From Phototrophicus methaneseepsis (GTDB lineage Bacteria > Chloroflexota > Anaerolineae > Aggregatilineales > Phototrophicaceae): a stretch of 64,000 bases of DNA. Location of the stretch: NCBI RefSeq assembly GCF_015500095.1, contig NZ_CP062983.1, positions 1,674,001 through 1,738,000 on the forward strand, read 5' to 3'. A program made the translations under genes and the position numbers. Of the stretch, positions 1-64,000 are shown in pieces; within the stretch, counting starts at the first letter, position 1, and each line of letters opens with the position of its first letter. The notes beneath the pieces were generated by a model. It was not told where the DNA came from and did not search any database. It saw only the letters and a program-made list of their open reading frames with translations.

Positions 1-177
1 GATCTAACCTATACAGCGGCTTATCGGCAGTCGGGCACGACATTGACCTTATCGAAGATATTGCCGTGCCCGGTTGCTCTCACGGCGTATATGCAGGGGC
101 CGACGCGTATGGCTATGGTCGTTGGTTATGGGTCCAGCCCCTTTGTAGAATTGCCACAACTGCTCAAGCAGTGTTGA
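1..177 (+). CDS. possible C-terminal fragment of an unidentified protein
   Basis: An open frame enters from the left edge and ends at a TGA at 175-177, only 6 bases before the convergent stop codon of the sugar isomerase gene. It would give about 58 residues, including the stretch GYGSSPFVELPQLLKQC. I do not recognise the sequence, and a second frame (+3) is also open here, so the coding call rests only on openness and position. It could equally be non-coding sequence. Confidence 0.25.
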   Translation, partial: DLTYTAAYRQSGTTLTLSKILPCPVALTAYMQGPTRMAMVVGYGSSPFVELPQLLKQC

Positions 178-183
178 GTGCTT

Positions 184-933
184 TTAGCGATTGCCGCGTG
201 CCAGCCCATTGTGAATGAGGTATGTATAGCTCTTTTGCACGGCTTCCATCATATCCGTCGCGCAGCTATCCAACTCAACAATGAGCCAATCCGCCGCGTG
301 ATTGTTGATAATCCCCGGTACATCCATGATCCCCTCGCCCAGGGCAAACTGCGGGTTGTCATGTGCGCCGCCGGGGCCATCTTTGATGTGCAGGAAGGGC
401 ACGCGCTGGCCCAGGGTATCGAGCATCTCGTTGACGTCCTGCCCGCCGACCTGCGCCCAATAGGTATCCAATTCCAGGAAAATATCTTTGCTCATGCAAT
501 CCAGCATGATTTGATACGGGGTGCTGCCATCCAACGGGGCAAATTCATGTTCATGATTATGATACCCAAGCTTGATTCCCGCAGATTTTGCATTTTCGTT
601 GGCTTCATTCATTAAATCGCAGATTTTTTGGAGGCCATCACGCGACTGAAATAAATTGCGATCCAACCCTGGCACGACGATATGATCGACGCCATAGGTC
701 CGGGCCATCTCCAATATTGCGTCTTTCTGGTCCCCAACAGGGGGCGAAGCGTGCGTCCCCATGATTTGTAGGCCTACAGCATCAGCGGCTTTTTTGACGG
801 CGGCAGCATCCAACCCGCCGTAAGACTCCGCGCCGATATAGCCCATCTCCGCAATTTTGGTTATGGTGCCTTCGAGATCGGCCTTGAGTGCTTCTCGGAC
901 TGTATAAAGTTGTAATGCGATTGGTGCAGGCAT
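184..933 (-). CDS. sugar phosphate isomerase/epimerase (TIM-barrel, AP endonuclease 2 fold)
   Basis: This 249-residue protein belongs to the xylose-isomerase-like TIM-barrel family that interconverts sugars or inositol derivatives with a divalent metal. Visible family motifs are GYHNHEHEF, ELDTYW, HIKDGPGG and VELDSC, which supply the Glu, Asp and His metal ligands. I chose the ATG at 933 because AAGGA lies about 9 bases upstream and the protein then starts MPAPIALQLYTVRE, as relatives do; the frame is open further upstream to 1014 without a good ribosome site. There is no signal peptide, so it is cytosolic. It follows two oxidoreductase genes on the same strand but is separated by 141 bases containing a hairpin, so it may have its own promoter. 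The substrate cannot be named from sequence. Confidence 0.88.
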   Translation of the reverse strand: MPAPIALQLYTVREALKADLEGTITKIAEMGYIGAESYGGLDAAAVKKAADAVGLQIMGTHASPPVGDQKDAILEMARTYGVDHIVVPGLDRNLFQSRDGLQKICDLMNEANENAKSAGIKLGYHNHEHEFAPLDGSTPYQIMLDCMSKDIFLELDTYWAQVGGQDVNEMLDTLGQRVPFLHIKDGPGGAHDNPQFALGEGIMDVPGIINNHAADWLIVELDSCATDMMEAVQKSYTYLIHNGLARGNR

Positions 934-1007
934 CTTCAATAATCCTTTATATGATGTCGCTACGGAATCAAACTTGTGACCCCAGCGCGATGAACATTGA
1001 GACAAGA

Positions 1008-1030
1008 AGGGCACAGCCTAGCTGTGCCCT
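1008..1030 (-). terminator. hairpin downstream of the oxidoreductase pair
   Basis: A perfect 10-bp stem (AGGGCACAGC with GCTGTGCCCT) with a 3-base loop lies just past the stop codon at 1075 of the minus-strand oxidoreductase. On the minus strand it is followed by TTCTTGTCTC, a weak U-rich tail, so termination may be partial before the isomerase gene. Confidence 0.6.
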
Positions 1031-1074
1031 GTATGCTTTGTTGATTTTACATGCGCAGAACGATGACAGGACGA

Positions 1075-2145
1075 CTATAGGTCTGCGATCAGTACTTCGC
1101 GGCCTGTTTTCTGGCTTTCATAGATCGCATTCAGGATTTGCGAGACAGCTAACGATTCTTCCGCCTGGACGGGCGAAGATGTGCAGCCATCGACAATTGC
1201 CTGTGCGAATTCCATGCATTCCTGGGCGTGGGCTTCGTTCTCGTCTTTGGTCAGTTGCAGGGCGCGATTGTAAAGCTGCTTGCTGGCATAGTTGGTCGTA
1301 TAGATTTCGTCCTTGGGCCAGTGTGCCCCACCCTTATTGCCATAGAGCCACATTTGCATATCTTCGCCGGGGGTATCATGATGCAGCATCCAGGAGACTT
1401 CAAGGATGAGCGTCGCGCCATTTTCAAAGCGTACGAAGGCCGCCGCCATTTCTTCCACGTCCATCACGTCAGATGGCACTTCGCGGTAATTATCCCAGGC
1501 GCTGAAAGCCCCCGGAATCTTGGCAATTTCTGTACGCGCCACGCCGGAGACTGAAACAGGCTTGGGGTTGCCCATCATCCACAGCGTCAGGTCCAGGATG
1601 TGCACGCCAATGTCGATGGTCGCGCCGCCGCTGCTGTGCTCTTTCATCAGGAAGCCAGGGCGTGCCGGGATGGCGATGCGGCGCAGCATCCAACTGCGAG
1701 CGTGGTAAATATCGCCAAGGACGCCCGTATCAATTTCAGCTTTCAGGGCTTTTGATGTGCCCCTGAAGCGGAAGTGCTGGGCGGTCATCAGCAGCTTACC
1801 GGATTTATCGCGCGCGGCGATCATGGCCTTGATTTCATCAGGTGTCGCGGCCAGCGGCTTTTCGCATATGACGTGTTTGCCCGCTTCTAACGCCGCGATT
1901 GCCAGCGGCGCATGATAGCTATTGGGCGTGCAGATGTCGATAATATCAATTGCGGGATCGTTAATCAGTTCGGCGCTGCTGGTTGTGCGGATGGGAACAC
2001 CCCACAGGTTGCCCCAGGTCTCAACTGCTTCCTGGTTTACATCAGCACCCGCGATGACTTCTGCATGGGGGGATTCTGCCCAGCCAGGCATATGCACGCG
2101 TGCAATGCCACCAACACCGATGACCCCTACTTTCAATGTACTCAT
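1075..2145 (-). CDS. Gfo/Idh/MocA family oxidoreductase
   Basis: A 356-residue NAD(P)-dependent sugar or inositol dehydrogenase of the Gfo/Idh/MocA family. The N-terminal Rossmann fold shows GVIGVGGIARVH, followed by the family motif CEKPLA. The C-terminal alpha/beta domain carries DIGVHILDLTLW, which contains the conserved Asp and His of the active site. The start at 2145 (MSTLKVGVIG) has GGAG about 13 bases upstream, and only 4 bases separate it from the stop codon of the preceding paralogue, so the two are translated from one transcript. Pairs of Gfo/Idh/MocA enzymes often act in sequence, or with an isomerase such as the one at 184-933. The substrate is unknown. Confidence 0.92.
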   Translation of the reverse strand: MSTLKVGVIGVGGIARVHMPGWAESPHAEVIAGADVNQEAVETWGNLWGVPIRTTSSAELINDPAIDIIDICTPNSYHAPLAIAALEAGKHVICEKPLAATPDEIKAMIAARDKSGKLLMTAQHFRFRGTSKALKAEIDTGVLGDIYHARSWMLRRIAIPARPGFLMKEHSSGGATIDIGVHILDLTLWMMGNPKPVSVSGVARTEIAKIPGAFSAWDNYREVPSDVMDVEEMAAAFVRFENGATLILEVSWMLHHDTPGEDMQMWLYGNKGGAHWPKDEIYTTNYASKQLYNRALQLTKDENEAHAQECMEFAQAIVDGCTSSPVQAEESLAVSQILNAIYESQKTGREVLIADL

Positions 2146-2149
2146 GTCG

Positions 2150-3172
2150 TTACGACTCCGTGTTCGTTTTTGGTTGGACCCAGCTACTTGTTTTATCAGC
2201 CTCATAGAAGGCATCGACGACGGCGGCGCGGGCAGCCATCTCTTGCGCGGTGATCAGGGGGACATCTTCACCCTGGAGCGCATCCAGGAAGAGTTCAAAG
2301 GCATGTGGCAGCGCTTCTGGTAAATCTGTCCACGGTGTGGTGCCATCTGCCCCTTCAACATGATCCGATTTGAAGTAGACATTATTCTGGTCGAGGTAGA
2401 TTGTGCCTTCCGTCCCGGCGACCATGACGGGCATAGGACGCAGTACATCCACCCAACCAGCGGCCATTGTCCCGATGATGCCATTCTCAAAACGGATCAG
2501 GCTCTCGCCGTATTCATCGCAGTCATAATGGTCAAAAGCTCTGTCGATTTGTGCCGTAACCCTGGCAATATCCCCAAATAACCACATCAGGATGTCGATG
2601 GAGTGTGCGCCCAGGTCGCCGAAGCCGCCGACGCCAGCTTGCTTGGTATCTGTCATCCACATCCAACCATCTTCGAACCAGCCACTCTCGAACCAATGCC
2701 CGATAGACCCGTTATGCACGTTGGAGTGCCGCACACGGGTGATTTTGCCGAGCGTCCCGGCTTCGATTTGCTGTTTGATGAATAGATGGGGGGCTTGCCC
2801 GCGCATGAAGTGCCCGGTCTGGAAGATGACACCTGCTTTGTCGATGGCATTTGCCATGCGGTAGGCGGCTGGCCCGCTGATGCCGAGTGGCTTTTCCACA
2901 AACAGGTGTTTGCCAGCAGCCGTCGCTTTTTCAACCAGTTCTTCGTGATCATCTGTTTCTGAGCAGATGACGACTGCTTCAATCTCATCGTCACCTAAAA
3001 TATCGGAGAGGTCTGCAACGGTTTGCGTGCTGAGCTTTTCCGCCGTGATTTGTGCCCGTTCCGGTTTCTTATCCCACACAGCCTTGACGTGGAAATCACT
3101 GCGCTTATTCAGCCTATCCACAAAGCCCGGTGTGTGAATATGTGCAACGCCAACATAACCAATTTCTTTCAT
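2150..3172 (-). CDS. Gfo/Idh/MocA family oxidoreductase (paralogue)
   Basis: This 340-residue protein has the same architecture as its downstream neighbour: an N-terminal dinucleotide fold, the motif FVEKPLG, and GDLGAHSIDILMWLFGD in the C-terminal domain. The N-terminus (MKEIGYVGVAHIH) departs from the usual GxGxxG because the last glycine is replaced (GVAHIH), a variation I note without being able to say whether it affects cofactor binding. The ATG at 3172 follows GGAG by 8 bases; a TTG at 3184 is a less likely start. It is the first gene of the two-oxidoreductase unit. The long 5' region (3185-3350) should hold its promoter. Confidence 0.9.
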   Translation of the reverse strand: MKEIGYVGVAHIHTPGFVDRLNKRSDFHVKAVWDKKPERAQITAEKLSTQTVADLSDILGDDEIEAVVICSETDDHEELVEKATAAGKHLFVEKPLGISGPAAYRMANAIDKAGVIFQTGHFMRGQAPHLFIKQQIEAGTLGKITRVRHSNVHNGSIGHWFESGWFEDGWMWMTDTKQAGVGGFGDLGAHSIDILMWLFGDIARVTAQIDRAFDHYDCDEYGESLIRFENGIIGTMAAGWVDVLRPMPVMVAGTEGTIYLDQNNVYFKSDHVEGADGTTPWTDLPEALPHAFELFLDALQGEDVPLITAQEMAARAAVVDAFYEADKTSSWVQPKTNTES

Positions 3173-3353
3173 GAAAATCTCCAAAAAAAAGGAATGAATA
3201 AATAGATCAAAAAACGCTATTCTCCGAGCATTATACTGCCAGTCCTATGGACTGCACCTGCCCAAAAAGGCCAATTTACAGGCCAATAACAATAAGCTCT
3301 GATTATGGAACTTTTAACGCGATTCTGCCTCCCCTAAATGTAGATACATTTGC

Positions 3354-3380
3354 AAAAACCTCCCCTACATTCAGGGGAGG
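3354..3380 (-). terminator. rho-independent terminator of the mannonate-dehydratase-like gene
   Basis: An 8-bp stem (CCTCCCCT with AGGGGAGG, 6-base loop, 3359-3380) reads on the minus strand into TTTTTGC. It lies 44 bases past the stop codon at 3424 and separates that gene from the oxidoreductase pair. A further CCTCCCCT copy lies 30 bases away at about 3328. Confidence 0.82.
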
Positions 3381-3423
3381 TAACCCTGCAAAATGGGTTT
3401 AAAAACTACGCTGTTCGCTGATG

Positions 3424-4629
3424 TCAGGGCCGTGTCGGTGTGCCATCTGGCAGGCGGGTTTGCGTCCAATCTTCGACGACATCGTCACAAGGGTACTTTG
3501 CAGCCAGTTCTTCGTTGATATCGATGCCCAGGCCCGGTTGGTCGTTGGCATAGAGGTAGCCGTTACGGATTTCCGGCAGGCCGGGGAACATCTCATAATC
3601 TAATTCTGACGGACGATACCACTCCTGAATGCCGAAGTTCGGCACCCATAAATCCAGGTGCAAATTCGCAGCATGGCCGACGGGCGAGGTGTCTTCTGGA
3701 CCATGCCACGCCGTGCGGATGCCGTACATATTTGCAAGGATTGCCACATTGCGCGCGGGCGTAATGCCACCCATCTGGCTGACGTGCATGCGGATGAAAT
3801 CAATCAGGCGCTCTGTGATGAGCGGCTTCCACTCATGCGGACTGTTGAATAACTCGCCCATAGCCAGTGGTGTCGCTGTTTGCTGCCGCATCGTCTGGAA
3901 CCATGCGATGTCCTCTGGTGCGAGGGCATCTTCCAGGAAGAATAATTTATAAGGCTCCACATCTTTGGCGAATTGTATCGCCTGGATGGGGGCCAACCGC
4001 TCATGAATATCGTGCAGTATCTCAATTTCTTCTCCCACAGTGGTCCGCACATGCTCGATCATGTTGAGCATATTGCGGCAGTACGCGCGCGGGTCGAAGT
4101 AATTGCCACTAGGCGCATTCTCCGGCTTAACCATCATGTCAGATTTGCCGCCGTAACCGCCCATCTGCACGCGAATATACCGGAAGCCCTGTTCCATATA
4201 TTTACGGACGTTATCTTCCACTTCCTGCGGGTCGCGCCCATCAGCATGAACATACACAGCGGCGGCTTCGCGGCTTTTGCCCCCCAATAGTTGATAAAGA
4301 GGCATATTGGCACGCTTGCCTTTAATGTCCCATAGGGCCTGGTCAATGCCGGAGATGGCGTTGTTGAGTACAGGGCCATTGCGCCAATAGCCATGTACCA
4401 TCGCCATATTCCAGATTTCCTCGATGCGGTCGACATCGCGCCCAATGAGGAAATCTTTGAAGTGGTGCTCAATGGCAGCTTTGACGGCGAAGATACGCTG
4501 GGTGAAGGTGGCACAACCCAGCCCGTATAAGCCAGATTCGGACGTTTCTATTTTAACAACAGCAAGGCGAGATCGGCCGGGCTTCGTCAAGATGACTTTG
4601 ACGTCCCGGATCGTAATCGGTGCAGACAT
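3424..4629 (-). CDS. mannonate dehydratase-like enolase-superfamily enzyme (ManD/RspA family)
   Basis: A 401-residue member of the mandelate racemase/enolase superfamily, closest in appearance to the ManD/RspA group, which dehydrates D-mannonate to 2-keto-3-deoxygluconate with Mg2+. Typical stretches are YVHADGRDPQEVEDN, LHDIHERLAPIQA, FFLEDALAPEDIAWF, MGELFNSPHEW, RMHVSQMGGITP and TAWHGPEDTSPVGHAANLHL. The conserved Asp, Glu and His positions of the metal site and catalytic dyad are present. The ATG at 4629 has GGAG 8-10 bases upstream. It is a single-gene unit with its own terminator. Many RspA-like proteins have very low mannonate activity, so the exact substrate is uncertain; dehydrogenases and an isomerase next door support a sugar-acid route. 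Confidence 0.85.
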   Translation of the reverse strand: MSAPITIRDVKVILTKPGRSRLAVVKIETSESGLYGLGCATFTQRIFAVKAAIEHHFKDFLIGRDVDRIEEIWNMAMVHGYWRNGPVLNNAISGIDQALWDIKGKRANMPLYQLLGGKSREAAAVYVHADGRDPQEVEDNVRKYMEQGFRYIRVQMGGYGGKSDMMVKPENAPSGNYFDPRAYCRNMLNMIEHVRTTVGEEIEILHDIHERLAPIQAIQFAKDVEPYKLFFLEDALAPEDIAWFQTMRQQTATPLAMGELFNSPHEWKPLITERLIDFIRMHVSQMGGITPARNVAILANMYGIRTAWHGPEDTSPVGHAANLHLDLWVPNFGIQEWYRPSELDYEMFPGLPEIRNGYLYANDQPGLGIDINEELAAKYPCDDVVEDWTQTRLPDGTPTRP

Positions 4630-4837
4630 AAAAGAACTCCAGATCAGGTAATGAATAGGTCTATATTTTTACAACTGAGGCCGCGTCATCGCGCAATGAT
4701 GATGCAGGGCCTGAACAGCGGTGATAGTACTCTCTCCTGACGTATGTCTCAACTACTGAAAGGCACCAATATGTCGTGCTTCGGCAGAATACAGGGTTCT
4801 TATGGCATTTATGGAGCCACTGGTTTTAAGGGACTAC

Positions 4838-4884
4838 TTGACAAAATTTTTAAGTTAGCCTAAAAATAAGATATGTTTATCTTA
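4838..4884 (+). promoter_or_regulatory. promoter with DtxR-box-like palindrome ahead of the metal ABC operon
   Basis: TTGACA at 4838-4843 is followed after 17 bases by the A-rich hexamer TAAAAA at 4861-4866. The spacer and -10 are occupied by TTTTAAGTTAGCCTAAAA (4848-4865), symmetric at 14 of 18 positions and close to the DtxR/IdeR-type core TTAGNNTAGNCTAA. Directly downstream is a second inverted repeat, TAAGATA-4 bases-TATCTTA (4867-4884). A metal-loaded DtxR-family repressor bound here would block RNA polymerase. The operator assignment is by resemblance only. Confidence 0.6.
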
Positions 4885-4941
4885 AACGATGTGATTGTTC
4901 TCAAACAGATCATCTCAGAGTTCTAACAGGAGCTATATCCT

Positions 4942-5991
4942 ATGAAGCCACAACGCTTGGCTGTTCTTATCGTTTTGTTGTTTTTCCTTGTGATGGGGAA
5001 TCCTTCTTTTGGGCGTGCCACTGCTCAGGATGAGAGCCTCAATATCGTTGCGACGACCACCCAGGCTTATGACTTGATGACGATCCTCGCCGATGGGGTT
5101 GAAGGTGTCAACATCACGGGCTTAATGGGCGCGGGCGTTGATCCGCATTTGTACCAGCCAACAGAATCCGACATTGCCGCGATGAGTGACGCCAATATGG
5201 TGATTTACAGCGGCCTCCATCTGGAAGGCCAGTTTGATACAGTCTTCCAGGCATTGGGCGAGCGGGGCGTGACGACGTTCGCGCTGGCGCAGCCTGTCAA
5301 AGATGCCGGGTTTATCATTGGCGGCTTTACGCTTTCAGAAGAACTGACCAATGTCGATGACCCACATTTCTGGTTTGATCCGCGTAACTGGGAGATGTCC
5401 GCAGAAGCGTTAGCGGCTGAACTCAGTGAACAGGACCCGGAACACGCAGACATTTATACGGCGAATGCAGAAGCCTACATTGAGCAGTTACAAGCTGTGT
5501 ATGAGTGGGCCAATGAAGCGATGCGGACCGTGCCAGAGTCTCAGCGTTATCTGGTGACGTCTCACGATGCTTTCCAATACTTTGGCGCTGCATTCGGTTG
5601 GCGCATGTTCTCGATTCAGGGCATCAGCACACAGGATGAAGCGGGTGTCGGTGACATCCAGGGTGTGGTCGATTTCGTCATTGAAAACGACATCCCGGTG
5701 ATCTTCATCGAAAGCAGCTTGCCGCCTGATACGGTTGAAGCTGTGGTCGCTGCTGTTGCGGATGAGGGCCATGATTTACGCCTGGGCGTCCGCGAGTTGT
5801 TCTCCGATGCTATGGGAGAGCGCGACGCATTTGGCGGAACTTACATCGGGATGCTGGCAGAGAATGTCTACACGATTTTGCAGTCTTATGAATGTATGGG
5901 CGTCGAAGTGAGCATTCCAGAGTGGCCGGAGGACCTGCTGCCCACACCGCCAGAGGACCTTTTAACAGTCGAATGTGAAGCTGCCGCTTGA
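4942..5991 (+). CDS. Mn/Zn ABC transporter substrate-binding protein (TroA/ZnuA family)
   Basis: A 349-residue exported metal-binding protein for the ABC importer encoded by the next three genes. Residues 1-29 form a signal peptide (positive start, LIVLLFFLVMG core, cleavage near ATAQ). The ligand set looks like TroA: H69 in DPHLYQPT, H142 in DPHFWFDP, H208 in TSHDAFQYFG and D289 in LFSDAMG. Three His plus Asp does not by itself separate Zn from Mn, and the long His-rich loop typical of ZnuA is absent. AGGAG precedes the ATG by about 9 bases. It is the first gene of the operon and lies 55 bases ahead of the ATPase gene. Two Cys near the C-terminus (CMGVE, VECE) could form a disulfide. Confidence 0.93.
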   Translation: MKPQRLAVLIVLLFFLVMGNPSFGRATAQDESLNIVATTTQAYDLMTILADGVEGVNITGLMGAGVDPHLYQPTESDIAAMSDANMVIYSGLHLEGQFDTVFQALGERGVTTFALAQPVKDAGFIIGGFTLSEELTNVDDPHFWFDPRNWEMSAEALAAELSEQDPEHADIYTANAEAYIEQLQAVYEWANEAMRTVPESQRYLVTSHDAFQYFGAAFGWRMFSIQGISTQDEAGVGDIQGVVDFVIENDIPVIFIESSLPPDTVEAVVAAVADEGHDLRLGVRELFSDAMGERDAFGGTYIGMLAENVYTILQSYECMGVEVSIPEWPEDLLPTPPEDLLTVECEAAA

Positions 5992-6046
5992 GGTAGCCTA
6001 CCGGGCCGTTTTCAGTGCAGGCTACGGCCCATTATGAGGAGCAACT

Positions 6047-6862
6047 ATGTCCACAACATACAGACAGAATTCTGCAAATCAACAAACGACCGATACATCC
6101 AACAAGCCACCTATTGCGCTGGCGGTTGATGATCTGACCGTCGCCTATAACAGCAAACCAGCTATCTGGGATGTTGATCTGGAAGTGCCGGAGGGCGTCC
6201 TGATGGCAATTGTGGGGCCAAATGGTGCGGGTAAGAGCACGCTCATCAAAGCAGTGTTGAACCTCATCCCGCGTGCGGCTGGGACGGCTCAATTTTATGG
6301 TAAACCTTACGAGCAGGCGCGCAGTCTTGTGGGTTATGTGCCTCAGCGTGGCAGCGTGGATTGGGACTTCCCCACATCTGTGATTGATGTGGTCACCATG
6401 GGCCTGTATGGCAAGCTGGGTTGGTTCCGCCGCCCAGGCCGCCGAGAACGCGATTTAGCCCTACACGCCCTAGAGCAGGTGGGCCTTGTCGATTTTGCCG
6501 AGCGTCAGATTAGCCAGCTTTCCGGCGGCCAGCAGCAGCGCACCTTTTTGGCGCGTGCGCTGGTCCAGGATGCGCAGATTTACTTCATGGATGAACCCTT
6601 TGCCGCGGTTGATGCCGTGACGGAGCGGGCCATCGTAGCTATCATGCGCCAACTGCGCGAACGGGGCAAAACCGTGCTCGTCGTTCACCATGATCTACAA
6701 ACTGTCGAAGACTATTTTGACTGGGTGACACTGCTCAATGTAGAAGTCATCGCCAGTGGCCCCACGGCAACGACCTACACGCCGGAAAATCTGCGTAAGA
6801 CCTATGGTGGGCGTGTGTCATTCCTGGATGGTGGTCAACCCATCAGTGGAGAAGGAGATTAG
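6047..6862 (+). CDS. metal ABC transporter ATP-binding protein
   Basis: A 271-residue cytosolic ATPase that powers the Mn/Zn-type importer. It shows Walker A GPNGAGKST near residue 65, the Q-loop in YVPQRGSVDWDFPT, the ABC signature LSGGQQQR, Walker B IYFMDEPFAAVDAV and the switch His in VVHHDLQTV. The QRGSVDWDFP segment and the total length are typical of the ZnuC/TroB/MntB group. The first 20 residues are polar and extend past the usual domain start. Its stop is 3 bases from the ATG of the first permease gene, so the genes are cotranscribed. Confidence 0.95.
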   Translation: MSTTYRQNSANQQTTDTSNKPPIALAVDDLTVAYNSKPAIWDVDLEVPEGVLMAIVGPNGAGKSTLIKAVLNLIPRAAGTAQFYGKPYEQARSLVGYVPQRGSVDWDFPTSVIDVVTMGLYGKLGWFRRPGRRERDLALHALEQVGLVDFAERQISQLSGGQQQRTFLARALVQDAQIYFMDEPFAAVDAVTERAIVAIMRQLRERGKTVLVVHHDLQTVEDYFDWVTLLNVEVIASGPTATTYTPENLRKTYGGRVSFLDGGQPISGEGD

Positions 6863-6865
6863 CTG

Positions 6866-8194
6866 ATGTTCCATTTAACGGCAGAAGATCGCCGTGTCTG
6901 GTTGTTGATTGGCGTGATCTTCCTTCTGGGTGTGTTTTTCGTGCCATTTAGCCAGGTCGCCCTGGGCGTGAACTATAACTACACCCTGCGGACGGTCGCC
7001 CTTGGTGGTGCTATCTTGGGGATCGTCACGGGGGTATTGGGTTGTTTTGCTGTGCTTCGTCAGGAGAGCCTGCTGGGGGATTCGCTCTCTCATGCGGCAC
7101 TCCCCGGTGTTGGGGTGGCTTTCCTCGTCGCTGGGCGGGAACTGGGCGCATTACTGATCGGCGCGGGCATCGCTAGCTGGTTGGGTGTTCAGGTTATTCA
7201 GGCCATTTTGAATACAACCCGCATCAAGCAGGATACAGCTATGGGCATTGTGCTGGCGACGTGGTTCGCAGCGGGGATTGCTTTGCTGGCTTATATTCAG
7301 GGCCTGCCGGATGCCAGCCAGGCTGGCCTGGATACGTTTATCTTTGGGCAGGCTGCCGCCATTGTAGAAAGTGACGTGCAGCTTATCTCTGTGGTGGGCT
7401 TCATCGCACTGGTGATGGTCGCCTTTTTCTGGAAGGAGTTCAAGCTCATCACGTTTGACCCGGAATTTGCCAGTGCGAATGGCTTCCGAGTTGGGCTGAT
7501 TAATATCCTTCTCTCCACATTGATCGTCGTCGCGATTGTGCTTGGTTTGCAGCTTGCCGGTGTGATTTTGATGGTTGGCATGTTAATTGCCCCTGCCATT
7601 GCTGCCCGCCAATGGACGCAAAAGCTGGATCAGATGGTTATCCTCTCGGCTGTGTTCGGTGCTTTTTCTGGCGGCACAGGGGCTATCCTCAGCGCTGTTG
7701 ATGCGAACGTGCCCACAGGCCCGACGATCATCGTCGTCGCCTTTTCTGTTGTCACGCTGTCTATCGCCTTTGCACCTGGGCGCGGTCTCATCTGGTCCAC
7801 GCTGAGGCACCGACGCGACCGCTATCGCTTCGCCGCCCAGACAACGCTGCGTGATGTCTATAGATATGCGCTGGCCCATGGTGGCGCAGATCATCCGGTG
7901 CCTGGGGCTTTCTTGCGCGGTATAGGTGGCGGTGCTGGTGAACTGGGCCTGGGGCAGCTCGCAAAAGCAGGCAAAATTCAGCAGAAAGCTGATGGCTGGG
8001 TCCTAACGCCGGAGGGGCTCCGAGATGCTGAACAAGATGCTGTTAACCAGCAGCTTTGGGATATTTATCGTGAATACGGTGGTGATCTTGATTTGCCGCT
8101 CATCGCGGAAGATCGCCAGCAATGGATTAAGGACTTGCTGCCGGGCATGGCTGTAGAAAAGCTTGAGCACAAGTTGAAGGAGGGCATTGCCTGA
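6866..8194 (+). CDS. metal ABC transporter permease fused to a DtxR-like C-terminal domain
   Basis: Residues 1-310 are an ABC-3 family permease with about eight hydrophobic helices and the family segments ESLLGDSLSHAALPGVG and LIAPAIAARQW. Residues 315-442 are soluble: an LRDVYRYAL helix, then a winged-helix-like part ending in KADGWVLTPEGLRDAEQ, then a helical part (NQQLWDIYREYG through EKLEHKLKEG) resembling the DtxR dimerisation domain. Chlamydial YtgCR is the known precedent, a permease-repressor fusion that is cleaved to release the repressor. In the expected metal-site region the canonical His-rich ligands are replaced (AEDRQQWIKD), so metal sensing here is doubtful. The start follows GGAG; the stop overlaps the next ATG by one base. 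Confidence 0.88.
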   Translation: MFHLTAEDRRVWLLIGVIFLLGVFFVPFSQVALGVNYNYTLRTVALGGAILGIVTGVLGCFAVLRQESLLGDSLSHAALPGVGVAFLVAGRELGALLIGAGIASWLGVQVIQAILNTTRIKQDTAMGIVLATWFAAGIALLAYIQGLPDASQAGLDTFIFGQAAAIVESDVQLISVVGFIALVMVAFFWKEFKLITFDPEFASANGFRVGLINILLSTLIVVAIVLGLQLAGVILMVGMLIAPAIAARQWTQKLDQMVILSAVFGAFSGGTGAILSAVDANVPTGPTIIVVAFSVVTLSIAFAPGRGLIWSTLRHRRDRYRFAAQTTLRDVYRYALAHGGADHPVPGAFLRGIGGGAGELGLGQLAKAGKIQQKADGWVLTPEGLRDAEQDAVNQQLWDIYREYGGDLDLPLIAEDRQQWIKDLLPGMAVEKLEHKLKEGIA

Positions 8195-9693
8195 TGAATG
8201 GCGTCGAAACACTCATCATTCAATTTTTGATGAACTTCTTCACACGGGAAGAAATCAACACATTCCTGCGCGATCCACAACATACGGCAACCATTATTGG
8301 CTGCATGATTGCGATTTCTGGTGCGCTACTCGGAACTTTTTTGCTGCTGCGCGGCATGTCCCTGACGAGCGATGCAATCAGTCACACAGTGCTGCTAGGT
8401 ATCGTGGTAGCGTTTATCGTGATGTCATCTATCTTTGGCCTGGAGCCGGATACGTCATCGCCCTGGCTGATTATCGGTGCGGCAGGTGCTGGTGTTGCGA
8501 CAGTCGTCCTGACAGAACTCATCTATCGCTCTGGCCTTGTTAAGCAGGATGCGGCCCTTGGCCTTGCTTTCCCACTCTTGTTTGCTATTGCCGTGATCCT
8601 CGTCTCGCGTTATATCGACGATGTGCATATGGATGAAGATGCCGTGATGGTAGGTGAGATCGGCGTGGCATGGGCCAATACGAACAGCCACTGTATCGAA
8701 AATTGCGAGACGGTGACCATTACGCCAGATGATGAAATCGCCAACGTCACGCGTCAATGCACGAACTGCCGCGATCTTGGCATCAGCCCCCGCGATGACG
8801 GCGCGGAATTCCGCGAAATTTGTACCAACTGTGGGACTTATACGCCTGCACAGGCCTGGCAGGCTGGCCTGACGGAAAATGAGCCTGTGCTGGTCTTCTG
8901 GCCGAAGTCGATTACGGTTACGGCGGTGATGGCCCTTCTCGTCACGCTCTTTGTGGTGCTGTTCTATAAAGAACTCAAACTCTCGACATTTGATGCGGCC
9001 CTGGCAAAAGCGCTCGGCTTCAGGCCTGGGGTGCTGCATTATGCGCTGATGGTATTGGTCAGTCTGGTGGCGGTTGGTGCGTTCGATGCAGTCGGGTCTA
9101 TCCTGGTGATTGCCTTCTTCATCATTCCACCGGCAGCGGCCTATCTGCTGACGGACCGCCTCTGGGCGATGCTCATCATCAGCCCGGTGATCGGGACTGT
9201 TGGCGCATACTTTGGTTATGATCTGGCACGTGGGCACTTCCTCAATCTGATTGAGTTGAATCATATCCTGGCATGGATAAACCGGACCTTTGGTGCTCAC
9301 CTGGTGGAACGGTGGGATTCGTCCATCTCGGCATCCATGGTGCTCATGATTTCCTTTTTCTTCGTGCTGGCGTGGGTATTTTCACCAAAATACGGCCTTA
9401 TCTCGACGATGATCCGGCGAGCTTTACAGCGCCGGAGCTTCGATGATCAGGTTGTGCTAGGGCATGTCTACAATCATCAACATACCCAACTGGCCGCGCA
9501 AGAATTGGCTGCTGATAGCCTCTATACGCATTTTCGTTGGTCGCCATCGAAGATGGGCCGCGTGCTGGCGCGGCTGCGTGCATTAAACCTGGTGAATGTG
9601 GTCGATAACATGGTTATGCTGACGCCGCGAGGTGAGCAGCATGTACAGAACTTCCGCCAGCGGAATTTAATCACAGAAGCCCCCATAACCTGA
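8194..9693 (+). CDS. metal ABC transporter permease with six-Cys loop and C-terminal winged helix
   Basis: A 499-residue ABC-3 permease, the second membrane subunit of the importer. Two features are unusual. First, the loop after the fourth or fifth helix (about 145-230) is roughly 55-60 residues longer than in the partner permease and carries three Cys pairs: C167/C171, C189/C192 and C210/C213 (two of them CTNC). By topology with the partner it should face outside. Second, residues 415-499 form a soluble domain with a winged-helix look: ELAADSLYTHFRWSPSKMG, ARLRALNLVNVV, then MLTPRGEQHVQNF. ATG overlaps the previous TGA and is preceded by AAGGAGGG. It is the last gene of the operon. Confidence 0.88.
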   Translation: MNGVETLIIQFLMNFFTREEINTFLRDPQHTATIIGCMIAISGALLGTFLLLRGMSLTSDAISHTVLLGIVVAFIVMSSIFGLEPDTSSPWLIIGAAGAGVATVVLTELIYRSGLVKQDAALGLAFPLLFAIAVILVSRYIDDVHMDEDAVMVGEIGVAWANTNSHCIENCETVTITPDDEIANVTRQCTNCRDLGISPRDDGAEFREICTNCGTYTPAQAWQAGLTENEPVLVFWPKSITVTAVMALLVTLFVVLFYKELKLSTFDAALAKALGFRPGVLHYALMVLVSLVAVGAFDAVGSILVIAFFIIPPAAAYLLTDRLWAMLIISPVIGTVGAYFGYDLARGHFLNLIELNHILAWINRTFGAHLVERWDSSISASMVLMISFFFVLAWVFSPKYGLISTMIRRALQRRSFDDQVVLGHVYNHQHTQLAAQELAADSLYTHFRWSPSKMGRVLARLRALNLVNVVDNMVMLTPRGEQHVQNFRQRNLITEAPIT

Positions 9694-10163
9694 TTGTTTA
9701 GCACTCAAAACCAAACTTCTCTACAAAAGAAAGATAATGGACATAAATCATTAAAATAAGAGCTTATGTCCATTATCTTAAGCTCCTTCTATTGACGATG
9801 CCTCTAAACCATTATAGAGTGAAATTGTATTACTATTAAACTATTACAAGTTGTCCATACGGTTTAGTTATGCTTTGTGTGGGGCCAGATGAATACAAAC
9901 CCCTACCCTAAGCTGCTTGGGATGGGTAGCTAGCGTAAAATGAGTAAATGTATCGGATAAGGCCCAGGATAAGATAATCGAATGATGTGTTCCGGCAGTG
10001 CATATCGCACTCCGATGGTATTTTTTTGTTCGTTCTTTCTCGTCTGAGAATTTATTGATTTTTACGAAAGCGTTTTGATCAAAGATAAAAAACAACAATA
10101 CTGGCTTCGCTGAAAATATCGTTGATGAATGGCCAAAGATGATATGGTTAAAGGAAGCCTGTC
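9694..10163. other. 470-base intergenic region between the metal operon and the kinase gene
   Basis: The region is AT-rich and I see no credible gene in it. It holds the long inverted repeat at 9731-9785. The kinase promoter should lie in the distal half (10000-10160), but no clear -35/-10 pair stands out. AAAGGAAG just before 10164 is the kinase ribosome site. Confidence 0.5.
9731..9785. repeat. 16-bp perfect inverted repeat with an alternative nested hairpin
   Basis: AAGATAATGGACATAA (9731-9746) is perfectly complementary to TTATGTCCATTATCTT (9764-9779) with a 17-base loop. The right arm also lies inside a second possible hairpin, GAGCTTA (9760-9766) with TAAGCTC (9779-9785), which cannot form at the same time. 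It lies 38 bases past the metal operon stop. No long T-run follows on the plus strand; on the minus strand TTTCTTTTG follows. It may act as a terminator or mRNA end, or as an operator. Confidence 0.6.
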
Positions 10164-13100
10164 ATGGATACAGGACAATTACAGCAGGAGCTCCTGCATG
10201 TTCGGCAAGAGCTCGAAACAGCCTATGGCAGGATTGCAGAACTTGAGGCCCGGATACCTTCCTCTAATGCTGCTGCAACAGATGAGGCTGTCGCACCATC
10301 TCCAAGTGATGCGGTGCTTGATTTGCCGATTGACCTCAGCTGGTCACTAGATCGCGCCTTGAATGCATTCCCCGCTGGTGTGGTGATCCTGGATCACGAT
10401 GGCACAATCATCCTTCATAACCAAGCATGGCATACCTTTACTGAAGAAATAAAAAAACACCCGTCCCATTACCAGGGTGTACGCTATACAGACCTCTACA
10501 AGACGACCTTCCATACCGATGCGGAAGATACAACACGCATCATGAATGGCTTGCAAGCGGTGACATCGGGTCAGCGCGATACGTTCTTTGTTGAAAGTAT
10601 GTTGCCCGGTATGCCAGACCGTTGGGTTTCTGTACGGGCATTGCCCTTATCTGAAACGGTCCCTCGTTCTATCCTTATTGTCCATACCGATATCACCGAC
10701 CAGAAAGCAACGAAGGACGAGCTACTCTCCTTATACAATGCCACCTCTTATCTCTTCAAAGCAGATAGCCTCCCCAAGTTAGGCCGACAAATTGTAGACG
10801 CTGTCGTGAAAGAGTTTGCACATGCCGACTGTGGCCTGCTGCTCGTTGATCGCGAGAAGAATGAAATCATCCGTGTGGCCCGTGCTGGTGAATATGGCAT
10901 CCAGACGACAGCCCCCTTATTGATAGAGGGCAATGGCCTGGTGCCGTTGGCTATTCGTACCGGGCAGACGATTTATGTGCCCGATGTGGTCGCCGATGAA
11001 AAGTACATTGCCAATGATTCCCGGACGCGCTCTGAACTCGTTGTGCCGTTGAAGGGGACCGAGGGCGTGATTGCCGCCCTGGATTTGCAGCATTCAAAGA
11101 TCGATGCCTTTACAGAATATGATAAGCGGCTGTTGACAGCTTATGCGGAGCGGGCTGCTGCCGCTATTGAGAATGTGCTCCTGTACGAAAAAATCAATCG
11201 CCACGCTGCTGACCTGGAGCAGCATGTACAAGATCGAACTGCACAGCTCCAAATACAGAAAGAACGTGTTGAAGTTATCCTGAATAACAGTGCGGATGGC
11301 ATCCTGTTGATGGATAAAGACATCCGTATCGAACAGGCGAACCGAGCTTTTGAAAAGCTCTTTGCCTGTGAAATTGACGATTACGTTGGTCATATGCTCC
11401 ATGACTTTATCTGCGCGGACGATATCGCGCTGATCCAGGAAATGCTGGAAACGCACGATAACGTCTATCTTGAGCCGTATCTTGAGCCTTTTATGGAAGT
11501 CTGCGCTTTGCGTGCGGATGGCACGTCCTTCCCCGCTGAGATTGCGATTGGCCGTACCAAAGGCAGCGAATTTGTCTGCACATTCCGCGATGTATCTGAT
11601 AGGAAAAGGGCTGAAGAAGCGCTTGCTGAGGAGCGCAACCTGTTGCGCACGCTTATCGACACGCTGCCAGATGCCGTCTATCTCAAAGACGTGCAGCATC
11701 GCTTTTTACTGACAAACAAATCGCATACGCAGCTGTGGGAATCTGAATTCAATGAAGACTTCATTGGTAAGACAGATTTTGACATCTTACCGCACGCCAT
11801 TGCGGAAGACCTCTATGCAGAAGAAGTCAAAATGTTCCAAACAGGGGAGCCTATCTTAAATGTTGAACTACCGTCTCGGCCCAATGATGAAAACGCACAA
11901 TGGGTATCTGCCAGCAAAGTCCCATTGAAGAATTTAAAAGGCGAGGTCATTGGCCTTGTGGGGATATTCCACGACATTACCGAACGCAAGCGGCGAGACC
12001 GTGAACTGCAATACTATGCCAGCGTGCAGGCCAGCATGAGTGATGCTGTCATAGCGACCGACCCGGAATACCACATCCAGAGCTGGAACCCTGCGGCAGA
12101 AAGGATCTATGGCTGGAGGGCAGAAGAAGCTATCGGGCAGCATATCACGAAATTATTGCAAACGCAGTTCCCATCTGATGAGGTGCGCCAGCATCTCCAA
12201 AAGCTTTTTGAAGATCGCGGTCACTGGCAAAGTGAACTCGTCCATACCTGCAAGGATGGCTCAAAGGTCAATATTCAGTCCAATGTGACGCTCCTGGTAG
12301 AAGAAAATGGCCTGCCGTTGGGCCTCGTTGTGGTCAACCGGGATATCACGCAGCGTAAAAAAGCGGAGTTAGCGCTACATCAAAAGATTGAAGCAGAAAC
12401 AGCTTTCCAACAGCGCCTCAAGGCCCTGCACGAAATCACAAATGAACTTACAGCCATTAACGATATCGACGCCTTCTATAAAAAAGTTGTGGAGTTTGGA
12501 CGTGACCGCCTGGGCTTTGATCGGCTGGCGTTGCTGCTCTACGATGAAGAAGACCATATGGCAACCGGCACCTATGGGACTGATACAGACGGGCAGACAT
12601 CCGATGAGCACCACCTTATGTTCCAGCCAACGTCGGATGGCCTTTTGCTAAAAGCACTCAATCAAAATGAGCGCTTCGCAGAAGCGTTTGATGTGCCGCT
12701 TCATACGGCCCATCAATTAACTGGCACAGGATGGAAAGCTGTAGGGGTCATCTGGCATGGTAAAAATAGCCTGGGATGGCTAGCAACAGATAACGGCCTT
12801 TATCATCAGCCGCCGCCCCCTTATATGACCGACCTTTTGGCGCTTTATTGCATCACCACCGGGACGCTGCTGGCGCATAAGCGGGAACAACTCGCCCTGG
12901 AAGAGAGCGAATCGCTGTATCGCCTGATCGCGACCAATGTCGCTGATGTGGTCCTGCGTACGAATAAAGATTCCGAATATGTTTATATCTCGCCCTCTTC
13001 CTTGAAGACACTCGGCTATACACCGGAAGAAATGTTGGGCAAGAAATCCCTGAGTTTTGTTCATCCGGATGACCTAGAAGCTTCCAAGAACAGGCGCACC

Positions 13101-14738
13101 CATAGTGTCGCAACAGGTGATGCGGTTTGGATGATTACGCGCTTTCGGCACAAAAAAGGCCACTATATCTGGACGGAGATTGTGGGGCAGGCAATAGTCG
13201 CAGAAGATAAAGGACACACCGGGTTCATCGGCACACTGCGCGATATTACAGAACGTAAGATGGCACAGGAGGCGCTTGAAAAAACCTCGGAAGAAATCCG
13301 CGATCTCTATAATAACGCGCCCTGTGGCTATCACTCATTAAACCCTGATGGTGTCGTCGTGCAGATTAACGATACCGAACTGCGTTGGTTGGGCTACACG
13401 CGCGAGGAAGTCGTCGACAAGATGAAATTTATCGACTTCCTGTTGCCCAGGGATTATCCCACCTTCCATAAAAATTATCCTAACTTCAAAAAACGCGGGT
13501 GGGTCAGTGATCTTGAGTACGACTTTGTTCGTAAGGATGGCACGATTTTGCCAATCGTGCTCAGTGCGACGGCCATCTACGATGAAGATGGGGAATTCAT
13601 ACAAACACGCTCCACAGTCTTCGATATGACCGAGCTTAAGGTGGCGAGGCAGGCCCTTCAGGCCCAGTATGATTTCTTACAGCGGGTCATTGATAGTGTG
13701 CCGACGCTGATTCTCGTCAAGAATAGAGAGGGCGAGTTTGAGCTGGTGAACGATGCTATGGCGCAAATTTGGGGCCATACACCCAAGTCAATGGTGGGCA
13801 AGTCAGACCCTGATATAAATGGCAATCATGCCGAGGTCGAGTTATATCGTAAAGATGACTTCAAAGTATTGGAAACTGGCGAGACACTCTATATTCCTGC
13901 GGAACGTATCCAGGGGCGCTACTTCCAGACGGCGAAAATTCCACTGAAAAACCCAGAGGGCGAATATGATCGTGTGTTGATCGTGGCTTCTGACGTGACG
14001 AAGCGTAAAAATGCTGAAGAGAAATTGCAGCTTGCGCTTGAAAAAGAGAAGGAACTGAATGAACTGAAATCACGTTTTGTCTCGATGGCATCTCATGAAT
14101 TCAGGACACCCCTGGCGACGATCCTTGCTCTTGTCGAAACGCTCAAGGCGTATCGTCATAAGCTCTCCGATGACAGTATCGCCCACAAACTGGAAAAAAT
14201 GCATGAGCAAATCGGCCATCTGGAAGACATCATGGACGACGTCTTGCAGTTGGCGCGGATGCAGGCCCGGCGAGTGACATTTAACCCCGTTCGTTTGAAC
14301 CTGGATTCTCTATGCCGTAGTGTGCTGGATGAATTCCACAGCCATAAAGGCAACCATTACGACATCACGTATCACTGTGATCCAGACCTTAAGGATGTCG
14401 TTTTAGACAAGAAGTTGATGCGCCAGATCATCAACAATCTCGTCTCGAATGCGATCAAATACACCAGCCATGGTCAATTTTCCCTGACATTGGAACGTGA
14501 AAAGAATGCACTCATTCTAAAGGTAAGCGACCATGGTATTGGTATCCCAGAATCTGATCAGGCTCATCTGTTTGAGCCGTTCCACCGTGCCAGCAACGTT
14601 GGGACGATTGCGGGGACGGGGTTAGGGCTTGTTATCACGAAGGAAGCTGTCGAGCTTCACGGTGGTTTTATTACTGTCGATAGTCAGGTAGATGTTGGGA
14701 CGACATTTACAGTCACAATACCGTTACAGGAAGGCTGA
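10164..14738 (+). CDS. soluble multi-PAS/GAF sensor histidine kinase
   Basis: A 1524-residue kinase with no membrane segment, so a cytosolic sensor. Domain order by residue: PAS (65-180), GAF (190-340), short coiled coil (345-370), PAS (365-480), PAS (490-610), PAS (615-735), GAF (755-905), PAS (915-1035), PAS (1040-1160), PAS (1165-1285), HisKA (1300-1370) and HATPase (1410-1520). The phospho-acceptor is H1311 in MASHEFRTP. The ATP site shows NNLVSNAIKYT, DHGIGIP and GTGLGLVI. Several PAS domains end in the usual DITERK-type linker. The protein has no receiver domain, but the next gene starts 3 bases after its stop and begins with one. The signal sensed is unknown; no heme or flavin motif is evident to me. 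Confidence 0.94.
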   Translation: MDTGQLQQELLHVRQELETAYGRIAELEARIPSSNAAATDEAVAPSPSDAVLDLPIDLSWSLDRALNAFPAGVVILDHDGTIILHNQAWHTFTEEIKKHPSHYQGVRYTDLYKTTFHTDAEDTTRIMNGLQAVTSGQRDTFFVESMLPGMPDRWVSVRALPLSETVPRSILIVHTDITDQKATKDELLSLYNATSYLFKADSLPKLGRQIVDAVVKEFAHADCGLLLVDREKNEIIRVARAGEYGIQTTAPLLIEGNGLVPLAIRTGQTIYVPDVVADEKYIANDSRTRSELVVPLKGTEGVIAALDLQHSKIDAFTEYDKRLLTAYAERAAAAIENVLLYEKINRHAADLEQHVQDRTAQLQIQKERVEVILNNSADGILLMDKDIRIEQANRAFEKLFACEIDDYVGHMLHDFICADDIALIQEMLETHDNVYLEPYLEPFMEVCALRADGTSFPAEIAIGRTKGSEFVCTFRDVSDRKRAEEALAEERNLLRTLIDTLPDAVYLKDVQHRFLLTNKSHTQLWESEFNEDFIGKTDFDILPHAIAEDLYAEEVKMFQTGEPILNVELPSRPNDENAQWVSASKVPLKNLKGEVIGLVGIFHDITERKRRDRELQYYASVQASMSDAVIATDPEYHIQSWNPAAERIYGWRAEEAIGQHITKLLQTQFPSDEVRQHLQKLFEDRGHWQSELVHTCKDGSKVNIQSNVTLLVEENGLPLGLVVVNRDITQRKKAELALHQKIEAETAFQQRLKALHEITNELTAINDIDAFYKKVVEFGRDRLGFDRLALLLYDEEDHMATGTYGTDTDGQTSDEHHLMFQPTSDGLLLKALNQNERFAEAFDVPLHTAHQLTGTGWKAVGVIWHGKNSLGWLATDNGLYHQPPPPYMTDLLALYCITTGTLLAHKREQLALEESESLYRLIATNVADVVLRTNKDSEYVYISPSSLKTLGYTPEEMLGKKSLSFVHPDDLEASKNRRTHSVATGDAVWMITRFRHKKGHYIWTEIVGQAIVAEDKGHTGFIGTLRDITERKMAQEALEKTSEEIRDLYNNAPCGYHSLNPDGVVVQINDTELRWLGYTREEVVDKMKFIDFLLPRDYPTFHKNYPNFKKRGWVSDLEYDFVRKDGTILPIVLSATAIYDEDGEFIQTRSTVFDMTELKVARQALQAQYDFLQRVIDSVPTLILVKNREGEFELVNDAMAQIWGHTPKSMVGKSDPDINGNHAEVELYRKDDFKVLETGETLYIPAERIQGRYFQTAKIPLKNPEGEYDRVLIVASDVTKRKNAEEKLQLALEKEKELNELKSRFVSMASHEFRTPLATILALVETLKAYRHKLSDDSIAHKLEKMHEQIGHLEDIMDDVLQLARMQARRVTFNPVRLNLDSLCRSVLDEFHSHKGNHYDITYHCDPDLKDVVLDKKLMRQIINNLVSNAIKYTSHGQFSLTLEREKNALILKVSDHGIGIPESDQAHLFEPFHRASNVGTIAGTGLGLVITKEAVELHGGFITVDSQVDVGTTFTVTIPLQEG

Positions 14739-14741
14739 GGG

Positions 14742-15878
14742 ATGGCGAAGATTTTGGTGATCGAAGATGAAAACCTGCTCAGGGAAGAAATTCTGGAATG
14801 GCTGACGCTTGAAGATTATGATGCTGTTGGCGCGCCAGATGGCATGGCAGGGCTTCAGGCTGTGAGGGACCAGCTACCGGACCTGATTGTCTCCGACATT
14901 ACTATGCCGAAGCTGGATGGTTACGGCGTTTTGCTAGAATTGAATGCAACCCCCACAACAGCCGGCATTCCTTTCATCTTTATGACAGCCCGTGCTTCCC
15001 AGGAAGACATCCGCCAGGGGATGAACCTGGGCGCAGATGATTATATTACCAAGCCCTTCACCCGTTTGGAGCTGCTGCAAGCGATAGAGACGCGCCTGCA
15101 AAAACGTGCTGTCTATCGCTACGACTATGAAAATCAGGTTGATAAGTGGCATCAGGCTTTTATAGATGAGCGCGAAGAACGCCTGTTACAGGGCAAGCTG
15201 GTTGCGATGTTCGCCCATGACTTCCGCATTCCCTTGTCTATTATCATGTCATCGCTTGGGCTAATTCGTAATTATGCCCATGCTCTGACGGAAGAGCGCC
15301 GCGAAAAACACTTTGATCGTGTCGAAGCATCCGTACACCAACTGACGCAAATGCTTGACGATATGCTGCTCTATGCGCAGATGGGTTCAGGCCGTTTTAA
15401 CTTTGAGCCGGAAGTCCTGGACGTCGGGGAGTTCTTGCAGGGTATTGTGGATGAGTTCCGTGTCATTCATGATGACGTTTACCATATTAACTATGAAAAT
15501 CGGCTGTATGAGGATTATCGCATTGATACGCGGTTGCTGCGTCAGGTTGCGACCAACCTAATCTCTAATGCCATCAAATATTCACCTCACAACAGCCGTA
15601 TTGACGTATCAATATCTGAACAGGCTGGCGACCTCGTTCTGCTAGTTGAGGACAACGGCATCGGCATCCCGGAGGCGGATCAGGGTAAACTCTTTGAACT
15701 GTTTCATCGGGCGTCAAATGTTGGGGAAGTCAAAGGGACAGGCATCGGGCTTGCCATCGTCAAGCGGGCGCTGGATTTACATGGCGGGGCCATCAAGTTA
15801 GAAAGTAAGTTGAGCCAGGGCACACGAGTGACTGTCAACATACCGGCTCAGGCGCTTTCTCGTACACAAAGCGCCTGA
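14742..15878 (+). CDS. response regulator-histidine kinase hybrid (REC-HisKA-HATPase)
   Basis: A 378-residue protein with the receiver domain first. The receiver (1-120) has the acidic pair in VIEDEN, the phosphorylation site D52 in IVSDITMPKLDG, T87 in FMTARA and K104 in ITKPF. HisKA follows with H159 in MFAHDFRIPLS, and then a HATPase domain with LISNAIKYSP, DNGIGIPEAD and GTGIGLAIVK. The ELFHRASNVG segment resembles the matching segment of the upstream kinase, which suggests shared ancestry or partnership. A likely phosphorelay runs from the large kinase to D52, which then controls this kinase's own output. No DNA-binding domain is present, so the final target lies elsewhere. Confidence 0.93.
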   Translation: MAKILVIEDENLLREEILEWLTLEDYDAVGAPDGMAGLQAVRDQLPDLIVSDITMPKLDGYGVLLELNATPTTAGIPFIFMTARASQEDIRQGMNLGADDYITKPFTRLELLQAIETRLQKRAVYRYDYENQVDKWHQAFIDEREERLLQGKLVAMFAHDFRIPLSIIMSSLGLIRNYAHALTEERREKHFDRVEASVHQLTQMLDDMLLYAQMGSGRFNFEPEVLDVGEFLQGIVDEFRVIHDDVYHINYENRLYEDYRIDTRLLRQVATNLISNAIKYSPHNSRIDVSISEQAGDLVLLVEDNGIGIPEADQGKLFELFHRASNVGEVKGTGIGLAIVKRALDLHGGAIKLESKLSQGTRVTVNIPAQALSRTQSA

Positions 15879-15937
15879 TGAGAATCACCTTTCAATAAAA
15901 TAAGATGTCATTATGCGCCCCACGTCTTTCATTTGGC

Positions 15938-15987
15938 CTATCAAAGCATAAAATAGACTTGTTTAAATGATGCGATTGCTTTGATAG
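15938..15987. promoter_or_regulatory. 11-bp inverted repeat flanking the rhamnosidase promoter
   Basis: CTATCAAAGCA (15938-15948) and TGCTTTGATAG (15977-15987) are perfect inverted copies 28 bases apart. A TAAAAT hexamer (15949-15954) directly follows the left arm and could be the -10 element. The right arm ends 26 bases before the gene's ATG. Two inverted copies about 39 bases apart centre to centre suit a repressor or AraC-type dimer, or an mRNA stem-loop. No cognate regulator is next door. Confidence 0.5.
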
Positions 15988-16013
15988 AAAATATGTTGAT
16001 AAGGGGTGTATCT

Positions 16014-18758
16014 ATGACGGAAATAAATCATCTTATTTGTGAGTATCGATCAAATCCACTTGGCATTGATGTAACCAAGCCGCGCCTGGGCTGGCAAATG
16101 CAGACAGATCGTCAGGGGGCACGTCAGACCGCTTACCGTATTTTAGCTGCCAGTACACCAGAGGGCTTGCACAATGAAGATGCTGACCTGTGGGATACGG
16201 GCCGGATCGAGAGCGATCAATCCATCCATGTGCCCTACAAGGGGCTGTCCCTTACATCAAGGCAGCGCGTCTACTGGTGTGTGATCGTCTGGGATGAGAC
16301 GGATGAAGCGTCCCAAAGTGCCCCGGCCTGGTTTGAAATGGGCTTGTTGGATCAAGCCGATTGGCAGGCGGAATGGATCGGTGGTGAACTGCGGGGTGGC
16401 CCTCGCTCCACAATCCCCGCGCCGTATCTTCGTAAGTCATTTATGCTGCCAGCGCCCGTACAATCAGCTCGTTTATATACGACCGCCATTGGCTTATACG
16501 AATGCTCAATGAATGGTGAAATAATCGGCGATGATATTTTTACCCCTGGTTGGACGGATTACCAGACGCGTATTCAGTATCAGGTCTATGATGTGACCGA
16601 ATTGATCCATCAGGGTGAGAATACATTCGGCGCGATATTGGGGGATGGCTGGGCTGTTGGGCATGTTGGCTGGGGGAATCGCCAGCAGTACTATGAACGT
16701 CCTTGCTTATTCGCTCAATTAGAAGTGACGCTGGAAGATGGCAGCCAGCACATCATCGTTACAGATGCTTCCTGGAAGTATCATTATGGCCCTCTGCTAG
16801 AAAATGACTTCCAGATGGGCGAATCTTACGATGCCCGTCTAGAAATGCCCGGTTGGAATGAATCCGGCTTCAATGATGATGCCTGGTCGTACGTGGAAAC
16901 TTTCGACAATCCGGAGGTCGTCCTCGTCGCCACCAACGGGCCAACCGTTAAGCGCATTGAAGAAGTGAAGCCAATCTCCGGCCCGGATGGGGAGGCAAAT
17001 AGTAACCGTCCCAGATATATCTTCGACATGGGCCAGAACATGGTCGGTTACGTTCGCTTGAAAGGCTCGGCACCTGCCGGGACGACGGTTGTCCTGCGCT
17101 TTGCGGAGGTCCTTAACCCGGATGGCAGCCTGTATACCACCAATTTACGGCAGGCGCGTGCAACGGATAGCTATACCTTCAAAGGTGAAGGTGAAGAAAT
17201 ATGGCAGCCCAGATTTACGTTTCATGGCTTCCGCTATGTGGAACTCAACGGCTATCCGGGTGAAGTCACCACGGAGACGATTACAGGCGTTGTCGTCCAC
17301 TCCGAGATGGCCCAAACTGGTGATTTTGAATGCTCGGACCCGCTGCTTAACCAGCTACAGCACAATATCGTCTGGGGGCAGAAAGGCAACTTCGTTGATG
17401 TGCCGACCGATTGTCCACAGCGTGACGAACGCCTGGGCTGGACGGGTGACATCCAGGTTTTCGTACGGACAGCCGCTTTTAACATGGACATTGCAGGCTT
17501 TATGACCAAATGGGCCAGGGATGTCCGCGATGCTCAGGGCGAAGCCGGGAATATCCCGCCGGTTGTGCCCCATATGATCAGCGAACTACGTGAAGATGGC
17601 GGCCCGGCCTGGGCGGATGCAGCTATTATCTGCCCGTGGACCATCTACACTTGCTATGGCGATGTGCGCATCCTGGAAGAAAACTACGATGTGATGAAGC
17701 GCTATATGGACTTTATTATTGAAGCCAGCCCTGGCTATATTCGCTGTGCGCCGGATTATGAGGGATGGCTTGGCTTTGGGGATTGGCTTTCTATCAATGC
17801 GGATACCCCGCGTGATCTCATCGGGACAGCTTTTCTCGCTTATGATGCGGATCTCATGTCGCGCATTGCGGGCTTGTTGGGGTACGCTGATGATGCTGTG
17901 ACTTATCTCAACTTGTTCGAGGCGGCTCGTCAGGCTTTCCAGAATCGCTTCCTGGCGGGAACGCAGGCAGAAAAAGAAGCGCTCTCTGAAGGTGCTCTGC
18001 GGATGATTGAAGACGCGGATTCGATTTCTCGCGGGAATTTGCAAGCTGTTGACTACGGCCCGATTGCCTCTGAAGTTTTCAATACAGATTTGTTCACCCC
18101 CACACAGACAGCCTATATTCTGGCGCTGCACTTCAATTTGCTCCCAGAAGACCTACGTTCACAGGCTGTTGATGAGCTTGTTTCCGACATTGAACGGCGT
18201 GATCGGCATCTTTCTACCGGGTTTGTCGGTTCTCCTTATCTGCCGCATGTCCTCAGCGAAAATGGTCGCTTAGATGTGGCCTATGCCCTGCTGAACCAGA
18301 AGACATGGCCTTCCTGGTTGTACGCTGTCACGCAGGGTGCGACCACGATCTGGGAACGTTGGGATGGCTGGACAGAGGAGAATGGATTTCAGGACCCAGG
18401 TATGAATTCATTCAATCACTATGCCTACGGGGCGATTGGCGCATGGCTTTATAACACTGTCGCCGGTTTAGAAGTCGATACCAGCCAACCAGGCTATAAG
18501 CACTTCCTGGTCCAGCCAAAACCGGGCGGTGGATTGAATGATGCCAAAGCCACTTTAAAGACGCTCTATGGTGAAGTGACATCTCAGTGGCAGTTTGCAG
18601 GCGGGACGTTCAAACTCAACGTCACGATACCCCCCAACACGTCCGCGACAGTGATCCTACCACCCGATATTGGGCAGGAGGTGACCATCAATGGCGATCC
18701 TGTCCGTGGCAACGCCTTTGATTTGTTGGCAGGTCACTATGCCTTTAAGGTGATGTAA
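16014..18758 (+). CDS. alpha-L-rhamnosidase (GH78)
   Basis: A 914-residue glycosidase of family GH78, which removes terminal L-rhamnose from plant glycosides and pectin side chains by inversion. It begins with the family segment LICEYRSNPLGID and PRLGWQM, then carries beta-sandwich domains (residues 40-400) and an (alpha/alpha)6 barrel. The catalytic region shows DCPQRDERLGWTGD, which contains the general-acid Glu or Asp, and TIWERWDGW, which contains the proposed base. NSFNHYAYGA is also typical. There is no signal peptide, so it acts inside the cell on imported oligosaccharides. I chose ATG 16014 over a TTG at 15981 because AAGGGG lies 8-13 bases upstream. It stands alone between the kinase pair and typA. 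Confidence 0.93.
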   Translation: MTEINHLICEYRSNPLGIDVTKPRLGWQMQTDRQGARQTAYRILAASTPEGLHNEDADLWDTGRIESDQSIHVPYKGLSLTSRQRVYWCVIVWDETDEASQSAPAWFEMGLLDQADWQAEWIGGELRGGPRSTIPAPYLRKSFMLPAPVQSARLYTTAIGLYECSMNGEIIGDDIFTPGWTDYQTRIQYQVYDVTELIHQGENTFGAILGDGWAVGHVGWGNRQQYYERPCLFAQLEVTLEDGSQHIIVTDASWKYHYGPLLENDFQMGESYDARLEMPGWNESGFNDDAWSYVETFDNPEVVLVATNGPTVKRIEEVKPISGPDGEANSNRPRYIFDMGQNMVGYVRLKGSAPAGTTVVLRFAEVLNPDGSLYTTNLRQARATDSYTFKGEGEEIWQPRFTFHGFRYVELNGYPGEVTTETITGVVVHSEMAQTGDFECSDPLLNQLQHNIVWGQKGNFVDVPTDCPQRDERLGWTGDIQVFVRTAAFNMDIAGFMTKWARDVRDAQGEAGNIPPVVPHMISELREDGGPAWADAAIICPWTIYTCYGDVRILEENYDVMKRYMDFIIEASPGYIRCAPDYEGWLGFGDWLSINADTPRDLIGTAFLAYDADLMSRIAGLLGYADDAVTYLNLFEAARQAFQNRFLAGTQAEKEALSEGALRMIEDADSISRGNLQAVDYGPIASEVFNTDLFTPTQTAYILALHFNLLPEDLRSQAVDELVSDIERRDRHLSTGFVGSPYLPHVLSENGRLDVAYALLNQKTWPSWLYAVTQGATTIWERWDGWTEENGFQDPGMNSFNHYAYGAIGAWLYNTVAGLEVDTSQPGYKHFLVQPKPGGGLNDAKATLKTLYGEVTSQWQFAGGTFKLNVTIPPNTSATVILPPDIGQEVTINGDPVRGNAFDLLAGHYAFKVM

Positions 18759-18986
18759 TCGCGATGTAGTGTGTAGGTGTCATCCTACAAAAACGAGAGA
18801 AATCGCCCTCCTCTGACGCACTTTTGACGTGTATTGAGCGATAAATCAGGGGAGGGGAGCAGTTATTAGCCGGTTTGTCTACAAACTTTAATGCCGCGCC
18901 CTATTCTCTCTGCGCATAGTCCTGCTACAATGGAGCGGAACTAACTCTCAATAGTTCCCCCAATCTGAGATATACAGGACTATACT

Positions 18987-20837
18987 GTGACACAGATACG
19001 AAACGATCTGCGCAATATTGCGATTATCGCCCACGTCGATCACGGCAAGACGACGCTAGTGGATGGCATGCTCAAGCAAACGAAGGTCTTCCGCGAAGGT
19101 GCCAAAACGGAAGAACGTATTCTGGATTCCAACGCGCTGGAACGCGAGCGCGGCATTACAATTCTCTCGAAAAACACAGCAATCACCTGGAATGACATTA
19201 AGATCAATGTCGTTGATACCCCCGGCCACTCCGACTTCGGCGGTGAGGTGGAGCGCGTGCTGAATATGGTCGATGGCGCTTTACTGTTGATTGATGCTGT
19301 CGAAGGCCCGATGCCACAAACACGCTTTGTGCTGCGCAAAGCCCTGGAACTGGGCTTACGTGTGATTGTTGTCATCAACAAGGTGGACCGTCCCCACGCC
19401 CGTGTGGAAGAAGTGCTCAACGAGACATTCGACCTGTTCATTGAACTGGGCGCGACCGATGAGCAGGCTTACTTCCCGGTGGTCTATGCGATTGGCCTGG
19501 ATGCTGTCGCAGGTTATGAAGCTGATAACCTGGCTGAAGACCTGACGCCGCTCTTTGAGACCATCCTCAAAGAGGTGCCGCCGCCAGAAATCGAACCGGA
19601 TGCCCCGGCTCGCTTGCTGGTCACGACACTGGAATATGATAATTATAAAGGGCAGCTAGGTATTGGGCGCTTGCGCTCTGGTACGCTGACGCGGGGTATG
19701 CCTGTTGTGCGCATTACGCCCAATGGCGAGCGCCACAGCGGCAAGCTGGATTATCTCTTTACGCATCACAACCTCACCAAACAGGATGTGGATGTGGTCC
19801 ATGCAGGCGATATTGTCGCTTTCGGTGGTCTGCCAGAACTGGGTATCAGCGATACCATTGCACATCCAGATGTCACCGAGCCGCTCCCTGCGATCCGCGT
19901 GGAAGAACCGACTGTCCGCATGACCTTCGGCGTGAATACGTCGCCGTTTGCGGGTAGAGAAGGCCGCGCAGGCTGGGGGACTTCTCGCCGCTTGCGGGAA
20001 CGTCTCTACAATGAAGTTCGCCATAATGTGGCGCTGCGCGTCTCCGAAGGTGAAAGCTCGGAACGTTTCATCGTCAGCGGGCGCGGTGAACTGCACCTGG
20101 GTATTCTGATCGAGACAATGCGCCGCGAAGGCTATGAATTTGAAGTCAGCAAGCCGGAAGTGATCTATCATGAGGACCCGGCGACGGGCCAGATGATGGA
20201 ACCGGTTGAAGAAGTCCATATTGAAGTCGCTGATGATTCATCCGGTATTGTCTTTGAGATGATGGGTTCGCGTAAGGGCAAGATGCTCAACATGCGTAAC
20301 CAGCACGGCACCACCTATCTGACTTACCTGGCACCCACGCGCTTCTTGCTAGGCTTCCAGCCGCAGTTCCTGCGTGCGACCAGTGGTATGGGCCAGTTCC
20401 ACAGCCTGTTCTACGACTATGAACCCGTCATCAAAGAACTGCCGCCTCAGCGCAGCTTTGGCAGCCTTGTCGCTATGGAAATGGGTACTGCAACCGGTTA
20501 TGCGCTCTCTCACTTGCAAGCTCGTGGGACGTTCTTCATTGATGCAGGTGTTGAGGTATACGAAGGTATGGTCATTGGTGAGCATATCCGCTCGGAAGAC
20601 CTGGACGTCAACCTGACAAAATCCAAAGGTCTGACGGCTGTGCGTACCAAGAACTATGCCGATGAAGTCCGTGTGAAGGCGGCCCGGACGATGAGCCTCG
20701 ATGATTGGATCGAGTTCATGGCTGATGATGAATTGTTGGAAGTGACGCCGGAGAGCCTGCGCCTGCGTAAGCGCATCCTCAATGCTGAAAAGCGCATCAA
20801 AGATCGCAAGGGCAAAGAGAAAATGCTCTCCAGCTAG
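18987..20837 (+). CDS. typA: ribosome-associated GTPase TypA/BipA
   Basis: A 616-residue translational GTPase of the EF-G-like TypA/BipA family, which binds the 70S ribosome and supports ribosome assembly and stress growth. G1 is [10 protein letters not shown], switch II is [16 protein letters not shown]4 is NKVDR, and RERGITI marks the switch I region. The length matches the usual 600-615 residues. It starts with GTG at 18987, with AGGA about 12 bases upstream; no ATG fits better, because [11 protein letters not shown] must lie near residue 10. It is a single-gene unit closed by a strong terminator. Confidence 0.96.
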
Positions 20838-20858
20838 GGCCTGATCGCAACGAATTTA

Positions 20859-20888
20859 AGAAGCCATCAACACGATGGCTTCTTTTTG
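20859..20888 (+). terminator. rho-independent terminator of typA
   Basis: A perfect 10-bp stem (AGAAGCCATC with GATGGCTTCT, loop AACAC) runs into TTTTTGTTTC, 21 bases past the typA stop. Confidence 0.92.
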
Positions 20889-20982
20889 TTTCTGCGATTT
20901 TGCAACAAGATATAAGCAAATAGTTGTATTCAGCATCAGATAAATTTATGACATGAACACGGTCTATCTATGACATTCGTAA

Positions 20983-21011
20983 TTGTTATCGCTTGTGGCC
21001 GGGCGTAAAAT
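20983..21011 (+). promoter_or_regulatory. predicted promoter of the cysK-cysE transcript
   Basis: TTGTTA (20983-20988), a 17-base spacer and TAAAAT (21006-21011) make a good sigma-70-type promoter. Transcription would start near 21018, giving a leader of about 205 bases before cysK that includes the Cys-rich peptide and the terminator. Confidence 0.55.
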
Positions 21012-21053
21012 AGCTGCGTTGGATCATATTCATCGGAAATTCTTGGAATTCTC

Positions 21054-21134
21054 ATGCTGTTCTGCGCCTGCTGTCTCTGTATGTGTTGTGAAGACTCACC
21101 ACCCAACGGTTGTGGCGCGATGTTCGGTTACTGA
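21054..21134 (+). CDS. 26-residue poly-cysteine leader peptide
   Basis: The frame ATG (21054) to TGA (21132) encodes [12 protein letters not shown] followed by [14 protein letters not shown], with Cys at positions 4, 6, 7, 9, 11, 12 and 20. Seven Cys codons in 26 is far above background, and six fall in nine consecutive codons. TTGGA lies about 7 bases ahead as a modest ribosome site. It lies between the predicted promoter and an intrinsic terminator, upstream of cysteine synthesis genes, which is the layout of a transcription-attenuation leader. Poly-Cys leader peptides that control Cys genes are known in mycobacteria. The peptide itself probably has no function beyond being translated. Confidence 0.8.
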
Positions 21135-21190
21135 TCCGATCGCAGTATCCTTTGTTCATGAGACGAGCCACAAACGTGGCTCGTTTTTGT
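21099..21190 (+). promoter_or_regulatory. predicted cysteine-responsive transcription attenuator
   Basis: The terminator stem is ACGAGCCAC (21163-21171) with GTGGCTCGT (21176-21184), loop AAAC, followed by TTTTG. The 5' arm region CGAGCCACAA (21164-21173) can instead pair with TTGTGGCGCG (21110-21119) at 9 of 10 positions, an antiterminator. That segment can in turn pair weakly with CCAC at 21099-21102. A ribosome stalled on the Cys codons (21063-21089) would cover the CCAC and free the antiterminator, giving read-through when charged tRNA-Cys is scarce. A ribosome reaching the stop codon would partly cover the antiterminator and favour termination. Pairings are read by eye. Confidence 0.72.
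21163..21188 (+). terminator. leader terminator upstream of cysK
   Basis: A 9-bp perfect stem with a 4-base loop and a run of five T lies 29 bases after the leader peptide stop and 36 bases before the cysK start. Because it precedes the genes of its own transcript, it must be conditional. Confidence 0.88.
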
Positions 21191-21223
21191 TCTCGCTATA
21201 TTGTCCCTATAAGGAGTGTATGT

Positions 21224-22156
21224 ATGAAAATTGCAGATAACGTGACCCAGCTCGTTGGCAATACCCCGCTGGTTCGTCTGAATCGCATCGCAGAAGGCAG
21301 CCAGGCACAGATCGTTGCCAAACTGGAGTACTTTAACCCGGCGCACAGCGTCAAAGATCGCATCGGTGTAGCGATGATTGAAGCTGCTGAGCGTGATGGC
21401 CTCATCCATGAGAACACGCACATTGTCGAGCCGACCAGCGGCAACACAGGCATTGCCCTGGCGATGGTTTGCGCTCAGCGCGGTTACAAGCTGACGCTCA
21501 TCATGCCAGAGACGATGAGTAAGGAACGTCGTAAGTTGCTGCGCGCCTATGGGGCGAATCTGGTACTGACCCCTGGGCCTGGCGGTATGGGTGCTGCCAT
21601 TGCCAAAGCCAATGAAATGGCTGCTGAAGACCCTAAGGTGTGGATTCCACAGCAGTTCGAGAATCCGGCTAACCCGGATGTGCATCGTCGTACCACTGCT
21701 GAAGAAATCTGGAATGATACCGAAGGCGCCGTCGATTTTGTGGTGGCGGGCATCGGTACAGGTGGCACCATCACCGGCATTGGCGAAGTACTCAAGGCAC
21801 GTAAGCCGGAATTGAAGATGGTCGCTGTTGAGCCGGCTGGCTCAGCGATTCTTTCCGGCGGCGAGAAGGGACCCCATCCCATCCAGGGTATCGGCGCGGG
21901 CTTCGTTCCGGAAGTACTGAACACCCAGATTTACGATGAGATCGTCCGCGTAGAAGGGGAAGATGCCTTTGATACAGCGCGTCGTATGGCGACAGAAGAG
22001 GGCTTGCTTGTGGGTATTTCATCAGGCGCGGCGACATGGGCAGCCCTGCAGGTCGCTGCTCGCCCGGAAAATGCAGGTAAGCTGATCGTCGTGATTATCC
22101 CGTCCTTTGGCGAGCGCTACCTCTCCACGCCCTTGTACGCGCATTTGGAGGACTAA
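21224..22156 (+). CDS. cysK: cysteine synthase (O-acetylserine sulfhydrylase)
   Basis: A 310-residue PLP enzyme that joins O-acetylserine and sulfide to form L-cysteine. The PLP lysine lies in [11 protein letters not shown], the substrate loop is [10 protein letters not shown], and the cofactor phosphate loop is [10 protein letters not shown]. The length matches the CysK/CysM family. The ATG at 21224 has AAGGAG 7-12 bases upstream, and the protein then starts [20 protein letters not shown] as relatives do. cysE follows after 2 bases. Both are expected to be switched by the leader attenuator. Confidence 0.96.
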
Positions 22157-22158
22157 CT

Positions 22159-22833
22159 ATGTGGCGCTCGCTCCGTGAGGATGTCGCCTGTGTGTTCCAG
22201 CGTGATCCCGCTGCGCGTAGTCGGCTGGAAGTCATCCTGTTCTACCCAGGGCTGCATGCCATCTGGCTGCATCGCGTGGCGAACTGGCTGTGGCATCATC
22301 GCCTTCGCCTGTTAGGCCGTGGCCTATCGCAGTTCGCACGCTGGCTTACGGGCATTGAAATTCACCCTGGGGCGACACTGGGGCCGCGCCTGTTTATTGA
22401 TCACGGGATGGGCGTCGTCATTGGCGAAACTGCCGAAGTCGGTGCAGATGTAACGATCTATCATGGCGTTACCCTGGGCGGGGTGAGTCTCTCCCATGGT
22501 AAACGCCACCCGACGATTGAAGATAACGTCGTTATTGGCGCAGGTGCCAAAGTATTAGGAGCCATCACAGTGGGAGAAAACAGCCGCATCGGTGCGAACG
22601 CCGTTGTTGTCAAAGATGTCGAGCCGGAGGCCGTTGTTGTCGGTGTACCGGGCAAGGTCGTGAAGCGCAAGACGCACCCGATTGCGGTTGATTTACAGCA
22701 TGACCAACTGCCCGATGTGCTCTCTGATCGGATTGACTTGCTGCTAAGTCGCTTGCAGCGCGTAGAAGAACTGCTGCGCGATAATGAAGAAGCGGAAGAA
22801 GCTCAGGCCGCCCAGATCGACTACATGATCTAA
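22159..22833 (+). CDS. cysE: serine O-acetyltransferase
   Basis: A 224-residue enzyme that acetylates L-serine to O-acetylserine, the substrate of the neighbouring CysK. After a helical N-terminus ([19 protein letters not shown]) it has the left-handed beta-helix of hexapeptide repeats ([40 protein letters not shown]). The conserved catalytic His and the Asp before it are in [12 protein letters not shown]. It is of the shorter type found in Gram-positives and plants' bacterial relatives, not the longer enterobacterial form. It lies 2 bases after cysK, so synthase and acetyltransferase are made together and may form the cysteine synthase complex. A terminator follows. Confidence 0.95.
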
Positions 22834-22846
22834 GATTTAGCTTGAT

Positions 22847-22881
22847 AAAAAATCCCTCTCATGACAGCGAGAGGGATTTTT
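22847..22881. terminator. bidirectional terminator between cysE and the propeller gene
   Basis: AAAAATCCCTCTC and GAGAGGGATTTTT form a stem of 13 bp with an 8-base loop. The A-run on the left and T-run on the right let it serve both the cysE transcript and the convergent minus-strand gene ending at 22884. Confidence 0.92.
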
Positions 22882-22883
22882 AT

Positions 22884-24992
22884 TTATTCGTTTGCCGATA
22901 TTTTTAGGGTGGGAATACTCTCAGGTTCTAAGGCTGGATCAATCGTAGGTATTGCAGCACAGCCTGATGATTCCAACGTGAAGTCAGATCGAATCCATCC
23001 ACCATCCGCCAGGTGCCACCACGTCTGGTTATCGTAATTGCTGATAGCTTGCCCAGTGGCGATGAGTTCCTTATCACGCTCAACAGTGCCAAACAAATCT
23101 GCATTCCCGCCGGGGAGCATGCGTAAGTTAACGCCTGTCGTCGCTGTATACAGTATGCATGCATCTATACCCAAGGCAGGAAACCCGTGCTCAATTTCCA
23201 CAGTTGGACCGTTCTCGGCATCAAAATTCACGATAAATTTTCCATCTGCAAATAGCCTTCCGCTCTCCGTAGCCGCCGTGAATGTTGGAACTACAGTTAT
23301 TAGCAACGTATGGCTATCAACAACTTCCGCGGAAACCGTGTAGGAAAAAGGATTCAGCGTATTAACGAGTAAGGTCTTCTCACCCGTTTCAATATCGTAA
23401 ATGCCAAGGCCAGCGCTTTCACTTTCTGCCCTTAGAGCATTCTCATTGGGGAGAATATCCTGTATCCAATAAATAATGCTCTGTTGATCTGGCATGACAG
23501 TGAGAACATGATCTTCCATGAGCACGGTTTCTACTGCGATGCCACCATCAACGATAACGTGAGTTGCTCTAGGCGTATAATCCTTATCGCACCTCATATC
23601 GTGAGGGCATGTAATGGCAATGAATTCATGATTGCCTATGGGTAGGAGCGTATAAGGCCAGGACGCATACGGATCAGATGCTGGGGCATACAGCAGAGGA
23701 TTCTGTGCTTTATAGAGATCGACCAAATATAGTGCATCACCTGTCTGGAAATCTGTTAGTTGTAGATACGAAGCGCCATAATCAGGATAATCGTAGCTAT
23801 AAGGAACATTATCTATATGCCCATTGGTATCGATCAGTAGGATCGCATATTGTTCGTCTTTAGAGACCCATTTTATATCTTCCACCTCACCCGTATAAAC
23901 ATCTTCGGATACTTCTTCTTCCGGGTCCCATCGCGTGACGGTGACAGTGGCCGTATCTTGTGGTTGCAGGGGGAAACAACAGTCGGTGCCGGTATGTTGT
24001 TGAATAGGAACATTACGATAATAGCTAATGCCATCAAGCTCGCCATAATCAGGGCGGCAGCCGCCCATTTTTAGCTTGGTCATGGTGCGTGTTTCAATAT
24101 CATAGATTTCTGCACCACAGGCTGTTTCATCGTATGGATTGGCTGCGCCAAAAACATACCGCGGTGGATCATTATAGAAATAGGGCCAAGGGCCTGTATT
24201 AAGGTATGTGAAGGCTTCTTGAATACTATCTTCTTGTTTGGCATCAGCGATGTAGTAAGTTGTTGTGGAAGAGCTTGGCGTTTCGCCTGTCATCAACGTG
24301 ATCTGGTGATCACTCCATTGATCAAATCCCAGCACGCTTTCTCGGATAAAGATACCCAGTGAGAGAATGGTTTGTGTTTCGATTTCATAGCTGAACACTT
24401 CAATTTCTCCTACATATTCACCATCCTTTCCTCCCATAAAAGCGATATATCGTCTATCGGGTGACATTGAAACGATGGGCCTCGGTACCCAATAGGAACT
24501 AATAGACCAAGTATAATCTTCTGGTAGAGGAATACTTTTTTCCCCTGTCATGTGATTGCATAGGTAGGCTATACCACCCTCTTGAGTGATAGACCAGGTC
24601 GATTCGATCAAGCCACCGAGAAATATATTTTCATTCATGAACTCGGCGCTACATTTTATTTCAAAAGGGACGAGTTTCTGGCTGTTCGGATCAAATAGCC
24701 ATAGGGCATAACTTTGATCACTCAGTAAGGTAAAACCTTCGATAATCGCCATTTCGGAAATTTCTTGTATTTCTTGCGGATACCGATAAATCTGGCCGTC
24801 GATTGATACTATGCGCAATGTATTTGACCACATCTCTTGCCCAGTAATGGTAGCTTCATAACGAATCGGTATATTCGCATCAAAGATTTGTTTAGGAGTT
24901 AGTGGCCAGACATGGTCTTGTGCGATGCTAACAAAAGGTACTCCAAAGAGCACAGTCGCTAAAATAAAATATAGAAGAGAATGCTGCCGCAT
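22884..24992 (-). CDS. secreted beta-propeller-like protein with C-terminal SH3 domain
   Basis: A 702-residue hypothetical protein. Residues 1-25 form a signal peptide (LLYFILATVLFGVPFVSIAQ). The middle has many repeats with alternating strand-turn patterns, such as SPDRRYIAFMGG, QQHTGTDCC and MPDQQSIIYWIQD, as in TolB/WD40-type propellers. Residues about 615-685 form a bacterial SH3-type domain (TGVNLRMLPGGNADLFGTV, TWWHLADGGWIRSD). It probably acts outside the membrane by binding cell-wall or other surface ligands; no catalytic motif is seen. Its base composition is more AT-rich than the flanking metabolic genes. It stands alone between cysE and the VOC gene. Confidence 0.75.
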   Translation of the reverse strand: MRQHSLLYFILATVLFGVPFVSIAQDHVWPLTPKQIFDANIPIRYEATITGQEMWSNTLRIVSIDGQIYRYPQEIQEISEMAIIEGFTLLSDQSYALWLFDPNSQKLVPFEIKCSAEFMNENIFLGGLIESTWSITQEGGIAYLCNHMTGEKSIPLPEDYTWSISSYWVPRPIVSMSPDRRYIAFMGGKDGEYVGEIEVFSYEIETQTILSLGIFIRESVLGFDQWSDHQITLMTGETPSSSTTTYYIADAKQEDSIQEAFTYLNTGPWPYFYNDPPRYVFGAANPYDETACGAEIYDIETRTMTKLKMGGCRPDYGELDGISYYRNVPIQQHTGTDCCFPLQPQDTATVTVTRWDPEEEVSEDVYTGEVEDIKWVSKDEQYAILLIDTNGHIDNVPYSYDYPDYGASYLQLTDFQTGDALYLVDLYKAQNPLLYAPASDPYASWPYTLLPIGNHEFIAITCPHDMRCDKDYTPRATHVIVDGGIAVETVLMEDHVLTVMPDQQSIIYWIQDILPNENALRAESESAGLGIYDIETGEKTLLVNTLNPFSYTVSAEVVDSHTLLITVVPTFTAATESGRLFADGKFIVNFDAENGPTVEIEHGFPALGIDACILYTATTGVNLRMLPGGNADLFGTVERDKELIATGQAISNYDNQTWWHLADGGWIRSDFTLESSGCAAIPTIDPALEPESIPTLKISANE

Positions 24993-25111
24993 ACGGATTC
25001 TTTCAACAGGAGATTGTTAAGTCGCCATACAATTATAAATTGAATGTCCTGTGTTAAGTGTTGAAGTGGTTTTGACACGGGGTGAATACTGGAACTCAGT
25101 CGATGATGAAG

Positions 25112-25133
25112 AAAGCCACCTAATGGTGGCTTT
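25112..25133 (-). terminator. weak terminator after the VOC gene
   Basis: A 9-bp perfect stem (AAAGCCACC with GGTGGCTTT, loop TAAT) lies 9 bases past the stop codon at 25142 on the minus strand. The tail CTTCATC is only mildly U-rich. Confidence 0.65.
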
Positions 25134-25141
25134 GGGTATGT

Positions 25142-25870
25142 TTATGAAGGCCTGAGCGTATCTTCTATATCTTTGAGTTGTTCCAGTTCTGTATGCAGGG
25201 CCTCCTTTTCCTCTGGCGTGAGGTCTTGCTGCTGGACCTTTGTGATAAGCTGTTGAGCAACGTCGTTTTCTTGCATGCTGATAGCGATTTCTGCTCGTAA
25301 GAGCCATGCGCGCACGCGCTCAATGACGGTCGTATCGGTATCATCGTGGGCTAGTGCTTTATCGAGCATCTGGGCCGCAGCAGTGCTATCCCCTTTAGAA
25401 TCGAACAATAGGCCTGCGGCACGGATTGCTCTGCCTAACTTCGTGGTTGGACCTGCGTTCTCCGGTGCCTCTTTTGTGTCTGATGCTTGCTGAATAAAGC
25501 GGATCCAATTGCCACCTGGATCAATCACGTTAAAGCGGCGCTCGCCTGCGACATTGTTATTGCTGGGCCGGGTCAGCCTGGGAATGCCTGCTCGGGGCAC
25601 TTTGCCGTACTGCTGACGTAGCCCTGTTTTAAAGACATCATGCAGCGCATCGGCATCTTCTACCAGGACAAGGCAGGTACTATAAGAATTTTCCGGCTCG
25701 TAGCCTTTCATCGAAAAGAAGTGCAGGTCAATCTCACCGCGCTTGACGCACCCATAAGTATTAGGGCGCTCTTGCTGATACGTAATTTCAAATCCCAGTG
25801 CTGTGTAGAATACCAATGTCTCACTGATCGAAGCACAGGGTAGGGCCGGTATTGTAACTTCCTTTGCCAT
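25142..25870 (-). CDS. VOC (glyoxalase/bleomycin-resistance) protein with helical C-terminal extension
   Basis: A 242-residue protein. Residues 1-120 are a VOC domain of the bleomycin-resistance type (ALPCASISETLVFYTALGFEI; DLHFFSMKGYEP; NVIDPGGNWIRF). Residues 140-242 are a TPR-like helical region with alternating Ala/Leu helices (LGRAIRAAGLLFDSKGDST, RAWLLRAEIAISMQENDV, EALHTELEQLKDIEDTL). Bleomycin-resistance proteins are drug-binding dimers without catalysis, and the extension is not part of that family. The ATG at 25870 follows GGAGAG closely; an upstream in-frame start at 25924 lacks such a site. Function of the extension is unknown. Confidence 0.85.
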   Translation of the reverse strand: MAKEVTIPALPCASISETLVFYTALGFEITYQQERPNTYGCVKRGEIDLHFFSMKGYEPENSYSTCLVLVEDADALHDVFKTGLRQQYGKVPRAGIPRLTRPSNNNVAGERRFNVIDPGGNWIRFIQQASDTKEAPENAGPTTKLGRAIRAAGLLFDSKGDSTAAAQMLDKALAHDDTDTTVIERVRAWLLRAEIAISMQENDVAQQLITKVQQQDLTPEEKEALHTELEQLKDIEDTLRPS

Positions 25871-25987
25871 GTTAAACTCTCCAATTCCCTTGAAAAGTAT
25901 GTGAAGTGACGCGTCAAAATACATTTTAAAGGGTTGGTGACATCATGGAGAGTTTTGGGCATCGAGACATAAATAGCCTATACGCGA

Positions 25988-27886
25988 CTAATCGACACGC
26001 CAGCTTTCAGGCGACAGTACATGATCTGCTGAGCTGGTTTGAGGACTGAGATACTTTTCAGTATTCACAAAGTCCAGGCTGAAGTTCGCCGTGACGCGTG
26101 TGCCGTCGGCAAAGGTCGTTTGCTGCACATAACCATCGTCGGAGAGGATTTCGAAGTCAACCATCTCCTGTTTGCCAATCCGCTGATGGAGTTGTGCAAC
26201 CGGGCGGGCTTGTTTCAGTGCGACCTGAACTTCAGCATCCTCAAAGCGATTTTTATACAGCATCGTATCCGAACCATGGCCGATATAAGTGTACATTGCC
26301 CCAAATGGGAAGACATCCGGCGGACATCCCATAAGCGCATCCATTGCAGCCATGATATGTGGTTTGCCGCCGCCGGATTGGTAGCAACCGCCGCCCCAGG
26401 ATGTGTGCCCATGCCAGGGATTATTATAATTATGTGGCTCCCACCAAGAGTGCACCATACTATCGTGATAGACCAGCATCGTGAGAGGCACAGGCCAAAA
26501 CGGCCAGGGACCATATAGCGGCAGGGCTTTAACGGAGCCGAAGTCGTATTCCAGGGAATAGGCGTCGTTGAACGTCTCCGAGCTGACGATCAACCCTGCT
26601 GCTTGATCAGCCATAAATGTATCGCGTATCCATTGGCGATCTTCCGTGCGCGTTGAAGGTCGCCCTAAATGCTGCGGATGGTCCAGCGCGTAGCACTCCA
26701 TTGGCTCGATGCAGGCCAGCACATCGAAGTGATCCCAGGTCATATCCGTGATGCTCGTCTTGAGCGCCTTCTGCTGGTATTCAGGAATATAGGAATAACA
26801 CATCATATTCCATTGTTGATCGTCGATTTGCCAGTTGGGGATGATCTGCCCCTGACGGTCCCGTCGATACATCTTGGTGACATCTTCACCGCTGGCAGGC
26901 AGGGCTTCATTCAGCCACGACCACGGAGCCATATCGTAACCCAATGCCTTGATCGCCTTAACGGTTGCTTCGTTGAGATGAACTGCCGGGACGCCACCCA
27001 TGCGGATGTCGTCATAGTACGTATTGAAGCGCCCCGGATATAGCAGCGCACGATCAAAGCCATAGGCTTTTAGCTTTTTGCAATTCGCCACGTAATCAAT
27101 ATCATCTTCGCAGTAGCCAATGTAGCACATCAACGCGCCAAAGATGCGTTCCAGGGCTGGGCGCTCGGCTATTTTTTCATCCCACGATTTAAAACGCCCT
27201 TGTTCAATGACCTTGCGTCGGTACTGTTTGGTGATCGCCACGATGTCGGGGTCTGTGACGTATAAGCGCACCGTGCGTTCATAGCGCATGGTCCCCAGAG
27301 ATGCAATTTGTACGTTCGTCGCCCATGTTTGGCCTGATGCCGCTTTGCCATACCACCAGAGGCAATCATCCTGGCTTTCTGCGGTCATTAATAAGCCGCC
27401 GCGTTGTGCCAACAAGCCGACGAAGGGCATCGTAAAACCTGAGTGATGCCCTTCGCTGCAGAGGGTGTTCTGTTCAGGTCCGCGCCCATCCCAGAGCATG
27501 CCCTGCATAATAGGTAACAAGAACCGGTGCGGTTCGTCCTCTGGCAAGAAAGACCCTGGCAAGGTCGCGAACCCGATGTCATCAGCAGGCACAGGGAGAT
27601 GGACCTCGACGTAGTCATCATGCAAAGCATAGGTGATTTCTACCGGGGTTTTGCCTGCTTGATAAACGAGTGATAATGTGCCGGGATGGGTTGAGGACAC
27701 TTCTGCTGGGAAGATAGCCTGCCGGGCCGAAAGATCGTTGGCTTTAAGCTCATCCGGCATCCGGCCATACGCTAAACTTTGCGGGTCCAACACCCAGTGG
27801 GTACCTCGTTTTTTATCAACAAGCGCCAGTGTCCGGCTATCCTCGTCGTAGCTTATCATCATGAGGGCATTTTCGATTGAAAGCAT
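25988..27886 (-). CDS. putative glycoside hydrolase (large TIM-barrel-like protein)
   Basis: A 632-residue cytosolic protein without a signal peptide. An N-terminal beta-rich part (1-240) precedes a region with a barrel look: LKAYGFDRALLYPG, GYDMAPWSWLNEAL, WDHFDVLACIEPMECY, GLIVSSETFNDAYS and YHDSMVHSWWEPHNYN. Acidic residues at these strand ends (for example the Asp/Glu in DVLACIEPMEC and SSETFND) are possible catalytic groups. The look recalls the GH101/GH129-related and DUF5696-type glycosidases, but I cannot assign a family. It lies 53 bases after an RraA-like gene in the GntR-centred carbohydrate locus, which supports action on an imported sugar chain. Confidence 0.6.
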   Translation of the reverse strand: MLSIENALMMISYDEDSRTLALVDKKRGTHWVLDPQSLAYGRMPDELKANDLSARQAIFPAEVSSTHPGTLSLVYQAGKTPVEITYALHDDYVEVHLPVPADDIGFATLPGSFLPEDEPHRFLLPIMQGMLWDGRGPEQNTLCSEGHHSGFTMPFVGLLAQRGGLLMTAESQDDCLWWYGKAASGQTWATNVQIASLGTMRYERTVRLYVTDPDIVAITKQYRRKVIEQGRFKSWDEKIAERPALERIFGALMCYIGYCEDDIDYVANCKKLKAYGFDRALLYPGRFNTYYDDIRMGGVPAVHLNEATVKAIKALGYDMAPWSWLNEALPASGEDVTKMYRRDRQGQIIPNWQIDDQQWNMMCYSYIPEYQQKALKTSITDMTWDHFDVLACIEPMECYALDHPQHLGRPSTRTEDRQWIRDTFMADQAAGLIVSSETFNDAYSLEYDFGSVKALPLYGPWPFWPVPLTMLVYHDSMVHSWWEPHNYNNPWHGHTSWGGGCYQSGGGKPHIMAAMDALMGCPPDVFPFGAMYTYIGHGSDTMLYKNRFEDAEVQVALKQARPVAQLHQRIGKQEMVDFEILSDDGYVQQTTFADGTRVTANFSLDFVNTEKYLSPQTSSADHVLSPESWRVD

Positions 27887-27939
27887 TGCGTTACCTCCAT
27901 ATCGGCATAGATACAGTCGGGCTATTTGGCGCTTTGATC

Positions 27940-28614
27940 TTAGAGAACGCCGTAAGTTGCGTAGACTTCTTTAAGGCTCTTGCCTGCTAAGAGGTCTTTC
28001 CTAGAGGCATCTTCTGAGCATGCCTTGAGGTGGGCCAGGCGCAGGACTTCTTCTTCAACTTTTTGGGGTATTACGACGATGCCGTCAAAATCGGCAAAGA
28101 TGAGTTCTCCAGGATGGACTAAAACGCCGCCGCACATCACAGGGACATCGTAATCCATGACGCGGGCGCGCCCTTTGCTATCCAGAGGCCGGATGCCCGC
28201 GTAATAAACAGGGAAGTTCATTTCGATGATGCGTATACAATCGCGTATTTGGCTGTCGCAGATGGCTCCGACAGCCCCGTTACGTTTCGCCACTGTGGAC
28301 ATTAACTCTCCCCAGGGGGCATTTGTGCCACCGTGATCTGTTGAATGCACGACGACATCGCCGGATTGTAGTGAATCCATCAAATCGAGTTCCAACCCAT
28401 ACGGGTCATCTTCTACGACGTAGTCTGTCTCCATCCAGCGGACAGTCCTGGCACGCCCAACAAAGCCACAGTTGTACATATCTGGCAGGAGGGGGCGTAA
28501 CCGCTGGTGCATGGCCTGATTACGGTAGCCTAGGGAGTCCAGCACATCGCAGACAACAGAGACATACAGGCTCTCTTTGATAAATTGAGACAATTCAACA
28601 TCGTTATCAAACAT
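27940..28614 (-). CDS. RraA-like protein (HMG aldolase family), copy 1
   Basis: A 224-residue member of the RraA/4-hydroxy-4-methyl-2-oxoglutarate aldolase family. Family members cleave branched keto acids with a divalent metal, or bind RNase E. Seen here: VCDVLDSLGYRNQAMH near the N-terminus, NAPWGELMSTVAKRNGAVG and the metal/substrate segment ICDSQIRD, in which the Arg-Asp pair is kept. FADFDGIVVIP is also typical. Acting in a sugar-acid catabolic locus, a retro-aldol or decarboxylase role on a 2-keto acid is more likely than an RNase role. A close paralogue of the same length lies at 39608-40282. Confidence 0.85.
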   Translation of the reverse strand: MFDNDVELSQFIKESLYVSVVCDVLDSLGYRNQAMHQRLRPLLPDMYNCGFVGRARTVRWMETDYVVEDDPYGLELDLMDSLQSGDVVVHSTDHGGTNAPWGELMSTVAKRNGAVGAICDSQIRDCIRIIEMNFPVYYAGIRPLDSKGRARVMDYDVPVMCGGVLVHPGELIFADFDGIVVIPQKVEEEVLRLAHLKACSEDASRKDLLAGKSLKEVYATYGVL

Positions 28615-28927
28615 AACGTCTCCAGAAGTGACTAAGATCAGTGAATGAGATCATTGTGTGTTAAAGATTGGCTACGGCTTTCGGTCAGATATAAGCTGCA
28701 CCGCCCTTATAAGTGTGTGAACGGATAAAAAACCTGTGCCGACTTTAAGTACAGCATGATGGCCGTCGGATTAAAAATATCCTCAGGGGCATGCCTGTTT
28801 ACTGCAATATGGCCTTATAAATTGTCAGGCTTTAAGCTGGATCACTCGCATAGGCTTTTGTGTCGTTACGCTATGTGAGCGCATCCATAACAGGTTTTTC
28901 CCTTAATAAAAAATAATGGTTTCAGCA
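28615..28927. other. 313-base gap inside the left arm of the carbohydrate locus
   Basis: No gene or strong hairpin is seen. AT-rich stretches (for example near 28720-28800 and 28905-28920) could hold a separate promoter for the RraA-like and glycosidase genes, which would split the left arm into two transcripts. Confidence 0.4.
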
Positions 28928-29647
28928 TCAGGAGGCCGAGCGAGAATACACTTCAATCTTGATACTTCCTACAAATGTTTGACCAGGATTCAGTGACTGC
29001 CCATCCGGGATTTCGCCGGGGGTATTGGTGGCTTCTAGGCCTAGGCAGCGCAACTTATGACGGTCATTGGCAGGCCAGCCGCCCTGATTCAGCCAGATAC
29101 CCCACCATGCCTGATCGCTGGATAGACGTGCGCAAAAATCAGCATAGGTAAGGACAATTGGGCTTGTATTTGCGATGAATCGCTTGCTTACGCGGCCATC
29201 CATCTCAAAATGGGTCATCGTCTCCCCATTGCTGAGTTCCACCGCGGTTAAGGCTTGGACGTCAAACAAAGCATGGCTTGCCCACAAAAATTCCAGGGGC
29301 GTATCCTGTAAATTGGTCACGATGAATGACATGTGCAGGCATGTTGGCGTTTGCAGTTCAAAGCGCCGCTTTGCTTCATAACGCTCATGACGCCAGACTT
29401 GTTCAACGGCGTCCGGCTGCCAGTTGATCTCTGGCGGCCAGCCGATGAGTTCCCCCATGACAGGGCTGGCCTTGTAAGGATCAATCGTCGGGAAGCACTC
29501 ATCCCAGCCAGCAGGGCAAAAGCGCTTTCCGTTCAGGTCTACATCCTGATCCCACGTATGCAGGAGATTCGGATAGCTGGCCAGGGATAATCGTTCCAGC
29601 TTGCCAGATGGTGAAAATTGCAGATGATCTTTGATGCGGGTCGTCAT
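28928..29647 (-). CDS. aldose 1-epimerase-like (galactose mutarotase fold) protein
   Basis: A 239-residue protein with the strand-rich look of the galactose mutarotase superfamily: FSPSGKLERLSLASYPNLL, CFPTIDPY, LQTPTCLHMSFIVTNLQDTPLEFLWASHALFDV and a C-terminal GSIKIEVYS strand. It is shorter than the usual 300-350 residues, and the canonical catalytic His of true mutarotases may correspond to ASHALF. It could convert anomers of the sugar handled by this locus. Its ATG overlaps the stop of the preceding enolase-superfamily gene by 4 bases, which shows translational coupling. Confidence 0.65.
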   Translation of the reverse strand: MTTRIKDHLQFSPSGKLERLSLASYPNLLHTWDQDVDLNGKRFCPAGWDECFPTIDPYKASPVMGELIGWPPEINWQPDAVEQVWRHERYEAKRRFELQTPTCLHMSFIVTNLQDTPLEFLWASHALFDVQALTAVELSNGETMTHFEMDGRVSKRFIANTSPIVLTYADFCARLSSDQAWWGIWLNQGGWPANDRHKLRCLGLEATNTPGEIPDGQSLNPGQTFVGSIKIEVYSRSAS

Positions 29648-30813
29648 ACTACTTGGAACTTTGCCACCATCGCTTCATCGACTTCGACGCCGAGGCCAGG
29701 GCCTTGCGGGACCGGGATATAACCGTCGACCATGCTGATTTTTTCTTTGCACAAATTGTTCAGCAGAGAAGCCGATGAGACGTTATATTCGAGATAGTGC
29801 GAATTCATGATGTAAGCGTTCAAATGCAAAGACGCAGCCTTCAGCAAATCTGTTAGCCATGCATGGGGCACACAATCAATGGCACGCCGCTGAGCCATAT
29901 CTGCAATCTGGCGGCCAACCGTGAGCCCGCCACATCGGGATAAATCCGGTTGGAGCGTATGAACATGCCCTTCAGTCGCCAGTCGTTCAAATTCCAGGTA
30001 CCCGGATAGCTGTTCGCCTGCTGCGATCCTGAGCGTACGCGTCGCCTGGGAGACTTCGCCATAGCCAGCGAAGTTCTCAGGATGGAGGAAATCTTCCAAC
30101 CAGTAAATTTGTGCTGCTTCCAGCACATCAATGAGCCGGATCCAATCTTTGACGGCCCTTGGGCGGAATGGGTCATCGTAGCCGATGCCATACCAACCGC
30201 CATCAACCATCAAATCTACATCCGGGCCTGCTTCTGCACGCGCTGCCTGTACAAGGCGCGTATCCAATGCCAGATCGTGCCCAAACGCCCCCCAGCCGAA
30301 CTTGATCGCTTTGAAGCCTTGCTCCAGATAACCCGCGACAGCACGTTTCATATCATCCGGGGTTGGGCGGAAAAGTGTTGAGGCATATGCTTTGATTTTG
30401 TCGTGATATTTAGCACCCAGGAGCTTACAGACAGGCTGGTTCAGGGCTTTGCCTGCAATATCCCACAGGGCAATATCTGCGCCGGAGATCATATGCATGC
30501 CCACACCTTGACGGCCATAGTAGGCTAGATAACGATACATCTTCTGCCATAGGCGCTCATGTTCTAATGGGTCTTCGCCGATTAATGCGGCGCGCAGCGA
30601 TTCAAAACCGATCTGCCCGCCGGAGGGTGCATCGACAATGGCCTTGCCCACATGGGGCTGCGTTTCGATGTCTGCCCAGCCTGTGATGCCTTCATCCGTG
30701 CTGATCTTCAGCAGGGAAATAAACCGGACCCCATGCGCTTCTACGGCTTGGGAGGGGTCTGGGTAATCTTTGCCAGTATCGAGTACCAGCGCTTCGACAT
30801 CCGTGATTTTCAT
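29644..30813 (-). CDS. mandelate racemase/muconate lactonizing enzyme family protein
   Basis: A 389-residue enolase-superfamily enzyme. After the N-terminal capping domain (1-125) the barrel shows the Lys motif FKAIKFGWG, metal ligands Asp in LMVDGGW, Glu in YWLEDFL and Glu in AAGEQLSG, and a His in CVPHAWLTD. These define an acid-sugar dehydratase or racemase that removes the proton next to a carboxylate. The KxK with partner His suits the MR or glucarate/galactonate-dehydratase-like subgroups. It is the third gene of the left operon, 3 bases from the dehydrogenase gene and overlapping the mutarotase gene. It is not close to the ManD-like enzyme at 3424-4629. Confidence 0.87.
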   Translation of the reverse strand: MKITDVEALVLDTGKDYPDPSQAVEAHGVRFISLLKISTDEGITGWADIETQPHVGKAIVDAPSGGQIGFESLRAALIGEDPLEHERLWQKMYRYLAYYGRQGVGMHMISGADIALWDIAGKALNQPVCKLLGAKYHDKIKAYASTLFRPTPDDMKRAVAGYLEQGFKAIKFGWGAFGHDLALDTRLVQAARAEAGPDVDLMVDGGWYGIGYDDPFRPRAVKDWIRLIDVLEAAQIYWLEDFLHPENFAGYGEVSQATRTLRIAAGEQLSGYLEFERLATEGHVHTLQPDLSRCGGLTVGRQIADMAQRRAIDCVPHAWLTDLLKAASLHLNAYIMNSHYLEYNVSSASLLNNLCKEKISMVDGYIPVPQGPGLGVEVDEAMVAKFQVV

Positions 30814-30816
30814 GCG

Positions 30817-31824
30817 TTATCCGATGAGTGCGATCTTCATAACCTGGTCATGGGCGTTTTCAGCCAGATGTAGAGCCTGTTCAAACTGGCTGAGTGGAAA
30901 TTGATGCGTAATGAGCTCTGCAATGCCGAGCGCCGGATTTGTAAGCATCTGTACCGCTTCGTCGAAGCGATCTTGATCATTACATGCGCCGACAATTTCC
31001 ATCTCTTTGATATGCACGGTCATTAAATCGACCTGGGCCCCCTCCGGGATGGCGGAAAATACAACCAGACGGCCTTTCGGCTTCAAGCATTGGAACCCTT
31101 GATGGAAGGCCTGCGCGCTCCCTACGGCCAGAATCACCGCATCATAGCCGCTATCTACGGGCTGCAAGAGCGCAGGGACAGGTTCTTCCAGGTGCTGCGT
31201 GTTGATCTTCTGGGCTGATTTCGCAAAAGATAGCCGGAAGTCCTGCCAGCCCGCGACGACCACATGCGCTAAATCCATCGTCTGGGCAAGCCGCGCCATC
31301 AACACGCCGAAGGGCCCATCGCCCATAATCAGGAGTGAATCCCCTGCTTTAAGCTTGGCCTGGGCGAGCGCTTCCAGGCAGACGCTCACAGGCTCGGAGA
31401 GGGCTGCTAAGGGGAATGGCATCTCATCCGGGATGTGCCGGGCCCGATCAGAACGGACGTAATAGTATTGTGCCATCGTGCCTTGCAGGTCGATGCCAAA
31501 GTGCCCCATGTTCAGGCAAAGATGCTGCTTACCTTCTCTGCATGCTGAACAATATCCGCACGGGTGCACGGGGTGCGTCGTGATGCGATCCCCTAGGCTG
31601 AAGCCTGTCACATCTTGCCCGATGCCAACCACTGTTCCTGCGGCCTCGTGACCTATGATGACAGGCAAGGGAATATCAAACGGGTTGGCGCGAATATCGT
31701 TTAAATCGGATGTGCAGATCGTGCTGGCGCCCATTCGGATTAGCAGTTGATCGTTCGCAATATCCGGGACAGGCACATCGACTAATTCAACTTGCCGGGG
31801 GCCCTTCAGGCACACAGCTTTCAT
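30817..31824 (-). CDS. zinc-dependent medium-chain alcohol/sugar dehydrogenase
   Basis: A 335-residue MDR-family dehydrogenase that oxidises a sugar, polyol or sugar acid with NAD(P). Catalytic-zinc ligands are C37 (STICTSD), H59 and E60 (GHEAAG). The structural-zinc lobe has C89, C92, C95 and C103 (CGYCSACREG...HLC). The coenzyme fold lies around MGDGPFGVLMARLAQ. It resembles the threonine, sorbitol and galactonate dehydrogenase group. The ATG at 31824 overlaps the stop of the amidohydrolase gene by 4 bases. With the downstream dehydratase it would make and then dehydrate a sugar acid. Confidence 0.92.
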   Translation of the reverse strand: MKAVCLKGPRQVELVDVPVPDIANDQLLIRMGASTICTSDLNDIRANPFDIPLPVIIGHEAAGTVVGIGQDVTGFSLGDRITTHPVHPCGYCSACREGKQHLCLNMGHFGIDLQGTMAQYYYVRSDRARHIPDEMPFPLAALSEPVSVCLEALAQAKLKAGDSLLIMGDGPFGVLMARLAQTMDLAHVVVAGWQDFRLSFAKSAQKINTQHLEEPVPALLQPVDSGYDAVILAVGSAQAFHQGFQCLKPKGRLVVFSAIPEGAQVDLMTVHIKEMEIVGACNDQDRFDEAVQMLTNPALGIAELITHQFPLSQFEQALHLAENAHDQVMKIALIG

Positions 31825-32663
31825 TGTGTGATGCCTAGCAATGTGAGTGAGTCGCGCTCCAGAATATCGTCAATGACCTGCTCGGAAACGCGAGGCAGGC
31901 CGCTTTCTGCAATGATGTGGTTGACGTTTCGCAGCCCATCGACGGATTCTTGCCCGTTAGCAAAAGGGAAATCCGTGCCGAATAACAACTTATGCGTGAC
32001 TTTGTATTCTTGCGCCACAATCATCGTGTTATAGAACTGCCAGGGGCGATAATACAGCGCCGAAACATCGGCATAGACGTGGGGATGTTTGCGAATAACC
32101 GCCAGACATTCTTCTGAGAAGGGATGGCCGATATGAGCCAGAATCATTTGCAAGCCAGGATATTTGATCGCAAGATCATCAAATAACCAGGGACGACTGT
32201 AACCGAGGGGGGCATTGTGGTTAAACGTCGTCCCTGTGTGGAATAAAATAGGTAAGCCATTGTCCTGGCAGTAGGTATAGACGCGGTCACACATGGGGTC
32301 GCGCGGGTCGAACCCGGCATACATCGGCCCCATCTTGACGCCGAGCATCTTCAGATGATCAATCGCATGTGTGAGTTCTTCAAAGTGCTCTGGCTGGGTT
32401 GGGTCAACACACGCGAAGCCAATCAGCTTTTCGGGTGCCTTCGCCACAAAGTCCGCGACGTACTCATCCGGGACCCAATAGCCTGTCCGGCGTGCCTTAA
32501 GGCCAAAGACCACAACCTGATCAAACGGGGCCATGTCTTGCATAAATGTCTCAAATTTCACGGTGAGATCGAGCGGATAACCGCGTGATATATCGGCTTC
32601 TTTGATCGTTTCCGGCTGGAAGTGTAAGGCCGTATCCCAGGTATGGCTATGAATATTCTGCAT
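31821..32663 (-). CDS. amidohydrolase-2 family metal-dependent hydrolase
   Basis: A 280-residue TIM-barrel hydrolase of the amidohydrolase-2 family, which includes lactonases and decarboxylases. It shows the N-terminal HSH metal pair (H5, H7), the His in PILFHTG, the His in ILAHIGHP and the Asp in LFGTDFPF. In a sugar-acid operon a lactone hydrolase role is likely, since the next gene is a sugar dehydrogenase that would yield a lactone. It is the first gene of the left operon, transcribed away from the GntR gene across a 530-base regulatory region. Confidence 0.87.
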   Translation of the reverse strand: MQNIHSHTWDTALHFQPETIKEADISRGYPLDLTVKFETFMQDMAPFDQVVVFGLKARRTGYWVPDEYVADFVAKAPEKLIGFACVDPTQPEHFEELTHAIDHLKMLGVKMGPMYAGFDPRDPMCDRVYTYCQDNGLPILFHTGTTFNHNAPLGYSRPWLFDDLAIKYPGLQMILAHIGHPFSEECLAVIRKHPHVYADVSALYYRPWQFYNTMIVAQEYKVTHKLLFGTDFPFANGQESVDGLRNVNHIIAESGLPRVSEQVIDDILERDSLTLLGITQ

Positions 32664-32857
32664 CGTTAACCCTTAGTGTCAGAGCGTATCAGTCCTCAGT
32701 AACGTAATGCCGTACCCATAAACCCCTCAGTCCCATTTCAGCAAATGTATCAACAATGCTGCCTGCTTGCTAAATGCAGGGAAAACGCCTGTGTATGGTC
32801 GCTGTTCCTGACGGGTATTTTCAGCTTTTATTTGCACAAATCATTTCATGCGTTATC

Positions 32858-32886
32858 TTCGTATACGATATACCAAGCATGGTATA
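32858..32886. promoter_or_regulatory. GntR-type operator cluster, site A
   Basis: TTCGTATAC-G-ATATACCAA (32858-32876) is symmetric at 7 of 9 positions and its left arm is identical to that of site B. It overlaps another inverted repeat, TATACCA-4 bases-TGGTATA (32869-32886). It lies about 200 bases upstream of the minus-strand operon. Confidence 0.6.
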
Positions 32887-33149
32887 CCGCAATTAAATCA
32901 CTGTGTCAACAAATTTATTGCGGGCCTGGGGTTATCTCAATCGTCGTCATGAGAGGCGTTTAAGCACGGTTGAACGGCGTGCTTGCAGGCGCTAGTGACA
33001 GGAAATCGCCATTCTGGACCTGTTAAAAGTGCTTTTTAAGGACTTTTTGTAAGAACTGTCAAAATATTGACACGTGTTTTTCGCTATTTTCGACAGACTT
33101 TTGCAAATTCCTGAGCAATTTTTGACGAATGTGAAAAGCCAAGCTAATC

Positions 33150-33181
33150 TTCGTATATGATATTCGTATACCGTATACGAA
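33150..33181. promoter_or_regulatory. GntR-type operator, site B (autoregulatory)
   Basis: TTCGTATAC-C-GTATACGAA (33163-33181) is a perfect 19-base palindrome ending 12 bases before the GTG start of the GntR gene. A further TTCGTATA half-site begins at 33150. The size and centre fit FadR/FCD-type GntR operators, so the regulator probably represses itself and the divergent operon. Confidence 0.72.
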
Positions 33182-33193
33182 AGGATAACGAGT

Positions 33194-33850
33194 GTGAATA
33201 ACAACCTTTTACGAAATGCACCTTTAAAAGACCAGGCTCTTGAAATTCTGCGCGATCTCATCATGAGGGGGCAAATCACCCCGGAGCAGAAGCTGACTGA
33301 GCAGGGCGTCATGGACATGTTGAATATTGGCCGCATGCCCGCGCGTGATGCACTGATGAAGCTTGAGGAGCAGGGGCTGGTTGTGACGAAGCCCGACGCA
33401 CGTTATGTGGTGAAGCTGGGCGCGCAAGATATTCGGCAGCTCTTTGATATTCGTAAAGCGCTTGAGTTACTCGCTATAGAAGGCGCTGCCCAGCATTGCA
33501 CAGAAGCAGACTGCGCCAGGTTGCACGGCATCCTGCGAGAAATGGACATCGCTGTTTCAGAAGGCGATGTGACGACCTACATCCAGACGGACCTCAATAT
33601 TCACCAGACCATCTGGGATATATCCAGAAACCCGCACCTCATCAAAATGCTGCGGTCAATGACTGGCCCCATCTACATGTTCATCTCAAGCCATACCACC
33701 ATCCAACACAACTGGGATGAAGTGATGGATCTGCATTCAACGCTAGTTCAGGCAGTGTGTGATCATGATCACGATTCTGCTATAGAGGCGATCAACGTTC
33801 ATATGAGTAACTCACTTGAATGGTCGCTGAAGATATTTGACAAAGAATAA
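33194..33850 (+). CDS. GntR/FCD family transcriptional regulator
   Basis: A 218-residue regulator of the FadR subfamily. Residues 8-72 form the winged helix-turn-helix (LKDQALEILRDLIMRGQI, PARDALMKLEEQGLV), and residues 80-210 form the all-helical FCD domain with His/Asp groups suited to a metal or carboxylate ligand (DLNIHQTIWDIS, VCDHDHDSAIEAINVHM). FCD regulators usually respond to sugar acids or other carboxylates, which fits the flanking genes. The GTG start at 33194 follows AAGGA, and the 19-base palindrome directly upstream implies autoregulation. It sits between the two arms of the locus and probably controls both. Confidence 0.92.
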   Translation: MNNNLLRNAPLKDQALEILRDLIMRGQITPEQKLTEQGVMDMLNIGRMPARDALMKLEEQGLVVTKPDARYVVKLGAQDIRQLFDIRKALELLAIEGAAQHCTEADCARLHGILREMDIAVSEGDVTTYIQTDLNIHQTIWDISRNPHLIKMLRSMTGPIYMFISSHTTIQHNWDEVMDLHSTLVQAVCDHDHDSAIEAINVHMSNSLEWSLKIFDKE

Positions 33851-33939
33851 TTTTTTAAAGGGGGAGCCTATGTAGATCGATCGAAATATTCGCCCAAAAA
33901 CCTTTATTAACCCTAGAACCACTCACCGAGGAGATTATT

Positions 33940-35301
33940 GTGAAATCTTCAAAATCAACACATCGTGCACTATTGTTGCTCATGATGCTGATGCTCATGA
34001 TCGCCGGCGCCGTACAGGCACAGGATACTGTTACGATCAAATGGTGGGACTTCCCACGTGCATGGGCAGAACCGGGCACCGACGAGGACCCCAGTGCGTG
34101 GAACAAGATGCTGGCTGACGAATACATGGCCGAGCATCCCAATGTAACGATCGAATTCACCACCATCGACTGGGTTGAAGGTCCTAATAAGCTTAATGTC
34201 GCGCTTATCGCTGGCGAAGGCCCGGATGTGATGTATGGCTATCCGGCACTGTTTGGTCGTATGCTGGCACTCGATGTTCTGGCCCCGATCACCCCTGCGC
34301 TGGATGCTATGAGCGAAGAAGAAGTGAATGACTTCTACCCGGCTGCGCTGGATTTCGTCAAGCGTGGCGAGGATTATTGGGCATTCCCCTGGTATTACAA
34401 TGCTGAAGGCGAATACGCTATCAATATGACCCTCGTGGAAGAAGCTGGTGCGCTGGACCTGGTGCCAGAAGGCCCCTCCTACAGCTGGACCCCCGATGAT
34501 CTGTTGGAACTGGCACAAGCCTGTACCTTCACTCGTGATAATGGTGAGCAGGTCTGGGGTATTGTCTTTGCGACGAACCAGGCGACTGGTATTGACATCT
34601 GGCCGACATGGTCATTTGCTCGTATGTTTGGTTATGAACTGTACGACTCTGCCAATGAAATTAGCACCTTTGCTGATGATGGTGGTGCCGAAGCCTTCCA
34701 ATACATGTATGACCTCGTAGAAACCTACCAAGTTTCCCCTCCGGGAACAGGTGGCCTGACCAACGATGATCGTGAAGATCTGTGGAATCGTCAGCAGGCT
34801 TGTATCCTCATCAACGGCGGTGTGGAACAGCAGTTGGCTATTGCCGCAGGTATTGAATCCGGCACCATTGAAGGCCCCTTTGAGGTCATCCCCGTGCTGC
34901 CGCCTGCAGAAGAAGATGTCGAACTGAAGGTCGCCGGCGGCGTTGGTGTCCAGATGGTATTCGATAATGGCGATCAGGCTCGGCTGGATGCTGCACTGGA
35001 CTTTACCGCATGGTTGACCAACTCCGAGAATCTGCTGGTCTTCAAAGACCTTTCACCGCTAACGGCACGTGCTTCTTCGGTAGAAGCGCTCCAATCCGAC
35101 GATGATCCTGTAACCGCCTGGCGTATGGAATATGTCTTGCCTTCCGTAGCTTCCTATTCCTCACACCCCCAGGACCTCTTGATCAGTGATGCATGGATGC
35201 AGGCCGTACAGTCTCTCTATGCAGGGGAAAGCACCCCGGAAGAGGCAGCTCAGTTCTTCCAGGATGAAGCAAACCGCCTCCTGGCGGAAGCAGTCGAATA
35301 G
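33940..35301 (+). CDS. sugar ABC transporter substrate-binding protein (family 1)
   Basis: A 453-residue exported binding protein for an oligosaccharide importer. Residues 1-28 form a signal peptide (LLLLMMLMLMIAGAVQA), with no lipobox Cys, so it is soluble or membrane-held by other means. Family-1 features include VTIKWWDFP, AGEGPDVMYGYPA, AFPWYYNAEG and AAEFF-type C-terminal helices. The gene starts with GTG at 33940 after GAGGAG. It leads the importer operon, 89 bases after the GntR gene. No ATPase gene is nearby, so a shared MsmK-type ATPase elsewhere is expected. Confidence 0.93.
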   Translation: MKSSKSTHRALLLLMMLMLMIAGAVQAQDTVTIKWWDFPRAWAEPGTDEDPSAWNKMLADEYMAEHPNVTIEFTTIDWVEGPNKLNVALIAGEGPDVMYGYPALFGRMLALDVLAPITPALDAMSEEEVNDFYPAALDFVKRGEDYWAFPWYYNAEGEYAINMTLVEEAGALDLVPEGPSYSWTPDDLLELAQACTFTRDNGEQVWGIVFATNQATGIDIWPTWSFARMFGYELYDSANEISTFADDGGAEAFQYMYDLVETYQVSPPGTGGLTNDDREDLWNRQQACILINGGVEQQLAIAAGIESGTIEGPFEVIPVLPPAEEDVELKVAGGVGVQMVFDNGDQARLDAALDFTAWLTNSENLLVFKDLSPLTARASSVEALQSDDDPVTAWRMEYVLPSVASYSSHPQDLLISDAWMQAVQSLYAGESTPEEAAQFFQDEANRLLAEAVE

Positions 35302-35313
35302 TCTGTCCGACTC

Positions 35314-35356
35314 GTCATGACGGATAGGGCACGAAAGTGCCCTATTCATTCATGAC
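35314..35356 (+). other. two-tier hairpin with GAAA tetraloop inside the importer operon
   Basis: An inner 9-bp stem ATAGGGCAC/GTGCCCTAT (35324-35345) closed by a GAAA loop sits inside an outer 7-bp stem GTCATGA/TCATGAC (35314-35320, 35350-35356). It lies between the binding-protein stop and the first permease. No T-run follows, so it more likely protects the upstream mRNA end and lowers permease expression than acts as a full terminator. Confidence 0.7.
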
Positions 35357-35401
35357 CTTTTACACCGAGCGAAAGTCAAGCAAAAGTAAAGAGAGACTGT
35401 T

Positions 35402-36322
35402 ATGGCATCCATAGCAAGCCAAGGTATAGGGAGCCGCTTCCTGGAACTGCGGGCAAGCGTACGAAAAAATTGGTGGATTTATCTGACACTCGTCCCACCA
35501 TTTGCCTTGCTGACCGTATTTACGCTGGTGCCAATCGTTCAATCCTTTTTGTTAAGCTTCAAGAAATGGTCTCTGCGGAAAGAAACATGGATTGGGCTTG
35601 CAAACTACGAGCGATTGTTAACGGATCCCGTTTTTTGGAAAGCGATTGAAAACACACTGATTTATACGATCGTTGTGGTTTCGATCGGGTTGGCGATTGC
35701 GCTGCTCCTTTCGGAGTTGATTCGTCCCCTGCCGCGCCACACCCAGACGTTTTTCAAAGCCTCATTTTACCTGCCAAGCGTGGTTGCTGTCGTGGTGGTT
35801 GCGCTGGTATGGCGCTGGATTTACAACGCAAATTCTTACGGCCTGCTGAATTATCTGCTGTCGTTTATAGGGATGGACCCTGTACCCTGGCTGCAAGATA
35901 GTGCGACGGCTTTCCCGGCTTTGATGGCGACATCGCTGATCGGTGGGCAAGGGGCTTCCATTGTGCTCATCCTGGCTGCAATGGGCAACATCCCCAATCA
36001 CCTTTATGAATCGGCACGGCTAGATGGGTCAACGCGTTTTAGCGAATTCCGGTTTATCACAGTGCCTCTGCTCAAGCCTACGTTGCTGTACCTGACTGTG
36101 ATGAACACGATTTCTTCATTCCAGGTCTTCACGGGGATTTACCTGTTGACGAACGGCGGGCCAAACAATTCCACGACGACACTGGCCTTCTCTGTTTATC
36201 GGTCTGGATTTGTACAGTTCGATTTCGGCTACGCATCGGCTCAGGCTGTTATCTTGTTCCTGTTTATCGCTGTATTCACGGTTATTTTGTTCCGTTTTCT
36301 ATCTGATGAAGTGGAGTACTAA
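35402..36322 (+). CDS. sugar ABC transporter permease (MalF/UgpA type)
   Basis: A 306-residue inner-membrane permease with six hydrophobic segments (the first near residues 25-50, LTLVPPFALLTVFTLVPIVQ). The cytoplasmic EAA loop is YESARLDGSTRFSEFRFITVPLLKP, the contact site for the ATPase. The C-terminus ends LFRFLSDEVEY. Two bases separate its stop from the partner permease. It follows the binding-protein gene after a stable hairpin. Confidence 0.94.
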   Translation: MASIASQGIGSRFLELRASVRKNWWIYLTLVPPFALLTVFTLVPIVQSFLLSFKKWSLRKETWIGLANYERLLTDPVFWKAIENTLIYTIVVVSIGLAIALLLSELIRPLPRHTQTFFKASFYLPSVVAVVVVALVWRWIYNANSYGLLNYLLSFIGMDPVPWLQDSATAFPALMATSLIGGQGASIVLILAAMGNIPNHLYESARLDGSTRFSEFRFITVPLLKPTLLYLTVMNTISSFQVFTGIYLLTNGGPNNSTTTLAFSVYRSGFVQFDFGYASAQAVILFLFIAVFTVILFRFLSDEVEY

Positions 36323-36324
36323 AC

Positions 36325-37200
36325 ATGGCTTCGGCGACGAAAACCCAATCCACCCCATCAATCTTCAGTATGAGCCTGCCTAGGCCAGGGGGCTGCTTTG
36401 GATACATTGCCTACGGCATCCTCATCTTCTGGGCGATCCTGTCTTTGATGCCCCTCTTCTGGATGTTTTCAATTTCAGTGACGAATGTGGTCACACTGCT
36501 GAAGATGCCCCCTGATTTATTCCCGCACCCAATCACATTCGACAATTATCAGCGTCTTATTGAGGGCAGCAGCGTCCCGCGTTGGATGTTGAACAGTATG
36601 ATCGTGACCTTTACCAATACGGTGATCAGCATCTTTGTGAGCTCGTTTTATGGCTACATCTTCGCAAAGAAAGACTTCCCGGGCAAAAACTTGTTGTTTG
36701 GCATTTTAATCAGCACGATGATGGTCCCGTTCTTTGTGGTCGTCATCCCCGTGTTCTTGATCTTCCGCGACTTCCAACTCTTGAATTCACTCTGGGCGTT
36801 GATTATTCCCAGCATCTTCAGTGCATTTGGCGTCTTTTTGATGCGGCAGACGATTAAGACGCTGCCCGGTGAATTAATCGAAGCCGCGAAAATAGATGGC
36901 TGCTCCGAATTTGGGGTGTACTGGCGCATGATTTTGCCATTGATCAAGCCGGGCCTGGCGGTGTTAGGCATCTTTACCTTCGTTAATAGCTGGAACGATT
37001 TTTTCTGGCCGCTGATCGTTCTAAACGACCCGGATATGTTCACGTTACAAGTCGGGCTGCCGACGCTGCAAGGCCAGTGGACGGACTACGGCCTGGTGAT
37101 GGCTGCTTCCAGCATTGCGGCAATGCCTACGATTATCTTGTTCCTGGCATTCCAGCGTTATTTCTTGCAAGGCATTACCGTTGGCGCTATCAAGGGCTAA
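36325..37200 (+). CDS. sugar ABC transporter permease (MalG/UgpE type)
   Basis: A 291-residue second permease with six membrane segments and the EAA loop IEAAKIDGCSEFGVYWRMILPLIKPG. The C-terminal QRYFLQGITVGAIKG is the standard ending of this subfamily. With the previous gene it forms the membrane channel. The glycosidase gene starts 15 bases downstream, so uptake and cleavage are encoded on one transcript. Confidence 0.94.
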   Translation: MASATKTQSTPSIFSMSLPRPGGCFGYIAYGILIFWAILSLMPLFWMFSISVTNVVTLLKMPPDLFPHPITFDNYQRLIEGSSVPRWMLNSMIVTFTNTVISIFVSSFYGYIFAKKDFPGKNLLFGILISTMMVPFFVVVIPVFLIFRDFQLLNSLWALIIPSIFSAFGVFLMRQTIKTLPGELIEAAKIDGCSEFGVYWRMILPLIKPGLAVLGIFTFVNSWNDFFWPLIVLNDPDMFTLQVGLPTLQGQWTDYGLVMAASSIAAMPTIILFLAFQRYFLQGITVGAIKG

Positions 37201-37215
37201 AGAAAGTAGAAGAAC

Positions 37216-38640
37216 ATGAGCAGTACCTATCTCGGATTGCCTGTTCGTGGCGTCCGTGTCGACTTAAACGCGCCGCAAGGCCCCTGTGAATGGTGGCGGC
37301 ATACCTTAGGGCATGGGGGCATCAATACGCACCCACTGCCACAACATGTGGTGAATGGCGTCAAAAAGTTACAGCCGCGCCTGATCCGCATCTTCATCCA
37401 GGAAGCATTTAAAGTATACCCGGAGCATGGCCGCTTCGATTGGGCTTTGCTGGATGCCTACATGGCGTCTTTTGCAGCTACAGGTGCGAAGGTCGTCGCC
37501 TCAATCGACATCAAGCCCGCGCCGCTCTTCCCAGAGATCGACCATACCATCTGGATGCCCAACGATGTGGAAGAATGGCAGCAGGTTATCGCGGCTATGG
37601 TGCATCGCTATTCTGTCGAGAACCCGATTGTGACGTATTGGGAAATTGGCAACGAAACCGATATCGGCGAAGATGGTGGTACGCCTTACCTGATCCCGGA
37701 CCCGGATGATTATATGGCCTTCTATAAAATGACCATCAAGCCGATCCTGGAAGTATTCCCGGATGCAAAGGTGGGCGGCCCTGCTTCTTGCTGGATTGAT
37801 AATCAACCCCTTGTGGGGTTTGTAGAGCGCTGCCTTGAAGAAGGCGTGCGGCTGGATTTCATCTCGTGGCATCGCTATAACAATAACCCAGATATGCACG
37901 TGCTCGGTGTGGAAAAAGCAAAGAAGCGCCTGGAAGGCTTTGGCGATCATCGCCCGGAAATGCTCTATACAGAATGGGCCCCCAACTTCATGTCGGTTAA
38001 GGATGGCCTGGATCGGCATCAGGCCCTGCACAACCAGAATATTGCCATCCAGGAAACAGCCTCAGAGCCTTACCGTGCGGCCATCATCGCCGCATCAATC
38101 ATCGGTATGCTGGGCGCGGGCCTGGATTGGTCCTTCTACTATCACATCTGGGATCAGTGCTTTTACCCGGACGAATTTCGTTCGTTCTACTCCGAGCGTG
38201 GCCTTGGCCTGATGTATGAACATTGGAATGAAGTGCCGCATCGCTTTGGCGTGTTCGGCGTTGATGGCGAAGTACGCCCGCATTATTTTGTCTATCAAAT
38301 GCTGACGCATCTCGGCCCTGAGACGATTGCTGCTGAATCCGACGATCCGGCTGTCCGCCTGCTGGCGACGCGTGGCGAGGATGGGGCGAGCATCTTGCTG
38401 GTGAATTATGATCTTTCAGCAACTCGTGACCAGATCATACAATTATGCTTCCAGGACCCTGACCCAGGTGAAAAGTTGCTGACAGTGTACCGCATCGACA
38501 AGGATCAGAATTGGTCAGAAGAAACGCTGGAACTCCAGCCTGTGGAGCGTCGCACGGTTGTCACGATGGATGAATATCGTTGTCAGGTGTTGTTACCGGC
38601 GAATAGCGTCGTTCTCGTCAAACTGGTGAAGAAAGCATGA
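37216..38640 (+). CDS. GH39-like glycoside hydrolase
   Basis: A 474-residue cytosolic clan-A glycosidase. The barrel carries the acid/base E147 in YWEIGNETD and the nucleophile E253 in MLYTEWAPN, spaced as in retaining clan-A enzymes. FISWHRYNN between them and the C-terminal beta-sandwich (VYRIDKDQNWSEETLEL) match the GH39 beta-xylosidase/iduronidase layout. There is no signal peptide, so the substrate is an imported oligosaccharide. Its stop overlaps the deacetylase ATG by 4 bases. The exact linkage is not readable from sequence; xylosidase or a relative such as an arabinosidase are options. Confidence 0.82.
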   Translation: MSSTYLGLPVRGVRVDLNAPQGPCEWWRHTLGHGGINTHPLPQHVVNGVKKLQPRLIRIFIQEAFKVYPEHGRFDWALLDAYMASFAATGAKVVASIDIKPAPLFPEIDHTIWMPNDVEEWQQVIAAMVHRYSVENPIVTYWEIGNETDIGEDGGTPYLIPDPDDYMAFYKMTIKPILEVFPDAKVGGPASCWIDNQPLVGFVERCLEEGVRLDFISWHRYNNNPDMHVLGVEKAKKRLEGFGDHRPEMLYTEWAPNFMSVKDGLDRHQALHNQNIAIQETASEPYRAAIIAASIIGMLGAGLDWSFYYHIWDQCFYPDEFRSFYSERGLGLMYEHWNEVPHRFGVFGVDGEVRPHYFVYQMLTHLGPETIAAESDDPAVRLLATRGEDGASILLVNYDLSATRDQIIQLCFQDPDPGEKLLTVYRIDKDQNWSEETLELQPVERRTVVTMDEYRCQVLLPANSVVLVKLVKKA

Positions 38641-39344
38641 ATGTCGTCGCCATCTTTGCCCACCAGGATGATGAAATGCGCTGCCTGGGGACGATGTTGA
38701 AGTGCCGTGCCAGGGGCGATAAGCTCTTTTTCATCACATTGACGGACGGCTCAAAGGGCTTTGTTCAGAACCCAACCATCGACCGGGCAGAAGCTGCCGC
38801 AATCCGCGACCAGGAAATGCGCGATCTGGCTTCCCACCTTGGTGCTGAGTACATCAATATCGCTGAGCTGGATGAATTCTTATACGACACGCCAGAAGTC
38901 CGCATGAAGTTGATCGAAGCGATCCGGCAGACAGGCGCGGACCTGATCTTCACGCACTATAAAGAAGACTATAATCAGGATCATATCACAACGCATGATC
39001 TCGTCCTGCATTGTGCGATGCAATCCTGTTTGCCTGTGCTCGCAACCCCATCTGAACCCCTGGTGCGTCATCCAGCCGTGTTCATGGTAGAGCCGTTTGG
39101 TGCATTCCACTTCCCGGCGACATACTATGTAGATATCACAGATTATCAGACAGAAAAAATTGAATTGCTGCGGTTGCATGCTTCTCAGGAGATTGCGATG
39201 CAGCAAGCCGTGGGCGCAGGTATGGAAAAACTCTGTACAGGTATTGCGCTCTTTCGCGGTGAGCAAGTGGGTTGCACTTATGCTGAGGCCTTCGCGCCGA
39301 TGCTCTCTCGTGGCGCGCTGAAGCCCTATCCGGTCTTGCCCTAA
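38637..39344 (+). CDS. PIG-L family N-deacetylase
   Basis: A 235-residue zinc deacetylase of the PIG-L/LmbE family. The zinc motif is AHQDDE (H9, D12 with D11 as base), and the second His lies in DHITTHDLVLH. Family members remove acetyl groups from N-acetylglucosamine-type sugars. Coupled by a 4-base overlap to a GH39-like glycosidase, it may deacetylate the released sugar or an amino-sugar glycoside. It is the last gene of the importer transcript; a 15-base stem GCCCTA-AAA-TAGGGC overlaps its stop. Confidence 0.9.
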   Translation: MNVVAIFAHQDDEMRCLGTMLKCRARGDKLFFITLTDGSKGFVQNPTIDRAEAAAIRDQEMRDLASHLGAEYINIAELDEFLYDTPEVRMKLIEAIRQTGADLIFTHYKEDYNQDHITTHDLVLHCAMQSCLPVLATPSEPLVRHPAVFMVEPFGAFHFPATYYVDITDYQTEKIELLRLHASQEIAMQQAVGAGMEKLCTGIALFRGEQVGCTYAEAFAPMLSRGALKPYPVLP

Positions 39345-39607
39345 AATAGGGCGAGATGCTAGATGACCTATAGGGAGGTTGTCCTATCACGTTAGGGTTG
39401 CTGTAGATCGCTGCCCTATCGTTATGGATTGCCTATATGATGAATACAAGGATTCGTCAGCTTCCACGCTCGTAAAGATCATAATCTTAAGCCGATTGCT
39501 ATGATGGATGCCTGGGCATGCTCTTGGTAGATCCGGTCGGTGAGATCAGGCGTGGGCGCTGGCGACATGACGTTGAAGATTATCAAGCTGATTAAAGAGG
39601 ACACGAC

Positions 39608-40282
39608 ATGACGGTGAAATCACCCAATGACTTGACAGCACGCATATCGAACCTATATGTTGCCGCTGTTTCAGATGTGTTGGACGAACTGGGTATGCGC
39701 CACCAGGTGATGCACCATCGGCTGCGCCCCTTATTGCCAGATATGCATCACTGCGGGTTCATCGGTCGGGCGCGGACGTTTCGCTGGATGGAAATTGACT
39801 ACATTATCGAAGATGATCCTTATGGCCTTGAGATCGAAGCAATGGATTCCCTTGGGGAAGGTGATGTCGCGGTCCATTCAACCGACTATGGCGCTACGAA
39901 TGCGCCTTGGGGCGAGCTCATGTCCACTGTCGCTAAGCGCAATGGCTCTGTCGGTTGCATCTGCGATAGCCAGATACGGGATACCGTCAGGATCATTGAA
40001 ATGGGGTATCCCGTTTATTATGCCAATATCCGCCCCCTAGATTCTCAAGGGCGTGGGCGCTTGATGGCTTATGATGTGCCTGTGCGCTGCGGTGATGTGC
40101 TCGTCAATCCTGGTGAACTGATCTTTGCAGATTATGATGGGATTGTGGTTGTCCCTAAAGAAGTTGAGACGCAGGTGTTAGAACTCGCCCTGGAAAAAGC
40201 ACAGAAAGAAACGGATTCCCGGCGAGAAATTTTAGAAGGTAAGTCTCTGCGTGCCGTTTACGATAAATACGGCGTTCTGTAA
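39608..40282 (+). CDS. RraA-like protein (HMG aldolase family), copy 2
   Basis: A 224-residue paralogue of the protein at 27940-28614, the same length and alike over its whole span (for example MHHRLRPLLPDM, NAPWGELMSTVAKRNG, ICDSQIRD and IRPLDSQGRGR). I estimate about two-thirds identity by eye. It is 263 bases from the deacetylase gene and probably has its own promoter, with AAAGAGGACACG before the ATG. Having one copy at each end of the locus suggests duplication with separate regulation, or a hetero-oligomer. Confidence 0.85.
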   Translation: MTVKSPNDLTARISNLYVAAVSDVLDELGMRHQVMHHRLRPLLPDMHHCGFIGRARTFRWMEIDYIIEDDPYGLEIEAMDSLGEGDVAVHSTDYGATNAPWGELMSTVAKRNGSVGCICDSQIRDTVRIIEMGYPVYYANIRPLDSQGRGRLMAYDVPVRCGDVLVNPGELIFADYDGIVVVPKEVETQVLELALEKAQKETDSRREILEGKSLRAVYDKYGVL

Positions 40283-40375
40283 TAGCGTCATCGCGATAGA
40301 TACAAGAAGCAGGATACAAAATAGATGTATCAAAAGATGCTTCGCCCATGACGCTTCTTCGTTTCTGACAATAAG

Positions 40376-40406
40376 CGGGCAACCCATGCATACAGGGTTG
40401 CCCGCT
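40376..40406 (+). terminator. terminator-like hairpin after the second RraA-like gene
   Basis: A perfect 11-bp stem (GCGGGCAACCC with GGGTTGCCCGC) with a 9-base loop is followed by TGTTTACTCC. The U-run is short. It lies 93 bases past the stop codon and just outside the convergent lactonase gene. Confidence 0.7.
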
Positions 40407-40443
40407 GTTTACTCCAGTTCTTTAGACTGACTTTTAAAATCCC

Positions 40444-40465
40444 AAAACCAGCATGCGATGGTTTT
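40444..40465 (-). terminator. terminator overlapping the lactonase stop codon
   Basis: AAAACCA (40444-40450) and TGGTTTT (40459-40465) form a stem that includes the TAA of the minus-strand gene. TTTTGGGATTTT follows on that strand. The sequence is nearly identical to the hairpin at 43393-43414. Confidence 0.6.
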
Positions 40466-41369
40466 ATTGTGATGCCGCGCTGGTGTTGAGGTTGATCGCA
40501 TACAGAGAAGTCGTCGCCGTGATGTAGAGGCGGTTACCCTGTGGCCCACCGAAAGTGCAGTTGGAAATGACTTCTGGTACCCTGATTTTGCCAAGTAGGT
40601 CGCCGGATGCGGCATAGACCTGGATGCTATCGGCGGAACTCGTGAATAGATACCCATTTTTATCTAGGCGGAAGCCATCAGCCATGCCGGGGTCAATATG
40701 GCAGAATGTGCGGCCATTCGTCACGGATTGACCATCAACCACATCATAAACGCGGATGACGCGCTCGGCATCAGGATCATGCGAGCCGCCAGTGTCAGCG
40801 ACATACAGGCGCTGTTCATCAGGCGAAAAGGCCAGCCCATTAGGCTTTAACATATCGTCGATGAGCAGGGTTGTCTCACCGCTGATAGGATCATGACGGA
40901 AAACGTAGCAGCCGTCTAAATCAGGGTCGGATTCATAGCCTTCTTTGGTCCCTGGCAGGATGCCATAGGGCGGGTCCGTGAACCAGATGGTGCCATCGGA
41001 TTTGACGACGACATCATTGGGCGAGTTGAATTTTTTGCCCTGATAGTGATCGACGATCACCTGAATTGTGCCATCGTGCTCTGTGCGGGTGACACGGCGT
41101 CCGCCGTGCTCGCAAGTAACCATGCGCCCCTGTTGATCGAGTGTGTTGCCGTTGCTGTAGTTTGATGGCTCCCGGAAGATACTCGCTTCGCCTTTTTCTT
41201 CTGACCAGGCCCACATACGGTTGCCGGGTACATCACTCCACACGAGCAGGCCGCTTTTCAGGTAAACGGGGCCTTCCGCCCAGGTGCAATTGGTAACCAA
41301 CTTCTCCAGCTTCGCATCTGGCAGCAGCAAATCCTTGAAACGATCATCAAAAATCTCAAAATCTGACAT
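40464..41369 (-). CDS. SMP-30/gluconolactonase family protein
   Basis: A 301-residue six-bladed propeller enzyme that hydrolyses sugar lactones with a divalent metal. Metal and active-site positions are seen as Glu in TWAEGPVYL, Asn in NSPNDVVV and Asp in LYVADTGG. GTIWFTDPPYGI and KPNGLAFSPDEQRLY are also family-typical. It is cytosolic. It lies convergent to the second RraA-like gene at the edge of the carbohydrate locus and could open lactones formed by the dehydrogenase at 30817-31824. Confidence 0.92.
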   Translation of the reverse strand: MSDFEIFDDRFKDLLLPDAKLEKLVTNCTWAEGPVYLKSGLLVWSDVPGNRMWAWSEEKGEASIFREPSNYSNGNTLDQQGRMVTCEHGGRRVTRTEHDGTIQVIVDHYQGKKFNSPNDVVVKSDGTIWFTDPPYGILPGTKEGYESDPDLDGCYVFRHDPISGETTLLIDDMLKPNGLAFSPDEQRLYVADTGGSHDPDAERVIRVYDVVDGQSVTNGRTFCHIDPGMADGFRLDKNGYLFTSSADSIQVYAASGDLLGKIRVPEVISNCTFGGPQGNRLYITATTSLYAINLNTSAASQ

Positions 41370-41423
41370 GCTTGTTTTGTCTCAGTATAAATCATCAATA
41401 ACCAGGCCCTGATTATACCGAAC

Positions 41424-41455
41424 AAAAAACCGCCCGCACATGTGTACGGACGGTT
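41424..41455 (-). terminator. terminator of the secreted SH3 protein gene
   Basis: On the minus strand a 9-bp stem with one mismatch (AACCGTCCG with CGGGCGGTT, 10-base loop) runs into TTTTTTGTTC, about 60 bases past the stop codon at 41516. Confidence 0.82.
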
Positions 41456-41515
41456 GTCTCTTGTCGCTACTACCATAAGCTATATAGCTTTCCGTGTCCT
41501 GCTTGGGAGAGCGAG

Positions 41516-43171
41516 CTAGCCATTAATTATAAAGCGAGCAGGACGATTAGCGCGTTCAAGAGAATCCGATGTATCAACTACCAATGGCACCCCTACACCA
41601 ACCACAATGCCATTGGCATCATAGATAAGCGGTCGAGACAACTCAGCTAAAACATAGTATCGATCAAATTTAAACTTATTGGTAAAGTCGGGTTCTATCT
41701 CTTCTTTACTCAACATTTTTTCTAGAATGCTCACATAAATAGATGAGGCGTGCCAACCACTCGTCCCAGTCGAGGTATTAATAGACAGCGTCAATTTGCC
41801 GTCTTCCGCTATAGAAACGATGTCACCCGTATTCAAGTTGGTCATATCAGGTGCTCCATAGGTGCCCCCATTTGCAGGGAACTCTGGCGTCCGGCCATAC
41901 ACGATGTCTACACCCTGGCGCAGATCCCATGTTCGTTCTTCTGCTGTTACCATCACCGTCATTGGCATCTCCCCAGCATAGAAATCATCGCGCACCTGGA
42001 GTAGCTGCTCATCCGTGAGATTGGCTGTCCCATGTTTGAGAATCGCAAAGGCACCTAAAAAACTGTTTGTTAAGATTTCATCTGGATCATATGGATGGAC
42101 GCTCAAAGGAGATGCATCCAGGCTGCCCCTCACATCAGGTAAGGCCAGCCATTCTCTGCTGTCATCACCGGAACTATCAGGAGCAAGGCAGGCATAGTCA
42201 GGGTCCAGCACAGCCACACGCCCATCGTTTGGCTGAATAGCGTTTACCATTCCCCAATCCAGGCCGCCGTTATACGTCATATCGACTGACGCATCAATCT
42301 TGTAACGGTTGTCGAAGAAATCCGTATCTAGCAGAACCCGGACGAATCCGTTGGCGGTTGTAAACTGAGGTAAGGCCCAACCCGTTTTTTCCTTCCACAC
42401 CAGGGGATCATCTTCATAACCAGGCAGGGTCATGGTTAGCTCACCATTAGCACGCATCTGGAATTCGGGATTGGTCACATCAGCAACATATAACGTCCCA
42501 CCGATGAGGAACTTCACAAATTGTGGTAACTGGCTAGAAAGGTCCTCGACTTCTCTAACCCGCTGGAAAGCATAATAGTAGGGCGCGTCTTCGGTAGAAC
42601 CCAACTCGGCAAGCGCTTCTGATAATGTGTATGTTCTGAGCACTTCCGCATTTTTAGTTGGGATGGCGGTAATGAGCTGCTCAGCAACTGCTGAAGATGA
42701 ACTATTCACCTGATCAGATGTCAGCCCGACTTTATCATCGTGTGGGAAAGTATAAATGTACAGAGGCGTGCCCTCCAAACTCGTCAGTGAATCGACAAGG
42801 TTGGCATCTGTTGTTTCTGGCACGTCGATCTGGTGTATTTGTAACCAACCTTCCGTAAAACTACCGATAAGGCACAGATCCACAGGTACGCCGAGAATCC
42901 GAGCATTGTTATTGTTAGGAAGCGTTGCCGCTGTCTGGAAGCTTTCCGAAGGGCCCGTACGAAGGTTACGGGCAGAATGAATTATAACTTCATGTGTGGT
43001 CGTCAACTGGCCCGCCGCGTTTGGGATAGAAGCGATGCTCTCCCTATAAACTACGCGCATTGGCGCTTGCTCTTGGTTGTTATCCTCTACGGAAGTGTTC
43101 TGTGCCTCTGTCGTGCTGCCGAGAACTACCAGTAAAATTGCTGCAATGAAAGTTAATAATTCAGTTTTCAT
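41516..43171 (-). CDS. secreted protein of unknown function with SH3-like domain
   Basis: A 551-residue protein with a signal peptide (KTELLTFIAAILLVVLGSTTEA). Residues about 50-115 look like a bacterial SH3 domain (HEVIIHSARNLRTGPSESFQ, GVPVDLCLIGSFTEGWLQI). The rest is strand-rich and unrecognised, with several Asp/Gly turns and one Cys (DYACLAPD). A C-terminal segment repeats the pattern GDIVSIAEDGKLTLSINTSTGTSGW. It is AT-richer than the sugar genes, like the propeller/SH3 protein at 22884-24992, but I see no direct sequence match between the two. ATG 43171 has AGG upstream; a start at 43204 is less likely. Confidence 0.65.
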   Translation of the reverse strand: MKTELLTFIAAILLVVLGSTTEAQNTSVEDNNQEQAPMRVVYRESIASIPNAAGQLTTTHEVIIHSARNLRTGPSESFQTAATLPNNNNARILGVPVDLCLIGSFTEGWLQIHQIDVPETTDANLVDSLTSLEGTPLYIYTFPHDDKVGLTSDQVNSSSSAVAEQLITAIPTKNAEVLRTYTLSEALAELGSTEDAPYYYAFQRVREVEDLSSQLPQFVKFLIGGTLYVADVTNPEFQMRANGELTMTLPGYEDDPLVWKEKTGWALPQFTTANGFVRVLLDTDFFDNRYKIDASVDMTYNGGLDWGMVNAIQPNDGRVAVLDPDYACLAPDSSGDDSREWLALPDVRGSLDASPLSVHPYDPDEILTNSFLGAFAILKHGTANLTDEQLLQVRDDFYAGEMPMTVMVTAEERTWDLRQGVDIVYGRTPEFPANGGTYGAPDMTNLNTGDIVSIAEDGKLTLSINTSTGTSGWHASSIYVSILEKMLSKEEIEPDFTNKFKFDRYYVLAELSRPLIYDANGIVVGVGVPLVVDTSDSLERANRPARFIING

Positions 43172-43392
43172 GATATGACCTATAATTGCTGTTTTTAAAA
43201 ACACCTAAGAGTAACTATAACAAATATTACTGACAAATTGGCTCTATAAGCTTGAGGTTAACGAGAGGCTGGTTACAGCTTCAGGATGAGTGTTCAAAAT
43301 GAGTGTTCAAAGGGTTATTGAAGCTATGAGAAGATTTGGAAGATAGACATGTAAGGGCGATGATAGAGTCGTTGCCATGCCATTAAAACACA

Positions 43393-43414
43393 AAAACCAT
43401 CATGCGATGGTTTT
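43393..43414 (-). terminator. terminator after tRNA-Val
   Basis: A 9-bp perfect stem (AAAACCATC with GATGGTTTT, loop ATGC) is followed on the minus strand by TTTGTG (its arms also give TTTTTGTG). It lies 33 bases past the tRNA 3' end and differs by one base from the hairpin at 40444-40465. Confidence 0.78.
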
Positions 43415-43447
43415 GTGCGGGTTGGGCTGCTCGTTTAAAACAGCTTG

Positions 43448-43520
43448 TGGGCTGTACAGGACTCGAACCTGTAACCTCCTCGACGTCAACGAGGCGCTCT
43501 GCCAGTTGAGCTAACGGCCC
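43448..43520 (-). tRNA. tRNA-Val (anticodon GAC)
   Basis: A 73-base cloverleaf is read on the minus strand. The acceptor stem is GGGCCGT with ACAGCCC (one C-A mismatch at pair 5), the D arm is GCTCAACTGGCAGAGC, the anticodon stem is CCTCG with CGAGG around loop TTGACGT, and the T arm is ACAGG-TTCGAGT-CCTGT. The anticodon GAC reads Val codons GUC and GUU. The discriminator is A and the 3' CCA is not encoded. It stands alone, followed by a terminator. Confidence 0.95.
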
Positions 43521-43580
43521 AATGTGTCATAAGTATACACACCTCCGGGTGTTTTTCAAGAGTGGAGGTGTCAACAGATT

Positions 43581-44630
43581 TCATGCGCCGTGAGCGGGGT
43601 AATTGCTGGAATCGCGCACAATCAAGCGTGTCGGGAGTTCGACGTGCAGGGCCTCTGGTACTTGACCACGAACCAGGCTCAGGAGAATCTCGGCAGCAAT
43701 ACGCCCGCGCTCAATATCGGAGCCGTGTACGCTCGTCAGGGCGGGCGTCGCATAGCGTGCCAATTGAATATCATCAAAGCCGACGACGGCCACATCCTGG
43801 GGGATCCGCAAGCCGCGCTCTTCAATGGCAGCCATCGCCCCAAATGCGACGACATCATTCAGACCGAAGATCGCCGTTGGCGGCTGCGATAGGTCGAGCA
43901 ATTTCTCCGCGGCGGCATATCCACTGGCGGCATTATAATTCGCATAAGCAATCAGGGATGGATCGAAGTGAAGGCCATTTTCTTGCAGCACATCAACGTA
44001 GGTTTGCAGCCGCTTGCGCGCCCCAAATGCATGATCTTCCGGCGCATAACTGATAGCTCCAATGCGCTTGTGGCCCATCTCAATGAGGTGTGTCATAACC
44101 TGATGCACGCCGGAGAGGCCTGCTGCTGTGACGGATGGCACCAGCGGGTCAAGATTCGTCAGGGACACAATCGGATAGCCATCTTGCGCCAGCGCGCGCA
44201 TGGTACGGACGTCTTCTGGCGAGGGGTGATAAGCTGCGATGATCAATCCGGCAGCGGCACGCCCTCGTACCAATGAATTCGATGTTTCTTTGACGTTGAT
44301 ACCATCCGTGAGCTCCACAATGACGCGCAGCCCTGCCGGACGCATGATTTGCATGATGCCCGTCAGCAGAGACGCCACATAGACATCCAGTAAAACCTGT
44401 TCGTGGGGCTGTGTCAGGACGAGGCCAATATTATCGCTGACACCGCGTGCCAGCATCCGCGCAGCAGAATCGCGCACGTAGCCGAGTTCTTCGGCGGCAC
44501 GCAGTACACGAGCCGCTGTTTCTTCACTGATGTTGGCTTCCTGGACGTTATTTAAGACGAACGACACCGTTGTCTGCGAGACCCCGGCTCGTTCAGCGAC
44601 CATTTTGCTCGTGACACGCCGCTTTGTCAT
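43581..44630 (-). CDS. LacI family transcriptional regulator
   Basis: A 349-residue repressor. The helix-turn-helix is [23 protein letters not shown] (shown here by its ends [11 protein letters not shown] and [11 protein letters not shown]), the hinge helix is [11 protein letters not shown], and residues 65-340 form the periplasmic-binding-protein-like sugar sensor ([69 protein letters not shown]). It is the second gene of a two-regulator unit, 5 bases after the DeoR/LacI chimera. No sugar genes are coupled to it, so targets lie elsewhere, possibly the nearby carbohydrate loci. Confidence 0.94.
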
Positions 44631-44635
44631 GTTCG

Positions 44636-45700
44636 CTACACTGTCTCCTGAGATGAGATGCCGCTGGAATCACGGATGACGAGTTCGACGGGGGTAATGA
44701 TTTGCAGCGGTACACTATTTTCGTCTTCGATTCGCTGAATCAAGCGTTCAGCCGCTAACTGGCCCAACATGGCTTTATGGACGTGGACTGTCGTCAGTGG
44801 TGGCGCTGTGAATTGCGCTGTATTTACGTTATCGAAGCCCGTCACAGCCACATCTTTAGGGATATTATAGCCCCGTTGGTGCAGCCATTGGATGGCTCCC
44901 ATGGCGATCCCATCAGAGGCGCACATGATGGCAGTCGGTGGCTGGGGGAGGGTCATCAGGCGCTCTGTACCAGATTTGCCCATTTCCGGCGTCCAGCCCG
45001 CCAGCCCATACTCGACACGCACGCGCAGAGCAGGGTCGCTTTCAAGCCCATGGGCCTCAATGCCAGCATAATAGCCCACTTCACGCGCATCCAACGGCCC
45101 GGAAGCCGTGATAAAGCCAATGCGTCGGTGGCCTAGTTGTGCCAGATGATCAACCATCAACCGCATACCCGTTTCGCCATCAAAGCGCACGCTGTCGTGG
45201 GCCATGCCGATTGAAAAAGGCGATGCGACAATGCGAGGCACTTGCTCGCACAGGTAACGCACGCTGTCAATCATGGTACTACCCAGCAGCAGCAATCCCT
45301 GGATAGGATGCTGCCGGAGGATGTCCTGGGCTTGCTCAGCGGTGTGGAGTTCAAAGGCGGTCGTCATAAAAGCGATCTGATAGCCTTCTTCCGCCAGCCT
45401 GCGTTCTGCGCTTTCCAGCACTTCATTATAGAATGGGTTGGCATACTTCCCTGTTGCGCTCATCAGCAGCACGCCGATTTGTACGGGCTGCATGCCCCGC
45501 GAAATATGGTGACGCGGTAAAGTCACACCGCCGTGCTGTCGCCGAACCAGGCCGTTATCTGCTAGTTCTTGTAAGTCGCGCCGGACTGTCATTTCCGATA
45601 CATCCAGCCGCTCCGCCAGGTCGCGCGTGCTGAGCAGGCTGCCATCGCCTTCGCTAACGACGAGCTGCACGATGGCTGACTGGCGCTCTTCCTTTTTCAT
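44636..45700 (-). CDS. DeoR-type HTH fused to a LacI-type sugar-binding domain
   Basis: A 354-residue chimera. Residues 1-60 form a DeoR winged helix (RQSAIVQLVVSEGDGSL, STRDLAERLDVSEMTVRRDL, NGLVRRQHGG). Residues 75-345 form a LacI/PBP-like ligand domain (IGVLLMSATGKYANPFYNEV, LMVDHLAQLGHRRIGFI, IMCASDGIAMGAIQWL, VAVTGFDNVNTAQFTAPPLT). Ordinary DeoR proteins use a phosphosugar-isomerase-like sensor instead. The exchange would let a DeoR-type DNA site be controlled by free sugar. The gene is cotranscribed with the LacI regulator and diverges from the KamA gene. Confidence 0.92.
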   Translation of the reverse strand: MKKEERQSAIVQLVVSEGDGSLLSTRDLAERLDVSEMTVRRDLQELADNGLVRRQHGGVTLPRHHISRGMQPVQIGVLLMSATGKYANPFYNEVLESAERRLAEEGYQIAFMTTAFELHTAEQAQDILRQHPIQGLLLLGSTMIDSVRYLCEQVPRIVASPFSIGMAHDSVRFDGETGMRLMVDHLAQLGHRRIGFITASGPLDAREVGYYAGIEAHGLESDPALRVRVEYGLAGWTPEMGKSGTERLMTLPQPPTAIMCASDGIAMGAIQWLHQRGYNIPKDVAVTGFDNVNTAQFTAPPLTTVHVHKAMLGQLAAERLIQRIEDENSVPLQIITPVELVIRDSSGISSQETV

Positions 45701-45834
45701 GAGGCCTCTTTACGATGTGGGTTCGTACTGTGTTGATTGATCAATGTTCGTTCGCACATCTATTGTACCGGGAAAAGCACATTTACCGCAGTGGCAGCCA
45801 GAAGAAATTTCATTTCAGACTCTACAATTCACAC

Positions 45835-45866
45835 TATACAATTGTCTTATAGTTTCATTGTATAAT
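45835..45866. promoter_or_regulatory. inverted repeat in the divergent KamA/regulator promoter
   Basis: TATACAAT (45835-45842) and ATTGTATA (45857-45864) are perfect inverted copies 14 bases apart, and the right copy overlaps a TATAAT -10 hexamer (45861-45866) for the KamA gene. Another ACAATT lies near 45824. It could be the operator of one of the two divergent regulators. Confidence 0.5.
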
Positions 45867-45960
45867 AGTGCCAATAATAAGAGCGCCTGTTCTGTTGGGC
45901 GCATCATTATTTCACTTCCCAATTTAACTTCCCACTTTTGTTCTTCCACTTAGGAGAAGA

Positions 45961-47514
45961 ATGAAAACTCCCAATCCTACAATCGAAGAACTGCAACAGC
46001 AGGACGAGGAAGAGCCTCCCTCTAGGGGTTCTATTGCTACCACACCACGCCCGACACTCTGGGCAGACGTACCTGACGAACAATGGAATGACTGGCGCTG
46101 GCAGCTTGCGCATCGCCTGAATAGCCTTGATGAACTGGCCCAGATTATCAATCTGACGCCGGAAGAAATTGAAGGCCTGCAAGCGGACGATAAATTCCGT
46201 GTGGATATCACGCCTTATTTTGCCAGCTTGATCGATCCGAATGACCCGCACTGCCCGGTTCGCAGGCAGGTTATCCCACAAGGTCGTGAGCTGAAAGCGT
46301 TTACAGGCATGATGGAGGATAGCCTTGCGGAAGATAAGCACAGCCCGGTACCGGGCCTGGTGCATCGCTATCCGGACCGTGTGCTCATGCTGCTGACGAC
46401 GCAGTGCGCCAGTTACTGTCGCTACTGCACGCGCAGCCGCATCGTGGGCAACCCGGCTATGACGTTTAGCCGCGTCGACTTTGAAGCGCAGTTAGATTAC
46501 TTGCGGAACACGCCGCAGGTCCGTGATGTGCTGCTCAGCGGTGGTGACCCGCTGGTGCTGGCACCCAAGCAGCTTGAATATGTGCTCTCTAGCCTGCGTG
46601 CGATTGAACATATCGAGATTATTCGCATCGGTAGCCGCGTGCCGGTCTTTATGCCGCAGCGTATCACCGATGATTTGTGTGATGTCCTGAAGAAATATCA
46701 TCCGATCTGGTTGAATATCCACGTCAACCATCCGAAAGAAATCACCCCGGAACTGAGCCGTGCCCTGGAGAAGCTCGCTTTCGCAGGTGTGCCGCTTGGT
46801 AACCAGAGCGTCTTGCTGGCTGGGATCAACGATAGCGTTGATATTCAGCGTGAATTGGTCCATAAGCTGGTGCGTAACCGCGTTCGGCCCTATTACCTGT
46901 ATCAGTGTGATATGGTCAAAGGGGCGGGGCACTTCCGCACGACGATTGCCAAAGGTATCGAAATTATCGAAGGGCTGCGCGGCCATACCAGTGGCTACGC
47001 GGTGCCGACTTATGTCGTTGATGCGCCCGGTGGCGGTGGCAAAATCCCGGTCATGCCGCAGTACCTCATCAGCCAGGCCCCTGGCAAGGTGGTTTTGCGT
47101 AACTACGAAGGCTATATCACCGTCTATGATGAGCCGACGGATTATGACCCCCATGCGATTGATGCGCTGCAATCCCAGGCTGTCCATCGTGCCGAAGTCG
47201 GCCAGGGTGGTGTGTATGGCCTTCTCTCTGGCGAGGCGGAAAGCATCAAGCCAGAGGGCTTCGATACGCTGCATCAGCGCCATGCGGCTCAACACCGCCT
47301 GAACGTCGATACAGCCAAGTGGGTCCGTTATAAAGATGGCGTCCCCATGCCTAATATCATCAACCAGAACGGCCATACCAATGGCAACAGCCAGAACGGT
47401 AATGGTAATGGCAATGGTCATCATGGGGCGAATGGCCACAATGGGGCCAGTAACGGCCACAGCACGAACGGCCATGAAAATGGTCATAACGGCAAACCGC
47501 TGCCGAAATCCTAA
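45961..47514 (+). CDS. KamA family radical SAM lysine 2,3-aminomutase with Asn/Gly/His tail
   Basis: A 517-residue PLP- and SAM-dependent aminomutase that moves the alpha-amino group of L-lysine to form beta-lysine. The [4Fe-4S] cluster Cys are C149, C153 and C156 (CASYCRYC). The PLP lysine is K361 in APGGGGKIP. The two Asp that bind the lysine side chain in known enzymes appear as D317 (YQCDMVKG) and D354 (VVDAPGG), so lysine is the likely substrate. Residues about 465-517 form a low-complexity tail rich in NGH units with seven His, absent from usual family members of about 415 residues. The ATG at 45961 follows TTAGGAGAAGA. An ATP-grasp gene follows 78 bases downstream. Confidence 0.9.
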   Translation: MKTPNPTIEELQQQDEEEPPSRGSIATTPRPTLWADVPDEQWNDWRWQLAHRLNSLDELAQIINLTPEEIEGLQADDKFRVDITPYFASLIDPNDPHCPVRRQVIPQGRELKAFTGMMEDSLAEDKHSPVPGLVHRYPDRVLMLLTTQCASYCRYCTRSRIVGNPAMTFSRVDFEAQLDYLRNTPQVRDVLLSGGDPLVLAPKQLEYVLSSLRAIEHIEIIRIGSRVPVFMPQRITDDLCDVLKKYHPIWLNIHVNHPKEITPELSRALEKLAFAGVPLGNQSVLLAGINDSVDIQRELVHKLVRNRVRPYYLYQCDMVKGAGHFRTTIAKGIEIIEGLRGHTSGYAVPTYVVDAPGGGGKIPVMPQYLISQAPGKVVLRNYEGYITVYDEPTDYDPHAIDALQSQAVHRAEVGQGGVYGLLSGEAESIKPEGFDTLHQRHAAQHRLNVDTAKWVRYKDGVPMPNIINQNGHTNGNSQNGNGNGNGHHGANGHNGASNGHSTNGHENGHNGKPLPKS

Positions 47515-47592
47515 TCACGTTCATCAGTCATAGTTCTATCGAATAACGTTCGATTTTGACAACGGCGTCGTACGCCGGAGAAAGACCGCATC

Positions 47593-48717
47593 ATGAAGAT
47601 TGCTTTACTCGCAAATCTCATTAAAAACGCGCCGACATGGCCGGGGATGCCAACCGACCGCTGGGATGACCTCGACAGCCCGAAGACCATCGCATCAATT
47701 ACCAAAGCGTTGGAAGCTGGCGACCATACGGTGCAGTTTTTCGAAGGGCGCATCGAGCCGCCCCACAGCGTCGTCCAGAAGCTGACGGATTATGCCCCGG
47801 ATCTGTGCTTCAACATCACGGAAGGGCACTTTGGCGACAGCCGCGAGTCTCATATCCCCTCCATTCTGGAGATGTTGCAGCTTCCTTATACGGGCAGCCG
47901 TGTATTGACGCTGGCTCTGGCGCTGGATAAGCCCATGACGAAGCGCGTCCTGAGCTATCACAACCTGCCAACGCCGGAGTTCCAGGTATTTGAAGATGCC
48001 AATGAAGACATCGCCGCTGATTTACTCAATGAAGATGGTGAACTGCGCTTCCCCATGTTCGTTAAGCCCAGCCGTGAAGGGACCAGCGTGGGTGTCAGCG
48101 CTAAGAGCATCGTCCAGACAGTCAGCGAACTGCGCGATGCCCTGGCTGAGCAAATTCAGTTGTATCGCCAGCCGATTTTGGTCGAGCATTACATTGAAGG
48201 CCGTGAATTGACGGTTGGTGTGGTGGGCAACCTGGGCCGTATGGCCGCGCGCCGCATCAATGACAGCCATTTGCCGGACGAACTGCCTGCTGGGCTGACC
48301 TTCTTCCCGGTGATGGAAGTGGACCTGGACCGTTATGAAGCTTCTGAAGCGGGCGTCTATACAAACCGCATTAAGACAGATCTTGTCGATACGTTTTACT
48401 ATCTGTGCCCGGCCCCGATTGATGAAGCGCTGGCGCACCAGCTTAATGTGCTGACGGCTGCGGTCTTCCGTGTGGTGGGCTGCAAAGATGTGGCCCGTGT
48501 GGATTTCCGGCTGGATGCACTCAGTGGCAAGCCCTATATCCTGGAAGTCAACCCGCTGCCTGGCCTCAACCCGGAATACAGCGACTTGTGCATTCAGGCC
48601 CGCGCCGCTGGCTGGACTTATGAGCAGCTCGTCAATGAGATTGCGAACGAAGCCTTCTTCCGTTATGGCATGCTAGAAGGTGTGACACGGCCTTCCCAGA
48701 ACGATTCTATGAGCTAA
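47593..48717 (+). CDS. ATP-grasp ligase of the D-Ala-D-Ala ligase family
   Basis: A 374-residue ATP-grasp enzyme that joins a carboxylate to an amine through an acyl phosphate. Seen are the ATP-binding Lys in FPMFVKPSREGTSVGVS, the Glu in ILVEHYIEGRELTVGV and the metal-binding end of the fold in RVDFRLDALSGKP and ILEVNPLPGLNPEYSD. The N-terminal domain lacks the usual start of cell-wall Ddl (it begins MKIALLANLIKNAP and is longer). That and its place next to KamA suggest a specialised amino-acid or beta-amino-acid ligase rather than the housekeeping Ddl. A terminator follows. Confidence 0.85.
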   Translation: MKIALLANLIKNAPTWPGMPTDRWDDLDSPKTIASITKALEAGDHTVQFFEGRIEPPHSVVQKLTDYAPDLCFNITEGHFGDSRESHIPSILEMLQLPYTGSRVLTLALALDKPMTKRVLSYHNLPTPEFQVFEDANEDIAADLLNEDGELRFPMFVKPSREGTSVGVSAKSIVQTVSELRDALAEQIQLYRQPILVEHYIEGRELTVGVVGNLGRMAARRINDSHLPDELPAGLTFFPVMEVDLDRYEASEAGVYTNRIKTDLVDTFYYLCPAPIDEALAHQLNVLTAAVFRVVGCKDVARVDFRLDALSGKPYILEVNPLPGLNPEYSDLCIQARAAGWTYEQLVNEIANEAFFRYGMLEGVTRPSQNDSMS

Positions 48718-48770
48718 TCTGGTCGTTCTTTTCCACGCCTCTATAAACAGAGGAAGACATAGCACCTGAA

Positions 48771-48809
48771 AGCCCTTCTCCAAGCTATTTTATTGGGGAA
48801 GGGCTTTTT
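48771..48809 (+). terminator. terminator of the KamA/ATP-grasp unit
   Basis: AGCCCTTCTCC (48771-48781) pairs with GGGGAAGGGCT (48795-48805), one pair non-Watson-Crick, and TTTTTG follows. Confidence 0.88.
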
Positions 48810-48973
48810 GATAAGATGCTGTCCTCCATGCCCGGTAAAGCGCGCAGGTGAGGCCTATCGTTCAATATGGGCCACATGCTGCCCATGGTGCAATAACCCC
48901 CTTTCCGCAATTGGCCCCGGCCTGCTATACTCTCATGTGACGATTTAACCCTCATCAGCGACAGAGAGCAATC

Positions 48974-50437
48974 ATGACGAGCCTGACCGACCTCACCATT
49001 ACTGACGCGCTGAGTAAACTGCGCGCAGGCGACATAAGCAGTGTAGAACTCACCCAGGCGCACATCGACCAGATTGAAAAATACGAGCCGCAAGTTAAAG
49101 CTTATCTGACTGTCACAGCCGAAGAAGCCCTTAAGCAAGCCCAGGCCGCCGATGATGCGCGTGCCAATGGGAGCGACGCGCCCTTGTTAGGCATTCCCCT
49201 GGCGATTAAGGACGTCATCAGCACAAAAGGTGTCGAGACGACCGCCGGTAGCAAAATCCTGAAAGGCTATGTGCCGTTGTTCGATGCGACCTGTGTCGCA
49301 CGCCTCAAAGAAGCGGGTATGGTCATGTTGGGCAAGCTCAATATGGATGAATTCGCCATGGGGTCTTCTACGGAGAACAGCGGTTACTTCACGACACATA
49401 ATCCCTGGGACCTGGATCGCGTCCCCGGTGGCAGCAGCGGCGGCAGTGGCGCCGCCGTCAGCGCCCGGACGGCGATGGGCACGCTTGGCACAGATACCGG
49501 TGGTTCGATTCGCCTGCCTGGGTCTTTCTGCGGTGTGGCTTCTGTTAAGCCGAGCTATGGGCGCTGCTCTCGCTATGGTTTAATCGCTTACGGGTCTTCG
49601 TTGGATCAGCCAGGACCGTTTGGCCGTACTGTCGAAGATAATGCCCGCATTCTACAGGTCATCGCTGGTCAGGATCCGATGGATGCGACCAGTATGCCTC
49701 TTGAAGTGCCGGATTATGTCGCTGGCCTGACGGGCGATGTTAAAGGGCTGAAGATCGGCGTCCCTAAGGAATTCTTCGTATCGGGCATGCAGCCGGAAGT
49801 CGAACAGGCAGTCCAGGCAGCGCTTAAAGTCTATGAAGATATGGGCGCGGAGATCATCGAGGTGAGCCTGCCGCACACTGAGCACGCGCTCTCCGTCTAT
49901 TACATCATCGCTATGTCAGAAGCCAGCGCCAACCTCGCGCGTTATGATGGTATCCGGTTTGGCGCGCGCATTGATGGCGATGACATGATCGAAACCTATA
50001 AGCTGACGCGCGGCCAGGGCTTCGGCGATGAAGTCAAACGCCGGATTATGCTGGGCACCTATGCGCTCAGCGCGGGTTATTATGATGCCTGGTATGGCAA
50101 AGCCCAGCAGGTGCGTACGCTCATCAAGCAGGATTACGAAAAGGCTTTTGAACAGGTTGACGTCCTCGTTGCAGCCACATCCCCGACGACGGCCTTCAAA
50201 CTGGGCGAAAATATGGACGATCCCTTGCAGATGTACCTCTCTGATGTGCTGACCATCAGCGCAAATCTGGCAGGTATCTGCGGCATGAACGTCCCTTGCG
50301 GCTTCGATGACAATGGCTTGCCTATCGGGATGCAGGTCTTTGGCCCCGCCTTTGGCGAAGATGTCATGTTCCGCGTCGGCCATGCTTACGAAAGTGCTAC
50401 AGATTGGCACCTGCGCAAGCCCGCGTTGATCAGCTAA
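48974..50437 (+). CDS. gatA: Asp/Glu-tRNA(Asn/Gln) amidotransferase subunit A
   Basis: A 487-residue amidase-signature protein that releases ammonia from glutamine for amidation of Glu-tRNA(Gln) or Asp-tRNA(Asn). The Ser-cisSer-Lys triad is K79 (LAIKD), S154 (PGGSSGGSG) and S178 (DTGGSIRLPG), at the same positions as in characterised GatA. KPSYGRCSRYGLIAY is also diagnostic. gatC and gatB are not adjacent, so the complex is encoded at separate loci. A hairpin follows the stop. Confidence 0.95.
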   Translation: MTSLTDLTITDALSKLRAGDISSVELTQAHIDQIEKYEPQVKAYLTVTAEEALKQAQAADDARANGSDAPLLGIPLAIKDVISTKGVETTAGSKILKGYVPLFDATCVARLKEAGMVMLGKLNMDEFAMGSSTENSGYFTTHNPWDLDRVPGGSSGGSGAAVSARTAMGTLGTDTGGSIRLPGSFCGVASVKPSYGRCSRYGLIAYGSSLDQPGPFGRTVEDNARILQVIAGQDPMDATSMPLEVPDYVAGLTGDVKGLKIGVPKEFFVSGMQPEVEQAVQAALKVYEDMGAEIIEVSLPHTEHALSVYYIIAMSEASANLARYDGIRFGARIDGDDMIETYKLTRGQGFGDEVKRRIMLGTYALSAGYYDAWYGKAQQVRTLIKQDYEKAFEQVDVLVAATSPTTAFKLGENMDDPLQMYLSDVLTISANLAGICGMNVPCGFDDNGLPIGMQVFGPAFGEDVMFRVGHAYESATDWHLRKPALIS

Positions 50438-50454
50438 TTTCCTCGCTTTAGAAT

Positions 50455-50484
50455 AAGGGGCGTTAATAGCGTCCCTTTCGATTT
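50455..50484 (+). terminator. terminator of gatA
   Basis: AAGGGGCG (50455-50462) pairs with CGTCCCTT (50470-50477) with one G-U pair and a 7-base loop; the tail TCGATTT is only moderately U-rich. Confidence 0.6.
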
Positions 50485-50547
50485 CCTTAGCACATAGTAA
50501 AATCTATTTTATAGATTGGGCTAATATACCTGTGTGTAGAGGAATAG

Positions 50548-51360
50548 TTGATGTCATCTGCATGGAATACCATTCAAAAGAGACGCGACGCAGAAAAAAA
50601 GATTAATGAGATTTTCAAAAATCCTGATTTTGTCAATGTCATCCATTATTCTTGTGAAAGCTTCTATGATCGGGAAGATGGCAAATCTTCGCGCATTACC
50701 TCAATTGCAGTCAAAAATTTAGGTAATGAACAGACAAAATCGTTCTCTATACATCAAATGGCAGAAATACAGAAAATACCTTTCTCACAAATAGAAGCCC
50801 ACTACGATGAACTTGAAAAAGCTATGCTTAATGAGTTTTATGATTTTGTGGAGAGACATTCCAACTATAAATGGCTGCATTGGAATATGCGGGATATAAA
50901 CTATGGCTTTCCGGCTCTTGAGCACCGGTTTTCTGTTCTTGGTGGGAAACCTGTTTCAATAGATGAACAGAGGTTGCTAAACTTAGCAAATATTTTCACA
51001 GATAAATACGGGCCAAACTACGTAGGGCATCCAAGAATGGAAAGCCTCAGAGATCTAAATGATATTAGTCCTAAAGACGCTTTGTCAGGTGGTGAAGAAG
51101 CAGAAGCTTTTGAAAACAAAGAATATATTAGACTACATCAGTCCACTTTAAGAAAAGTAAATATAGTCTCAAAATTTGCCGAACAAGAATGGAATGGCTC
51201 ACTTAAAACAAAAATTAGTTGGTGGGAGATGCATAGAATTAGTCTTATTGCCTTGGTTGATGGGATAACCGATTCTGTTTTATTCAAGGCACTTGGTGCT
51301 TTATCAATAGTAATTACGGTTGTTCAGTTTTCTTACCTGTTACTAGACACGATTTTCTAG
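50548..51360 (+). CDS. AT-rich orphan protein with C-terminal membrane helix
   Basis: A 270-residue protein I cannot assign. It is markedly AT-richer than its neighbours and uses different codons (many AAA, ATA and AGA), which points to transfer. Visible parts are a Lys/Asp-rich start, CESFYDREDGKSSRITSIAV with a strand-like pattern, a conserved-looking acidic and aromatic stretch NYKWLHWNMRDINYGF, a helical region (LLNLANIFTDKYGPNY) and a C-terminal hydrophobic helix (FKALGALSIVITVVQFSYLL). The start of the fold (a Tyr-Asp pair, then an Asp later) could suit an RNase H-like nuclease, but this is a weak impression. GTTGATG and a poor ribosome site precede the ATG. Confidence 0.7.
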   Translation: MMSSAWNTIQKRRDAEKKINEIFKNPDFVNVIHYSCESFYDREDGKSSRITSIAVKNLGNEQTKSFSIHQMAEIQKIPFSQIEAHYDELEKAMLNEFYDFVERHSNYKWLHWNMRDINYGFPALEHRFSVLGGKPVSIDEQRLLNLANIFTDKYGPNYVGHPRMESLRDLNDISPKDALSGGEEAEAFENKEYIRLHQSTLRKVNIVSKFAEQEWNGSLKTKISWWEMHRISLIALVDGITDSVLFKALGALSIVITVVQFSYLLLDTIF

Positions 51361-51392
51361 GACAAAAAACGTACATTTTAAGAAAGTAATAG

Positions 51393-52469
51393 ATGTCTAT
51401 CCACATCGCCTATTACATTAGCGGACACGGCTTTGGACATGCGGCACGTCAGCAGCCGATTATCAAGCGCCTCTCTGAATTGGGCCTGACTGTGCATGTG
51501 CGCACTGGCGCGCCAGATAAATTCTTCCAGGCGCCGAATGTCGTCTATCATCAGCAACAGTACGACATCGGCATGGTGCAGATTGATGCCATGCACATCG
51601 ACCCGGAAGCGGCCTTTCGCTGGTATGGGGGCTTTTTAGGGCGGCAGGGTGATGTCATCCTTGAAGAAGTGGCTTACTTACGGGAAAACGATGTCCACCT
51701 CATCGCTTGTGATATTCCGCCTATCGCTTGTGAAATCGCGGCCCTGATGGGGCTGCCCTGCGTCGTCGTGACGCACTTTACGTGGGATTGGGTTTACCAG
51801 CATTACATGGATGACTTCCCACAGTATCAATACATCATTGATAGCATCACCGCTTCGTACCATAAAGCTGATTTGCTGCTGGAAATGCCTTTTGCGCACC
51901 CTATGCCACAGTTTGACCATATCGAGAAAATTCCGCTGGTGATGAACCCCCTCACCAAGACACGCGAACAGGTGCGGGCCGAGTTTGATGTGCCGGATCA
52001 CCATAAACTGTGCGTTATTTCGATGGGCGGCATGGATTGGGCAGGTAATATGGATGCCCTGCGCCAAAAGCAGGGTTGGACGTTCCTGGTAACACCTGCG
52101 GCGTGGCCCCAGGTCTGCGAGTGGCCCCATACGCGCCTTGTCGGGCATGGTTATGCGGGCTTCCACAATTTATTTGCGGCTGCGGACCTTGCCATTGGCA
52201 AGCTAGGCTACTCTACCATGAGCGAATTAGTCGGTAATGGGACGCCATCGCTTTACATCCGGCGCGAAGGTTGGCGAGAACATGATCTACTCTCCCCGGC
52301 TATGCAGCTATACAGCCACAGCATTGAAATTACACATCATCAGTATGAGGCTGGTGATTGGATCGACTGGATTGATGAACTTGCGGCTCGTGATGGGAAG
52401 TTGCCTGTCTTACAGACGAATGGGGTCGAGGTGGCGGCGCGGCGGCTGTACCAATTAGCTGAGGGATAG
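51393..52469 (+). CDS. predicted glycosyltransferase (GT-B fold)
   Basis: A 358-residue cytosolic protein with the GT-B look of the MurG/GT28-like group. It starts IAYYISGHGFGHAARQQPI, whose Gly/His loop resembles nucleotide-sugar or N-terminal domains found before some sugar kinases (for example L-arabinokinase). The C-terminal half has AAADLAIGKLGYSTMSELVGNG and PSLYIRREGWREHDLL, like donor-binding regions. It may transfer a sugar to a lipid or small acceptor. It is followed after 8 bases by a convergent kinase gene. Confidence 0.78.
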   Translation: MSIHIAYYISGHGFGHAARQQPIIKRLSELGLTVHVRTGAPDKFFQAPNVVYHQQQYDIGMVQIDAMHIDPEAAFRWYGGFLGRQGDVILEEVAYLRENDVHLIACDIPPIACEIAALMGLPCVVVTHFTWDWVYQHYMDDFPQYQYIIDSITASYHKADLLLEMPFAHPMPQFDHIEKIPLVMNPLTKTREQVRAEFDVPDHHKLCVISMGGMDWAGNMDALRQKQGWTFLVTPAAWPQVCEWPHTRLVGHGYAGFHNLFAAADLAIGKLGYSTMSELVGNGTPSLYIRREGWREHDLLSPAMQLYSHSIEITHHQYEAGDWIDWIDELAARDGKLPVLQTNGVEVAARRLYQLAEG

Positions 52470-52477
52470 CCTGGTAA

Positions 52478-53536
52478 TTACGATTGAGAAAGCGTGCACA
52501 TCACGTGTGTGGATTGACCATAATCGCTGTGAATGGTGAGGCTGCCACCGTTGAGTTCTAGCAGGCGTTTGGTGATGACAAGCCCAAGCCCGGTCCCTTG
52601 TTGCTCATAGGTATCGCGTTCGAACTGCATAAAGGCCCCGACCTCGGCAATCTGCTCTGGCGTCATGCCCCGGCCCTGGTCTTCTATATGTAGGAAGTAA
52701 TGCGCGTTATTGGGTTCCCCAACAATGTGGATGGGGGTACCCGCCTCAGAATACTGGCATGCATTTTCAACCAGTTCCCTCATGATAACAGAAAGTTGTT
52801 CCGGGACGATGCAAAGCGCTGTCGGCGCAAGCTGTAGCCGTAAATCATCCTGACGGTTCAAAGAGGTTGCATGTTTGATAGCCGCCTCGGTGATGATCTT
52901 GTGGGCGTCTTGTAGGGGGTGGTCAGCCGGCTTGATGACGCCTGTTTGCAGCTCTGTATACCACAAGAACTTATCTGACATCCGATGCAGGCGTTCTGCA
53001 TATTGGTTCATAGTCAGCAGCAGGGATTGATTTTCTTCGTTGGAGCCGTCCATCATCACCTGCAAATAGCCTTCCAGCACCATGACCACTGTCCGTAGTT
53101 CATGAGGTAGGGCCGTGGTGATGTTATTGCGCAGCTCGTCCATTTTCTGGTGCAGGTGCTTATCGTGCAGGGCTTTTTTCTGTAATCCCGCTCGCACGGC
53201 AGTGCGCAGTTCTTCTACGGAGAATGGCTTAGTCAGATAATCGTCAGCGCCAAGTGCCATCCCATAACGGATTGCTTCGCGTTCATCAAAAGCTGTCAGG
53301 AAGATGAAAGGGATAGAGGCCGTTTGATCGTCTTTTCTTAATTCGGAAATGACCTGATAGCCATCCATATCCGGCATGGCAATATCACAGAGGATGAGGT
53401 TAGGGGGATGCTGGCGGGCAATCTCAAGGCCTTCAATGCCATCACGGGCCTCCAGGATATGATAATCTTGCCGCAGCGTGTGTACGATTAATTCGCGCGT
53501 AATATCAATATCTTCAATGACGAGAATTGTTTTCAT
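52478..53536 (-). CDS. response regulator-histidine kinase hybrid (REC-HisKA-HATPase)
   Basis: A 352-residue protein with the same domain order as the one at 14742-15878: receiver (1-118) with D51 in LILCDIAMPDMDG, T82 in FLTAF and K103 in LTKPFS; HisKA with H145 in ALPHELRTV; and HATPase with ELVENACQYSE, DQGRGMTPEQI and GTGLGLVITKR. In the HisKA box the usual Pro after the Arg-Thr is replaced (HELRTVV), a point to check for activity. No kinase gene is next to it, so its phosphate donor lies elsewhere. It is cytosolic. Confidence 0.92.
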   Translation of the reverse strand: MKTILVIEDIDITRELIVHTLRQDYHILEARDGIEGLEIARQHPPNLILCDIAMPDMDGYQVISELRKDDQTASIPFIFLTAFDEREAIRYGMALGADDYLTKPFSVEELRTAVRAGLQKKALHDKHLHQKMDELRNNITTALPHELRTVVMVLEGYLQVMMDGSNEENQSLLLTMNQYAERLHRMSDKFLWYTELQTGVIKPADHPLQDAHKIITEAAIKHATSLNRQDDLRLQLAPTALCIVPEQLSVIMRELVENACQYSEAGTPIHIVGEPNNAHYFLHIEDQGRGMTPEQIAEVGAFMQFERDTYEQQGTGLGLVITKRLLELNGGSLTIHSDYGQSTHVMCTLSQS

Positions 53537-53746
53537 CCTGTATCCCGCAAATGACTTTCCTAGAGCTATTATAAGGACAGATAGGGTTTATAACCGTAAG
53601 ATACGAGATCATAACAAATGAATACAGGAACAAGCTGTTTAGAATATTCCATAATATTATAAACCCATTTTCAGTCTATATCCTTATAAAGATAACGACA
53701 ATAGTCAAACACTTGCAAACATCTCATCGTATCCCTTCAGCTCAGT

Positions 53747-55930
53747 TCAGTCCGCTGTGATAGCTAGCGTGCCCAGGGATAGGCGATAATCCGGCGCATC
53801 AACGGCCAGCCGCTGCCCATCTTCCGTACGATACAGCCCAATATAAACTTCGTATACGCCATGTGCCAATTGCGGCAGCAGGATAGTCTGCTCGAGTGGA
53901 TACCCCGGCATCCAGTTCGAAGTCGGCAGATCAGCAATAGGTGGGCCATCCTGCATAGGGATCATGTCACCAGCTTCATTGACGATATGCACAAACAGAC
54001 TGACGTCCTGGGTAACATCCTGTATTGCTTCCCAGTAGAGTTCGATTGCCTCCTCAGAGAGTGCATAGCCTTTCAGGGCGATTTGCCCGCCGAAGTCGAT
54101 TTCTGTCGTGGGCAGGCCGGGCGCTGCGGGAATGTCCTTTGGATCGTAAACGGCAATCTGTTGTAAGAGCAGGTTCGCCTGCTCGACAGGGCTGGACATG
54201 GGCACGTTATGGATGAGGCCCTGCCGATCAAAGCGATAGACGCCTAAGATCATCTGACCAGCATGCGCTAATGGCACGCCGCGTGGTACGCGCACGCTGA
54301 CGATCTCTCCATGGAGCGTGCCGGGTTCCCAATCGCTCGTATAGAGGGGCGGATAGCTGATGCTGCCAATCGCACGGTCAACAGCAGCATACCGAGTGCC
54401 CTCGTCAATATAAGCCAGGTAGAATTGATACTCTTCTTCAGTTGGCGCAGGGACTTCCCAGAACAACTCAACGGTATAGGCTCGTGTGACGGCGACCCAC
54501 CCCTGAGATGCAGCAGGCCATTGTTCAATGGGCCGCCAACCCACAAGCGTCACCCCATCGAAGGTGGCATTGACGGCGATGGCATCAGCGGGCAGTTCGC
54601 TATAGGTGCGCTTGGGCGGCAGGGGTGGCGCTTCGCCAGCCAGCGCCCATAAGGGGAACAGCACGATCCCCACAGTGATAATAACAGGGAGTGCATATCG
54701 TTTTGCGGTATGCTGCCAATTGATGTGCTGCCAACTAACGGCGAGCTGCACCAAAAAAGCGATGCCAAGCATCATCAAGGGCACAACAGCAGGGTAACGT
54801 GTGCGGCTGTAGCCGTAGGTGACTGTACCGGAAAAAGCCATCCATAAGATGACCAGCCCGAAGTAGACAAACCAGCGCTTATCACGATACCAAAGCATCG
54901 CCAGCCCTAGCAGGCCCGGTATCACCAGCCAGACGAAGTTGAACGGATACAGCACTTGCAACAGGGGCGAAATTGCCGCTGTTTCTGTATAGTCAATATT
55001 ATTGCCCGGTTCTGATGCGCCCCAGAAGAGCGCGAACTTGCGCCCCAGCAGCCCGATAAAGCGTACGGGTGCTACCTCAATATCCCGCCAGAGCGCATTC
55101 CAGAAATTTGTATCGACATTTTCCAGGGCAATATCACTGGCATACAGGCCGCCTGCATCGCGGTTATTCGCCATGTATATTTCTTTAGGGCCAGTTTGTG
55201 CCACCGGGATGAAATCGCCGCCTGTGATGTAATAATTCCACGCGGTGAACGGCGCAATCACAGCAGCCGTCATCACGCCCCACAACAGTACATGCCCTAA
55301 AAAGCGCCGCCAGCCAGGGCGCGACAGCGCCAGCCAGATTAGCCAGATAGCTGCAATAGGTGCGATATTCATCCGGCCAGCAGCCAGGGCCCCGCTCAGC
55401 AAACCCAGTACCACCGTTCGCCACCAACTCAGGCGCTCGCCCTGCCATAATGTGAAGAATCCGATCCAGGCGACCAGCCCAGTCGCCAATGGGGCAATGA
55501 GTAAGGTGGTGCCGTAGAAGATGCTCACCGGGTAGATTGCATAGATCGTCGCTGCCAGCCACCCGCCCCAGAGCCGTCGCGTCATTAGCCACGCCGCCCC
55601 GGCCATAGCGGCACAGGTCAATGCATCCAGCCACACCAGGATGAGCCGCATGCCTACCAGCGATTGATTTGTGAGCGCTAGCAGGCCCGCAAAGACATAA
55701 CTCGGTAGTGGATGGAACCAGTAAGCCTCGTTGGGCCATGACCCATCAAGGAACCCCAGTGCATACTCATAATAACGCGCCTGGTCAGACCCTGGCTCCG
55801 GGATGAAGCGATTCCCCGCAGCCGCACGGTCGAACAACAGCACCGTCCGCAGGGCGAAGGCCACCAGCATAATCAATACCACAATCGTGATCGCGCGGTA
55901 AGTCAGTTTGAAAGGTTGATTGGGTGTCAT
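53747..55930 (-). CDS. GT39-like polytopic membrane glycosyltransferase
   Basis: A 727-residue membrane protein. The first helix follows MTPNQPFKLTYRAITIVVLI, and an extracytoplasmic loop with acidic residues (EPGSDQARYYEYA) occupies the place of the catalytic Asp/Glu of ArnT/PMT-type GT39 transferases. About 10-12 hydrophobic segments span residues 12-430. The C-terminal 290 residues are soluble and strand-rich (VTLVGWRPIEQWPA, YALSEEAIELYWEA), probably external. It would move a sugar from polyprenyl phosphate onto a surface glycan or protein. The ATG at 55930 is chosen over a TTG at 55939, since neither has a strong ribosome site. Confidence 0.8.
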   Translation of the reverse strand: MTPNQPFKLTYRAITIVVLIMLVAFALRTVLLFDRAAAGNRFIPEPGSDQARYYEYALGFLDGSWPNEAYWFHPLPSYVFAGLLALTNQSLVGMRLILVWLDALTCAAMAGAAWLMTRRLWGGWLAATIYAIYPVSIFYGTTLLIAPLATGLVAWIGFFTLWQGERLSWWRTVVLGLLSGALAAGRMNIAPIAAIWLIWLALSRPGWRRFLGHVLLWGVMTAAVIAPFTAWNYYITGGDFIPVAQTGPKEIYMANNRDAGGLYASDIALENVDTNFWNALWRDIEVAPVRFIGLLGRKFALFWGASEPGNNIDYTETAAISPLLQVLYPFNFVWLVIPGLLGLAMLWYRDKRWFVYFGLVILWMAFSGTVTYGYSRTRYPAVVPLMMLGIAFLVQLAVSWQHINWQHTAKRYALPVIITVGIVLFPLWALAGEAPPLPPKRTYSELPADAIAVNATFDGVTLVGWRPIEQWPAASQGWVAVTRAYTVELFWEVPAPTEEEYQFYLAYIDEGTRYAAVDRAIGSISYPPLYTSDWEPGTLHGEIVSVRVPRGVPLAHAGQMILGVYRFDRQGLIHNVPMSSPVEQANLLLQQIAVYDPKDIPAAPGLPTTEIDFGGQIALKGYALSEEAIELYWEAIQDVTQDVSLFVHIVNEAGDMIPMQDGPPIADLPTSNWMPGYPLEQTILLPQLAHGVYEVYIGLYRTEDGQRLAVDAPDYRLSLGTLAITAD

Positions 55931-56094
55931 GGCAGTCAATCGTTTGGGTTCAATTCATGGCAATTTGTCGTTACCGTTTGCGATTATAGCGGCCTACATC
56001 ACAGGTAAGAAGTCTATAAGTGCCTCATGCGCAAGGTAAGGAGCGATGCTGTCTGTACATCTAGTCTATAGAGCGTATTAGAGGAGACGCCATC

Positions 56095-56337
56095 ATGGAA
56101 AAAACATCTGATCAGCTTATGAATCGCATTCACAGTCTCTCAAACGAACGGCTGAACCTGTATCGTAAAGCCGGGGAATCCCGCCTTGATCAGAAGCAGA
56201 TTCAGCATATTCATGATCTGACTGGTCAGCTTGCCGTTACCTGGGATGAATATCGCCGCGAACTCGCGTCTGAGCAGACGCCTCGTCGCCCTGTGGCATT
56301 CCCCAATGCCAACGTCAAACAGCAGCAGGCCGCCTAA
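56095..56337 (+). CDS. small helical protein (DUF2630-like)
   Basis: An 80-residue protein predicted to be two helices: LMNRIHSLSNERLNLYRKAG and QIQHIHDLTGQLAVTWDEYR. Its length and the pattern of the second helix resemble DUF2630 proteins of unknown function. GAGGAG precedes the ATG, and a strong terminator follows, so it is a monocistronic gene. No catalytic motif is visible; it may bind other proteins. Confidence 0.78.
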   Translation: MEKTSDQLMNRIHSLSNERLNLYRKAGESRLDQKQIQHIHDLTGQLAVTWDEYRRELASEQTPRRPVAFPNANVKQQQAA

Positions 56338-56369
56338 ATACGCCGACCTGACCCATAAATAAGCCTAAG

Positions 56370-56396
56370 AAGCCGGGTGCCTTGCCCGGCTTTTTG
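56370..56396 (+). terminator. terminator of the small DUF2630-like gene
   Basis: An 8-bp stem AAGCCGGG/CCCGGCTT (56370-56377, 56385-56392) with a 7-base loop continues into TTTTTGTTTA. Confidence 0.9.
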
Positions 56397-56542
56397 TTTA
56401 CAACATCACCTACTCTGAGCTGATGCATCAAACTGGTGAAGAATGGATATTGTTGGCTGTCATGTTTTGGGGTGTCCTGTGATACTATAGGCGCATTACG
56501 ATCCTTAAAGTTAAATTTTACCAGCTTAGGCTTGCCCCGCTT

Positions 56543-57139
56543 ATGTCTGACATAGATGCCAAACCAAGCGATGCCCAGACACGTGTTCTCGACGCTGCCG
56601 AACTTCTTTTTATGCAGCATGGTTATGCTGCTGTGAAGCTGCGACATATTGCGAATGAATTGGATATCAAACAGGCCTCCTTGTATTATCATGCCCCCGG
56701 CGGCAAAGAAGAACTCTATGCTAAGGTCGTGGAGCGCTCTCTTAATCGTCATAAGGCCGGGCTTGAACAAGCGATTGACTCTGCCGGGGATGATTATGAA
56801 ACCCAGTTGCAGGCTGCCGCTCGTTGGATCCTCAGCCAGCCTGCTATGAATCTCTTGCGTATGTTGTCGTCGGATTTGCCAGCGCTCTCTGAGCCAGTGG
56901 GTAAGCGCCTGTTCGATTTGTCTTACTGGACGCTGTTGCATCCGGTCGAGGGTATCTTTGAACGAGCGGAAAAATCGGGCCAGATTTGGACGCCCCACAA
57001 TACCTTATTGGCGGGGGCGTTTTTGTCACTTATCCAGAGCATTCAACATGTTGACGAACGCATGACAGTTCGCAGCAAAGATAGTATGGCCGATGATATG
57101 ATCCGCGTCATTCTGGATGGCCTGCGTTATCGTCCCTAA
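56543..57139 (+). CDS. TetR family transcriptional regulator
   Basis: A 198-residue repressor. The N-terminal helix-turn-helix reads RVLDAAELLFMQHGYAAVKL then IANELDIKQASLYYHAPGG, the standard TetR pattern. The rest is an all-helical ligand and dimer domain. The methyltransferase gene starts 32 bases downstream on the same strand, but whether this regulator controls it is not shown by any operator I can see. The effector is unknown. Confidence 0.92.
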   Translation: MSDIDAKPSDAQTRVLDAAELLFMQHGYAAVKLRHIANELDIKQASLYYHAPGGKEELYAKVVERSLNRHKAGLEQAIDSAGDDYETQLQAAARWILSQPAMNLLRMLSSDLPALSEPVGKRLFDLSYWTLLHPVEGIFERAEKSGQIWTPHNTLLAGAFLSLIQSIQHVDERMTVRSKDSMADDMIRVILDGLRYRP

Positions 57140-57171
57140 TTGTCCCTAATAGTAGAATTGCTGGTTAGCTT

Positions 57172-57879
57172 ATGAACCCACAGACAATTTCGCGTTTGAA
57201 TGAAGTTAATCGGCAATTTTACGAGACAACCGCTACCGACTTTGACGCAACTCGTGGGCGTGCATGGTCTGGCTGGTCCGAAGTCCTCCCCCTTTTGCCA
57301 GAATCATTAGATGTGCTCGATGTAGGGTGTGGGAATGGTCGCTTTGGCCTTTTTTTATCCTCACAGCGGGTACAGCCCTTTACCTATCATGGCCTGGATA
57401 ACAATCAGGCATTATTGGATTATGCTCAGGCTGCACTGGAGCCAGTCACCCATATCAAAGCCACGCTGACACTGAGGGATGTCGTCCTAACGCCGCCTGA
57501 CAGGGGTACTTATTCCTTGGTGGTGCTCTTTGGGGTCATTCATCATATCCCAGGTGCTGAAAATCGGATGCGCTTTATGGAACTGCTCTCGCGTCGTGTT
57601 GCCAGGGGCGGCCTGTTGGTCTTTGCGAGCTGGCGTTTTTATGAATATGAGCGTTTTAAAGGACGCATCGTACCCTGGCCGGAAGATTTAGACGTCGAAG
57701 CAAATGATTTTCTGCTGGATTGGCGGCGGGGAGAGCGGGCTTTGCGTTATTGTCATTATGTGGATGACGCCGAGCAGCGTAAACTCATCGACGCAACAGG
57801 CTTCACGGAAGTGACAACCTATCGCGCCGATGGTTTTACAGGGGATGTCAACTGTTATAGCATTCTTCGCCGGGAATAA
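57172..57879 (+). CDS. class I SAM-dependent methyltransferase
   Basis: A 235-residue methyltransferase. The SAM-binding motif I is LDVLDVGCGNGRFGLFL, followed by the acidic end of strand 2 in YHGLDNNQ and motif-like VVLFGVIHHIPG. The start NEVNRQFYETTATDFDATRG and ARGGLLVFASWRFYEYERF recall Trm9/ABH8-like tRNA-wobble methyltransferases, but small-molecule methyltransferases share these. There is no signal peptide. It follows the TetR gene. Confidence 0.9.
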   Translation: MNPQTISRLNEVNRQFYETTATDFDATRGRAWSGWSEVLPLLPESLDVLDVGCGNGRFGLFLSSQRVQPFTYHGLDNNQALLDYAQAALEPVTHIKATLTLRDVVLTPPDRGTYSLVVLFGVIHHIPGAENRMRFMELLSRRVARGGLLVFASWRFYEYERFKGRIVPWPEDLDVEANDFLLDWRRGERALRYCHYVDDAEQRKLIDATGFTEVTTYRADGFTGDVNCYSILRRE

Positions 57880-57921
57880 ACTTGAGAGGAAAGCTTCAGG
57901 CCGATGCACTTAAAAGCACCC

Positions 57922-58251
57922 TTATTCGTCCGTTGTGTCATTCTCAATGAAGTTTTTCAGCCGTAGCAGGCGTTCATCCCAGATGGCTTCCAGTTCCCGC
58001 ACCCATAGTTGCAACTCACTGAGCGGCTCCGGCGTCAGCGTGTAGCGTTTTTCTCGCCCCTTTTGATGCACTGCCACAAGTCCGGCTTCCTCCAGGATAT
58101 TGAGATGCTTAAGGATACCCTGCCGTGTAATCGGGTACTCCTGGGCAAATTGCGTCGCTGTTTTGGGGCTACTCTTCGCCAGGTTCATCAGCAGTTGACG
58201 CCGCATAGGGTCCGCCAACGCAGTGAAAATGGGTTGTTCTGTCGTATTCAT
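57922..58251 (-). CDS. ArsR family transcriptional regulator
   Basis: A 109-residue winged-helix regulator: ALADPMRRQLLMNLAKSSPK, then TATQFAQEYPITRQGILKHL, then LVAVHQKGREKRYTL. No Cys pair for arsenic or cadmium is present, so it is of the non-metal ArsR type common beside SRPBCC genes. Its start overlaps the stop of the preceding SRPBCC gene by 4 bases, and the operator at 59206-59225 fits autoregulation of the three-gene operon. Confidence 0.92.
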   Translation of the reverse strand: MNTTEQPIFTALADPMRRQLLMNLAKSSPKTATQFAQEYPITRQGILKHLNILEEAGLVAVHQKGREKRYTLTPEPLSELQLWVRELEAIWDERLLRLKNFIENDTTDE

Positions 58252-58682
58252 GTTTTTTCTTGCTCAAGCAATGCTTTCAAGCTCGTTAGGACCGTCTTGT
58301 AACCGTTGCCAGTCCGTTCAATTTGCTCCTGGCGATCATCGTCTGGCAGCGCCTCAAAGCCAGTTTCCTGTACCGTGACCAGCGTCCCGCCGTTTTCTTC
58401 TGTCAGCAGATAAATCGTCCGCTGCTGGATAGAATGATACTGATCTTGTGGCGGCCATAAGATGACGAATTGTCGCGGTGGATCAACGACGTCTATTGTA
58501 GCAATCATGGGGTCGTTGGGGTCACCAAATTGGATTGTCGCACCGACTTCCAGGCTGCTGAATTCCCAATGATCGCCGCCCCACCACTGCCGGATTTCTG
58601 CCACATCAGTGATGGCTCGCCAGACGCGTTCTTGGGGTGCATCAATCCAGATGCTGCGCTCAACAATAATGGGCTGTTCCAT
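58248..58682 (-). CDS. SRPBCC (AHSA1-like) family protein, second copy
   Basis: A 144-residue START-like domain protein. It begins IVERSIWIDAPQERVWRAIT and has WWGGDHWEF and GGTLVTVQETGFEAL, as in the AHSA1/Aha1-C type that usually accompanies ArsR regulators. Such proteins have a hydrophobic pocket; the ligand and role are unknown. It lies 12 bases after the first SRPBCC gene. Confidence 0.9.
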   Translation of the reverse strand: MEQPIIVERSIWIDAPQERVWRAITDVAEIRQWWGGDHWEFSSLEVGATIQFGDPNDPMIATIDVVDPPRQFVILWPPQDQYHSIQQRTIYLLTEENGGTLVTVQETGFEALPDDDRQEQIERTGNGYKTVLTSLKALLEQEKT

Positions 58683-58694
58683 GGTCTTCTACTC

Positions 58695-59156
58695 CTAAAA
58701 ACCCCCTGGTGTTGGCAGTTCATAACCTTCAATGTGCGCTTTGATATTTTCCATCATCGCCGTAAAGCCGGTTCCGTTCTGCTGCATCTTCTCCTTGCGC
58801 ACATCTGCCGGGTCCGCTTCATAACCTGCATGGATCAGTGTCAGCCGCGTCCCGCCATTTTCTGATGCGAGCTTCCAGGTGGTGGTGTAAGGTATCTCTG
58901 GGGGTTCGGCTACTGTCCGTGTGATGAGTTCATGGGGCGGGGTGTAAACCTCGACAATCTGTGTATACAGCTCAGCACCTGTCTCTGGGTCTTCCACATA
59001 AAGCCGGGTGCCAACGCCTTCTCCTGATGTTTTGAAGGTTACCCCAGGTGCAAACCATTTCCCGATCTGGACCGGGTCGGTGATCGCATCCCAGACGCGT
59101 TCCTGCGGTGCATCAATCCAGATGTCCCGCTCAATGCCTATTTTTTCCATAGCCAT
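58695..59156 (-). CDS. SRPBCC (AHSA1-like) family protein, first copy
   Basis: A 153-residue paralogue of the next gene (IERDIWIDAPQERVWDAITD, KWFAPGVTF, GGTRLTLIHAGYEAD). It is the first gene of the ArsR operon. The start is not fully certain: ATG 59156 and ATG 59150 both fit; I took the first because AGAAAGAG lies close upstream. It probably binds a small hydrophobic molecule in the START-like cavity. Confidence 0.9.
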   Translation of the reverse strand: MAMEKIGIERDIWIDAPQERVWDAITDPVQIGKWFAPGVTFKTSGEGVGTRLYVEDPETGAELYTQIVEVYTPPHELITRTVAEPPEIPYTTTWKLASENGGTRLTLIHAGYEADPADVRKEKMQQNGTGFTAMMENIKAHIEGYELPTPGGF

Positions 59157-59205
59157 GCTCTTTCTCACTATGCCGACGTTTTGTAAAAGTGTGCCCTAAC
59201 TTAAA

Positions 59206-59225
59206 ATGCAACCAATCAGTTGCAT
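59206..59225. promoter_or_regulatory. ArsR-type operator
   Basis: ATGCAAC-CAATCA-GTTGCAT is a perfect 7-bp inverted repeat with a 6-base spacer, 50 bases upstream of the SRPBCC-ArsR operon and beside the AT-rich ATATATAATATTA that would hold its -10. The TGCAAC/GTTGCA form is what I expect for ArsR-SRPBCC operators. A nearby ATGCAAGT half-site lies about 25 bases on. Confidence 0.65.
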
Positions 59226-59358
59226 ATATAATATTAGAAAGTGTGTTCTAATGCAAGTAAACTGGTAAATTTCGGTTAGATGCACGCGCCGTGTTCGTGT
59301 ACAATGGTTTATGACAGTTAATCATTCGCAATTGTAAGTTCACTTCAGGGAACAAAGC

Positions 59359-60231
59359 GTGCCAATTCACTATATCGAAGGCGACTTGCTGGAAAACGAA
59401 CACAAAGCGCGGGCCTTTGCGATTGAGAGCAACACAGAAGGCCTCATGAATACCCAGGTGAGTGTGCAGTTCCGCACTCGTTATCCCCGCCTGTACGAAA
59501 GTTACCGCAACATCTGCCAGACAGAGCCGCCGCAGTTCCACGCGGGTGATGTCTTTGTCTGGGAAGATCACACGGGTCAGGTGGTGTATAACCTGGCTGT
59601 TTACGCGAATCCGTATCTCACCCTGGCTGAGCGCGAATCGATCCGGCAATCCTTCGCAGAGCTGCGCCGCCTGGCTGAAGAAAGACAAATTGATAGCATC
59701 GCCATGCCGCCTATCGCGGCGGGTGTCGGTGGTTTGAATTGGCGAGGGGCGAAGCGTGCCCTGGAAGAAACCTTCGAAGGCTTCGCAGGCGATGTCTACG
59801 TTTATATGAAGAACAAATCGCCAGAGCGCGACCTGAGCGCGATCCAATCCAAGATTGACGAAGAGAGCCAGAGCCGTGGTTCTCGCAGCAGCAACCGCGA
59901 TGATGACGAAGAACAAAACAGCAACAATCGTCGTCGCCGTAATCGTCGTCGTCGTTCTGGACGGAATCGCAATCGCAATAAAGGTGATGACTCATCCAAC
60001 AATCAGGCCGCCGCTAGCTCTGAGAGCAGCCAGCAAAGCAGCAATCAGGGCGATAACAGCGATAGCAAACAGAACAACAATAATCAGCAAAAGAATGAAG
60101 GTGGCTCCGGCCGCAGCCGTAACCGTCGTGGTCGTCGTGGCCGTGGTCGTCGTGGTGGCCGCAACCGTAACCGCAACAAAGATGGCAATAACAACAGCGG
60201 TGGTTCTGGCGGCAGCAACCAGAACGATTAG
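59359..60231 (+). CDS. macro-domain protein with Arg/Asn/Gly-rich disordered tail
   Basis: A 290-residue protein. Residues 1-150 form a macro (ADP-ribose-binding) domain: MPIHYIEGDLLE, AFAIESNTEGLM, then AMPPIAAGVGGLNWRGAKRAL in the place of the phosphate loop. Residues 155-290 are disordered, with blocks such as NRRRRNRRRR, SGRNRNRNKG and RNRRGRRGRGRRGGRNRN, separated by Ser/Asn/Gln stretches. Such tails bind RNA or other nucleic acids. It could remove or read ADP-ribose on RNA or protein. GTG at 59359 is the start. No partner ADP-ribosyltransferase is adjacent, so it is not an obvious toxin-antitoxin pair. Confidence 0.85.
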   Translation: MPIHYIEGDLLENEHKARAFAIESNTEGLMNTQVSVQFRTRYPRLYESYRNICQTEPPQFHAGDVFVWEDHTGQVVYNLAVYANPYLTLAERESIRQSFAELRRLAEERQIDSIAMPPIAAGVGGLNWRGAKRALEETFEGFAGDVYVYMKNKSPERDLSAIQSKIDEESQSRGSRSSNRDDDEEQNSNNRRRRNRRRRSGRNRNRNKGDDSSNNQAAASSESSQQSSNQGDNSDSKQNNNNQQKNEGGSGRSRNRRGRRGRGRRGGRNRNRNKDGNNNSGGSGGSNQND

Positions 60232-60261
60232 CTTTCCTACATTTTCGTACAGTAAGCTCAC

Positions 60262-60290
60262 AAGGCCGGTATGCATCGGCCTTTTGCTTT
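60262..60290 (+). terminator. terminator of the macro-domain gene
   Basis: A 7-bp stem AAGGCCG/CGGCCTT (60262-60268, 60277-60283) with an 8-base loop continues into TTGCTTTA. Confidence 0.75.
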
Positions 60291-60400
60291 AATGATCGCT
60301 ACTATAGCGATTTTTACAGTGAGGTTTTTAAATAGTGGCGTTTTTAAGGCGTTTTTACAGTGAAGAAAAGAATGGGCGAGATGGTCCCAGGAAGGTTGCC

Positions 60401-60441
60401 TAAAAGCAAACGCGGCGTCCATTGTTTTATGAACGCCGCGT
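60401..60441 (-). terminator. terminator of the hypothetical gene at 60477
   Basis: ACGCGGCGT (60410-60418) pairs perfectly with ACGCCGCGT (60433-60441); on the minus strand the hairpin is followed by TTGCTTTTAGG. It lies 36 bases past the stop codon. Confidence 0.75.
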
Positions 60442-60476
60442 CTAACTTGGAAGATCGTCGCTATTGCGGAGAGCCA

Positions 60477-60911
60477 CTAGCTTGCCTCGCGGTGGGTGAA
60501 CGCAGCTTCGCGCGCCATTTCACGCGCATTCGGGTGCAGCATGCCAGCAATCGACTTCTGGATCGGCAGCAGGGATTGCGTCTCACGCGGGTTGGTTTCT
60601 TCAATATAACCCGCACGGCTGACCAGATTGCAAGCATCCATCACCAGTTCATTAACGATGGCGCTATCAATCACATCATGGCGTGACCACCAATTGCCAA
60701 AACGATGATAGGCAACATCCAATGCTTCCGGGCTCAGCATACCAGCGATCAATGCCTGCTGAGAGAGAATTTCTTCATACAATGAGACAGCATCTTGCGG
60801 GCTGTCGGGCTTTACCACGTAGTTGCGGCCGTATTTTGCTTGAAAGCGGGCAGCCAACTCAGCGAGGTGGACAACGTTGATGGCGATTTGTCTTGCCTGA
60901 ACAATAGACAT
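60477..60911 (-). CDS. hypothetical helical protein
   Basis: A 144-residue protein I do not recognise. It is predicted to be mostly helical (IAINVVHLAELAARFQAKYG, QDAVSLYEEILSQQALIAGM, NWWSRHDVIDSAIVNELVMD), with two Cys absent or scattered and no membrane segment. An AGGAGGGGC ribosome site lies just before the ATG, so translation is strong. Four TTTAAG-like repeats lie within 50 bases upstream, and a terminator closes the unit. It is a single-gene transcript next to the macro-domain gene. Confidence 0.8.
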   Translation of the reverse strand: MSIVQARQIAINVVHLAELAARFQAKYGRNYVVKPDSPQDAVSLYEEILSQQALIAGMLSPEALDVAYHRFGNWWSRHDVIDSAIVNELVMDACNLVSRAGYIEETNPRETQSLLPIQKSIAGMLHPNAREMAREAAFTHREAS

Positions 60912-61262
60912 TTGCCCCTCCTTTAAGTATTTTAAGATTATGTTAAGTAGTTTAAGGATGTTTTATGGCAAAGTCAAGCAGCCAATATAAAAGACTGCTA
61001 AAAAAATGAAAATCATTGCAATTCAAAGTGATTTTTATAACGTCTTTGGATACGCTCCCCCCATGTCTTCATAGTGCCAACGTCATAAAGAGGATTTTGA
61101 TTCAACCAATTTGAAACCAACTTGATAGGAAGTCATATACTGAATAAGTAGACATACGTGCTTTTTTTAGGTAGAAATGTTGTGTAATGTCGTTATGGCA
61201 AAACTATACAGATGTCAACGCACAGTGCATTGAAGCTGTGCTATAGTGAGGTTGCTTGGCAC
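60912..61262. other. 350-base divergent intergenic region
   Basis: The first 50 bases hold the TTTAAG repeats of the minus-strand gene. The rest is AT-rich and contains the promoter of the FHA gene; no clear -35/-10 or further structure stands out. Confidence 0.45.
60923..60957. repeat. tandem TTTAAG-type direct repeats upstream of the hypothetical gene
   Basis: TTTAAGTATTTTAAG (60923-60937) and GTTAAGTAGTTTAAG (60943-60957) are 15-base units matching at 13 positions and 20 bases apart. Each holds two TTAAG copies 9 bases apart. Direct repeats with about two helical turns between units suit a PhoB/OmpR-type response regulator. They begin 12 bases before the ATG of the minus-strand gene. Confidence 0.55.
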
Positions 61263-61709
61263 ATGAGAGAGGGTAAGAAAGCACGTACCATGCTCAATGA
61301 AAACCAAATGGACGCGCTTGTTCCATATAAAAAAGTAACCAGATCCGGCCCACAGCACTTACCACAGCGTCTGCGGTTTTGGATTGAAACACGCGATAAC
61401 CAGATCGAACTGGCCTTACGGGACCAACTCGTCATCGGGCGGCGTAGTTCCGCTGCTGAAGTCGATGTTGACCTGACACCCTATGAGGCCTTCGAAAAGG
61501 GGATTTCTCGCTGCCATGCGCGTATTGAAGTCTCCGGGGATCGTGTTATGCTGCGCGATATGCATAGCATCAATGGAACCCGGCTCAATGGCGAAAAACT
61601 CACCGCCGAGCATGTCTATGAACTGCATGATGGGGATATCATCCAACTGGGTATGTTGCTCGTGCGCATCTTTTTTGTCGCGGTCCAGACGACAGACCTC
61701 TCCATATAA
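61263..61709 (+). CDS. FHA domain protein 1
   Basis: A 148-residue protein ending in a forkhead-associated domain (45-140) that binds phosphothreonine. Seen are VIGRRSS with the conserved Gly-Arg, SRCHARIEV with Ser/His, and HSINGTRLNGEKL with the Asn-Gly pair. The N-terminal 40 residues are polar. I chose ATG 61263 because it gives the same length (148) as its two neighbours; ATGs at 61212 and 61290 are alternatives and none has a strong ribosome site. There is no membrane segment. Confidence 0.85.
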   Translation: MREGKKARTMLNENQMDALVPYKKVTRSGPQHLPQRLRFWIETRDNQIELALRDQLVIGRRSSAAEVDVDLTPYEAFEKGISRCHARIEVSGDRVMLRDMHSINGTRLNGEKLTAEHVYELHDGDIIQLGMLLVRIFFVAVQTTDLSI

Positions 61710-62119
61710 ATATCCACTAGGTGCAAGTTACCCACTGTCAGATACGATTTTGGCCACAAAAAGAGAATTGGTGCTGATAAAACAGCAATTAACCACTGAT
61801 TTTTATGCTGGTGTAAGGCTGAATCTCTAATATTTAGACAGTGACCAATCACTTTACTATTTCTTGACAACTTCCTATAATCCGAACTCGCTGCGAAGAA
61901 TTTATGCAGTGCTATACGGTGCGAGGTCCATCACGTTTTTATCGATGGAATGTTAATGGTGTCATTTATAGTGAAACAATAGCTGTAACACACCTTACAA
62001 TTTAGTTCTTTAGGGTTGAAATAGGCCCACAGTACTACCTTCTGCGCCAAAATGCGGCGTTACAATGAAATTGTATGAAGTCGTTCATAACGACTGATAA
62101 TTTGTTAAGGGAGTGATGC
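61710..62119. other. 410-base intergenic region between FHA genes 1 and 2
   Basis: No gene is credible. The last 60 bases hold the palindromes at 62061-62095. The rest is AT-rich without a strong terminator, so FHA gene 1 has no evident end signal. Confidence 0.45.
62061..62095. promoter_or_regulatory. two adjacent palindromes upstream of FHA gene 2
   Basis: TACAAT-GAA-ATTGTA (62061-62075) and AGTCGTT-CAT-AACGACT (62079-62095) are perfect inverted repeats that end 24 bases before the ATG. The first holds a TACAAT -10-like hexamer. They may be operators or form a hairpin at the mRNA start. Confidence 0.5.
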
Positions 62120-62572
62120 ATGTCGGCATATACCAACGACCAACGCGATGTGGTGACAATTTTCAATCGCCAGCCCTGGCGTTTGAGCGTCGCCGATAAC
62201 AAAGCCAAGGGCGAGAAGAATATTCCCCCTGGTGTGCGCTTTAGGTTGGAAGATGGTACGTCTGTTGCTGAGGTATCAACCGAGAAAGAAATTGTCATCG
62301 GTCGCAAACCGCGCGACCGTGATCCCAATGTGACTGTCCAGCTCGATGAGCATCAGGGTCACAAGTATGGGGTATCTCGTTATCACGCTATGATCATCGC
62401 CATGCAGGGCCACCTGACATTGCGTGATCTGGATAGCGTTAATGGGACGCTTCTTAATGGGCAGCGTTGTATCAAATTGCACAGTTATGTCCTGCGCTCA
62501 GGCGATGTTATCAGCCTCGGCCAAATGAAACTTACGATTGAATTCCTGGACGAGCCACCACAGTACCAGTAA
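62120..62572 (+). CDS. FHA domain protein 2
   Basis: A 150-residue protein like its neighbours, with the FHA domain at about 50-145: EIVIGRKPRDRDP, GVSRYHAMIIAM, LRDLDSVNGTLLNGQ and LRSGDVISLGQMKLTIEF. Here the core is KYGVSRYHA, with conserved Ser, Arg and His. The N-terminal 40 residues have no fold I recognise. AAGGGAG precedes the ATG. Kinase partners are not in this window. Confidence 0.9.
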   Translation: MSAYTNDQRDVVTIFNRQPWRLSVADNKAKGEKNIPPGVRFRLEDGTSVAEVSTEKEIVIGRKPRDRDPNVTVQLDEHQGHKYGVSRYHAMIIAMQGHLTLRDLDSVNGTLLNGQRCIKLHSYVLRSGDVISLGQMKLTIEFLDEPPQYQ

Positions 62573-62741
62573 GCGTAGCGCCGAAGGGCTGGCACGGTGC
62601 AGGTTTCTGTTTGATCAGACGATCTAACTTCGATCACGCAAGAATCGGGACCAGGAACAAACACAAAAATTTTAAAGCGATTGTCGTAGGCAACAAACGC
62701 TTTGAAGATTGTTTCTGTCTATCTGGTAGGGGGATACCTGG

Positions 62742-63188
62742 ATGAAGACTAACGACGTAGACCGTACGATGGAAATTCCGAAGCCGACGACTCGGTTAAC
62801 TGTGCGGCAAGATGATCTGGAAGGTGCACGTGCAGCGCTCCCAGATCAATTGCGTTTCACCCTGGTAGATGCGAATGTCACGGTTGAGATCAACTTGAAT
62901 CGAGATATTATCATTGGCCGTCAAACCTCTTCCGTTGCACAGGTTCATTTCGATCTGACGCCCTTCATCCATAGCAAGCATGGTGTTTCTCGCCAGCATT
63001 GTGTCATCTCAGAAATTTACGGCAAGCTCATGCTGCAAGACCTGGACAGCACCAATGGCACGATGCTCAATGATAAGAGCCTCAAGCCGTATCAGCGTTA
63101 CGAAATCCAATCTGGGGACCGTATGCTGCTGGGCCGCTGCGACATACAGGTTGAGTTTGTCTTCAAGCGTCGCTACGCGACAATTTAA
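62742..63188 (+). CDS. FHA domain protein 3
   Basis: A 148-residue third copy: DIIIGRQTSS, KHGVSRQHCVISEI, LQDLDSTNGTMLNDKSL and IQSGDRMLLGRCDIQVEFVF. The early sequence NDVDRTMEIPKPTTRLTV contains a Thr-rich stretch (DRTMEI) that resembles phosphoacceptor tails of other FHA proteins and could be a kinase target. AGGGGGA precedes the ATG. Separate intergenic gaps (170-410 bases) imply separate control of the three genes. Confidence 0.9.
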   Translation: MKTNDVDRTMEIPKPTTRLTVRQDDLEGARAALPDQLRFTLVDANVTVEINLNRDIIIGRQTSSVAQVHFDLTPFIHSKHGVSRQHCVISEIYGKLMLQDLDSTNGTMLNDKSLKPYQRYEIQSGDRMLLGRCDIQVEFVFKRRYATI

Positions 63189-63593
63189 CGTCACTCAAAG
63201 CTACTGAACAGCAAATAGCAAAGCCCATAATCGAGGCAATACAATCCAGGGAAGGCCGTATAACGGACTTCTCTACTTTCGTGTTCCGGATCCGTTCCGG
63301 GTCATTGTCATTGTAGCTGTTGAGCCATGCCCATTAAAGCTTAAAGGCGAACGGGACATTCGCCTTTAAACAAGATAAGGATTTGCTTTTTTGAGTGCCG
63401 GGACTGCACTCACGGGACACTCTAAGTATGGCATACCTTTGTGTCATTTGGCGTAAAGATTGCGTTGACACATTCGATAGGAAAAATCGCGCAAGTATTG
63501 CGATGAGGTTATGTCATCAGATGGCACTATATTTTGCCATCACATGCTGAAGGTTTTATCAATGGATTGAGATAAGCGGCATCAAGAGTGGCA
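63189..63593. other. 405-base convergent intergenic region after FHA gene 3
   Basis: No gene is visible. The main structure is the hairpin at 63341-63369. Otherwise the stretch shows only short imperfect repeats. Confidence 0.45.
63341..63369. terminator. 11-bp hairpin, possible bidirectional terminator
   Basis: TTAAAGGCGAA and TTCGCCTTTAA pair perfectly with loop CGGGACA. No T-run longer than three follows on either strand, so it could also be a mRNA end-protector for FHA gene 3 or for the minus-strand membrane gene. Confidence 0.5.
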
Positions 63594-64000
63594 TCAGGGC
63601 GTGGGGATGGTTGGCGGTTGCAGGTTCCGTAACCCTTGTAGGCCTTGCAGGATCTGACGTACAGAATCGACCATCTGGGAAATAGCCATCGTCGCATTGA
63701 GGTCTTGCTGCAAAAATGTGACGACGAACCACAAAATCAGGCCGCCAATCACAGCGACGATCAATATCGTGATAATGCAGCCCACGGCAGAACGAATTGC
63801 CTGGGCGACGATCAACTGGACAAGCCAGCTTATCGTGCCTGCAATACGCTTGAGTAACCACCAGATAAAGCGCAGCGGCCACAGAAAAATATCCAGTGGC
63901 GAAGTCACCCGTGGGAGCGGTTCTGACCGATAAATGACTGTTTCCGTCGGGGTAGGCCGTGCTTCTGTACGTGGGCGAGCCTGGGGCTGGGCGTTACTTT
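63594..64000 (-). CDS. membrane protein, 5' end beyond the window
   Basis: The frame is open from the stop at 63594 to the right edge and continues outside, giving at least 135 residues. The right-edge part is proline-rich (PRTEARPTPTETVIYRSEPLPR) shown here by its pieces RPRTEARPTPTE and TVIYRSEPLPR. Then follow hydrophobic segments (PLRFIWWLLKRIAGTI, CIITILIVAVIGGLILWFVV), then a soluble C-terminus ending LQPPTIPTP. A GTG at 63908 could start a shorter 104-residue product, but the upstream frame reads as protein. The function is unknown; an N-terminal domain outside the window could change the call. Confidence 0.7.
   Translation of the reverse strand, partial: SNAQPQARPRTEARPTPTETVIYRSEPLPRVTSPLDIFLWPLRFIWWLLKRIAGTISWLVQLIVAQAIRSAVGCIITILIVAVIGGLILWFVVTFLQQDLNATMAISQMVDSVRQILQGLQGLRNLQPPTIPTP

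Follow-up and report, generated by a model that had tools for sequence, protein, structure and literature searches.

Which signal governs the transcription of cysK-cysE in Phototrophicus methaneseepsis, and does the short, Cys-rich reading frame ahead of these genes carry the means to read it? The question arises from a stretch of 64,000 nucleotides (hereafter "the window"), in which cysK, the gene for cysteine synthase A (21224-22156, plus strand; TIGR01139, 470 bits against a cut-off of 351), has a Shine-Dalgarno-like AAGGAG at 21211-21216 and is followed by cysE, the gene for serine O-acetyltransferase (22159-22833, plus strand; TIGR01172, 248 bits against a cut-off of 211). Between them and an upstream typA gene, which scores above its NCBIfam cut-off, there is an ATG-initiated, TGA-terminated frame of 26 codons on the plus strand (21054-21134), with Cys at codons 4, 6, 7, 9, 11, 12 and 20. 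The initial annotation, which had described seven Cys codons, six of them within nine codons, is thereby confirmed; the candidate regulatory cluster comprises codons 4-12 (21063-21089, plus strand). No strong Shine-Dalgarno sequence is obvious ahead of the leader ATG. A putative promoter, TTGTTA-17-TAAAAT (20983-21011, plus strand; 9 of 12 positions matching), is located approximately 43 nt upstream of the ATG and is at chance level, with one such site found and 1.0 expected; the scan that returned it left the hairpin at 21163-21184, discussed below, off its own list. The poly-Cys frames of mycobacteria are reportedly called leaderless in a title of 2020 by Canestrari, as cited elsewhere, whereas the putative promoter described here would leave approximately 35 nt ahead of the frame.

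The density of the Cys run cannot by itself answer the question. Among 1,363,971 stop-free windows read in six frames over 852,659 bases (loci L018-L199), none contained at least six Cys in nine codons. However, six further sites with six Cys in nine codons (L201, L208, L209, L210, L213 and L214) were present among 60 loci of the own genome that had been fetched because of their Cys-codon patterns, and the density of the run in the window is hence not unique in this genome. The runs in L209 and L210 lie within long frames of the same strand (474 and 565 codons) and are read in a different frame, that of L210 being part of an ATG-started frame of 28 codons, while those in L213 and L214 are read in frame within open frames 279 and 199 codons long. 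Two pattern searches of the same genome were largely uninformative: TGYNNNTGYTGYNNNTGY gave 60 sites against 30 in a reversed control (30 loci read), and TGYTGYTGYTGY gave 115 sites (30 loci fetched), among which the leader of the cysM-like paralog described below (L293) was recognised. Since Cys runs are found out of frame within other genes, rarity alone is weak proof, and since the run is not unique, the evidence consists of its position before cysK and its conservation. A separate observation in this genome concerns G000:C1:1179226-1180536, where TGCTGTTGCTGC or a close variant recurs every ~93 bases across 1.3 kb, which suggests a tandem-repeat gene.

Downstream of the frame, ACGAGCCAC (segment 3; 21163-21171, plus strand) and GTGGCTCGT (segment 4; 21176-21184, plus strand) form the 5' and 3' arms of a predicted terminator hairpin of -16.8 kcal/mol, with a U-tract at 21184-21188 (plus strand) whose end is approximately 35 nt upstream of cysK; the intrinsic terminator claimed earlier between the leader and cysK-cysE is thus found again. 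The proposed alternative pairing of its 5' arm with the end of the leader turned out to be better than the 9 of 10 pairs first counted: ACGGTTGTGGCGCG (segment 2; 21106-21119, plus strand), contained in the end of the leader frame, is the best ungapped match in the leader and pairs with 21164-21177, i.e. the 5' arm plus loop, in 12 of 14 positions. Segment 2 also has the weaker upstream partner that had been suggested, namely GCGCC (segment 1; 21064-21068, plus strand), which can form only 5 bp with GGCGC at 21114-21118. The minimum free energy of 21054-21195 is -47.8 (z = -2.9), while for the longer region named for checking in the initial annotation, 21018-21223, z is only -1.6.

These elements very probably place cysK-cysE under ribosome-mediated transcription attenuation, with charged tRNA-Cys as the signal sensed, as judged from sequence and modelled folds. 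With ample Cys-tRNA, the ribosome would cross codons 4-12 fast, reach the tail of the leader and cover segment 2, whereupon the terminator at 21163-21184 would form and transcription would stop ahead of cysK. With scarce Cys-tRNA, it would stall in the Cys cluster and leave segment 2 free to pair with the 5' arm of the terminator as this arm leaves RNA polymerase, so that no terminator would form and cysK-cysE would be transcribed. While the leader, the predicted hairpin and the competing pairing are observed, together with their conservation described below, we infer that the leader is translated, that the ribosome stalls, that the outcome is decided kinetically and that the system responds to cysteine.

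The initial annotation named the loss of the Cys codons in relatives as a finding that would speak against such a switch. A search with CysK returned close homologues in 16 of 61 genomes, the own one included (kinship as assigned by the search tool). Leaving aside locus L017, where upstream sequence is absent, a Cys-rich short leader frame precedes 14 of the 15 close cysK loci, again including our own (the exception is L008); these frames start 159-217 nt upstream of cysK and include such examples as FACCPCCIHL, IFCMCSCES, TTCICSCCRV and QACACICLN. Locus L012, from the same order, is identical across 300 upstream bases to L040 (Aggregatilineales bacterium). A terminator-like hairpin with a T-tract is predicted for 29 of 31 Cys-rich leaders examined (not for L102 and L149). 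From these 31 we picked, after the terminator survey, a set of 17 window-type loci, comprising the 14 close leaders and L030, L098 and L099, which have at least three Cys and no GCGG (see below); L027 and L144, which also lack GCGG and have terminator-like hairpins, were omitted from the pairing and folding tests. In all 17, the T-tract hairpin begins 27-46 nt past the leader stop, the RNA between a ribosome at the last cluster Cys and the terminator measures 53-70 nt, and cysE follows within 1.2 kb after cysK, while the stem sequences differ. Only the Cys codons persist among the leaders, whose length, order and flanking residues vary freely. Within the order, the Cys codons thus persist together with cysK-cysE and a terminator at nearly the same spacing, the remainder of the peptide being variable, and the comparison did not refute the switch.

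Several observations on these genomes stand beside this comparison. The distribution of cysK-cysE is patchy: at E 1e-90 this CysK is absent from 31 of 36 family members searched, the genus mate included; a TIGR01136 match is present in 20 of 20 genomes picked by us. Several of the genomes are incomplete. In L004 and L006 a TACAAT, recognised by eye, precedes the leader ATG by six bases, and these leaders may be leaderless. T-box and SAM riboswitches are known RNA leaders in the control of sulfur amino acid genes; in contrast to them, the leader in the window matched no cis-regulatory family of Rfam at gathering score (tRNA was all that was found in the window, where a tRNA-Val with anticodon GAC is located at 43447-43520, minus strand), and sensing would proceed via codons in its frame. 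Among the loci of 13 relatives, the sole Rfam match was a SAM-I-IV riboswitch at L005:570-691, on the other (minus) strand, near the cysK locus.

How well the competing pairing would work as a switch depends on how it is modelled. In equilibrium folding of the window the terminator dominates at each ribosome position (0.83-0.97) and no switch is seen; among 15 loci computed, a clear drop near the last Cys is found only in L003, L015 and L016. As attenuation is a kinetic process, we turned from equilibrium folding to how often upstream RNA occupies the 5' arm at a stage when the 3' arm has yet to emerge. By this proxy, the 5' arm in the window is paired at 0.92 with the ribosome at every Cys of the cluster and at 0.63 with the ribosome at the stop. 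With the footprint at codon 1 it is paired at 0.91, as often as at the Cys cluster, which suggests that the 5-bp hairpin between segments 1 and 2 gives little protection and that untranslated RNA might read through. All 17 window-type loci show more pairing at the cluster than at the stop if the cluster maximum is taken, and 16 of 17 do so if the mean is taken (L007 fails), a comparison that is biased on its own, since a ribosome further along hides more RNA; shuffled spacers were therefore used as a control. The mean 5'-arm pairing over the 17 loci is 0.684, compared to 0.560 ± 0.035 in shuffles, and none of 200 shuffle sets reached it. Taken singly, L001, L011, L098 and L099 (4 of 17) exceed 95% of their shuffles, L007, L009, L014 and L030 do not exceed the shuffle mean, and in the window 4 of 200 shuffles pair the terminator 5' arm equally well. 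When arms were swapped between the 17 loci, native tail-arm pairs averaged -15.1 kcal/mol, against -13.6 ± 0.57 for permuted ones (113 of 20,000 permutations as good), the own arm ranking first only for L004 and L099 and several loci ranking poorly; this signal is moderate. The earlier statement that the locus displays the full logic of ribosome-mediated attenuation therefore stands as far as the Cys codons, the terminator and the alternative pairing at group level are concerned, and is slightly too strong in view of the equilibrium switch in only 3 of 15 loci, the 4 of 17 loci significant singly and the weak hairpin between segments 1 and 2.

The Cys signal extends far beyond the close relatives. 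We drew 396 genomes of the class, found CysK in 169 at E 1e-100 and fetched 80 further regions, arriving, together with a set of named contigs, at 187 non-redundant cysK upstream regions, of which 137 are from Chloroflexota and 50 are not (assigned by record title or kinship). A C-x-C motif in an ATG frame of 5-35 codons occurs at 66 of the 137 Chloroflexota loci, against 5.6 ± 2.6 in shuffles, and at 1 of 50 loci from other phyla; no amino acid but Cys is strongly enriched in the short frames upstream of Chloroflexota cysK (all others z <= 2.7). A sister architecture, TGY-NNN-TGY-N5-GCGG, was found at 64 of the 137 loci, against 0.7 (at most 2) in shuffles and 1 of 50 in other phyla, and the two sets jointly cover 81 of the 137. 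In 63 of the 64 GCGG-type loci a start codon lies in frame with the Cys pair, and in 59 of those 63 the frame does not exceed 40 codons (both counts without a control); the codon between the two Cys varies (15 codons), and the GCGG is in frame in 49 of 64 loci and overlaps or follows the stop in the other 15. With a variable middle codon and a GCGG on either side of the stop, conservation appears to act on the GCGG as RNA and on the Cys pair as codons. TGC serves as the first Cys codon in 57 of 64 loci and TGT as the second in 61 of 64 (loci within L020-L199), hence some RNA constraint may act there too. In 39 of 61 loci the tail that begins with GCGG has a downstream partner, mostly at a distance of 50-105 nt, with which it pairs better than shuffles do (z < -1.64), after L150, L158 and L160 had been dropped by eye as likely chance matches, and covarying pairings are exemplified by GCGGGGAGCG with CGCTTCCCCGC (one bulge) and GCGGGTTTC with GAAGCCCGC. 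Cys-codon leaders would accordingly come in two architectures, the Cys run of the window and the commoner GCGG type; cysE follows cysK in 57 of 61 GCGG-type loci with sufficient sequence.

Among other readings, the one that keeps the most probability, though a small one, is translation attenuation, in which stalling in the leader would alter access to the ribosome-binding site of cysK and the terminator would be secondary or not decisive. Precedent for it comes from mycobacteria, where poly-Cys leaders are reported to mediate cysteine-responsive attenuation, have no conserved terminator (Seliverstov 2005, PMC1262725) and are cited as translation attenuators (PMC13236596). These leaders resemble ours in that cysteine genes are preceded by a short frame with Cys-codon runs; they differ in that their Cys codons lie close to the stop, whereas the cluster in the window occupies codons 4-12, and in that a terminator is present in 17 of 17 Chloroflexota loci of the window type, for which we propose a terminator-based mechanism. 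The strong T-tract hairpin between leader and gene in all of these 17 loci argues against translation attenuation, as do the 49 of 63 GCGG-type loci in which a T-tract follows a terminator-like hairpin (10.0 in shuffles) and the position of the cysK Shine-Dalgarno sequence, which is downstream of the terminator and in the fold of the window takes part in a 3-bp local hairpin only, with no pairing to leader or terminator.

It is very improbable that the frame encodes a functional Cys-rich peptide (metal-binding, redox or a peptide precursor) that happens to precede cysK. Its high Cys content and the intact frame in relatives would suit such a role; against it, nothing except the Cys codons persists while length, order and flanks change, GCGG-type frames may be as short as about ten codons, with CICL at the end, the 26 residues of the window leader match no NCBIfam model, and the leader tail also serves as antiterminator strand.

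Transcription attenuation by Cys-codon leaders, the reading preferred here, also gains from the other cysteine synthase gene of the own genome (G000:C1:187686-188573), a cysM-like paralog (TIGR01138, 356 bits, below the model cut-off of 394) with the leader MAFNTQCCCCLETIR; the leader at the corresponding paralog of the genus mate is MAHYTQCCCCLETHR. As long as the ribosome sits at the last Cys and the terminator still lacks its 3' half, the tail GGTAGTCC of this leader pairs with GGACTACC in the terminator region; once the full terminator sequence is included, the minimum-energy fold is that of the terminator. In the shuffle test the own paralog tail reached a z of only -1.6, with a different best partner, and z < -1.64 was obtained for 5 of 14 paralog tails (for L239 the script selected another frame). 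By eye, a Cys leader is present in 15 of 20 cysM-like paralog loci (L239-L257 and L233) and was not seen at L242, L250, L252 (which has little upstream sequence), L255 and L233; the count leaves out L259 and three matches without a locus. Seven longer paralogs (488-516 codons), presumed cystathionine beta-synthases, showed no clear leader, with L237 and L238 as weak candidates.

A stricter pattern matched in 28 genomes out of 298 from the class. Thirty loci were read, and at 11 of these a short ATG-started leader of the GCGG type has the pattern in frame; the other 19 we took as chance matches. Four of the 11 precede cysK and four precede cysM-like genes (both judged by first residues); according to Pfam, one each precedes a rhodanese gene (L269), a gene for a PLP enzyme of Cys/Met metabolism (L286, start 393 nt on) and a DUF4395 gene (L261), which is followed by a frame that we read as putatively thioredoxin-like. 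The sulfur candidates of these families in the own genome (2 Cys/Met PLP, 11 rhodanese and 1 DUF4395 loci; 14 of 15 fetched, as L329 and L330 represent one gene) showed no convincing leader with at least three Cys, although weak Cys frames are found close to L326, L334 and L337; the script, which required three Cys in seven codons, would overlook leaders there with only two. An ATP-sulfurylase of PF01747 was not found in this genome. Outside the class, the GCGG motif was absent from 16 loci (from a 400-genome draw of the phylum), which only suggests that the GCGG leader is restricted to Anaerolineae. L354 has a weak Cys frame (MNCLRDCCHKT), and L350, L355, L357 and L358, from one related group of another class, share a TTG frame (MSCCG.CTSASCLAASW or a near variant) with three Cys close together approximately 430 nt before cysK, which may be part of another gene. 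Neither these weak frames nor the other Cys runs of the own genome touch the conservation evidence.

On this comparison, we consider it probable, with less assurance than for the window itself, that much of the Anaerolineae controls its cysteine regulon by undescribed transcription attenuators that sense tRNA-Cys. In their commoner form, two Cys codons would be followed, at a five-base spacing, by a GCGG that opens a long tail strand; this strand would pair with the 5' half of the terminator and be conserved as RNA both where it is coding (CxCLRRG) and where it lies across and after the stop (CICL-stop, TAG-CGG). The window would represent the Cys-run form, and the family would act before cysK-cysE, cysM-like, rhodanese, Cys/Met PLP enzyme and DUF4395 genes, both cysteine synthase loci found in the own genome having leaders. 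A constitutive partial terminator next to a chance Cys-rich frame, or a hairpin that belongs to typA, is highly improbable: the moderate group statistics of the alternative pairing and the similarly dense Cys runs in shifted frames elsewhere in the genome would fit chance, which nonetheless leaves unexplained the class-wide Cys enrichment, the near-constant spacing and the second leader before the paralog, and typA owns a separate terminator at 20858-20884.

The classical attenuators of the trp, his and leu type have a leader rich in codons for the operon's product, a terminator before the first structural gene and a mutually exclusive antiterminator that involves the leader. The locus in the window is like them in its Cys-codon leader, in the terminator before cysK and in the exclusive antiterminator pairing within the leader, and unlike them in the amino acid that it is proposed to sense, in its Chloroflexota host, in the location of the antiterminator strand inside the end of the leader frame and in the weak protecting hairpin between segments 1 and 2. 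The mechanism is of a known kind; what would be new is the combination of Cys sensing and an intrinsic terminator, together with the host phylum and a sister architecture of fixed CxC-GCGG form. A survey of 2010 describes leader-peptide attenuators as known from Proteobacteria and Actinobacteria only and adds Firmicutes (PMC2965389). Among the top matches (up to 20) of each literature search, no title or abstract opening named a Cys leader or any other leader-peptide attenuator for Chloroflexota, a weak negative over mostly open-access papers; the suggestion in the initial annotation that the system may be new in this lineage is not contradicted by it. The finding would extend amino-acid leader-peptide attenuation to Chloroflexota, in a Cys-specific version with an intrinsic terminator, and in a class sampled here largely as metagenome assemblies. 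It would also provide a concrete sequence signature for annotating cysteine control in genomes of Anaerolineae, and the occurrence of two architectures, and of two leaders in one genome, would make the evolution of the switch testable, i.e. whether leaders move with cysK-cysE or arise anew.
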